The position numbers were made by a program, and so were the translations under genes. Shown here piece by piece: positions 1 through 33,360 of a stretch of DNA of 33,360 nt. This DNA comes from Candidatus Bathyarchaeota archaeon (lineage in GTDB: Archaea; Thermoproteota; Bathyarchaeia; Bathyarchaeales; Bathycorpusculaceae), in NCBI GenBank assembly GCA_003165195.1, contig PLSP01000055.1:1-33360 (forward strand), read 5' to 3'. The stretch's first letter is position 1. Every line of letters starts with the position of its first letter. The notes beneath the pieces are model-generated. The model saw only the letters and a program-made list of their open reading frames with translations. It searched no databases and was not told the DNA's origin.

Positions 1-89
1 AACATAACGTTCCAAAGCTGGAACAATATTTGATTGCAACGTGCTGTATCTAAAAATTATGTATTTCCTAAAATTAAAAGAATACTCAG

Positions 90-556
90 GTGACGATAAT
101 GAAAGAGAATGGTGAGATAGTAAAGACTGAGAGAATTAAGACGAGTAGAGCTGAATTGCGAACGTCTTTAGAGAATGTTCCTAAGGGCAGTAAGGTGGCC
201 TTGGGGTCGGTTGGTTTTTGTCGGCTTTGGCGCTGTATGGAGATTTGTGATATTAAGCGTTTTAGTAATCCTGAGAAGTTGGCGCATTATGCTGGGTTAG
301 TGCCTAGTGTTAGTTAGTCTGGTGAGCATTCTTTTGCTGGAAAAGAAGCGAGGGGTGATTGTTGGCTTAAGTGTATTTTTATTGAGTCTGCTCGGTATTT
401 TGTCAGGTTTTGTCTGGGGTCATTTGTCGGCTGTGTTTAGGGATGCTCGTTTTAGGGAAAAGCAATAGCAAGGATGCGATTAAGATTGTTGCTCGTAAGC
501 TTGTGAATGTGGTTTGGGCTGTTTGGACTTACGAGAAGGAATTCACGGTAAAGTAG
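90..556 (+). pseudogene. IS110-family transposase, decayed remnant
   Basis: The reading frame that starts at GTG 90 matches two separated pieces of an IS110/IS116/IS902 transposase. The first is a TSRAEL...ENVPKGSKVALGSVGF segment of the N-terminal DEDD-type domain. It is followed directly by the C-terminal domain (DIKRFSNPEKLAHYAGLVPSVS), so the middle of the protein is missing. A TAG at 315-317 interrupts the frame where the family usually has a Gln codon. Similarity continues after it (SGEHSFAGKEARGD...LKCIFIESARY) to a further stop near 436. The tail (KDAIKIVARKL...VWTYEKEF) is in another frame and ends at 556. One internal deletion, at least one nonsense change and frameshifts make it non-functional. 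It lies next to a truncated phosphatase on the other strand, which suggests that this insertion damaged that gene. Confidence 0.8.
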
Positions 557-578
557 GACGGGCAGCTTTGGATGTCTT

Positions 579-965
579 CTAAACTTTGGTGCAGTTTAAA
601 CCTTGAATAAATGGCTTTAATTCCTTTTGGAAAAAAGTGCTCCAGCTACCAATTTTATGTTCTGCTTCTTCTTTGATTGTACAAGGTCGAAAATTAGGTG
701 TTCCATCTTCGCTAAAATCTTCGTGGTTCCCTTTTAGCGCTATAACATTTTGTGGATTAGCTTTTGTAAGCGAACTAATTTCTCTGATCGATTCTACACC
801 AAACGATCCTCGGTCTGCGTAATCCCCTAAAAAAACTAGTAAGTCCTCAGTCGTATTGATGATTTTCAATAGAGCGCTTAAGGCTTGATAGTCTCCGTGA
901 ATGTCCCCGACTATAGCAATCCGTTTGTAGTTTCGAGCAGAGATTTCGAATAATTTAGACTTCAT
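579..965 (-). pseudogene. PPP-type metallophosphoesterase, 3'-truncated
   Basis: The 128-residue product has the three N-terminal metal-binding motifs of PPP-family serine/threonine phosphatases: GDIHG (residues 20-24), GDYADRG (47-53) and GNHE (79-82). Enzymes of this family normally run past 200 residues and need two further His motifs in the C-terminal half. These are absent, because the frame stops about 45 residues after GNHE. The stop lies about 20 bp from the end of the IS110 remnant, so truncation by the insertion is likely. The start is intact (ATG 965). It could still be transcribed, but a functional dinuclear metal centre is not expected. Family assignment is firm; the pseudogene status is inferred from the missing C-terminal half. 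Confidence 0.7.
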
Positions 966-1162
966 AGTGAGCTTTGAAATGGGTGACTATCTATAATACT
1001 ATTTTGTTTGTTTGTCTTTTGTTAAAATCGATCTTTTTCTTAGATGATTTTGAAAAAAAATATAATCAAAGGTAACCAGTGGTCTCATATTCAATACTTA
1101 GGTTTGATGACGTTTTAAATTGAGTATATACATTTGAGGCGACTCAAGAATATCACTTTCAT

Positions 1163-1600
1163 TTAAAGAGCGCTTACAAGTTTGGCTACTCCTTCTTCAA
1201 TGTTATGATGATGAATGACGAAGATTCTGTATCCTAACGCTTTGAGTTTATTTCTCTTTTCCATATCGTCTTTTTTGACATAGCCTTCATCGTGCGGTGG
1301 ACCGTCAACGAATAATGCAATGTTTTGTTGTTTGTAGAAGAAGTCGGGTTTTGCTATGCGCACATCTTTGTCGTATATTATGTGTTGGGCCTCGTCTGGC
1401 AAAGGAAGACCCTCATCAACCATCCTTTGCAGCACGATCCGTTCGAGTTCTGAGTCACATGCTTTCAGCAACTCTTCCAGCTTTTCAGTTTGATTGGCTG
1501 GTTGGACAAGGCTTGTTTTTGCATTTTCCAGTAGTCTTAGCGTTGGCAGAATCAGGTTCCTGTCAAGCTTTTCATAGTCGAGGTAAGAAATCCGCAGGAA
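1163..1600 (-). pseudogene. C-terminal end of a DEAD/DEAH helicase with Vsr-like nuclease domain
   Basis: The minus-strand frame is open from about 1600 to the stop at 1163. No good start is seen; the first usable codon is a TTG at 1471. The upstream part (ISYLDYEKLDRNLILPTLRLL) resembles the DUF1998-type end of large helicases. The rest (SELE...GLPLPDEAQ...PDFFYKQQNIALFVDGPPHD...RNKLKALGYRIFVI) is the Vsr/DUF559-like restriction-endonuclease fold often fused to the C-terminus of defence-type DEAD/DEAH helicases. The helicase body is absent, and unrelated plus-strand coding remnants begin at about 1550-1577. It is read as the broken 3' end of a much larger defence gene; a small stand-alone nuclease starting at 1471 is the alternative. 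Confidence 0.6.
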
Positions 1601-1684
1601 CTAAGAGAAGTAGCCAGGAAAGGATACGAGAAATTCGACGAGATGAACGGCGTACACTTCTACCGAAAACCCAAGACGGATTGA
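1577..1684 (+). pseudogene. Unidentified C-terminal coding fragment
   Basis: A short plus-strand frame ending at TGA 1682-1684 reads like a genuine protein tail (VEVRNPQELREVARKGYE, then KFDEMNGVHFYRKPKTD). It has a charged amphipathic composition and no start codon. It abuts and slightly overlaps the open end of the helicase fragment on the other strand, as expected for a rearrangement breakpoint. The parent family was not recognised. It could be chance coding potential. Confidence 0.25.
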
Positions 1685-1763
1685 CTTGACATGCAAAGTC
1701 TAAATATTGCCTCTGCCCTTACAAACACGAAATCCGAAGCTGAAGGCACTAGTACACATGTCA

Positions 1764-1772
1764 CAAATATAT
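1764..1772 (+). promoter_or_regulatory. Possible TATA box for tRNA-Arg
   Basis: The AT-only stretch CAAATATAT lies about 40-48 bp before the mature tRNA 5' end. That would allow a start near 1795-1800 and a short 5' leader removed by RNase P. A weaker GTATAC at 1786-1791 lies closer to the tRNA. The assignment is by position only. Confidence 0.35.
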
Positions 1773-1811
1773 CACCTTCAGCACTGTATACTAGAGTTCA
1801 GGCATGGAAAA

Positions 1812-1887
1812 GGGCTCGTAGCCTAGCACGGATTAAGGTGTCGGCCTTCGGAGCCGGAGATCGTGGGTTCAAATCCCACCGGGCCCG
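1812..1887 (+). tRNA. tRNA-Arg, anticodon TCG
   Basis: A full cloverleaf can be folded by hand. The acceptor stem is GGGCTCG (1812-1818) with CGGGCCC (1880-1886) and a G discriminator at 1887. The D stem is GCCT/AGGT with GG in the loop. The anticodon stem is TCGGC/GCCGG around the loop CTTCGGA, which places TCG at 1848-1850. The T stem is GTGGG/CCCAC around TTCAAAT. There is no intron and CCA is not encoded. It decodes CGA arginine codons. It sits between the mobile-element debris and the SPFH gene; no duplicated tRNA 3' end was seen in the window. Confidence 0.95.
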
Positions 1888-1971
1888 CTTTCATTTTCGT
1901 CTTGAGCATGTGCAATTGGGAAAATTTTAAATCTGCCTTACTCCTAACAATGTATTTAGGGGAGAGGCAGT

Positions 1972-2922
1972 TTGATTGATCTATTGTTGGTTTTCGCCAT
2001 TGTGGTGCCAATAATTGTCTTAATTTATTTGTTTATGGCGTCGCTTCGCATTGTTAGACCTACCGAAAAGGGGCTTGTGGAGCGGCTTGGCAAATACCAC
2101 CGATTTGTTGAAGGTGGAGTGACCGTGCTTTTCCCGTTAATTGACCGTATAATCCGAGTTAACGTGACTGAACGTATGACGCCCGTGCAGCGTCAAGACG
2201 TGATCACTAAAGACAAAGTCTTCATGGGAGTGGACGCTGTGGTTTTTTACAAAATCAAACTTGATGAATTCTCAGTTAAGGCCTCGCAATACAATGTCGC
2301 TAACTTTGCGGCGCAAATAGACACGTTAGCTCGCACCGTGTTAAGGGATATCATAGGTGGGATGGATATGACCATAGCCAACACAAGCCGTCCGGTAATC
2401 AACGCTGCCCTAAAAGTTGCGCTAGACGAACAGAGCGAAAAATGGGGCATCGAAATTATTCGTGCAGAAATAAAGGACTTGGAACCTCCAAGAGAACTCA
2501 TAATATCAATGGAGTCAGTGCTGAAAGCTGACAACGATAGGCAAGCAGCAGAAAAAACGGCTATAGCTCAAGCCACCTTGGCAAGTGGGCAGAAAAATGC
2601 TGCAATTCAGGTGGCGGAAGGACAAAAACAAGCAGCCATCCTTCAGTCGGAAGGCCAGAAAACTGCAACTATAACCATTGCGGAAGGTGACGCCCAAGCG
2701 ACAAAACTACGTAATGAAGCGTTAACTACATACTTCAAGGACAACGCTGTAGTTTTCAAGCAACTAGACACGATCGCAACATCGTTACAAAACAACACAA
2801 AAATCATTGTACCCGAAGGCAAAGCCCTGTCGCTAATCTTAAACGAACAGGAAAACCTCACAAAAGCCACAATTATCCCAGTAACACAACCGCAGCAAGA
2901 GAAAAACAGCAAAAGAATGTAG
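1972..2922 (+). CDS. SPFH/band 7 protein (slipin/stomatin-like)
   Basis: A 316-residue membrane-anchored stomatin-type protein. An N-terminal hydrophobic segment (about residues 3-24) is followed by the conserved slipin start (RIVRPTEKGLVERLGKYHR). The SPFH core runs to about residue 185 (PLIDRIIRVNVTERM, QDVITKDKVFMGVDAVVFYKI, ARTVLRDIIGGMD). A long coiled-coil rich in Ala and Gln with repeated AEGQKQAA-type units covers about 185-245. Proteins of this family oligomerise on the cytoplasmic membrane face and are often paired with an NfeD-type partner, which is not seen here. The TTG start at 1972 is chosen because of the strong GGGGAGAGG ribosome-binding site just upstream and because it gives the complete membrane anchor. 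Length and motifs fit a full gene. Confidence 0.9.
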   Translation: MIDLLLVFAIVVPIIVLIYLFMASLRIVRPTEKGLVERLGKYHRFVEGGVTVLFPLIDRIIRVNVTERMTPVQRQDVITKDKVFMGVDAVVFYKIKLDEFSVKASQYNVANFAAQIDTLARTVLRDIIGGMDMTIANTSRPVINAALKVALDEQSEKWGIEIIRAEIKDLEPPRELIISMESVLKADNDRQAAEKTAIAQATLASGQKNAAIQVAEGQKQAAILQSEGQKTATITIAEGDAQATKLRNEALTTYFKDNAVVFKQLDTIATSLQNNTKIIVPEGKALSLILNEQENLTKATIIPVTQPQQEKNSKRM

Positions 2923-3036
2923 CTTCACCAACTATTTTTTCACCATTCTATGTTAAGGCTTAGTTTGCATTATGGATTTGAAAATAAAAAATATTGGAAT
3001 CCGAAATCAAACTTTATTCTTAAAAGTCGTTGCTTT

Positions 3037-3162
3037 TTATATCCCGTCTACTAGGTGGGCTGTTCCGTCTGGGCAGTATACGCAACTGCCTTTTTCGACG
3101 ATGAAAAATCGGCGGACACAAGCTTTCATCTGTGAGCATCCGTCGCAGTCTCTTGATAACAT
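3037..3162 (-). CDS. 41-residue cysteine-rich protein
   Basis: This very short ORF begins with ATG 3162 behind a textbook ribosome-binding site (AGTAGGAGG, then AAAAGAA). The product has five cysteines in a CDGCSQMKAC (C-x2-C-x5-C) motif followed by a CVYC (C-x2-C) motif, with basic residues between them. This is the layout of a small zinc-ribbon or rubredoxin-like knuckle. It ends with HLVDGI. The family was not recognised, and no function is claimed beyond probable metal binding. It lies 41 bp downstream of another small minus-strand ORF (3203-3349) and may form an operon with it. The strong RBS and the dense paired cysteines argue that it is real. Confidence 0.6.
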   Translation of the reverse strand: MLSRDCDGCSQMKACVRRFFIVEKGSCVYCPDGTAHLVDGI

Positions 3163-3202
3163 TTCTTTTCCTCCTACTTGTTAATGCGATTCTTTGGGCT
3201 TA

Positions 3203-3349
3203 TCAGCGCATGTTGCTGGAACTAGCTTTGTAACCGTTCAACATGAACGCTATGCCTCTTATAGAGCCAACCAGAGAAGCCAAAGTTTCTTTTAAACTTT
3301 TTTGAATTTGCTGAAGCAATTCTGAAGCGGTTGAGTTTGCGGTAGCCAA
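3203..3349 (-). CDS. Small 48-residue hypothetical protein
   Basis: The frame starts at TTG 3349 and encodes a polar, helical peptide (MATANSTASELLQQIQK, then SLKETLASLVGSIRGIAFML) with a hydrophobic patch and a Ser-rich end. A TATA-like sequence (rc TCTAATATTTC, 3368-3378) sits about 20-28 bp upstream, so a leaderless transcript beginning at or near the TTG is plausible. The neighbour downstream is the 41-residue cysteine-rich ORF. The divergent neighbour is the FMN split-barrel gene at 3393. No family was recognised. Support is from promoter geometry and protein-like composition only. Confidence 0.4.
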   Translation of the reverse strand: MATANSTASELLQQIQKSLKETLASLVGSIRGIAFMLNGYKASSSNMR

Positions 3350-3392
3350 AAAGTTATTACGACTGGTGTGAAATATTAGATTTGGTGATTTT

Positions 3393-3818
3393 ATGGAATT
3401 AGATGAATATTTAAAGTTTGCAAATGAGAATCCAATAAGCTACTTAGCCACAATTGATGGCACGCAGCCTCGTGTCAGAGGGCTTCAACTCTGGTACGCT
3501 GACAAAACAGGCTTATACTACAGCTCCGCAGCCAACAAAGACATTTGTAAACAGCTAAAAGAGAACCCAAAGGTTGAAGTTTGTTTCTTTAATCCCAAAA
3601 GCAAAGAAATGCAGCAAATGCGAGTAACAGGCACTGTACAGTTCATTGACGACAAAGAGATGAAAAAGAAGCTTCTTGACGCCAGACCATTCCTAAAACA
3701 GGCTGGACTAACGCCGGAAAACCCAGGGCTGATCCTTTTCAAAGTATCCAAGTGCACTGCTCACTTCTGGACGTTTGCAACAAACAATCAACCGAAAAAA
3801 TGTGTTAGCTTCGCATAG
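3393..3818 (+). CDS. Pyridoxamine 5'-phosphate oxidase-family (FMN split-barrel) protein
   Basis: The 141-residue product matches small PNPOx-like flavin-binding proteins. An N-terminal helix is followed by NPISYLATIDGTQPRVRGLQ, then strands with LYYSSAANKDICKQLKENP, VEVCFFNP, and a C-terminal LILFKVSKCTAHFW. Single-domain members bind FMN, F420 or haem and dimerise; which cofactor is used here cannot be told. Length is normal for the family. The ATG at 3393 is preceded by GGTGA (3384-3388). The next gene, on the opposite strand, is a decayed nitroreductase, also a flavin family, so a former flavin-enzyme pair is possible. Confidence 0.85.
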   Translation: MELDEYLKFANENPISYLATIDGTQPRVRGLQLWYADKTGLYYSSAANKDICKQLKENPKVEVCFFNPKSKEMQQMRVTGTVQFIDDKEMKKKLLDARPFLKQAGLTPENPGLILFKVSKCTAHFWTFATNNQPKKCVSFA

Positions 3819-3825
3819 AAGCTAA

Positions 3826-4224
3826 TCTTTTCTTTATGCATTATTTCGCTTATTGGTCTTCTATCCCGGGGCTCAGGTGTCTCATTGGGGAGCCTATTGG
3901 AAGCAGAGCAACTGGCTTTAGATGCGGGGAGCGTTGATGACTTTTCTTATTTCAGCCTCTTTGAACGCGCCAATCCATCTGGAGCCCAACCCAAGTGAAG
4001 CAGCAGTCAATAGGATGTTTTCAATGGCTGCCTTATCCTGAATGCAAAAAAGGTTCTTGCTACGTTCACCATAGGCTTGCTCTGCACGTTTCTCGTCAAC
4101 GCAAACTACATTGGCGATGGATGCTTCCTCGAGGTTTTCATAACATCTAAAACAGCCATAGAAATCCCAGTTAGAATTCTCAAAAGAAGATAAAAACACA
4201 TTCTTTGAAGCATCGCTAGACGCG
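3826..4224 (-). pseudogene. Nitroreductase-family gene, truncated and frameshifted
   Basis: The frame 3918-4199 encodes the C-terminal half of an FMN-dependent nitroreductase (EEASIANVVCVDEKRA, YGERSKNLFCIQDKAAIENI, LGLGSRWIGAFKEAEIRKVI). The N-terminal ~70 residues with the SxR(K/R) flavin-binding start are missing. The frame stops at PRI, but similarity continues after frameshifts: KPVALLPIGSP in one frame, then NETPEPRDRRPISEIMHKE in another, reaching about 3826 next to the 3' end of the PNPOx-like gene. With the 5' part lost and at least two indels, this is a dead gene. Confidence 0.75.
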
Positions 4225-4365
4225 TTTTAAGCGGAAGAGTCTTAAGTTTTGTTGTTGATTGATTTTTTTGGATGATGAGCACTAGAGTCAGAGCTTAAGC
4301 AGTGATAAAGACTCGACGGGCGAACTGACAAGTAAACAATCAAAACAGAACGGAATACTTATCTG

Positions 4366-4380
4366 TAAAGTAGCTATAAA
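4366..4380 (+). promoter_or_regulatory. TATA promoter of the eL22 gene
   Basis: TAAAGTAGCTATAAA contains a clean TATA box (4375-4380) with a purine-rich BRE-like stretch before it. The predicted start is near 4401-4405, which gives a leader of about 25 nt carrying the GAGGTGA ribosome-binding site ahead of ATG 4428. Confidence 0.65.
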
Positions 4381-4427
4381 AACAAGGCTAAAGCAGAAAA
4401 TGGCGCATTTAATCGAGGTGAATAAAA

Positions 4428-4712
4428 ATGGTTGAAATGAAAGTTGACGCTTCAGAACTTAAAGGCGACGAAGCCAAACTAGTTGATAAACTGGTTGAAT
4501 TCCTTAAAGAGAAAACAAGCGGAGACACATCTGCAGACGGAAAAGTTGTATCGGTAAAAGGCGAGGGCGAAGCACTTAGCAAAAAATACATTCGCATAAT
4601 AGTTAAGAAATTCCTGCACAAATATGAATTAACGGAGACTTTTAGAGTAATCGCTGACAAAGAAGAAAACACGCTTAAAATTAAACACCGCAAACTCGCG
4701 GAAGAAGACTAA
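4428..4712 (+). CDS. Ribosomal protein eL22-like
   Basis: The 94-residue acidic/basic protein aligns over most of its length with eukaryotic large-subunit protein L22. It has an N-terminal DASELK...LVDKLVEFLKEKT region, a GKVVSVKGEGEALSKKYI strand-turn and KKFLHKYELTETFRVIADKE. Eukaryotic L22 has the same order ([25 protein letters not shown]), and the acidic end here is EED. The protein is expected to sit on the 60S/50S exit-tunnel side of the ribosome. Most archaea lack eL22. ATG 4428 is chosen because of GAGGTGA eight bases before it; an in-frame ATG at 4437 is the alternative. The gene is monocistronic with its own TATA box and a hairpin/T-tract after it. Confidence 0.75.
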   Translation: MVEMKVDASELKGDEAKLVDKLVEFLKEKTSGDTSADGKVVSVKGEGEALSKKYIRIIVKKFLHKYELTETFRVIADKEENTLKIKHRKLAEED

Positions 4713-4717
4713 ACAGA

Positions 4718-4755
4718 CCAAACTGACGGTTTGTTTAGTTAAATTTGTTTTTTCA
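4718..4755 (+). terminator. Hairpin plus T-tract after the eL22 gene
   Basis: CAAAC-TGACG-GTTTG forms a short perfect hairpin just after the stop codon. It is followed by T-rich sequence with a run of six T. Archaeal termination relies mainly on the T-tract. Confidence 0.45.
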
Positions 4756-4852
4756 CATTATTTTGTACTGTCCTACTTCTGGTACAGGCTGTTCTAAAGC
4801 TTAGCATTAAATCAAGAAACCCTCAATTAACGAGAAGAGCGGAGGCTTGTGT

Positions 4853-5029
4853 TTGAGCTACAGAAAGATTGCGATTGGAGGGGCAATAGTTGTTTTGCTG
4901 GTAACTTTCGCGGTCCTGCTTACGCAAACATACACGTCTTTTCAAGGTTTCAACGCTTTAGGGGCAATAGCAGCGATAACAGTTGTCATAGTCGGCGTAG
5001 CCTGGTTTAAGAAAACTGCGAAGCCTTAA
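4853..5029 (+). CDS. Small two-helix membrane protein
   Basis: The product has about 58 residues. A short basic start (SYRK) is followed by a first membrane helix (IAIGGAIVVLLVTFAVLL), a short polar loop (TQTYTSFQGF) and a second helix (LGAIAAITVVIVGVAWF), and it ends KKTAKP. The start is set at TTG 4853 because GGAGG (4841-4845) is seven bases before it; the in-frame TTG at 4847 is too close to that site. The gene lies between the eL22 gene and the convergent hdrA. No family was recognised. Confidence 0.6.
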   Translation: MSYRKIAIGGAIVVLLVTFAVLLTQTYTSFQGFNALGAIAAITVVIVGVAWFKKTAKP

Positions 5030-5077
5030 ACTCTTTTTTTGAATGAAGTTTATTCGCGTTGGAGAAAAGTTTGGCAT

Positions 5078-7534
5078 CTACTTGCGTTTGAGCATGTTTT
5101 CAAGGATTGGTTTTAGTTTTGCATTTTCTGCTTGGATCTTTTCTTTGCCCAGCGCTTTTCTTTGTCCGTCGATTTCTTTGATCACTTCAGCGTAGTGTAT
5201 GCCTTCAGCGGCTGATACGTATTCAACTCGGAAGCGTTCTGGGCTCATGCCAAGTTTTGTGAGCATGCCTTTGAGGGCGTCGGTGCGTGCTTTCATCTTG
5301 TAGTTTCCGCTAATGTAGTGGCAGTCGTATGGCAAGTGGCAGGCGCCAACCAAAACCATGCCGGCTCCAAGACGCAGAGCCTCCAACACGAATTCCCGTG
5401 CGACTCTGCCGCTGCACATTACTCGAATAGCACGAACGCTTGCCGGATAGTCAAAGCGGCTGATCCCAGCTAGGTCAGCTCCTGCATAACTACACCAGTT
5501 GCACAGAATAGCGAGGATTTTTTCTTCAGGCTTGTCTTGTAGGGCAGCTCGGATTTGAGCCATTATCTGTGCATCGGTGAAGTGCATCTGTGTGATGGCG
5601 TGTTGTGGGCATTCGGCGACGCATGTTCCGCATCCGTGGCAGCTGGCTGTGATTATTTGTGAAGCTTTCCCTGGTTCCGCCTTGATGGCTCCGTAGGGGC
5701 ATTTGTCAACGCAGACTCCGCATTTCGACGTTTTGTTTTTGCATTTACTTTCGTCGACTACGGAGATGATGGGTTCAATCTTCCATTTTGGTTTGCTAAT
5801 GACTGTTGCCACTCGGGATGCTGCTCCGCTACCTTGCGAAACGCTGTATGGGATGTCTTTGAGTCCTTGGCATGCGCCTGCGTAGAAGACGCCGTCGGTT
5901 GGTGCATCCATGGGTTTGAGTTTGGGGTGAGACTCCATAAAGAAGCCGTCTGATCCCCGTGAGAGGTTAAGTATGCGTGCTATGTCCTCGGAGCCTTTTT
6001 TGGGTGTGGCAGCTGTTGCAAGCACTACCATTTCAGCTTCAACTTCGATGGGTTGACCAAGCAAAGAGTCTTCGGAGTGAAGCATTAAATTGTGGGTAAC
6101 TGGATCCTCATCTATGCGGCTTACTCGTCCTCTGATGAAGTTGACGCCTCGTTCTCTTGCACGATCGTAGAATTCTTCGTAGCCTTTTCCTGAACTTCGG
6201 ATATCCATATAGAAAACGTAGACTTCCACATCTTCTTTGTACTTCTCTTTGAGTTGCACGACATGTTTTAGTGTGTACATGCAGCAGAAGTTGCTACAGT
6301 AAGGGTACTTGTTTTTGTCTCGGCTGCCGACGCATTGGATAAATGCAATTTTGTGTGGTTTTTGACCATCCGACTGGCGAATTACTTTGCCGCCTGTGGG
6401 ACCAGCAGCTAAGATTAGTCGTTCAAACTCCATGCTGGTGATAACGTTTGGGTATTTGCCGTAGCCAAGCAGCGGCATGTCGTAGGGTAAATAAACATCG
6501 AAGCCTGTGGAGACAATTACTGCGCCTATATCGATTTCGACTTCTTCAGGTTGCTGGTTGAAGTCGATGGCTTGCCGTGCACCGCACGCCTCGGTGCATT
6601 TGAAGCATTCGATGCAGTAATCTTTGTTGACGGAGTAAATTAACGGCACGGTTTGGTCAAATGGGACACTGATGGCTTTGCGTGTGCCAAGGTTCATGTC
6701 CCATTCGTTGGGGTACTCGATTGGGCAAGCGTCTTTGCATTCGCCGCAACCCGTGCATCTTTCGGGGATGACATACCGCGGGTTTTTGCGGATTTTCGCC
6801 TTAAAGTTGCCGATGTAGCCGTCAACTTTGATTAGATCGCTGTTAGCGAAAATTGTGATGTTTGGATGCCGGGCGCAGTCGACCATTTTTGGTCCCTCAA
6901 TGCAGATGCTGCAGTCAAGGGTTGGAAAAGTCTTGTCAAGTGCCGCCATGTGTCCGCCGATGCTTTGAGTGTTCTCAAGCAGGTAAACTTTGTAGCCCAT
7001 GTCAGCTAGGTCTAGGGCTGCATTCATGCCTGCGATGCCGCCGCCGACAATGAGTGCTTTGTTGGTAACTGGCACTTCGATGGTTTGAAGTGGCTGCATC
7101 AAACGTACCTTTGCAACTGCCATTCGAACGGAGTCTTTAGCCCGGTCAGTTGCCCCCTGCGGGTCACTTTGGTGGCACCATGAAGAGAACTCTCTAATGT
7201 TAGCCATCTCGTAGAGAAACGGGTTTAGCCCTGCTTCTGAAACTGTGCGTCTAAAAGTGGGTTCATGCATTCTTGGCGAACAAGCGGCGATGACTACGCG
7301 GTTGAGTCTCTGTTCTTTTATGGCTTTTCGGATTTCTAGTTGCCCGGGGTCAGCGCATGTGTAGCGGTTTTCTTTGACGAAAACTACGTCGGGGATGGTT
7401 TTAGCGTATTCGGCAACTGCTTTGACGTCTACGGTGCCTGCGATGTTTAAGCCGCAGTGGCAAACAAAGACACCTACTCGCAGTTCTTCGGGTTTTGGTG
7501 CGTCTGGTTGTTTTGGGGTTTGTGGGGTACTCAT
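5078..7534 (-). CDS. hdrA: HdrA-MvhD fusion, heterodisulfide reductase-type flavin subunit
   Basis: An 818-residue flavin-based electron-bifurcation-type subunit. Order: an N-terminal HdrA domain (CHCG at 25-28, CADPG at 60), an FAD Rossmann motif (GGGIAG, 164-169), an inserted Cys segment (C208, C211, C220), two [4Fe-4S] motifs (C260/263/266/270 and C307/310/313/317), a second HdrA half with C413/417/418, and a further ferredoxin pair (C605/608/612 and C632/635/638/642). The C-terminal MvhD/FlpD-type domain has CNWC (678-681), MCSGRV (C707) and ACHLPYDCHY (732-740). In methanogens HdrA carries the bifurcating FAD and MvhD passes electrons from a hydrogenase or formate dehydrogenase. A fused form is known as HdrA2 in Methanosarcina. 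HdrB, HdrC and hydrogenase genes are not in the window, so partners must be elsewhere. The start overlaps the upstream polyferredoxin stop (ATGA). Confidence 0.92.
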   Translation of the reverse strand: MSTPQTPKQPDAPKPEELRVGVFVCHCGLNIAGTVDVKAVAEYAKTIPDVVFVKENRYTCADPGQLEIRKAIKEQRLNRVVIAACSPRMHEPTFRRTVSEAGLNPFLYEMANIREFSSWCHQSDPQGATDRAKDSVRMAVAKVRLMQPLQTIEVPVTNKALIVGGGIAGMNAALDLADMGYKVYLLENTQSIGGHMAALDKTFPTLDCSICIEGPKMVDCARHPNITIFANSDLIKVDGYIGNFKAKIRKNPRYVIPERCTGCGECKDACPIEYPNEWDMNLGTRKAISVPFDQTVPLIYSVNKDYCIECFKCTEACGARQAIDFNQQPEEVEIDIGAVIVSTGFDVYLPYDMPLLGYGKYPNVITSMEFERLILAAGPTGGKVIRQSDGQKPHKIAFIQCVGSRDKNKYPYCSNFCCMYTLKHVVQLKEKYKEDVEVYVFYMDIRSSGKGYEEFYDRARERGVNFIRGRVSRIDEDPVTHNLMLHSEDSLLGQPIEVEAEMVVLATAATPKKGSEDIARILNLSRGSDGFFMESHPKLKPMDAPTDGVFYAGACQGLKDIPYSVSQGSGAASRVATVISKPKWKIEPIISVVDESKCKNKTSKCGVCVDKCPYGAIKAEPGKASQIITASCHGCGTCVAECPQHAITQMHFTDAQIMAQIRAALQDKPEEKILAILCNWCSYAGADLAGISRFDYPASVRAIRVMCSGRVAREFVLEALRLGAGMVLVGACHLPYDCHYISGNYKMKARTDALKGMLTKLGMSPERFRVEYVSAAEGIHYAEVIKEIDGQRKALGKEKIQAENAKLKPILENMLKRK

Positions 7535-8466
7535 TGAGCTTTCGCCTCCATGGCAAATCTTTTTGCAACAGCTTTACGCCTGCTTTCACTAGCCAACGCT
7601 CTTAGTTCTTTCGCGGCGTCAGCGGGAGATGTTAGTCTTTCCAGGGCTTTGTTCCATGTCCCCGAGCGTACTGGCGTGTGATGCACTTCTGAGCGTTTTA
7701 CAGTTAACGCTTCAGGAACTGGGCAAACGTTTTTGCATGCCCCACAGAATGTGCAGAATAATTGGTTAGCGTGAATTTTCTGGTCTTGTCCAAGCGTTAA
7801 CGCATCGGGGATTGGGCAAACGTCTTGGCAATCTTTGCAGCCTTCAGGACACTTTTCCGCGTTGATAGCGATTATGCCTTCAAGGGCTTTTTTGACTTTT
7901 AAAGTTCCCGGGGCGCATTTAACCTCGCATACCTTGCAGGTTGGGCAATACTCTTTTTGGATGTCAATTTTTATTTGAACTCGCTTTTTCTCGTTAGGAG
8001 TTAGGGCATGGATATTTTCTACGGTGTTGCCGTCGAAGCCTACTTTTGAGATTTTTATGAGGCTTAATGGACAGACATCTTGGCACTTGATGCATTCCTT
8101 TTCGCATTGATTCGTGTCCACTTCTATATCTCGAATCAGTTGTGGATAACTATCTTTCTCCAGCAAGGCGAGGTCATGTGAACCGTTGAGGGTAACTTTT
8201 ATGGCGCCATAGGGGCAGGTTACATCGCAGACGCCGCAGAAATTGCATTTTGCCAAGTCAATATCCACTTTAGCTCGTTTAGCCGGCGTACCCTGAGTTT
8301 TTGGTTGTTTCACCGTTTTCACGGCTTCTTTTGGGCAAGCCAACGTACAGATTTGGCAGCCGACGCAGCGGTTTTTGTCAAGAGTTAATTTGTAATTTTT
8401 AACTTGCAAAACCCACTCTAATGTTAGCGCATCTGGCGCGTCTTTCTTTATTGTTTTTAACGGCAT
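7531..8466 (-). CDS. Polyferredoxin with six [4Fe-4S] motifs
   Basis: The 311-residue protein has six C-x2/3-C-x2-C-x3-C motifs, starting at C34, C74, C121, C174, C206 and C238, hence up to six [4Fe-4S] clusters. Motifs three and five have the longer C-x3-C first spacing. The last ~60 residues are Cys-free, helical and basic. There is no signal peptide or membrane helix, so it is cytoplasmic. It overlaps the following hdrA-mvhD by four bases, so the two are translationally coupled. It probably acts as the electron-wire partner of that HdrA, in the way MvhB-like polyferredoxins accompany Hdr/hydrogenase complexes. The exact orthology is not known. Confidence 0.85.
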   Translation of the reverse strand: MPLKTIKKDAPDALTLEWVLQVKNYKLTLDKNRCVGCQICTLACPKEAVKTVKQPKTQGTPAKRAKVDIDLAKCNFCGVCDVTCPYGAIKVTLNGSHDLALLEKDSYPQLIRDIEVDTNQCEKECIKCQDVCPLSLIKISKVGFDGNTVENIHALTPNEKKRVQIKIDIQKEYCPTCKVCEVKCAPGTLKVKKALEGIIAINAEKCPEGCKDCQDVCPIPDALTLGQDQKIHANQLFCTFCGACKNVCPVPEALTVKRSEVHHTPVRSGTWNKALERLTSPADAAKELRALASESRRKAVAKRFAMEAKAQ

Positions 8467-8552
8467 CTACCTTTTACCACCAAGAGTTTCCTAATGCGCA
8501 GCATTTGTCTACGCCTGCTGGTTGGTTAATTTGTGTTGAATGAAGCACTTTT

Positions 8553-8562
8553 GATATAAATA
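8553..8562. promoter_or_regulatory. Near-symmetric TATA element between divergent units
   Basis: GATATAAATA reads as a TATA box on the plus strand (start expected near 8585-8590, at the GTG of the small ORF). It also reads as ATTTATATC on the minus strand, about 90 bp before the polyferredoxin ATG. It could serve both directions. Confidence 0.4.
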
Positions 8563-8589
8563 TTGCTTGGATAAAACCCTACTTGCACC

Positions 8590-8748
8590 GTGGAAATACT
8601 TGTTTTGTTAAGCAGTAGAACTGAGCCGATCTTGGCTCTGGCACATATAGCGTTCCTGGTTCTCTTCGCCTCAGCAATAATTGTGACTTTGCGTTCTATG
8701 TATGGGAGAAGATTTAGATCTTCAGCTCAGATTGCAGGTGATGGCTGA
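8590..8748 (+). CDS. Small single-helix membrane protein, possibly leaderless
   Basis: A 52-residue frame starts at GTG 8590. It has a polar N-terminus (VEILVLLSSRTEPILA), one hydrophobic helix (LAHIAFLVLFASAIIVTL) and a basic tail (RSMYGRRFRSS). No ribosome-binding site is present. A TATA-like box ends about 28 bp before the GTG, as expected for a leaderless archaeal mRNA. The family was not recognised. It is divergent from the polyferredoxin-hdrA operon. The membrane-helix plus positive-inside pattern argues for a real gene, but it is short. Confidence 0.4.
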   Translation: MEILVLLSSRTEPILALAHIAFLVLFASAIIVTLRSMYGRRFRSSAQIAGDG

Positions 8749-8823
8749 TTCTTTTTGTGTATAGGTTTTTGTTGTAAATAGTAGGGCCCTCTCCCGTCTC
8801 AGTGAAATGCTTGTTTTGGGTTG

Positions 8824-8940
8824 CTTTTTTGGTTTAGCGTTTGATTCGGTTTCTGGTTAGGGTGAAAAAAGGCGTAAAAAGGCGTTTAAAGACACAGAAA
8901 GACATTAAAATACAGGAAAAGACAAAAAAAGGCGCTATCC
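8824..8940. repeat. Intergenic phased A-tract element, copy 1
   Basis: A T-rich stretch (CTTTTTTGG at 8824) precedes GTGAAAAAAG at 8862. Then units of exactly ten bases follow, each of form G(G/A)C-N-N-N/A-AAA, with the GGC/GAC/TAC marks at 8871, 8881, 8891, 8901, 8911, 8921 and 8931. A-tracts therefore recur once per helical turn, which predicts intrinsically curved DNA. Ten is not a multiple of three, so the pattern is not a coding repeat. The same element recurs at 12641-12735. Confidence 0.75.
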
Positions 8941-8981
8941 TAAAATGCAGTTAACATAGTGGGTAAAAGCCAAAAGAAAAA

Positions 8982-10697
8982 TTAACTTTGCATTGGCTGC
9001 CGCTTCTCGCCGCCGGCATCGTTGTTGCTTCTGCAGAGTCTACGCATGAACCCTAAGGGAACCTTCAAGATCGCTGAGATTACGCCTAAACTTGAAAGCA
9101 TCTTTTGAATGTTATCCAAGTCACTTCGGTTGACGGCGCCGATTAGGGGGGCACTGACTAGGAAAATCAATGCGAAAGCGGCAAAGCCAAGAATAAGAGT
9201 AAACAGATAAGGCAACTTTAGAAGGCTAACAAAGACGTATGTTACAGCGGCTGCTAAGAGGGATGCAGCAAAGATCTTGGCTGAAGAGCCGAAGTCTGCT
9301 TTAGCGTCATAGTTTTTCCAGCTCCAATGAAGCGCCCAAACAACTTGAGGAAGCGTCGCGACTAAACTTCCAATTATGCCTCCGATCACAGCATATTGTG
9401 CTCCGCCAATCTGGAAGAAATACATAATTATAAGATAGGCAAGCGGCAAGCCAATGACAAGAGACGCAACGCTTTGCCACATGACTTGACGTGTTTTTTT
9501 GATTCCAGTCTGGAAGGTACCTACAGAAATGTTGCCGACTAGAACCAGCAAATTCACCGAGCATGAAAGCGCCAAGAACAAAGGACCATAAGGATACTTA
9601 GGAGCAGCGTCAACGACAAACAAAGAACGAAAAAGTCCATCAAGTGGGAACAGAGTATTGATCAAAGGAGTAGAAAGCGCCACTAAAAGCATCGTTGCAG
9701 GCACCAGCAGCAATGCTGTATACTTAACTGAGGAAGCAAAAACCGTTTTTATTAGACCAGGTTCTTTTTCTGGATCAATTTTAGAGAAAACCGGAAACAA
9801 AGCTGTCGCAACAGGGAAAGAAATGAAGGATAAAAGAACAGCGAAGTAACCTGCAACGTAGTAGTTACCCATCATCCAGCCGAATTTGTGTCCATCAAGC
9901 AAATCTCCTTTTCCCGCGTAAATTGCCATTGAGAAAGCGACAACTTGAGGAATCACACCAATCACAATGCTTGACACCGTTAAGGGCAAACCATAATCTA
10001 ACATTGGCCTTAAAGTTCGTTTTATGTCGCATTTACCTACTTTGCATTTTGCTAAAGGCCTAAACAACACGAAATAGACCAACAGAATAGCTATGACCCC
10101 GCCAACAAGAGTTGAAACCACGGTGGCGTATATTGCGCCTAGTACGCCAAAACCAATAATAATTAACACAGGACCCAACGCGGCCTTTACAAACGCTTGA
10201 AGAATTTGAGTTAAACTGTTGAGTTTCATTCGCTCAAAACCCACAAAAATGCCGCCTGCAGCCGCAGCAAGAGCACCAGCGAATACGGAAATGGACATTA
10301 TGGATATGTAAGTAGTTAAGTCGCCGACATTGTTGGGGCTAAGGATGTAAGCTAATGGCTCAGCCACTGCAAAGCAAATAACAGATAAAACCACACCAGT
10401 AATTATTTCGAAAATTACTCCCGAATAAATAACATCATGAATCTCTGACTCTTTCCCAGCAGCTCTTAAACTGGCTATTCGCTGGGTTAAAGCAGAGCTA
10501 ACACCCCAATCCCGAAAGAAACTGATTATTGATGACGGTATCAAAGCCGTACCGTACAAACCTACATCGCTAGCCGGCAGCATGCTCGCTATGACAAGCG
10601 TGCCAACAGCCAACACAATTGTAGATAAGGCGACACCGATTAGTAGGTAAAAGCTTCCAGTTGCTGAAGACTTACCCATCTCAAAGGCTTTATCCAT
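8982..10697 (-). CDS. Polysaccharide/lipid-linked oligosaccharide flippase (Wzx-like, MOP superfamily)
   Basis: The 571-residue, very hydrophobic protein has about 14 predicted membrane helices. Its start is typical of MOP-superfamily flippases (an AFEMGKSSATGSFYLLIGVA helix, then ASMLPASDVGLYG and FRDWGVSSALTQRIASLRAA). A central FPVATALFPVFSKI motif is typical of archaeal and bacterial Wzx/RfbX-like proteins. It ends with a basic cytoplasmic tail. Such proteins move lipid-linked glycans across the membrane for N-glycosylation or surface polysaccharide. No glycosyltransferase genes are adjacent. ATG 10697 follows a TATA box and an AAAGAAAGG-type leader. Confidence 0.85.
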   Translation of the reverse strand: MDKAFEMGKSSATGSFYLLIGVALSTIVLAVGTLVIASMLPASDVGLYGTALIPSSIISFFRDWGVSSALTQRIASLRAAGKESEIHDVIYSGVIFEIITGVVLSVICFAVAEPLAYILSPNNVGDLTTYISIMSISVFAGALAAAAGGIFVGFERMKLNSLTQILQAFVKAALGPVLIIIGFGVLGAIYATVVSTLVGGVIAILLVYFVLFRPLAKCKVGKCDIKRTLRPMLDYGLPLTVSSIVIGVIPQVVAFSMAIYAGKGDLLDGHKFGWMMGNYYVAGYFAVLLSFISFPVATALFPVFSKIDPEKEPGLIKTVFASSVKYTALLLVPATMLLVALSTPLINTLFPLDGLFRSLFVVDAAPKYPYGPLFLALSCSVNLLVLVGNISVGTFQTGIKKTRQVMWQSVASLVIGLPLAYLIIMYFFQIGGAQYAVIGGIIGSLVATLPQVVWALHWSWKNYDAKADFGSSAKIFAASLLAAAVTYVFVSLLKLPYLFTLILGFAAFALIFLVSAPLIGAVNRSDLDNIQKMLSSLGVISAILKVPLGFMRRLCRSNNDAGGEKRQPMQS

Positions 10698-10736
10698 TCA
10701 GAACTCAAAACCTTTCTTTCCATTGTATAGGAATCG

Positions 10737-10747
10737 TATTTTTATAC
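10737..10747 (-). promoter_or_regulatory. TATA promoter of the flippase gene
   Basis: On the minus strand CGTATAAAAATAC ends about 40 bp before ATG 10697, giving a start site near 10712-10715 and a short leader. This makes the overlapping 80-residue frame upstream (10705-10947) unlikely to be a gene. Confidence 0.5.
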
Positions 10748-11231
10748 GCTTTGGAAACTGCCTCTAAATCCCCCAGCCATAACAAATCGGCTGAACAAGG
10801 ATTCTTATTTTTAACTAAGCAGTTAACAAAATTTTGTTTTCTATCAAAACGCGTTTGACTAAATGGTGAGAGCCCTGGCACAAGTAAGTTGGAAATAGAA
10901 ACTGCGTTAAACGGCGTCTGCTCAGCCGAAAATGCTTTAGGCACCAAGAATAAACCATTTCATAACGGAAAGCCTCGAACTTTTTACGTGTGGAGCCAAC
11001 CTCTGCCGTTTTTCTTTAAAAACTGGTTCCGCACGTTTTCTTCTTGGCTTTTGTTTGGTGGGTGAAGTTGTTTTTAATGAATTTTGACCATCCGCGCACT
11101 TCTGGGGTTGGAGAGATAAAGGGTCTTGAACATTTTGGATTGTTTTTTGTCTGATAATCCTTGCCTATGTCGGCGTTTTTCAAAAAGCACTTATATCTGT
11201 ATGTAGTTTCCCTTTCAGTGAGGATAATTTT

Positions 11232-11354
11232 ATGCGAGTTTTAGCGCATCCAGCAAAAACGATAACTGTTGGCATAGACATAAGCCCCCCTGTTCAATAT
11301 TGTTTAAATTTACCTGCTGAATGTCGTCCTGACAAAGGGCTAGATATAGCATAA
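11232..11354 (+). CDS. Possible 40-residue ORF before the CBS-HPF gene
   Basis: ATG 11232 follows GTGAGGAT at a suitable spacing and a TATA-like CTTATATC about 35 bp upstream. The peptide (MRVLAHPAKTITVGIDIS..., ending DKGLDIA) is not recognised. It ends 17 bp before the CBS-HPF start and shares its transcript, so it might be a leader peptide or just the 5' UTR. The rest of the 10948-11371 intergenic stretch shows nothing else. Confidence 0.3.
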   Translation: MRVLAHPAKTITVGIDISPPVQYCLNLPAECRPDKGLDIA

Positions 11355-11371
11355 ACTAAGAAGGGATTAAT

Positions 11372-12553
11372 ATGGCAAGCGCAAATTTGGCTAAAGATAT
11401 TTATTTAAAAACATTCAAAACTGTTACAGAAAACGACACTTTGTCTCGGTGTTTAGATGCATTCGAAACTGGCATGCCGCCGGTTTTGGCTGTTTTAAAC
11501 GATAAAGGCAAGTATGAAGGCATAATTACTCGAAGGGCAATTTTGAGGTCAAGACTCGATCCGACGACAACAAAAGTCAAAGCCTTAATGAAAACTGCTC
11601 CTCCAGTTGCTTTGGATAATTCGCTGAGTAAAATGGCGAAGCTAATGATTGAAAGCTGTCTGAGACAGCTTCCGCTTCTTGAAAAGAATAAGTTGATCGG
11701 GTTTGTTTCGGATGAAACTATCATTCACGCTGCAACGACAACTGATTGGGGCAAAACAAAAATTGACCAAATCATGACTCGGGCACCTCATACGATCGAG
11801 GCAAACCGTTCTGTCGGTGCAGGTTTAAGTTTAATGAGAGAATACGGAATTTCACATGTTCCGGTTATGGACTCAGGCAAGCTTGTTGGAATGCTCACAA
11901 TTGAGGACATCTTAGAGAACATCTATTGGCCTCAGCGCCACCAAACCAGAGGCGACATAGTTGGAGAAAAAATCGAAACCCTAAGCGTTCCAGTTAAAGG
12001 CATAATGAATAGCCCAGTCACAACCGTTGACGCTCAAACACCTGTTTTGACCGCTGAGAAATTAATGCATGACCACGACATTTCCTGTTTGCCCGTAGTT
12101 TCCAACGAACGACTCGTCGGCATCGTAACTAAACTCGACTTCCTGGAACCGATCTCACAGTTAGAGGTAGCACAACGCAAACTCACCATCCAATTCGGCC
12201 TCAAAGAGGTAGAAGTAACCACTGACCAAGAAGGCTTCATGATGGCCGAGTTCGATAGTTTCAGCCACCGATACCAAGAAGCATTCCAACTAGGAACTCT
12301 TTTTGTGTATCTTAAAAGCCAGGGCAACACAACCGGGCGGGAAACTCCGCTGATTCACTGCCGCCTCCAGTTCCGAACAGTACGAGGCACATTTGTTAGT
12401 TCTAGTGAAGGCTGGGGAGTTGAACCTACATTCCGCGTTGCACTCGACCGCCTTGACCGCCGGCTGCTAAGAAGCAAAGAACTCCTTGCCTACAACCCCA
12501 AGTACGCAAAGGATTACATGCGTAAGATTGGGCTTCCGCAAGGAGAAAACTAA
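11372..12553 (+). CDS. Four-CBS-domain protein with C-terminal HPF/RaiA-like domain
   Basis: The 393-residue protein has four CBS motifs in tandem: about residues 12-60 (PPVLAVLNDKGKYEGIITRR), 68-118 (LRQLPLLEKNKLIGFVSDE), 132-184 (ISHVPVMDSGKLVGMLTIED) and 207-262 (ISCLPVVSNERLVGIVTKLD). CBS pairs bind AMP, ATP or SAM. Residues 268-375 resemble the S30AE ribosome-hibernation fold: a first strand and helix (LTIQFGLKEVEV, EFDSFSHRYQEAF), a strand (LFVYLKSQGN), paired strands (IHCRLQFRTVRGTFVSSSEG) and a final helix with AL(D/E)RLDRRLLRSKELL, as in AIDAAVDKLERQLRKHK of HPF. The likely role is an adenylate-sensing ribosome-hibernation factor; this is inference. A TATA box and AAGGGA precede the ATG. 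Confidence 0.8.
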   Translation: MASANLAKDIYLKTFKTVTENDTLSRCLDAFETGMPPVLAVLNDKGKYEGIITRRAILRSRLDPTTTKVKALMKTAPPVALDNSLSKMAKLMIESCLRQLPLLEKNKLIGFVSDETIIHAATTTDWGKTKIDQIMTRAPHTIEANRSVGAGLSLMREYGISHVPVMDSGKLVGMLTIEDILENIYWPQRHQTRGDIVGEKIETLSVPVKGIMNSPVTTVDAQTPVLTAEKLMHDHDISCLPVVSNERLVGIVTKLDFLEPISQLEVAQRKLTIQFGLKEVEVTTDQEGFMMAEFDSFSHRYQEAFQLGTLFVYLKSQGNTTGRETPLIHCRLQFRTVRGTFVSSSEGWGVEPTFRVALDRLDRRLLRSKELLAYNPKYAKDYMRKIGLPQGEN

Positions 12554-12603
12554 ACCTCTTCCTTTTTTGGATGGCATTTTTTTTCTTTGGTTTTTTATAG
12601 CAA

Positions 12604-12625
12604 AAATTAGGCCTCAGGCTAATTT
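12604..12625. terminator. Hairpin downstream of the CBS-HPF gene
   Basis: AAATTAG-GCCTCAGG-CTAATTT is a 7-bp perfect stem. It lies after a long T-rich tract (12576-12598) and before another (TTATTTTTGTCGTTTTTTTGG), a likely transcription-end region. Confidence 0.4.
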
Positions 12626-12640
12626 GGAGAGGGCTTATTT

Positions 12641-12735
12641 TTGTCGTTTTTTTGGTTTGGGATTCTAACTTTTTGCAGTTAGAGTGAAAAAAGACATAAA
12701 AAGGCGTTTAAAGACACGAAAAGACAGGGAAGGTG
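12641..12735. repeat. Intergenic phased A-tract element, copy 2
   Basis: It has the same architecture as 8824-8940: a T-rich stretch (GTTTTTTTGGTTT), GTGAAAAAAG at 12684, then 10-bp units with GAC/GGC marks at 12693, 12703, 12713 and 12723. The segment GGCGTTTAAAGACAC is identical in both copies and at the same offset (19 bp) from GTGAAAAAAG. The array runs straight into the start of the double AbrB-like gene. Confidence 0.75.
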
Positions 12736-13137
12736 AAGCCTGAAATGCCGCTTACTGAACAGGAAACATTCAAAACTAAACTCCAAAGCCAAAGACGAAT
12801 TGTTATCCCTTCGCTTTTGCGGTGGCGATACAAGATGGAGTCGGGCGAACTGTTAAGAATCCGCCTAAAACTCTTCGAGCAAGGAAGCTATGGAGAAGAA
12901 AGTTTTTTGGCAAAAACAGGCGCTGACATGCGCTTAACAGTGCCTAAACTCACCATGGAAATCCTCGAGAAAAAACACGAAAAACATCTTACAGGTGCAA
13001 TATTCGAAGTAACACTCTGGCCCGCACCACAAGAAACCTCCCACTCAGATGAAGCAGCCCCTCAAAGTATTCAATCAGAACTATTAGGAAGAATAAAAGA
13101 CACCAGAAGCACCCTAAGTCAGGAAAAAGAAAAATGA
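12733..13137 (+). CDS. Double AbrB/SpoVT-like swapped-hairpin protein
   Basis: The 134-residue product contains two segments with the AbrB-like beta-hairpin pattern. The first is about residues 13-47 (FKTKLQSQRRIVIPSLLRWR, then ESGELLRIRLK). The second is about 58-97 (FLAKTGADMRLTVPKLTMEI, then TGAIFEVTLWP). Both keep the (R/V)-(I/T)-x-(I/V)-P turn typical of the fold. A polar C-terminal tail follows. A tandem within one chain would give an intramolecular pseudo-dimer that may bind DNA. Its start (GTG 12733, or ATG 12745) lies at the edge of the phased A-tract element. Autoregulation through that element is a testable guess. There is no PIN toxin beside it. Confidence 0.55.
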   Translation: MKPEMPLTEQETFKTKLQSQRRIVIPSLLRWRYKMESGELLRIRLKLFEQGSYGEESFLAKTGADMRLTVPKLTMEILEKKHEKHLTGAIFEVTLWPAPQETSHSDEAAPQSIQSELLGRIKDTRSTLSQEKEK

Positions 13138-13253
13138 CAGAAACCATTTCCAACTATTCTAACTAACCCCTATCAACAATTTGTTTTTGAGGCAAGAACG
13201 CAGGAACAGCCGGATTATCAGCAACTATAACAATAAAAAAAAGTGTATTTGGT

Positions 13254-14072
13254 TTAGAAGGGGATGCGTGAGCCGTCAAAGCCTAACTTTGATATGCCTA
13301 ACTCCTCTTGAACTTCTCTGAGTTGCGCCGCTGTAAAGACTGGGCCGTCTCTGCAAACACGGTATTTGCCAATGACACAGCTTCCGCACAAACCTATGCC
13401 ACATCGCATCAGCCGCTCCAAACTCGCCTCTAGAGGCAGTTTTCGCTGTTCTGTCAACTCAAAAATTTTCTTAACCATCACTTCTGGTCCGCAGGTGTAA
13501 ATCATGTCGAATTTTTCCTTGTCCAAGAGGCTTGCGAGCGGTTGGGTAACCATACACTGGAGCCCGTAGGTGCCGTCTTCAGTGGTTGTTATGAGGCTTT
13601 TCTCGTTACAAATGCCATTGAGTTCACGTATGAAGAGTAATTCGTCTTTGGTTTTTGCACCCTCGACAAACGATAGACGTTCGGTTTTGGCTGAAAGTTG
13701 CTTTGCTAAAAACATCAGGGGGGCTGTTCCTGTTCCGCCGCCGACCAAAAGAACTCTGCCTCGGCTTTCGGTGAAGCTGTTACCAAATGGTCCACGGACT
13801 CCAACGGTTTGACCTGCAGCCATGTCATGGAGGTGCCTTGTTGCGTCACCAACTTGCTTGACAGAAACGGAAACCACTCCGTTGTTTACATCCATTATGG
13901 ATAGTGGGATTTCATCGATACCTGGAATCCACAGCATCAAAAATTGTCCCGGCTTAGCTTTGGCGCATAGTCGATCAACTATGGCGAAGGTTTTGACGCT
14001 CGGACTATCCGTTCTGATTTGTACGATTTCTGTGGTTCTAAGAGTATTAGCTGCGATGAGCGAGGTTGACAA
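13254..14072 (-). CDS. pyrK: Dihydroorotate dehydrogenase electron-transfer subunit
   Basis: The 272-residue product has a ferredoxin-reductase FAD domain (PGQFLMLWIPGIDEIPLSI), an NAD-binding motif (VLLVGGGTGTAPL at 108-119), TCGPEVMV and a C-terminal [2Fe-2S] site with C224, C229, C232 and C240 (MRCGIGLCGSCVIGKYRVC). This is the PyrK layout of class 1B dihydroorotate dehydrogenase, which passes electrons from orotate formation to NAD+. It follows pyrD and overlaps its 3' end by 26 bp. The start is a TTG inside pyrD with no strong ribosome-binding site, so coupling by reinitiation is likely. Confidence 0.9.
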   Translation of the reverse strand: MSTSLIAANTLRTTEIVQIRTDSPSVKTFAIVDRLCAKAKPGQFLMLWIPGIDEIPLSIMDVNNGVVSVSVKQVGDATRHLHDMAAGQTVGVRGPFGNSFTESRGRVLLVGGGTGTAPLMFLAKQLSAKTERLSFVEGAKTKDELLFIRELNGICNEKSLITTTEDGTYGLQCMVTQPLASLLDKEKFDMIYTCGPEVMVKKIFELTEQRKLPLEASLERLMRCGIGLCGSCVIGKYRVCRDGPVFTAAQLREVQEELGISKLGFDGSRIPF

Positions 14073-14970
14073 TTTCTTTTACACTCCCATAATGTTTCTT
14101 TCTGACATAATTTTCTACTCCCTTGTTGATTGAAGCAAAAACTTCGAGGTCATCGAAGGCAACCGCGGTACCAACCTGCACAGCTGAAGCACCTGCCAAA
14201 AAAAATTGGACGGCGTCCTGCCAATCCATTACGCCACCACAACCAATTATTGGCACGTCGGGAAGTTCTTCTCTGATGTCGTAGACAGCGCGCAAGGCTA
14301 CCGGTTTGATGGCTGGACCAGATAAACCGCCTTTTATATTACTTAGGATTGGACGCATTGTTTCGGGGTCAATAGCCAACGCTTTAAGAGTGTTTACCGC
14401 TGTCAACGCGTCTGCACCTGCCTTAACCGCCGCCTTAGCAGTCACCGCTATATCGGTCACGTTTGGAGAAAGCTTTACGATCAAGGGCTTGTTAACTACT
14501 GCTTTGACGCCCTCAACTACTTCCGTGAGGAGCTTGGGGTTTTGACCGATTTCGGAGCCTGTGAACTGTACGTGCGGACAAGAAACATTGAGTTCCACCG
14601 CGTCTGCACCTGCCCCAACGGCTTTTTTGGCAACCGTGGCATATTCGTCCGCCGAGTACCCAAAGATGCTTACTATCAAGGGGATTTTGAGAATTATTTT
14701 GGCGAACTTTATTTCTTCAGAGTACAAGTCAATTCCTGGATTAGGCAAACCCACAGCGTTAATCAAGCCAGCTTCTGCCTGGACAACAGTTGGATTAGGG
14801 TAACCGAATCGAGGTTCTACGCCGATGGATTTTGAAACCACTGATCCCGCTCCGGCTCTTGCCACTCGGTTTAGCGATTCGGCAGAGTAACCCAAAATGC
14901 CAGATGCCAACATAGTTGGGCTAGCCAATGCCAAACCAGCAACACTAGTGCTTAACAAATTGCCTTCCAA
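14047..14970 (-). CDS. pyrD: Dihydroorotate dehydrogenase catalytic subunit (class 1B)
   Basis: The 307-residue TIM-barrel flavoprotein converts dihydroorotate to orotate in pyrimidine synthesis. Visible motifs are SKSIG, the NAVGLPNPG loop, and NVSCPH with the catalytic Cys131 that marks class 1 NAD-linked enzymes. The FMN-binding end has IIGCGGV and GASAVQVGTA. Length is standard. The start is TTG 14970 behind GGTGATTTTA. It is paired with pyrK directly downstream. Confidence 0.92.
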   Translation of the reverse strand: MEGNLLSTSVAGLALASPTMLASGILGYSAESLNRVARAGAGSVVSKSIGVEPRFGYPNPTVVQAEAGLINAVGLPNPGIDLYSEEIKFAKIILKIPLIVSIFGYSADEYATVAKKAVGAGADAVELNVSCPHVQFTGSEIGQNPKLLTEVVEGVKAVVNKPLIVKLSPNVTDIAVTAKAAVKAGADALTAVNTLKALAIDPETMRPILSNIKGGLSGPAIKPVALRAVYDIREELPDVPIIGCGGVMDWQDAVQFFLAGASAVQVGTAVAFDDLEVFASINKGVENYVRKKHYGSVKEIVNLAHRS

Positions 14971-15078
14971 ATAAAATCACCGTTCAATCTAGTTTTGTTG
15001 GACCTGAAAGATAAAGTTTCTTAAACGGATTTGGCTGGGTTTTGCCGCTTTGGGCAGTTTTTGCTCTATAGAGTCGAT

Positions 15079-15096
15079 ACATTATATATTTTTTTG
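15079..15096 (+). promoter_or_regulatory. TATA box upstream of the pterin operon
   Basis: ACATTATATATTTTTTT is the best TATA match in the 14971-15313 gap. It predicts a start near 15115 and hence an unusually long leader of about 200 nt before mptA. A second promoter nearer the gene is not obvious. Confidence 0.5.
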
Positions 15097-15102
15097 AGTG
15101 TG

Positions 15103-15167
15103 AATAGGAAGGTTTTTCTATTTGCGCTAGGTAAAAAACTACACAGGTAGGAAAAAAAGTTCCTATC
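15103..15167. promoter_or_regulatory. Two related inverted repeats in the pterin-operon leader
   Basis: IR1 (15103-15122) is AATAGGAA-GGTT-TTTCTATT. IR2 (15147-15167) is built on TAGGAA...TTCCTA around an A-rich centre. Their centres are about 44-45 bp apart, near four helical turns, and IR1 lies at the predicted transcription start. They look like paired operator sites or small hairpins. Confidence 0.4.
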
Positions 15168-15313
15168 CACCGATAAATTAGCGAAGTGAACTGTTAACGA
15201 TACTCAACAGCACAAGGTTTACGCATACTCTCGCATGCAAACTTGTTCTTTCAAGTTTTTGCAGCCTGAGTCAAAATCAAAAACAGGTTTAGTCTAAAAA
15301 AGGGGTTATAATT

Positions 15314-16078
15314 TTGAAAGACGTCCAGAATGAAAAGCCCGAGAATGAAATTGAGCTAAACAAAGTCGGCGTTGAAGGTTTAAGAAAATACGTTATTGTC
15401 AAAGATCCAGACAAAAGCTACCACACAATTGTGACAATTAACAGTTACATAAAACTGCCCTCAAACCTCCGAGGCGTCCACATGAGCAGATTTGCCGAAT
15501 CCATAGACGAAATCCCAGAAGAAACCACATCAATCGAGGATCTGGCAGAAAAAATAAGCCAAACTAGCCTTGCGAAACACAACCTCGACTGCTGCACTAA
15601 AGTGTTCTGTGAATTTCCATTCGATCGAATCAGACCCAGCGGGGAAAAAGAAAGCGGCATAGCACAAATGACAGCTAAATATTCGACAAACACGAAGCGC
15701 AAATCAATCGGCATATCCGTTAACGGAGCCTTAGCTTGTCCCTGTTCAAAAGAAATGTGTGGCGGTTTGACGCATAATCAGAGGGGAAACCTCAACGTTG
15801 AGATTGACGTGTCCAAAGGAAAAATTGCGCCAGCGGAACTAATTGATGTTTGTAGCCAAAGCTTCAGCTCGCCAACTTTCTCGATACTTAAGAGGCCTGA
15901 GGAAAAGAGGCTGGTTGAGCAGATGCATGAGAACGCACGGTTTGTGGAGGATGTGGTGCGGAAATGTGTGCAGTCGCTCCGCGAAAAATATCCCAAACGC
16001 TACTGCACTGTTAAATGTTCCAGCTACGAGTCTATCCATGACCATAACGCCTACTCTGAATGGCGGGGAACATTGTAG
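15314..16078 (+). CDS. mptA: GTP cyclohydrolase MptA/FolE2 type
   Basis: The 254-residue product has hallmarks of the MptA/FolE2 (GTP cyclohydrolase IB) family: DVQNEKPENEIELNKVGVEG at the N-terminus, LRGVHMSRFAESIDE, NGALACPCSKEMC around residues 135-147 with the conserved metal-site Cys, and the terminal CSSYESIHDHNAY. MptA makes 7,8-dihydroneopterin 2',3'-cyclic phosphate in methanopterin synthesis; FolE2 makes dihydroneopterin triphosphate. Operon context favours pterin cofactor synthesis, but sequence alone does not settle which product. It starts with TTG 15314 behind AAGGGG. It heads a five-gene run with short gaps or overlaps. Confidence 0.85.
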   Translation: MKDVQNEKPENEIELNKVGVEGLRKYVIVKDPDKSYHTIVTINSYIKLPSNLRGVHMSRFAESIDEIPEETTSIEDLAEKISQTSLAKHNLDCCTKVFCEFPFDRIRPSGEKESGIAQMTAKYSTNTKRKSIGISVNGALACPCSKEMCGGLTHNQRGNLNVEIDVSKGKIAPAELIDVCSQSFSSPTFSILKRPEEKRLVEQMHENARFVEDVVRKCVQSLREKYPKRYCTVKCSSYESIHDHNAYSEWRGTL

Positions 16079-16090
16079 ACGGCGAAGCCA

Positions 16091-16453
16091 ATGTACAGGT
16101 TAAGGGTTGAATCTGGATTTGACGCTGCGCACAAGTTAGAGGGCTTTGAGGGCAAATGCAGTCGCCTGCATGGCCACACCTATAAAATTGAGGCTTTTTT
16201 GCTTACAAAAAATCTTGACTCAATCGGGATTTCCATGGACCTAAGAACCCTAAAAGAGAAACTGACCCACATAACCGAACAGTTTGATCACAGTTACCTC
16301 AACGACCACAAAGAACTTGGCAACCCAACAACAGAAAACGTCGCTTGCCACATTTTTCAAAAGCTTAAAGTTGACCTGCCAGAAGGCGTCTTGTTGGAGA
16401 AGGTCAGGGTATGGGAAACACCCAAAAGCTGGATAGAATACTTTGAAGGATAA
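16091..16453 (+). CDS. 6-pyruvoyl-tetrahydropterin synthase / QueD family
   Basis: The 120-residue product has the complete zinc site (H14, H27, H29 in AAHKL and LHGH) and C23 in KCSRLHGH, the Cys-x3-His spacing of QueD-type 6-carboxytetrahydropterin synthase. Also present is FDHSYLND and the terminal glutamate region (VRVWETPKSWIEY). QueD serves archaeosine/queuosine synthesis. PTPS-III relatives supply 6-hydroxymethyl-dihydropterin for folate. Here it sits 12 bp after mptA and overlaps folB, so a role in this pterin pathway is possible, perhaps replacing a missing MptB/MptD-type step. The Cys-type active site argues for QueD chemistry; dual use cannot be excluded. Confidence 0.85.
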   Translation: MYRLRVESGFDAAHKLEGFEGKCSRLHGHTYKIEAFLLTKNLDSIGISMDLRTLKEKLTHITEQFDHSYLNDHKELGNPTTENVACHIFQKLKVDLPEGVLLEKVRVWETPKSWIEYFEG

Positions 16454-16799
16454 AATCTTCATTAAAAACCTTGTTTTACCCTGCCACGTCGGCCTCACGG
16501 AAGAGGAGCGTCGCCAAAAACAAAACGTTATCTTTGACATTGAAATTTCTTGTGATCTACGTCAAGCTGGAGCAACCGATGACATAAACCAAACCGTAAA
16601 CTATTATGAAATTAAAGAAACAATTCTAAATACAGTCGAGAAAGAAGAAATCAAACTCTTAGAGCACCTTGCAGAAACCGTTGCCACAATTGTCCTTAAG
16701 GACCCAGCGGCTTTGGGTGTGAGGGTAGCGATTAAGAAAGAGAAATATGCCAGCAGCCCTGAGATGGGCATTGAGATTTCAAGGGACCGCCATGGTTGA
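16443..16799 (+). CDS. folB: Dihydroneopterin aldolase, bacterial FolB type
   Basis: The 118-residue product has the FolB pattern: DKIFIKNLVLPCHVGLTEEE, RQKQNVIFDIEISCDLRQAG, DINQTVNYYEI, LLEHLAETVA and the final RVAIKKEKY strand with the conserved Lys. It cleaves dihydroneopterin to 6-hydroxymethyl-dihydropterin and glycolaldehyde. Methanogens normally use the unrelated MptD, so the bacterial/eukaryal-type enzyme is notable here. It starts with TTG 16443, overlapping the previous stop by 11 bases, and its own stop overlaps folK by eight bases. Confidence 0.88.
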   Translation: MKDKIFIKNLVLPCHVGLTEEERRQKQNVIFDIEISCDLRQAGATDDINQTVNYYEIKETILNTVEKEEIKLLEHLAETVATIVLKDPAALGVRVAIKKEKYASSPEMGIEISRDRHG

Positions 16800-17283
16800 G
16801 GCATACGTTGCATTAGGCTCCAACGTCGGCAACCGAGAAGCTAACATAAAGGCGGCCTTAAAGTTTCTTGAGCCAAAAGCAAAATTAAAGGCAGTCTCAC
16901 CGCTTTATGAAACTAAGCCTATGTACATGGAACAACAAGAGTGGTTTTTGAACGCAACAGCTAAAATCGAGACGAACTTGACACCCAAAGAACTTCTATC
17001 TTTTTTGAAAAGCATCGAGCAAAAAATGGGTCGCAAACCCACTCAAAGAAACGGCCCACGAATCATAGACTTAGACATCCTTTTTTACGGCGGCCAAGTG
17101 GTTGACGAAGGCGATTTACAGGTGCCTCACCCCAAAATCGCAGAAAGAGCGTTTGTCCTTGTCCCACTATCAAAAATTGCAGGCGACTTTGTACACCCCA
17201 CAATCGGCAAAACCATTATGCAACTCCTCGGAGAGCTAAAATATGATCACTCAGAAATCAAACAGAGAGACGACGACAAATGA
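16792..17283 (+). CDS. folK: 6-hydroxymethyl-dihydropterin pyrophosphokinase
   Basis: The 163-residue HPPK has AYVALGSNVGNREANIKAAL at the start, SPLYETKPMY, QQEWFLNATAKIET, KKxEQKMGR-type helix residues, and the signature NGPRIIDLDILFYG, then VPHPKIAERAFVLVPL. It activates 6-hydroxymethyl-dihydropterin with ATP before condensation with the arylamine moiety. The start is set at ATG 16792, which gives the family N-terminus; the frame is open further upstream to 16747 inside folB without similarity. Archaea often use MptE instead, so FolK fits the bacterial-type FolB next to it. Its stop overlaps the next ATG (ATGA). Confidence 0.9.
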   Translation: MVEAYVALGSNVGNREANIKAALKFLEPKAKLKAVSPLYETKPMYMEQQEWFLNATAKIETNLTPKELLSFLKSIEQKMGRKPTQRNGPRIIDLDILFYGGQVVDEGDLQVPHPKIAERAFVLVPLSKIAGDFVHPTIGKTIMQLLGELKYDHSEIKQRDDDK

Positions 17284-18239
17284 AGGTTTACGTGAAAACC
17301 CCAGCGCGGCTACATCTAGGACTGATCGACTTGAATGGGGACTTGGGCAGGCTTTTCGGCGGCTTAGGAGTCGCAATCGACCACCCAAACGTTGTGTTGG
17401 AAGCAAAAAAATCCCAGACTCTCAAGATAATAGGTGAAAAGCCAGAATTAACCTGCAAGTATGTAAGCCAATTTCTTGATACTTACAAAATTAAAGAAAA
17501 AGTGGCAATTGATGTTAAACAGGTGATTCCTCAGCACGTTGGATTGGGCTCGGGGACGCAACTAGCGTTGGCGGTTGCCGCTTCTATCTCGCGGTTGTTT
17601 AACGTCAAAGGTTCCGTTCACGAGTTTGCGGGGGCGTTAGGTAGAACGGCTCAGTCAGGCGTGGGCACCGCCGTGTTTGCTCGGGGCGGTTTAGTTGTTG
17701 ACGCCGGAAAAAATACATGTAACCCATCAAAGAAAGAAATCCCGCTTATCATAAGGATGCCCTTCCCAGACGAATGGCGCTTTGTTGTAGCGATACCAAA
17801 CACCAACAAGGGCCTATCAAATGAGGCAGAGGCATCTGCATTTGGGAAACTTCCAACTATGCCAGCAGTTGAGGTTGGCAGAATCTGTCGGTTGACCATG
17901 CTCAAACTTCTCCCAGCCATACCAGAACGCGACATACAAAGTTTCGGAGAAGCCCTAACCGAAATCCAACGCATTGTAGGCGACAGCTTTGCGGGAGCGC
18001 AAGGCGGGAGATTTGCCAGCAATCCAGCAGGAGAGTGTATAGAGTTAATGCTTGAAAATGGCGTTTACGGCGCGGGACAGAGTTCGTGGGGACCTACAGT
18101 TTACGGATTGGTAGAAAGCGCCAAAGCAAATGCAGTCCAGACTAAAATTCAGGACTTTCTTGACGAAAGCGTGGGCGGAAACGTTTTTGTCGCCAGAGCT
18201 AATAATCGAGGAGCAGCAATTAGAGTTTTGGATAGTTAA
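17280..18239 (+). CDS. mptG: Beta-ribofuranosylaminobenzene 5'-phosphate synthase (GHMP fold)
   Basis: The 319-residue RFAP synthase condenses p-hydroxybenzoate or p-aminobenzoate with PRPP as the first committed arylamine step of methanopterin synthesis. Motifs are KTPARLHLGLIDLNGDLGR (7-25), the GHMP loop IPQHVGLGSGTQLAL (83-97), GRTAQSGVGTAVFARGG (121-137), the PEWRF-like DEWRFVVAIP and the C-terminal SSWGPTVYGL. All key glycines are intact, so this is the canonical copy. It closes the mptA operon with a four-base overlap on folK. It marks the pathway as methanopterin-type rather than plain folate. Confidence 0.9.
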   Translation: MKVYVKTPARLHLGLIDLNGDLGRLFGGLGVAIDHPNVVLEAKKSQTLKIIGEKPELTCKYVSQFLDTYKIKEKVAIDVKQVIPQHVGLGSGTQLALAVAASISRLFNVKGSVHEFAGALGRTAQSGVGTAVFARGGLVVDAGKNTCNPSKKEIPLIIRMPFPDEWRFVVAIPNTNKGLSNEAEASAFGKLPTMPAVEVGRICRLTMLKLLPAIPERDIQSFGEALTEIQRIVGDSFAGAQGGRFASNPAGECIELMLENGVYGAGQSSWGPTVYGLVESAKANAVQTKIQDFLDESVGGNVFVARANNRGAAIRVLDS

Positions 18240-18268
18240 AGTTTAGCAAGTCTGGTTGACTGCAGAAT

Positions 18269-18610
18269 CTAAGAATGCACGAGTATTTTGGTAAAGAAGG
18301 ATTCCATGTCAGTTTTGCTAGCAATCGTTTTGAAAGTGAATTTGCCCCAGTCAGTAACCATGAAAACTCTTTTCTTTCCGTTTGAAGCACCCGATAGTAA
18401 GCCTTCCCTCTCCATCAGATACAGGGTCGAGTAAACCGTTGATGCGCTCAACGAAACGCCGAATGAAACGCGGATAAAGATGAGGGCATCATAACCAGAA
18501 AAACTAATGTTCTCGAAATGACCCAGAATAGCGTATTCCAACAAAGACGAGACAAATTTTTTAGCAAATTTCCGCTTAATCCCAAGTTCCAAAGCTAGAT
18601 TACCTGACAT
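18269..18610 (-). CDS. PadR-like winged-helix regulator
   Basis: The 113-residue protein has the PadR/winged-helix core: LLEYAILGHFENISFSGYDA, the recognition region SLSASTVYSTLYLMEREGLL, and the wing GKKRVFMVTDWGKFTF. The short C-terminal segment would be the dimerisation helix, smaller than in full PadR proteins. It converges on the 3' end of the RFAP synthase gene with a 29-bp gap. Its target is unknown; the inverted repeats ahead of mptA are one candidate. Confidence 0.7.
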   Translation of the reverse strand: MSGNLALELGIKRKFAKKFVSSLLEYAILGHFENISFSGYDALIFIRVSFGVSLSASTVYSTLYLMEREGLLSGASNGKKRVFMVTDWGKFTFKTIASKTDMESFFTKILVHS

Positions 18611-18720
18611 TGTCGTGAAACCCGCCTTTAGGATAAAACCAAAGGCTTGCCTTAAAAGCGAATATTACCAAAACCGATACAACGCGTAAACGTTCAACAA
18701 AACCACAGAACGAAGTTAAT

Positions 18721-18960
18721 TTGGCTCACCTAATAAAAATGGAAAGAATGAATGGAGAGGTCCGTGACTGCGAAAAGGTTATGAAGGGTTTAAAGAAAGA
18801 TGCAACATCTGTTTTGAAAGGCTACCAACTACACCATAATTACATTAGACCCCATAAAACTCTTAAGGGAAAGACGCCAGCCGAAGCATGCAGAATAATT
18901 ATTGAAGGAAATGACAAGTGGAAAACGATGATTGAAAACGCAAGTAAAAAGAACTTATAA
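18721..18960 (+). pseudogene. C-terminal stub of an IS6-like DDE transposase
   Basis: The 79-residue frame matches only the end of DDE transposases of the IS6-like archaeal group: ERMNGEVRDCEKVMKGLK, then LKGYQLHHNYIRPHKTLKG with the last catalytic-helix region, and KTPAEACRIIIEG. The helix-turn-helix region and the first two acidic residues are absent, and no start is convincing (TTG 18721 is by default). It is a dead remnant sitting between the two halves of the cofactor gene cluster. Confidence 0.75.
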
Positions 18961-19017
18961 TCTGTATCTTTTTCGCTTCCATTGCTTTATGAATTCTCTA
19001 ATAATTATTTTTAAGCT

Positions 19018-19455
19018 TTAATTAAATTGCTTTCCACATTTATCGCAGGATTCTTTTTTATAATCGTTTATCATTCCACAATTGAGGCATACCCTCCCCA
19101 TAGCGGATGGAGTTAGAGAAGCTGTCTTGTTTTCAAAAGCTTGAATTCGCTCAAAGTAACTGTGGATTTTTTTTTCTACCTCTTCTGACACGACTTCCGC
19201 ATTTATTTTGAAAAAAACCGCTGCAAGTCCAATGAAGACTATTACATAGCCTACGAAAACTAAGATTTCGCCTGTAGCAATGGCGCTTGTATTCGAGTTA
19301 TATCCGTCAGTGTAGGTAAATGTAACTGGCGTTGCAAGTGCTGTTGTTATCTGATGCCAACCAGTCCAACTTGTCCATGCGCCAATGCCCACAAAAAGTA
19401 TGCTAAAAAGAAAATATGAGATTGAAGCCCAAATTGCCCTTAGCCATGAAACCAT
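19018..19455 (-). CDS. Membrane protein with C-terminal zinc ribbon
   Basis: The product has 145 residues from ATG 19455. Two membrane helices (about IWASISYFLFSILFVGIGAW and ILVFVGYVIVFIGLAAVFF) flank an extracytoplasmic Ser/Thr-rich loop. A helical linker follows (EEVEKKIHSYFERIQAF), then a zinc ribbon with CLNCG and CDKCG at the end. The frame stays open to ATG 19500, but the extra 15 residues are polar and not typical, so the inner start is preferred with moderate certainty. No family name is known. Confidence 0.6.
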   Translation of the reverse strand: MVSWLRAIWASISYFLFSILFVGIGAWTSWTGWHQITTALATPVTFTYTDGYNSNTSAIATGEILVFVGYVIVFIGLAAVFFKINAEVVSEEVEKKIHSYFERIQAFENKTASLTPSAMGRVCLNCGMINDYKKESCDKCGKQFN

Positions 19456-19636
19456 ATATTTGCCACGTCCTCTCTGACAGTAGCAAATGTTCGTCAGCAT
19501 TATAGATTTACTATTTAGTTTGCGTAGGGCAATATATTGTCACCCTTTCAATCGAGGGTTTTACAGAACCCTATCACCCGATTCTTAACAGGCAGAAGTA
19601 TCGCCTATGAAGTTAACAGAACCCCAAATCGAAACG

Positions 19637-19649
19637 CTTATTATTTTGC
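19637..19649 (+). promoter_or_regulatory. TATA-like box for the second RFAP synthase gene
   Basis: CTTATTATTTTGC lies about 30-40 bp before ATG 19678, giving a start near 19665-19670 and a very short leader. This supports ATG 19678 over the longer open frame that begins at 19537. Confidence 0.4.
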
Positions 19650-19677
19650 TTGGCTGCATCACCGTGCAGGGAACCTA

Positions 19678-20640
19678 ATGCCAGAAAACAGCAAAATAAC
19701 TGTAACTGCGCCTGCACATTTGCACACGGGCAACTTTGATATGACCGGCGATTTAGGACGGCTATATGGAACCGTCGGCTTCGCCGTCGACATGCCTCTT
19801 GAAATTGAAGTATCCAAAGCAAAAGACGTCAAGGCGGAGGATGAGGCAGCTTTTCTTTTCGCTAGTCGTTTTGTAGACGCCTACAAGCTGGCGGGAGCAG
19901 AAGTAGTTGTAAAACGGAGCATCCCCAAGTTTGTGGGCATGGGCTACCACACTACTCTGGCGCTTTCCATTGGATTGGCGCTCGCAAAAATGTACGGGCT
20001 CAAATTAACCACTGAACAAATTGCATTAACTATGAAGCGCGGGGCAATCACTAGTCTGGGTGTCCATGCTTTCAAAGTAGGTGGCTTCATTGTTGAAGGA
20101 GGCTTCCGAGTGGCGGAGAGGGAAAAAATGATTCCGCCGCTGATTTTCCGCCAAGATATACCTAAGAATTGGCAATTCGTCATCGCCATCGCCAAAGAGC
20201 CTCAAGAAAAAATCGTTAAAATGCGAGAAAACGAAGATCACATCCTGCGCAACCTCAAACTCATGCCAAAAGAAACCTCCGACATGCTTTCAAGACTCGT
20301 GCTCGTCAAAATTATCCCCGCCATTGTAGAGAAGGACCTTAAATCGTTCGGCGAAGGGTTGACAGCTTTTAATTCTGAACTGGGCAAATTCTGGAATGAA
20401 TATCAATGCGGAAGAACCTACTGCCACCCCGTCGTGGAAGAAGCAATAAAGATAATTCTCAAAAGAAGCACCTGCGCATGCCAGACCTCTTGGGGACCAA
20501 CTTGCTACGGCATAGTGGATAAACGCAAAGAAGCTGAAGCCCTTACCAAAGAACTCAAAGACTTTTTGGCAAAGAATGGCGGTGGAGAAGTCTACTGCGT
20601 TAAAGCTGACAACACTGGAGCGGTTATTGGAGGCAAGTAA
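19678..20640 (+). CDS. Divergent RFAP synthase paralogue with altered GHMP loop
   Basis: The 320-residue protein has the same overall plan as the RFAP synthase at 17280: TAPAHLHTGNFDMTGDLGR (10-28), the GHMP region at 82-92, VGGFIVEGGF, NWQFVIAIAK and TSWGPTCYGIV. The loop that is GLGSGT in the canonical copy is GMGYHT here, and the GRTAQSGVGT segment has become RGAITSLGVHA. The residues that usually hold the diphosphate are therefore changed. It is probably not a simple duplicate; it may use another substrate or act as a partner subunit. It is followed after three bases by a DUF1464 gene, which suggests a two-gene unit. The start is ATG 19678. Confidence 0.75.
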   Translation: MPENSKITVTAPAHLHTGNFDMTGDLGRLYGTVGFAVDMPLEIEVSKAKDVKAEDEAAFLFASRFVDAYKLAGAEVVVKRSIPKFVGMGYHTTLALSIGLALAKMYGLKLTTEQIALTMKRGAITSLGVHAFKVGGFIVEGGFRVAEREKMIPPLIFRQDIPKNWQFVIAIAKEPQEKIVKMRENEDHILRNLKLMPKETSDMLSRLVLVKIIPAIVEKDLKSFGEGLTAFNSELGKFWNEYQCGRTYCHPVVEEAIKIILKRSTCACQTSWGPTCYGIVDKRKEAEALTKELKDFLAKNGGGEVYCVKADNTGAVIGGK

Positions 20641-20643
20641 CCC

Positions 20644-21795
20644 TTGGTTAAAGCCGTCGGGATTGACTCGGGCACCAAAACCATGGATATTTACGGTTTC
20701 GACGACCAAGACGGCAGCACCATAATCGATGTAGCCATCCCCCGCGACCAAATCACCGAATCCGCTAAACAGGTCGTGGAGAAGCTGCGGGAAACTCAAC
20801 AACGTGTGGGAAAAATCGATTGCATCGTGGGTCCGTCAGGCTACGGAATGCAACTCAAACAAGCGAAGGATGCGACCGACGAGGAAATTGCCGAAGCCAC
20901 TTTTGTTACCGAGGCTGATGTGAAACGACGCCTGCGAATCATCGGACTGCGGGAGCTTATGCTGCTGCTCCGTGGCGCAGACGACTTGAACACCTACTTC
21001 ACCCAGAGCGTCATCCACCTTACCACTGTGCCCAAGTACAGAAAAGCCAACAAAATTGATATGGGAACCAGCGACAAAGTGCTCAGCGTCGTTTTGGCTG
21101 CCAAAGACCAGTCAGAACGGCTTAAAATCCCCTATAAAGAAACATCCTTTATTCTTGTTGAAGCGGGGTTCGGGTACACCTCTGCGATTGCCGTTCAAAG
21201 TGGACGAATCATAGATGCGATGGCAGGCACTGCGGGGTTCCCGTCTTTTTTGGGAAGCGGCTTCTTCGATTCAGAAGTAGCCTACGCCATAGCCAACGCT
21301 ACCGATGACTTCTCGAAGCAACTGCTTTTCGCGGGGGGAGTAGCTTCATACGCCAAAGTTGACCAATCCAAACCCCTAGAAGAATTTATTCAAAACGCAG
21401 AGTCAAACTCCAAGGCAAGGGAAGGCCTCAAAATGATGCTTGAGTCTGTTGTAAAAGATGTAGCATCATTATTACCGTCATCTATACCTAAAGAAATTAT
21501 TTTAAGCGGCAGATTCACCCGAATTCCTGCGTTTTTAGAGGCTATAAACGATAGTTTCCAAGAATTCTTCAAAGCCACAGGCATAAAAACCAACGTTACA
21601 CTGCTTGAAACAAGGGCTAAAGTTTCCAAGCAGGCGGCAGAGGGCGCGGCAGTTTTCGCCAACGGGTTAGCAGGCGGAAAATACAAAACACTTGTCTCGG
21701 CGATGCGGTTGAGGGAGAGCGAAGGGTCAGTTTTTAGCAATCTCTATTTTGGCGACCAGATCGCAAACGGGTTAGGAAAGTTCAAGAAACTTTAA
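20644..21795 (+). CDS. DUF1464 (COG2441) ASKHA-fold kinase-like protein
   Basis: The 383-residue protein begins KAVGIDSGTKTMDIYGFDD, the phosphate-1 loop of acetate/sugar-kinase (ASKHA) folds. It has FILVEAGFGYTSAIAVQSGR as the second phosphate loop and EIILSGRFTRIPAF as the adenosine motif. COG2441 has been labelled a predicted butyrate kinase, without biochemical proof known to me. Start TTG 20644 follows GGAGG near the end of the divergent RFAP synthase gene, so the two genes are coupled. A phosphotransfer step in cofactor synthesis is plausible but inferred only from position. Confidence 0.75.
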   Translation: MVKAVGIDSGTKTMDIYGFDDQDGSTIIDVAIPRDQITESAKQVVEKLRETQQRVGKIDCIVGPSGYGMQLKQAKDATDEEIAEATFVTEADVKRRLRIIGLRELMLLLRGADDLNTYFTQSVIHLTTVPKYRKANKIDMGTSDKVLSVVLAAKDQSERLKIPYKETSFILVEAGFGYTSAIAVQSGRIIDAMAGTAGFPSFLGSGFFDSEVAYAIANATDDFSKQLLFAGGVASYAKVDQSKPLEEFIQNAESNSKAREGLKMMLESVVKDVASLLPSSIPKEIILSGRFTRIPAFLEAINDSFQEFFKATGIKTNVTLLETRAKVSKQAAEGAAVFANGLAGGKYKTLVSAMRLRESEGSVFSNLYFGDQIANGLGKFKKL

Positions 21796-22238
21796 CTCGC
21801 CTTCTGTTAGGCCACCACATTTAGCTATCTTGCTCTGACGTGTTTGAATAAAGCGAGCAAAAATGTACTAAGTGCGAACGCTTGTAAAGGTGTATGTCCA
21901 ACGCGAGCCACAGCCGTTGATGAAGAGAAAGGCGCGACGTGACTGAGTCCAGATGCATCCTTTATGCATGATGCCTTAAAGAATGCACTCGAAAAGGGCA
22001 CTACCATTAAATGTTGCAGGAAAAAAAATGAATTCCAGAAACAGGGTGAAATAACAGTAAATTCGCATAATTCCCAGATAATCAATATGGTTGCCTTTAT
22101 TTGTTCACGCAACCACAAAAGGAGAGAAGGAAGTAGGATAGCTAATCAATAATTGTTTCCAATACGAATATGCAACCCCAAAAGGAATAATAATTATGTT
22201 TAGGATGCTTAAATAAAATTCAGCCAAGCAGGTTAATA
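21796..22238. other. Intergenic stretch without a supported gene
   Basis: Open frames exist on both strands (plus 21964-22152, minus 21825-22118), but neither has a ribosome-binding site, known motif or protein-like composition over its length. It may be a decayed gene. Nothing further can be supported. Confidence 0.3.
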
Positions 22239-22330
22239 GATTAGGCGGGCGTGTTGGACGTAACCCGCCTTCTGTTGTCTGTGGCAGTCGGCTAATCGGG
22301 CTACCCGCGCACTCCGGCAGATTCCTAATC
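22239..22330. ncRNA. GC-rich structured element, copy A
   Basis: GATTAGG (22239-22245) pairs with CCTAATC (22324-22330) to close a 92-nt domain. Inside are GGCGGG/CCCGCC (22244-22249 with 22264-22269) and a CGGG-CTA-CCCG hairpin (22287-22297). The GC content is far above the surroundings. Read on the minus strand, ACAGAAGGCGGGTTA resembles the 3' conserved region of RNase P RNA, but the rest of that RNA is absent. A related copy lies at 23011-23080. Strand and function are unknown. Confidence 0.5.
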
Positions 22331-22351
22331 GAGGTAGATTTATCAGGTAGT

Positions 22352-22361
22352 ATGTATACAT
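22352..22361. promoter_or_regulatory. Perfect palindrome ahead of vapB
   Basis: ATGTATACAT is a 10-bp perfect palindrome located 18 bp before ATG 22379, with a further ATGTAT at 22363. It is a candidate operator for VapBC autoregulation, overlapping the transcription start region. Confidence 0.4.
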
Positions 22362-22378
22362 TATGTATGGTAAACAGT

Positions 22379-22612
22379 ATGGCAAGACAGATTTCAGTCT
22401 CAAACGAAGTCTACGAACTTCTATCAAAGCACAAGGGCAAAAAGAGCTTCTCACAAGTCATAAAAGAAAGCCTCTGCGCAAATGAAAAGAAAACCGATAT
22501 AATGAAATTTGCTGGAATCATGAAAAACGAAAAGGAAGAACTTGAGCAGTTAAAAGCCCAAATTGCCACCGAAAGAGAAGCTAACTACGGCAGATCATTT
22601 AAAGAGGAATAA
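22379..22612 (+). CDS. vapB: VapB-type antitoxin (DUF217-like)
   Basis: The 77-residue product reads MARQISVSNEVYELLSKHKG, SFSQVIKESL, then a charged helical tail. This is the pattern of the archaeal DUF217-type antitoxins that pair with PIN-domain VapC toxins. The N-terminal half should bind DNA and the tail should cover the toxin. Its stop overlaps the vapC start (TAATG), so the pair is translationally coupled. ATG 22379 is chosen for the family N-terminus; ATG 22367 is in frame and could serve a near-leaderless transcript. Confidence 0.8.
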   Translation: MARQISVSNEVYELLSKHKGKKSFSQVIKESLCANEKKTDIMKFAGIMKNEKEELEQLKAQIATEREANYGRSFKEE

Positions 22613-22986
22613 TGACGTTAATCGATACAAACGTTATTATCGATTTCCTAGCTGGCGACAAAAAAATTGTTTCCTTAATACAAGAACTCGCCGCTAAAGA
22701 GGAAATAAAAACCACCAGCATAACAGAGTATGAATTACTTAAGCATAAAACAAAACTAAAAAGACAGCTTGCTGAAGACTTTCTATCCGAATTAACGGTT
22801 TACCCCTTCGACAAAGACGCCGCCAAAGAAGCCGCCATGCTTTTTCAAGAGTTACAAGATGCCGGAAAAATGATTAATGAAAACGATTTGCTTATAGCAG
22901 GAATTTCACTGGCGCAAAATGAAGTTTTGTTGACAAGAGACCAGAAACTCGCCAGCGTCGGCAAAGATAACATAAGAATTGTCTAA
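22612..22986 (+). CDS. vapC: VapC PIN-domain toxin
   Basis: The 124-residue PIN nuclease has the four acidic sites in order: IDTNVIIDFL (Asp5), TSITEYELL (Glu), NENDLLIAGISL (Asp) and LTRDQKL (Asp). Length is typical and no lesion is seen, so it should be active as a ribonuclease held in check by the VapB encoded just upstream. Confidence 0.88.
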   Translation: MTLIDTNVIIDFLAGDKKIVSLIQELAAKEEIKTTSITEYELLKHKTKLKRQLAEDFLSELTVYPFDKDAAKEAAMLFQELQDAGKMINENDLLIAGISLAQNEVLLTRDQKLASVGKDNIRIV

Positions 22987-23010
22987 CTACAAAGGCTCTT
23001 TGAAATGTTG

Positions 23011-23080
23011 AAAGTAGGCTGGTGTGTTGGCAATAACCCGCTCTGCTGTTACGGCGTTCAACTGGTCGAACCATGGTCCA
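23011..23080. ncRNA. GC-rich structured element, copy B
   Basis: It shares TAGGC-GG-GTGTTGG, TAACCCGC and CTGTT with copy A in the same order. It also has a TGGT-CGA-ACCA hairpin (23063-23073) where copy A has CGGG-CTA-CCCG. The stem is kept while its bases differ, which is the signature of a conserved RNA fold. The outer closing stem of copy A is not evident here. It lies about 80 bp before the second antitoxin gene. Confidence 0.45.
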
Positions 23081-23157
23081 TTTTAATAAGACTATGTTTA
23101 GAGAGTTAAAATTGGTAAGAAACTTTTTTTCTCTGCCTAACCTCTCATAATCAGATA

Positions 23158-23397
23158 ATGGATATGTCAGAAAAAATAAAAGTCGGCATGCGAGGACAGA
23201 TAGTCATCCCCAAGAAATTCCGTAAGAAATTCAACATTGAAAGTGGAATCATACTCGAAATTAACGCGACAGACGACGGCTTATTTTTGAAACCCTTCAA
23301 TCCATTAAGTGAGTTGAAAGGACTTGGAAAAGGTGTCTTCGGAGACCCAGTTGAGTACCAGAAAAAATTGCGTAACGAATGGGAATGCCAAAAATAG
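23158..23397 (+). CDS. AbrB/SpoVT-type antitoxin
   Basis: The 79-residue protein has the swapped-hairpin DNA-binding motif KVGMRGQIVIPKKFRKKF followed by GIILEINATDDGLFLKPF, then a charged tail with GLGKGVFGDPVEYQKKLR that would bind a PIN toxin. It is intact and overlaps the start of a broken PIN toxin gene. It may start at ATG 23158 or at ATG 23164. Confidence 0.85.
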   Translation: MDMSEKIKVGMRGQIVIPKKFRKKFNIESGIILEINATDDGLFLKPFNPLSELKGLGKGVFGDPVEYQKKLRNEWECQK

Positions 23398-23805
23398 TCT
23401 TAGATACAAATATTCTAATTTATTTTCTATAGGGGATTGAACCTCAAGCGAGTAAGGTTAAAGAAGTTTTAAGCAAATTCATGAAGGCAAAGAAGCGAAG
23501 GAATCATTTCAACCATAACCGTCGCCGAAGTCCTAACAGGCTTCTACATAGCAGGGGACGAAAACAGAGCCCTTGAAATAAAAAAATTGATAAACGATTT
23601 AACCCTCAACAGCTTCAAAATAGCCCCAGTAACTTTTGAAATTGCCGATTTAGCCGCCAACCTGCGAGCAAAAAGAGGCGGAAGATTACCAGATGCGTTG
23701 ATTGTAGCAAAAGCGTTAAACCAAAAAGCAGATTGCCTCTACACTGAAAACAAAGATTTGCGACGCTTCAATGAAGAAATCGAGATATTCAATTTAGAAA
23801 AATAG
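23385..23805 (+). pseudogene. PIN-domain toxin, inactivated
   Basis: ATG 23385 begins MPKIVLDTNILIYFL, which carries the first catalytic Asp. It then meets TAG where a Glu codon is usual, and continues GIEPQASKVKEVLSKFMKAK. A frameshift near 23490 moves the rest (GIISTITVAEVLTGFYIAGD, then GRLPDALIVAKALNQ and LYTENKDLRRF) into another frame that ends at 23805. One nonsense change and one frameshift separate the acidic residues, so the toxin is dead unless stop read-through and frameshifting occur together. Confidence 0.85.
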
Positions 23806-23939
23806 ATTTCTTTGTCTTTTTGCCCTTGCAAAGGGACGCTATTAGACTATTTCCCATAGACTATGGCCTTGGTTTCCAAATTCCTGTGTTATGAATGTTC
23901 CCGGAAAATAAATGAAAAAAGTCAAAATGATTTAATTAT

Positions 23940-25514
23940 TTACTTGAAGAGGGGCTTGTCTTGGATGTATTCTTTTCCGGTTCGCATGGCGATTTCGGCT
24001 TTAGCCAGTTCGCTGCCCAGATAAGCGGCGTGGCTAAGGTTCCCCACCGAGCAAGTTTCAAGAATTTTGCAGTAGACCCCTTCGGCAGTTTTTCCCTTAA
24101 CAATCAAGTCTGGTTCCGCTGAATCTGCGGAGACGAAATGGGCTGCAACAATATATCGCTGTTCGCGATCGATAAAAAACCTAAAACACCCCGTCTTGTC
24201 TAACTCTATAAGTTCCGCGTTCTGGTTAGCTAATAAAACATGCGCCTTTTGCTCTAGCTCATGGTTGTAGGGTTCTTCTCGGTTCCTTTTGTCCTTCAAG
24301 ATGAGCAGGTCTATGCCCAAGTCTTTTGGAACGGAACCTCGTCGTTTCGCTATAAACATCATTTTTGAAGCGGTAACTTCTTCTTTGATGCTGCCCTGCG
24401 CCTTATCGCTCTTCTGGGTTGCCAACAACATGCTTGCACCGACTTCGCTGCTAAGGCGCGCGACCAAGGCGTTTACGCCAACTGAGTCTGCATCCATCAG
24501 CTCCGTGACGTTTGAGACCCCGACAAAGATTGGAACGTCTGGATTTATTTCAGCAAACTGGCGAAAAGCACAAAAAGAGCCCGAGACATCCAACGGGTCC
24601 AAAATTACGTCGCCAAAAACTTTCTTGATCCCTAAGCGCTTTGCTTTTGTGATAACTACTTCAAGCTGAGCGACGCGGTTCTCTATGCTTTTGGGAAAGA
24701 AACCGTCCTGCTGGTTAGTCGGGATGGCAACGACCGCAACGTTGTCTGGAACCGGCACAATTGCGTCCAAGTTTCCTGCATCGACGCTCAAAACCAAGTC
24801 GGCTCCTGCTGCGACGGCAGCTTTGATTTCCTCGGGATCAAGCGAATCGATGCTTACGGGCACATTGACGGCTGCTTTTGCCGCCAAAACAATCCGTGCT
24901 GCGTCTTTTGGTCGGCTTTCACCAGCAACCATCCCAACATCAACCAAATCAGCGCCTTCCTCGACATAACGTCTTGCCAAACGCTGGACTTCACTATCGC
25001 TAAGTAACGCTGCATCGACGATTTCAGCCAAAATCCTCATAGGGAAATCTCGGCCCACTGCCAAGTTGCCAATCAAAATGTTGTCGGGCTTTTTAAGCAA
25101 AACGTCTCGGTTCTCTTCTGCGCGCGATATTTCATCAAGGGCTTTTTGCTTTAGTTTTTCTCTTAGCAGTTCGTCGGCTGGAACAGTAGTTGATAAACTC
25201 ACTTCGCTAAGCGATTCCAAAACAGTTGGCAGGTCAGCAGCGTATTGTGGACCCTTAAAGGCTCGAACCCCAACAGCCTCTGAAATAGCCGCGGTATCGC
25301 CTCGAATTAGCCCCGGAACCAAAATCAAATCAAAGCCACTTAGATTCGCAGCTTTTAGGGCTTTACTGATAGTTTGAGGGGTCAAAAACGCAGCCACAGC
25401 AACGTTGAGGGCTAAAACCTTGGTTTCAACAGGGCTTTCCCGTGCATAGCACTCTACAGCATCCTTAGCCATCAAACCCGTTACTAAAAGTACCTTCACT
25501 TTTGCTTCCTCCAA
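23940..25514 (-). CDS. Dihydropteroate synthase-like protein (TIGR00284 type)
   Basis: The 524-residue protein has an N-terminal unknown domain (KVLLVTGLMAKDAVECYAR) and a central DHPS/pterin-binding TIM-barrel from about 160 to 390: ADLVDVGMVAGESRPKDAAR, VPVSIDSLDPEEIKAAVAAG, DLVLSVDAGN, VFGDVILDPLD, FVGVSNVTELMDADSVGVNA. A C-terminal domain carries a DUF4346-like region (GCFRFFIDREQRYIVAAHF). Relatives in methanogens are annotated as DHPS-related proteins. Condensation of activated pterin with RFA-phosphate is the attractive role here, but an MBL-type enzyme has been assigned that step in Methanocaldococcus. It overlaps the DUF447 gene by 19 bp. Confidence 0.82.
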   Translation of the reverse strand: MEEAKVKVLLVTGLMAKDAVECYARESPVETKVLALNVAVAAFLTPQTISKALKAANLSGFDLILVPGLIRGDTAAISEAVGVRAFKGPQYAADLPTVLESLSEVSLSTTVPADELLREKLKQKALDEISRAEENRDVLLKKPDNILIGNLAVGRDFPMRILAEIVDAALLSDSEVQRLARRYVEEGADLVDVGMVAGESRPKDAARIVLAAKAAVNVPVSIDSLDPEEIKAAVAAGADLVLSVDAGNLDAIVPVPDNVAVVAIPTNQQDGFFPKSIENRVAQLEVVITKAKRLGIKKVFGDVILDPLDVSGSFCAFRQFAEINPDVPIFVGVSNVTELMDADSVGVNALVARLSSEVGASMLLATQKSDKAQGSIKEEVTASKMMFIAKRRGSVPKDLGIDLLILKDKRNREEPYNHELEQKAHVLLANQNAELIELDKTGCFRFFIDREQRYIVAAHFVSADSAEPDLIVKGKTAEGVYCKILETCSVGNLSHAAYLGSELAKAEIAMRTGKEYIQDKPLFK

Positions 25515-26158
25515 CTTTCCACCCGCTGAGTCAAATCATCCATGACTTGTGAGTAAGCAGAGTTTGGAGCCACTCGATTTATAACTTGATGGCAATCGTT
25601 GATAACCTCTAAGAGTTTGGCAAGGCGTATCTCTTGTTTCTGATCAGGTAAGTAAATTTTTACACGTGTGGCAGCAATTATAGCTTCCATAGTCAGGCAC
25701 ATAGCGCGGCTATGGGCTTGAGGAAACATGCAGGTTGCCCATATCGACTCGGCCTTAAATGTGACACGGGTTTTCATTGTCACTTTAGTTGCCATTAGCT
25801 CAAGATGTTCGACTGAAACCTCAATTGTCGCGTCAGCAAAACTTAGCTTTGGGGCATTAACTAACTTCGCTTTCTCGAACCATTCCGGGGGCAGTTTACC
25901 ATTTGGATTGGCTTCTTTGAAGGCTGAACGGTAGAATACTTCTATATCTTTTGTCAAATTTACTACTGCGCACCGGTTTGTTTTGACGTTGCGGTAAGTT
26001 TGCGATGAGTTGAAAAGGTCAACTGTGAGGTGCTGCTCATCCTTCAGAGTAATGCCCATGGGTGCCGCATTCGGTTCCCCTTCCGCACTGTATGTGGATA
26101 AGATGGCCTCGGCGGCTACTCCTTTTTGAAAGCCTAAACCCACCAGATTTGCTGCCAA
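25496..26158 (-). CDS. DUF447 FMN-binding split-barrel protein
   Basis: The 220-residue product matches COG2457/DUF447: ILSTYSAEGEPNAAPMGITL at the start, LFNSSQTYRNVKTNRCAVVN, and a helical C-terminal half (AIIAATRVKIYL, LLEVINDCHQVINRVAPNS). These proteins have a flavin-reductase-like barrel and recur beside tetrahydromethanopterin genes in archaea and methylotrophs; their reaction is unknown. TTG 26158 follows GGTGA. It is upstream of, and overlaps, the DHPS-like gene, so the two form one transcript. Confidence 0.8.
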   Translation of the reverse strand: MAANLVGLGFQKGVAAEAILSTYSAEGEPNAAPMGITLKDEQHLTVDLFNSSQTYRNVKTNRCAVVNLTKDIEVFYRSAFKEANPNGKLPPEWFEKAKLVNAPKLSFADATIEVSVEHLELMATKVTMKTRVTFKAESIWATCMFPQAHSRAMCLTMEAIIAATRVKIYLPDQKQEIRLAKLLEVINDCHQVINRVAPNSAYSQVMDDLTQRVESWRKQK

Positions 26159-26397
26159 GTCACAATCACCCAGAATTTTCTTAGCACCCCATTATACAAT
26201 CTGTAAAATTTCAGGGAGCAATAATAAAGCTTTGCCAACACAGATACTATTAAGTTAAGTTACCCAATAGTTCAACTGTTATTCAACTTGTGGTTGGCGA
26301 GTTACAATCCACAAAATATATAAAGATATACTGTTGTTGTATTAGCTTGAGCATGCCCTTAGACCAAAGGACGTGTTTCGTGTGTTAATTGATGTAT

Positions 26398-27456
26398 CTA
26401 TTTAGTTTTTTCTCTTAACTCGTCAGGCGTTATTTTTGTTAAGCTAGTACCACAGTTTCTTAAATATTGGTAAAGTTTTTCGCTATTTTCTCCTAATACC
26501 AAAAAGTAGTCACCAGATTTACCCAATCTAACGTCGGTATCAGCTCTAAAGTACTTGAAACTGCCTTTTGTGGTTGAGAGAAAATTTGATAAATCATCAA
26601 AAATCGGAAGGTCTTCAAATAGCGACCTTTCCTCTTTTGTAGCAACACCCGCTAGAGATTCTGTGGGAACAAATACTAAGGGTCTGGCAATAAACTGGGT
26701 CAAATCAATCTCTCTTCTGTTGATGGGTGTCATAAATCTTAAAATTGCTGTGTTTCCACCAAGTTCATGAACAAAAACCTTTTTTGACCACGGATAAACG
26801 GAATAAAGGCGATCAAAACCTTGTTTACCAAAATACTCATGTTTCTCTTTCATAGCCATAACAGTAACTCTAAGCAATAGGTCAGCTACTGAAATCAAAG
26901 AATTACAGTTTCCGCCCTTGTAAACTACAGATAAGCCTTGAAAATGAGATAGTGCTTCCCAACATGGGGTATTACAGGATTCAAAATGGTCAATGTAAAT
27001 TTTTTCAACGCCTTTATTACCATATTCGTTAAGATAGAAGTAAGCAACATTATGTGGGTAACCATTTGTAATTATGCGCAAAAACTCAACTGGATTCTTG
27101 GTTTCAGGTTGATCTTGACCATATATAGATATTGCTGGATTCTTAGCGGGATTATAGCGAGTAAAATACACATCGATTCGTTCTATCTCTTCCTTAAGGC
27201 CATCAAGAAAAGGCATAAGAATTTGATTTTCATGTTCAGGTGCTAAACGTGAAATATCATAAGCTTTTAAAACAGTTCGCTTTGTTTTAATTCCCAGTTT
27301 ATCCAGAGCACCTTTCATGCAAGCACTGTAAGTATCGATGAATTTTTTTTCATCTTTACATGTTACGGCAATACCTAGCAATCCTTCAAAAACATTAGGC
27401 TTGTTACCAAGCTCGATCTTTACGGAATCAATACCTATAGCTACCACAGAAGACAC
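26398..27456 (-). CDS. Uncharacterised 352-residue protein, possible RNase H-like fold
   Basis: The family was not recognised. The N-terminus VAIGIDSVKIELG (Asp10), the middle IYIDHFESCNTPC (Asp156/Glu159) and GGNCNSLISVADLLLRVTVM (Asp192) are spaced like the acidic residues of RNase H-like nucleases, and the last resembles the final DUF3800 motif. The C-terminal 130 residues look like a separate alpha/beta domain (KVFVHELGGNTAILRFM, DYFLVLGENSEKLYQYLR). It starts with GTG 27456 behind AAGGGTG and lies 44 bp after the 50-residue ORF in the same direction. A nuclease with small regulatory partners is a possibility only. The 26159-26397 gap before its end holds TATA-like AT-rich sequence and no gene. 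Confidence 0.5.
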   Translation of the reverse strand: MSSVVAIGIDSVKIELGNKPNVFEGLLGIAVTCKDEKKFIDTYSACMKGALDKLGIKTKRTVLKAYDISRLAPEHENQILMPFLDGLKEEIERIDVYFTRYNPAKNPAISIYGQDQPETKNPVEFLRIITNGYPHNVAYFYLNEYGNKGVEKIYIDHFESCNTPCWEALSHFQGLSVVYKGGNCNSLISVADLLLRVTVMAMKEKHEYFGKQGFDRLYSVYPWSKKVFVHELGGNTAILRFMTPINRREIDLTQFIARPLVFVPTESLAGVATKEERSLFEDLPIFDDLSNFLSTTKGSFKYFRADTDVRLGKSGDYFLVLGENSEKLYQYLRNCGTSLTKITPDELREKTK

Positions 27457-27500
27457 ACCCTTGTTTTAGATTAGTGGGTTTTTGCTCTTAATCTTTTCGT

Positions 27501-27653
27501 TTACGTTACTTTTAATTTTTGTTTGATTTCCCTTTCGTATTCTTCCTCTGTTATTACGCCCTTTTCAACTAACAAGTCAACTAAAGCAGAATACATACTA
27601 TCCAAGAGGTCTATCTCTTCTAAGGGGTCTCTTTCAACTTTTGCTTTCTTCAT
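27501..27653 (-). CDS. Small SHOCT-like helical protein (50 residues)
   Basis: ATG 27653 is preceded by AAGGTG at good spacing. The product, rich in Glu and Leu, ends with VEKGVITEEEYEREIKQKL, a pattern close to the SHOCT/short C-terminal motif (KGxITxEEFExxK). The rest is an amphipathic helix (DPLEEIDLLDSMYSALVDLL). SHOCT motifs usually serve oligomerisation. It overlaps the preceding RHH-like frame by 20 bp and precedes the 352-residue gene by 44 bp. Confidence 0.6.
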   Translation of the reverse strand: MKKAKVERDPLEEIDLLDSMYSALVDLLVEKGVITEEEYEREIKQKLKVT

Positions 27654-27783
27654 GTTTTTCACCTTTCGTTAAGTAGCCTTGTTCGCTTAGCCAATTCATA
27701 ATGATTTGCCTTAGCGTATCACTGTATCCTTCGCCAAGCTTACCGACAACTTTGTCTAAAATTTTTACTACGCCATTTGTCAA
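27634..27783 (-). CDS. Ribbon-helix-helix-like regulator, start uncertain
   Basis: The frame reads VTSVFYIRLTNGVVKILDKV, VGKLGEGYSDTLRQIIMNWL and SEQGYLTKGEK. This is the strand-helix-helix pattern of CopG/RHH DNA-binding proteins. No ATG lies before the strand: the open frame continues to about 27836, but only TTG 27783 (in IRL) is available, and it would trim the DNA-binding strand. Either a non-standard start is used or a 5' lesion has damaged it; an ATG at about 27827 is out of frame, which fits a small indel. It overlaps the next gene by 20 bp. Confidence 0.5.
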   Translation of the reverse strand: MTNGVVKILDKVVGKLGEGYSDTLRQIIMNWLSEQGYLTKGEKHEESKS

Positions 27784-27915
27784 CCGGATATAGAAGACGG
27801 AAGTGACATATTCTTCTACATGAAAAGGGCATTCGTTTCACTGAATATTAGAACAGGGTTCAGTTAACTGCGAAATCAAGTAAGATGGGTGAAAGAGAAG
27901 GTCGGTTCAAAGTAG

Positions 27916-30891
27916 TTATCTCTTGAATTTTTTGGCTTTGGCGCAAAGTATTAGACTTGTTGCACCTGCAACGAGCGCAATTACGGCAATAATCGTTGTA
28001 AACTCTGGGACACTGAATACTTTCAGCGAAGGAAGGTTCGCAGGGGAATCGGTTGGGTTGGCTGAGGATGTTGAGGTTTGTGTGGGGCTTGGGCTCGCAG
28101 CAGTAGAGGTTGGTACCGGATCTGTGGCTGACGAAGTCGGAGATGGTGTTGGATTCGCTGCTGGCGAAGTCGGAGATGGTGTGGGGCTGGCTGTTGGTTC
28201 GGGAATAGGATTTACGGTGAGTGAAATCTCGCTGGAATTAACCTCTGCGCCAGCACTATCTTTTACTTGCAAAATGAAACTCCAAACTCCACAAGCTGTG
28301 TCAGAAGTAGTCGCGAAACTGAGGTTAGCTGAGTTTGAGTCTACGTAAGAAAGATTTCCGTCTGGTGCCCATTGGAACCATTTATACTCGAATGGATTGG
28401 TGCCTGTTAGCTGTGAGGATGCAGTTAGATTGCAAGTCTCAGCTTGGTTAATTGTGTTCGAAGAAGCAAAAACAGTTGGAGCAACTAGCAGAGGATTTGC
28501 GTTAACTATAACGGCGTTAGAGGCGGATGAGGTGTATGGGATCGAAGCATTGTCCGTTACTGTGCAAGTAATTGAATGTGAACCAATCGTAGAGCTGTAA
28601 GTGTAATTTGCTGTGTTAGAACCTGCCTTGTTGCCATCTACATACCACTGGTAACTGACAGATGGGAAGCCGCCAGAATAGTTGGCTGTGAACAGCTGAG
28701 TTTGACCTGCATCTAACGTGAATGGACCAGCAGGAGTGATAGAGACTGTTGGAGGAGCATTTACTGTTAAGATTGCAGCACAAGACTGGGAAGAAACGCA
28801 ACCCATGCTGTCTGTAACCGTGACTGTAATCGAGTAAGAACCCATTGCACTAGGTGCAATAGTGAACGAGGGGGCATTTTGCCCGTTTTGTAAAACATTG
28901 TTGAGGTACCATTGATAAGATGAGTATATTCCTGAACCCCCATTAGGCGATGCTGTGAACTCTTTTTCTTGACCTGAATCTAAAATCCAAGTATTGGGCA
29001 GTACGCTAACACTTAGAATGGGATTCTCCGTTATTGACACATTATTTGAGGCAAGTGATTTGATCGGCACTGAAGCGCTATCAGTTACAATGCAAGAAAC
29101 TTGATGCGTACCATTCTCTACAGTAAAGGTGTACGAGGCGCAATTACTTCCAACTGCCCCGCCATCTAGATACCATTGGTAAGAAAGGGAACCGGTACCG
29201 CTGTTAGGGACAGCCGTAAATGTCTGGACCTGGCCAACATCTAGGTTAATGGGACCAGCAGGCTGTACACTTACAGTCGGCGATGCGCAGACAGAAACAG
29301 AAGTGGAAAATTCAGAATTCACTCCCAGATTGTCAGTAACTGACGCAGTGATTGTATGTGAACCTAAAGTTGCAGGTGAATAACGAAATGTTGAACTTCC
29401 CTGTCCCGTCTGAAGGGAGCCATCAACGAACCACTGGTAAGAAGAGTAAGTGCCTGAACCACCTGACGCGGTAGCCTTGAACGTTTTCGATTGCCCAATA
29501 TCCATGCTCCAGTAAGTCGGTGACAAACTAACGGTAGGCGGAGTCATAACTACGACAGATAAAGAATTAGTTGTTACTTGTTCGGAGAATAAATCGGAAA
29601 TCTGAAGTTCAAATTGCCAAGTTCCAGTCTCGGTTGAAGCTGAGGTTGAAAAGTAGTAGGTGGAATCAGTCGCGCCGTCAATCGGCGAATAAGAACTTCC
29701 ACCGGGAGGCATCTCAAGCCATTGGTATGTGTATGGCGAAGTGCCTGTGGTCACTGGCGAAGAAGACAAAGTACTCGCTTGGTTTTGATCAAGCGTGTAC
29801 GCGGAAGCAGCAATAGAAGGAGCGTATAGATCGTCATTTACAATTATCGACACAGGGTTAGACGTAACAGTTTTCGGGATAGCGGCTGAGTCAGTTGCGT
29901 TAGCGTACAAGGAGTATTCACCAGCAGCATCAGGGTTAAAGTCATAACTTGATTGGTTAGTTCCAACTTTTTCTTGGTTTAGGTACCACGTGTAATTATA
30001 AGGACTCAAACCGCCCGAAGCTGATGCATTGAACATTATGTCTTGGCTGAGATCAGTTGTAACCGAAGAATATGGATACACCGCCCCAGGTGAGATTGAA
30101 GGCAGCACAGTGACTTTCTGAGAAGCTGAAAAGAGGTTAAGGGTTTGATTAACAGTCAAGACTTGGACTGAAGTATTGCCTATATAATTTAGTAAAGCTG
30201 CGAAGTCGCTTTGTCCTATTTCATCTGCGTCAGTTACCGGAGTTGTGACAACACTATGGAAGAATATTATGACCCAACTGTTTGTATCATATGCGTTCTG
30301 AACAAGGTATTCATCTTGGGGCAAAGCTTCTGAGTCTCCTGTTTCACCCGGAAATCCCATCGGAAGGCTCATTTGACTGGGACTTGGAGGAAGTGGCATA
30401 AAATATCCTGAACCATATGCGTATCTTAATGACCGGTAATATTGCAAACCGATGCTATCAACATGAGGGTTTGAACCACCGTACGGATATGCAAAATCAG
30501 TAGCTGAAAAACCATTTGCCTGCAAACATTGTTGAGATGCATTGAATTCATAATTTACCTGTTCATCAGTTAGAGAAGTCATTTCTTGATGATCTACTGT
30601 GTGGCTGCCAATTTCACTTCCATTACCCTGTAATGCGTGAAGATCAGACATGTTCATGTAACCGTCAGTTCCGATTAAGCTTGTAATGATGTAGAATGTT
30701 CCGTTGAATCCATGTTCTTGCATTACGGGAAAGGCATTTTCAAATTGAGTATCTATTCCATCATCAAAAGCTATTGTTACAATGCCTGAGGTTTGCTCTG
30801 CCTTTGTGAATTTAATTGGCGAAGACATTCCAACATTTAATATTGCTATCGCCAAAACAACAACAAGTAATACTTTAAGTGATTTATTCAA
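27916..30891 (-). CDS. Surface polysaccharide deacetylase with Ig/PKD-like repeats and PEF-CTERM-like tail
   Basis: The 991-residue exported protein has a signal peptide (1-31) and a NodB polysaccharide-deacetylase domain (about 36-250) with IAFDDG (the Asp pair at 43-44), HTVDH (97-101) and YPYGG (135-139). About seven Ig/PKD-like modules follow, each with a Y-x-W core: YTWYLNQEK, YQWLEMPPGG, YQWFVDGSLQ, YQWYLDGGAV, YQWYLNNVLQ, YQWYVDGNKA, YKWFQWAPDG. Next comes a long Pro/Ser/Thr linker likely to be glycosylated. The tail is VPEF, one hydrophobic helix and KAKKFKR, the layout of PEF-CTERM archaeosortase substrates. It probably deacetylates or cleaves surface glycan at the cell envelope. Confidence 0.88.
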   Translation of the reverse strand: MNKSLKVLLVVVLAIAILNVGMSSPIKFTKAEQTSGIVTIAFDDGIDTQFENAFPVMQEHGFNGTFYIITSLIGTDGYMNMSDLHALQGNGSEIGSHTVDHQEMTSLTDEQVNYEFNASQQCLQANGFSATDFAYPYGGSNPHVDSIGLQYYRSLRYAYGSGYFMPLPPSPSQMSLPMGFPGETGDSEALPQDEYLVQNAYDTNSWVIIFFHSVVTTPVTDADEIGQSDFAALLNYIGNTSVQVLTVNQTLNLFSASQKVTVLPSISPGAVYPYSSVTTDLSQDIMFNASASGGLSPYNYTWYLNQEKVGTNQSSYDFNPDAAGEYSLYANATDSAAIPKTVTSNPVSIIVNDDLYAPSIAASAYTLDQNQASTLSSSPVTTGTSPYTYQWLEMPPGGSSYSPIDGATDSTYYFSTSASTETGTWQFELQISDLFSEQVTTNSLSVVVMTPPTVSLSPTYWSMDIGQSKTFKATASGGSGTYSSYQWFVDGSLQTGQGSSTFRYSPATLGSHTITASVTDNLGVNSEFSTSVSVCASPTVSVQPAGPINLDVGQVQTFTAVPNSGTGSLSYQWYLDGGAVGSNCASYTFTVENGTHQVSCIVTDSASVPIKSLASNNVSITENPILSVSVLPNTWILDSGQEKEFTASPNGGSGIYSSYQWYLNNVLQNGQNAPSFTIAPSAMGSYSITVTVTDSMGCVSSQSCAAILTVNAPPTVSITPAGPFTLDAGQTQLFTANYSGGFPSVSYQWYVDGNKAGSNTANYTYSSTIGSHSITCTVTDNASIPYTSSASNAVIVNANPLLVAPTVFASSNTINQAETCNLTASSQLTGTNPFEYKWFQWAPDGNLSYVDSNSANLSFATTSDTACGVWSFILQVKDSAGAEVNSSEISLTVNPIPEPTASPTPSPTSPAANPTPSPTSSATDPVPTSTAASPSPTQTSTSSANPTDSPANLPSLKVFSVPEFTTIIAVIALVAGATSLILCAKAKKFKR

Positions 30892-31180
30892 TGAAATTCA
30901 TCCTTCTTGCAAATAGTTAAGTGACCAATAGCGAAAAAGGAAAAACTCGATATATGGTGGTTATTCCCGAAGCTGACATGTTCCCATTTATGAAATGGCC
31001 CATCAAGAATACTGCAAAATCCGCCTGAAAGAAGCTGAAGATTAACCTTAGAATCGCATCGAATTGACTTAGAGTTCAGTTTCCTCTCAGCAGTTGGAAC
31101 AACTGGTAGTGCAGACCTAAATGTCAGGATGTAGGTGTGGGCTGCCAGTCACGCTTCTTTAAATCCGCAATGACTCTTAA
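30892..31180. other. Intergenic stretch, nothing firm
   Basis: No ORF with a start signal was found. A TTTAAAT at about 31155 is a possible TATA box for the following zinc-ribbon gene. A segment near 31095-31150 looks vaguely tRNA-like but does not fold. Confidence 0.3.
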
Positions 31181-31198
31181 ATGGGCAGGGTATTTGTT

Positions 31199-31519
31199 AT
31201 GAGTACGATTAAGTGTGAAAGTTGTGGAGCTGACCTGTCTGAAGGAGCCAAATTCTGCTCAAAATGTGGGACTCCAGTAGGCGTAAAAGAAGTGTTTACA
31301 GTCCGCTCAGAAGATCTTGTTTCGAAAATCAAGGAACTGCTTCATGAGGGGGACGTATCAAGAATCATTGTGAAAGACGAGAACAATAAGACCCTCTTAG
31401 AAATACCAGTTTGGGCAGGTATTGTAGGAACAATATTAGCTCCTTGGGCAGCAGCCTTGGGCGCAATAGCAGCTTTAGCAACAAAATGCACAATCACTGT
31501 TATTAGGCAAAAAAGCTAG
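31199..31519 (+). CDS. Zinc-ribbon DUF4342 protein
   Basis: The 106-residue product has an N-terminal zinc ribbon (CESCGADLSEGAKFCSKCG), then a DUF4342 region: EDLVSKIKELLHEGDVSRII, KDENNKTLLEIPVWAGIVGT, and a Gly/Ala-rich hydrophobic stretch (WAAALGAIAALATKCTI). DUF4342 proteins are small and of unknown function, and may associate with the membrane. ATG 31199 is preferred to the ATG at 31181 because the ribbon follows at once and AGGGT lies upstream. Confidence 0.75.
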   Translation: MSTIKCESCGADLSEGAKFCSKCGTPVGVKEVFTVRSEDLVSKIKELLHEGDVSRIIVKDENNKTLLEIPVWAGIVGTILAPWAAALGAIAALATKCTITVIRQKS

Positions 31520-31525
31520 CCAGCA

Positions 31526-31752
31526 CAAACAAGACCTATGGCATGTCAAAATGATTCAATGACACAAAGAATACAATCAATCAAAACTTACATCCATTTG
31601 AGGAAATACTGTATCAAGAATCAAACAACCAAATCACCGCTAAAGTTGCCCACAAATTGAAGACACTGTTAAACTAATGGAAGCTGGCTATGAGTACCAC
31701 ATGGAAGTCGAAGGACACAAGTTATTTAGGAAGCGCAAATGGCGACAAAAAT
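31526..31752 (+). pseudogene. C-terminal remnant of an archaeal tyrosine recombinase
   Basis: Pieces in shifting frames spell the end of an archaeal XerA-like integrase: DLWHVKMI (usually followed by LGHK), then IQSIKTYIHL with the catalytic Tyr, EEILYQESNNQITAKVAHKL, and the very typical tail VKLMEAGYEYHMEVEGHKLF followed by RKRK. At least two frameshifts and a stop break it, and the Arg-containing upstream domain is missing. It records a past integration event next to the DUF4342 gene. Confidence 0.7.
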
Positions 31753-31863
31753 AGAAGGTTGCTGTAAAAACAACAGGGTTTTTAAGGAATTATTTTCTTT
31801 ATTTCAGGTAGGATTTTGAGGTTTCAGTTTTAGAGAAATATTTTGGTGGTATAGAAAGCTAAA

Positions 31864-33234
31864 ATGGCAATTAAGGTAGCGCTAGTTTACCCGTATTTTC
31901 ATCCGTCAAATGATAATTCAATTTTCCGTTTTCCACCTCTGGGTTTAGGCTACGTTGCTGCCGCCTTGCAGAGGCGAGGGTTTGAGGTGGAACTGGTTGA
32001 CTGCACTTTTATGCAGCCCAATGAAGCGGTTGAGCGGGTAAAACGAGCAAAACCGCGGATCGTAGGGTTCTACTCTATGTTCTCTATGAAGAAAACAACG
32101 TTAGAGCTCGCATCTGCAATTCGGGAGGGTTGTGTTGACAGCTTGTTTGTGGTTGGTGGTCCCCTGCCGTCTTGGTCGCCTGAAGCTTTCTTGGGGGTTT
32201 TTGACTTAGTTGCGGTTGGCGAGGGGGAAGAAACCATCTTAGAGATAGCCGACTGCGTTAGCCAAGGACGCAGCTTTTCAGGTGTTAAGGGACTTATTTT
32301 TCGGGATGGAAAAAAGCTTGTTAATACTGGCGAGAGGCCGTTTGTCGCCGATTTAGACAGCTTGGCTTTTCCATCACGCAAATTGTTTGATAACGAAGCG
32401 TATAAGCGGTATTATCTTGACCATTTCGGCTACTCTATTTCCTCTATGATTACCTCGAGGGGATGCCCCTTTAGCTGCGATTTTTGCAGTCGACCTATTT
32501 TTGGAGCAGACATGCGCAGCCGCTCAGTCGGGAACATCGTAGATGAAGTGCAAGAGATTGAAGCGTTGGGGTATGACCGCGTTTGGTTTGCTGATGACTG
32601 TTTCACCTTGAACAGGCGACATTTGCTGGGAGTCTGCGAAGAAATGGTTCACCGCAAAGTGGATGTTAGCTGGGAATGTCTCTCTCGCGTAGACACAATG
32701 GACGCTGAGGTTGCTGCTGGCATGAAGCGGGCGGGGTGCTTGCGGGTTTTCTTCGGCATCGAATCAGGCAGCGACAAAGTTTTAGGCATAATGAACAAAC
32801 GCATAACCACCGCTCAGGCGAAAAAAGCTGTTTATGCTGCCAAAACCGCTGGGCTTCAGGTGGGAGCCTTCTTTATTGTTGGGTACCCAGGGGAAAGCAA
32901 CGAGACCGTGTTGGAATCGGTCCGGTTTGCTTCAGGGTTGCCGCTAGATTACTTGTCGTTTACTTTGCCTTACCCGATTCCTGGAACACCCCTCTACGAG
33001 CGGGTTAAAGACAAGGGTGTGGCGATTGAGGATTGGGAGGAACCTAAGAATTACCGTCTAATTCGGCATAAGCTTCTGTACACGTCTGGGTTTAGCGAGG
33101 GCAAACTTAAGTTTGCCATTGGGAAGGCTCACGCGCAGTTTTACGGTCAGAAGCATCTGGGGCGGGTTGGCTACAGCATTTTGGGTACGCCTTTTGAGCG
33201 TGTAACTGATGCTGTTTTTGAATTAATGCGTTAA
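31864..33234 (+). CDS. B12-binding-domain radical SAM protein
   Basis: The 456-residue product has an N-terminal cobalamin-binding-like Rossmann domain (about 1-135; PPLGLGYVAAALQRRGFEVE, VVGGPLPSW) and a radical SAM core with SRGCPFSCDFCSRP (C201, C205, C208 holding the [4Fe-4S] cluster). Also present are VWFADDCFTLN, FFGIESGSDKVL and FFIVGYPGES. The DxHxxG cobalamin ligand motif is not seen, as in many members of this class. Likely roles are methylation or rearrangement of a lipid or cofactor; the substrate is unknown. ATG 31864 follows a weak GGTGG site. Confidence 0.85.
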   Translation: MAIKVALVYPYFHPSNDNSIFRFPPLGLGYVAAALQRRGFEVELVDCTFMQPNEAVERVKRAKPRIVGFYSMFSMKKTTLELASAIREGCVDSLFVVGGPLPSWSPEAFLGVFDLVAVGEGEETILEIADCVSQGRSFSGVKGLIFRDGKKLVNTGERPFVADLDSLAFPSRKLFDNEAYKRYYLDHFGYSISSMITSRGCPFSCDFCSRPIFGADMRSRSVGNIVDEVQEIEALGYDRVWFADDCFTLNRRHLLGVCEEMVHRKVDVSWECLSRVDTMDAEVAAGMKRAGCLRVFFGIESGSDKVLGIMNKRITTAQAKKAVYAAKTAGLQVGAFFIVGYPGESNETVLESVRFASGLPLDYLSFTLPYPIPGTPLYERVKDKGVAIEDWEEPKNYRLIRHKLLYTSGFSEGKLKFAIGKAHAQFYGQKHLGRVGYSILGTPFERVTDAVFELMR

Positions 33235-33294
33235 TCTTTACGTTTTTGAGAGGTAGCGTTTAATCTTCAGTCGTACAGGAATAAGCGAACTTGA

Positions 33295-33360
33295 ATGATC
33301 TGTAAAATGCAACCGTTGCGAAAAACAGTCTTGATTCGAGACCGTGTGAAAAGTCTTCTC
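33295..33360 (+). CDS. Possible start of a further ORF, cut by the window end
   Basis: The frame from ATG 33295 is open to the last base (22 codons, basic). There is no clear ribosome-binding site. Too short to identify. Confidence 0.2.
   Translation, partial: MICKMQPLRKTVLIRDRVKSLL

Follow-up and report, generated by a model that had tools for sequence, protein, structure and literature searches.

Putative operator arrays with one box per helical turn before genes for RIFT-barrel-like proteins in Bathyarchaeia

The closest described systems to the repeats analyzed here are the binding sites of MraZ, a bacterial division-cluster regulator. According to two reports, the MraZ core site of Mollicutes is (AAAGTGKN3)3, i.e. 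direct repeats with a 10-nt period (PMC5282649), and in Burkholderia cenocepacia four 7-nt repeats with 3-nt spacers are located before mraZ and overlap the transcription start (PMC7761207). The arrays described below share with this system 10-bp direct-repeat boxes directly upstream of their own gene (33 of 37 loci), and the layout of the MraZ unit, AAG-TGK-N4, is close to the AAG-RCR-N4 found here. However, the protein is archaeal and shorter, its family profile compares with MraZ at an E-value of 0.54, and none of the four members scanned matched a MraZ model in NCBIfam. The arrays are also longer than those of MraZ, the boxes differ between paralogues and many arrays are solo. The best-supported view is that the system, which resembles MraZ arrays in period, position and placement, would work like MraZ, and that it is not a MraZ by sequence.

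Swapped-hairpin regulators of the AbrB/SpoVT/MazE type, of which AbrB recognizes TGGNA sites, form a second point of comparison. The likeness consists of a half-domain motif (RIxIPxxIRW..KL...LKV in the present family), of weak matches to AbrB chains (E-values of 0.065–0.086), and of scores of 12.3 and 11.9 bits with the NCBIfam AbrB model TIGR01439 in two of the four members scanned. In contrast to these regulators, the family stays below the curated cut-off (28.3 bits) and carries two similar halves in one chain. By eye, no shared toxin partner was seen among 17 gene-bearing loci, and a toxin-antitoxin pair was dropped as a candidate for this reason. A third comparison is with the RIFT barrel of PDB entry 2GLW, which we take to be PhS018 of Pyrococcus horikoshii, a hypothetical protein of 92 amino acids. 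The family profile matches it at an E-value of 9.3e-6 over the whole barrel (positions 7–82 of 92), both halves being aligned. The deposit name gives no function, and we know of no operator array for 2GLW/PhS018. PhS018 has been termed a RIFT-fold protein (PMC11258233). Titles and abstract openings in the literature yielded no description of such arrays in Bathyarchaeia, a weak negative since subscription papers were mostly beyond reach.

The window, i.e. the whole stretch of 33,360 nucleotides analyzed here, belongs to a 3.16-Mb Bathyarchaeia genome (G000); G017 and G024 are genomes of the same genus. The features concerned are listed below in window coordinates.

8766..8860, + strand: left block of a solo copy; contains the T-rich core TTGTTTTGGGTTGCTTTTTTGGTTTAG (approximately 8812-8838) and is also present in other copies
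8861..8934, + strand: the 10-bp array noticed first, eight GRCR-type boxes, without intact gene behind
8945..8959, + strand: gene-start remnant ATG CAG TTA ACA TAG, the stop being the fifth codon, where the relative has its gene
12681..12736, + strand: second array of the same box type (GRCR), ending 8 bp before a start codon (lag-10 p of 0.0015 over the 75 bp upstream of that codon)
12745..13137, + strand: open reading frame for a member of the tandem AbrB-like / RIFT-barrel-like family (130 aa, counted from the ATG)

A preliminary description of this DNA had reported seven marks exactly 10 bp apart. This spacing is confirmed (GGCG at 8871, GGCG at 8881, GACA at 8891, GACA at 8901, TACA at 8911, GACA at 8921 and GGCG at 8931), and GGTG at 8861 adds an eighth mark to the phased series. 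Written in 10-bp units from 8861, the array reads GGTGAAAAAA GGCGTAAAAA GGCGTTTAAA GACACAGAAA GACATTAAAA TACAGGAAAA GACAAAAAAA GGCG. Its lag-10 identity is 0.69, versus 0.37 +/- 0.05 in dinucleotide shuffles, a value reached in none of 20,000 shuffles. It is the top 74-bp stretch of the entire window at lag 10, and the runner-up, at 12685 (0.48), is a relative of it. The same description saw in this spacing a constraint on DNA shape or protein binding, and not on coding. A non-coding constraint on the helix, for which protein binding is the simplest account, is supported, as shuffles do not reproduce the pattern and further copies exist in the genome. It did not notice that genes of a RIFT/AbrB-like family begin directly behind such arrays, nor that the window contains an open member of this family 3.8 kb away. 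Positions 8766-8934 are 95% identical to the repeat consensus, and the best reading of 8861-8934 is a solo copy, that is a promoter-plus-operator block with a broken gene. Since the array of the 12745 gene is of the same box type, the 12745 protein could still bind 8861-8934.

The genome-wide search for the phased box that had been proposed earlier was productive. Three tandem AAAGRCRN3 units with at most one mismatch gave 66 overlapping matches at 17 sites, two of them in the window, and none with a reversed control pattern; only this strict count is used, because the control itself produces 37 matches once three mismatches are allowed. The same block precedes the array at 14 of the 17 sites. 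Block and array together measure about 170 bp, start near TTTTGTTGTAAA and contain the T-rich core TTGTTTTGGGTTGCTTTTTTGGTTTAG. The C160 copy retains the left part, and its short array includes an assembly gap; the C25 copy and the window copy at 12690 are diverged. The flanks of the array copies are mostly unrelated. A stretch to the right of the window array (about 9020-9125), which reaches into the 3' end of a flippase-like frame (8982-10697, - strand), recurs beside the array copy of C59 (right flank, L035); with this shared right flank, the two copies look like a larger segmental duplication.

The exact GRCR box is nearly confined to the window's genome, with one or two isolated matches in 2 of 99 other genomes. 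The idea that copies would be found in related genomes was thus borne out for the layout, which is present with other boxes, but hardly for the exact box. The T-rich core is more widespread, occurring in 13 of 120 genomes when two mismatches are allowed. In the species collection the exact core pattern occurs in four stretches from three genomes, all Ca. Bathyarchaeota. A viral origin was rejected. The exact core pattern occurs in no viral contig, a pattern search with the family protein of the window against viral sequences matched 22 stretches, none of which was confirmed, and phage records searched with one family protein gave nothing at E<=0.01. Searching from the core revealed arrays with the same period and register and different boxes, of at least seven types. 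G000 has, in addition, GCGTG, GCCT/GTTC and GTAT/GAAC boxes, and G017 has GACA, GTCT, GACT, GGAA, GCGTT and GTAT boxes. Lag 10 is significant (p<0.05) at 34 of 37 core sites in G000 and at 23 of 34 in G017, the core pattern being loose (up to 5 mismatches), so that some array-less sites are probably not true cores. Aligned in one register, the units take the form NNGBBBNNNN, in which a near-constant G is followed by an array-specific triplet. The A-run that had been described in each unit is a property of the GRCR type; as a general feature it does not stand, as arrays with GCGTG, GCCT and GTC boxes keep the 10-bp register without phased A-tracts.

The genome carries six matches to the protein family, of which three are full length and open. 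The family is patchily distributed: matches occur in 16 of 120 genomes of relatives at E<=1e-3, across the class in 25 of 256 genomes at E<=1e-8, and in a phylum sample in 9 of 398 genomes at E<=1e-6, all within the same order. A Pfam scan of four members gave no match at E<=1, and an AlphaFold prediction from one family sequence had a pLDDT of 41.

Loci were picked by protein, and the 75 bp before the start codon were scored at lags 5-15. The main set of 27 loci derives from the 28 matches that have a locus and begin within the first nine model positions, with L174 (contig end) left out; matches without a locus or starting deeper in the model were excluded. Lag 10 was the best of lags 5-15 at all 27 loci and significant (p<0.05) at 25 of them. 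Mean identity was 0.46 at lag 10 versus 0.26–0.30 at each other lag, and the lag-10 mean in the region 150–225 bp upstream of the same loci was 0.275. Ten more loci of the class gave a lag-10 peak in six cases and p<0.05 in six. Among the starts of 125 ORFs of at least 200 aa in the retrieved stretches of the same genome, taken as control, 12 peaked at lag 10 and 2 had p<0.05. In total, lag 10 is on top at 33 of 37 protein-defined loci versus 12 of 125 ordinary starts, these 37 loci spanning three families of the order and being partly non-independent (G064/G083 and G043/G171 are near copies). Four of the 37 have no lag-10 peak and six have p>=0.05; counted among the four is G158, where the match began at model position 34 and the start was mis-extrapolated. 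The arrays end at the presumed ribosome-binding site, and they are also found before diverged homologues that are the single family match of their genome. A TATA-like motif is present in 12 of the 37 upstream regions and in none of the five of G000, and a promoter motif was set aside as an explanation on the strength of this low count. In summary, the arrays are real and occur in three families of a single Bathyarchaeia order, where they immediately precede the starts of these genes; their 10-bp register is kept under sequence drift, and their boxes differ by locus.

We propose, with a probability of roughly 0.7, that the array is a putative operator with one box per helical turn for the RIFT-barrel-like (tandem AbrB-like) protein whose gene follows immediately in the copies that have one. 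The boxes would lie on one face of the DNA, and protomers may line up along the array, one per box. As the array extends to the ribosome-binding site, protein bound over this stretch would repress its own gene. Box and binding loop would evolve together. Counting against this reading are the lack of Pfam matches and the sub-threshold AbrB scores of the members scanned, the loci without a lag-10 peak, the small number of TATA-like motifs, the patchy distribution of the gene and, as described below, the non-significant tree-corrected test of loop and box and the random orientation of core sites relative to neighbour genes. Such an operator would give the orphan group of 2GLW relatives a function that can be tested, and predicts a link between the RIFT barrel and sequence-specific DNA reading. 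It would be an archaeal counterpart of the MraZ box array and provide natural protein-box pairs, some within one genome, from which a simple recognition code might be deduced, and a dispersed intergenic repeat of Bathyarchaeia could now be given a name. A bolder generalization, which we consider doubtful, is that Bathyarchaeia possess fast-diversifying single-chain RIFT-barrel repressors that read a fixed G and a loop-set triplet per turn. Paralogues would own orthogonal triplets (GRCR, GCGTG, GTAT; GTCT, GACA, GACT, GGAA), and solo arrays might serve as genome-wide sites or decoys.

A correspondence between protein and box is apparent in a loop of the protein. At least two phased GTC boxes precede 14 of 16 genes for proteins with a GNR loop versus 1 of 19 others (Fisher 7e-7); this count covers 35 of the 36 loci in the protein table, one fragment of fewer than 55 residues being dropped. 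The two GNR exceptions are G179, without array, and G083:C28, with a single GTC. An earlier count by G column, on 36 of the 37 loci (G158 omitted), had given TC-dominant boxes in 10 of 16 GNR proteins versus 1 of 20 others, and had mis-phased some loci (e.g. G004:C144 and G116). On the tree, loop state and box state each need seven changes. Supported branches yield three independent pairs. On average, the box follows the loop in 1.6 of them and shows no difference in 1.4, and in none does it go in the other direction, a result that is not significant and of low power. The co-variation is strong, but its independence from descent is unproven, since this tree-corrected test is not significant. 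Neighbour genes suggest that G000:C22:31022 and G017:C35:60535 are one locus in two genomes. Their box phases 2-3 agree at 14 of 14 positions versus 7 of 28 for linker phases 6-9, in an alignment by a box register that we chose ourselves and that favours the box figure. The strong divergence of protein and box between the same neighbours may reflect fast evolution or paralogue replacement.

Most arrays of G000 have no intact gene behind. These solo arrays, including 8861-8934, could be what is left of duplicated genes, decaying and no longer functional, the gene-bearing copies alone being operators. This is compatible with the main reading, and we rate its chance as somewhat below even. It would account for the gene-start remnants similar to 8945-8959 that are found behind several solo copies, although other copies have none. 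At the core sites, 33 of 36 of which do not overlap an ORF of at least 90 aa, orientation relative to the neighbour genes shows no preference (14 ++, 7 --, 7 -+ and 7 +- among the 35 sites with both neighbours). This is in line with relics, and a regulon at the neighbouring genes was rejected on the same observation. Against mere decay, several type-1 arrays, at sites picked by array pattern, have stayed sharp with no recognisable gene remnant behind them. In addition, 13 type-2 copies, obtained from the core search, grouped by the letters of their first array units and with no intact full-length gene found, vary at 28 of 500 box positions versus 116 of 746 linker positions (p 0.002), about one third as much, although incomplete drift could explain part of this difference and the copies are partly array-picked. 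With the three least alignable copies removed, the figures are 14/388 versus 67/582 (p 0.009). This conservation of box columns lends moderate support to a continued use of solo arrays as putative binding sites.

The boxes might instead act in the mRNA leader, where a multimer would bind repeated triplets in RNA and block translation or cause attenuation, in the manner of TRAP. TRAP acts on GAG/UAG repeats in RNA, and the G-led triplets, their large number and the end of the arrays at the presumed ribosome-binding site would suit such a mechanism. Reconstructed RIFT, DPBB and DZBB proteins also are reported to interact with ssRNA as well as DNA (PMC11258233). We nevertheless judge this alternative improbable, as a period of 10 fits one face of duplex DNA, no other lag between 5 and 15 is prominent, and the profile relatives AbrB and MraZ are DNA binders. 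An RNA family as identity of the array was rejected, Rfam at gathering thresholds finding in the window only the tRNA gene at 1812-1887 (+ strand).

About equally small is the chance that the block is a mobile, MITE-like repeat whose array would hold the sites of a mobilising enzyme; the position before the gene family would then reflect how the repeat arose and not what it does. A block common to many copies with mostly unrelated flanks, and the patchy presence in 25 of the 256 class genomes, would be expected of such an element; however, no terminal inverted repeats were seen by eye, and the arrays before diverged homologues in single-match genomes also speak against it.

The operator reading is also to be weighed against the strong curvature claimed in the preliminary description. 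This is indeed predicted for the window array, only 0.75% of window 74-mers (sampled every 25 bp) being equally or more curved in a wedge model. As a common property it fails, since curvature is significant (z < -2) at 8 of the 37 protein-defined loci, one of these eight being without array, and the median z is -0.56. With so few curved loci, curvature seems to be a by-product of the A-rich linkers that certain box types carry. Intrinsic curvature, or a role of phased A-tracts in placing histones or nucleoid proteins, as had been suggested for the array, is very unlikely as a general explanation in view of these 8 loci versus 33 with a lag-10 peak and of the box types that keep register without phased A-tracts.

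Some further observations concern the surroundings of the arrays. PIN-like frames, recognized by eye only, occur near three of the 17 gene-bearing loci. On the - strand of the window, 5078-8466 encodes adjacent 4Fe-4S and FlpD/FAD/4Fe-4S proteins, which resemble a heterodisulfide-reductase-type redox module (name inferred). G000 also has a second dispersed family (loci L076-L095, e.g. L076:1715-2183 and L079:1661-2052), made of tandem rows of hairpins with units like TATTTACctatagaaacttgatGTAAATAGTAGACCCCTATCCC, often 65–100 bp apart. Fifty-five different units were extracted, and variants of the stem retain pairing (ATTTTAC/GTAAAAT, TATTTG/CAAATA). The type-1 array element carries, at its left end, a GTAAAWAGTAG..CCC motif similar to this hairpin family; the hairpin row of L091 runs into a core with a GCGTG array.
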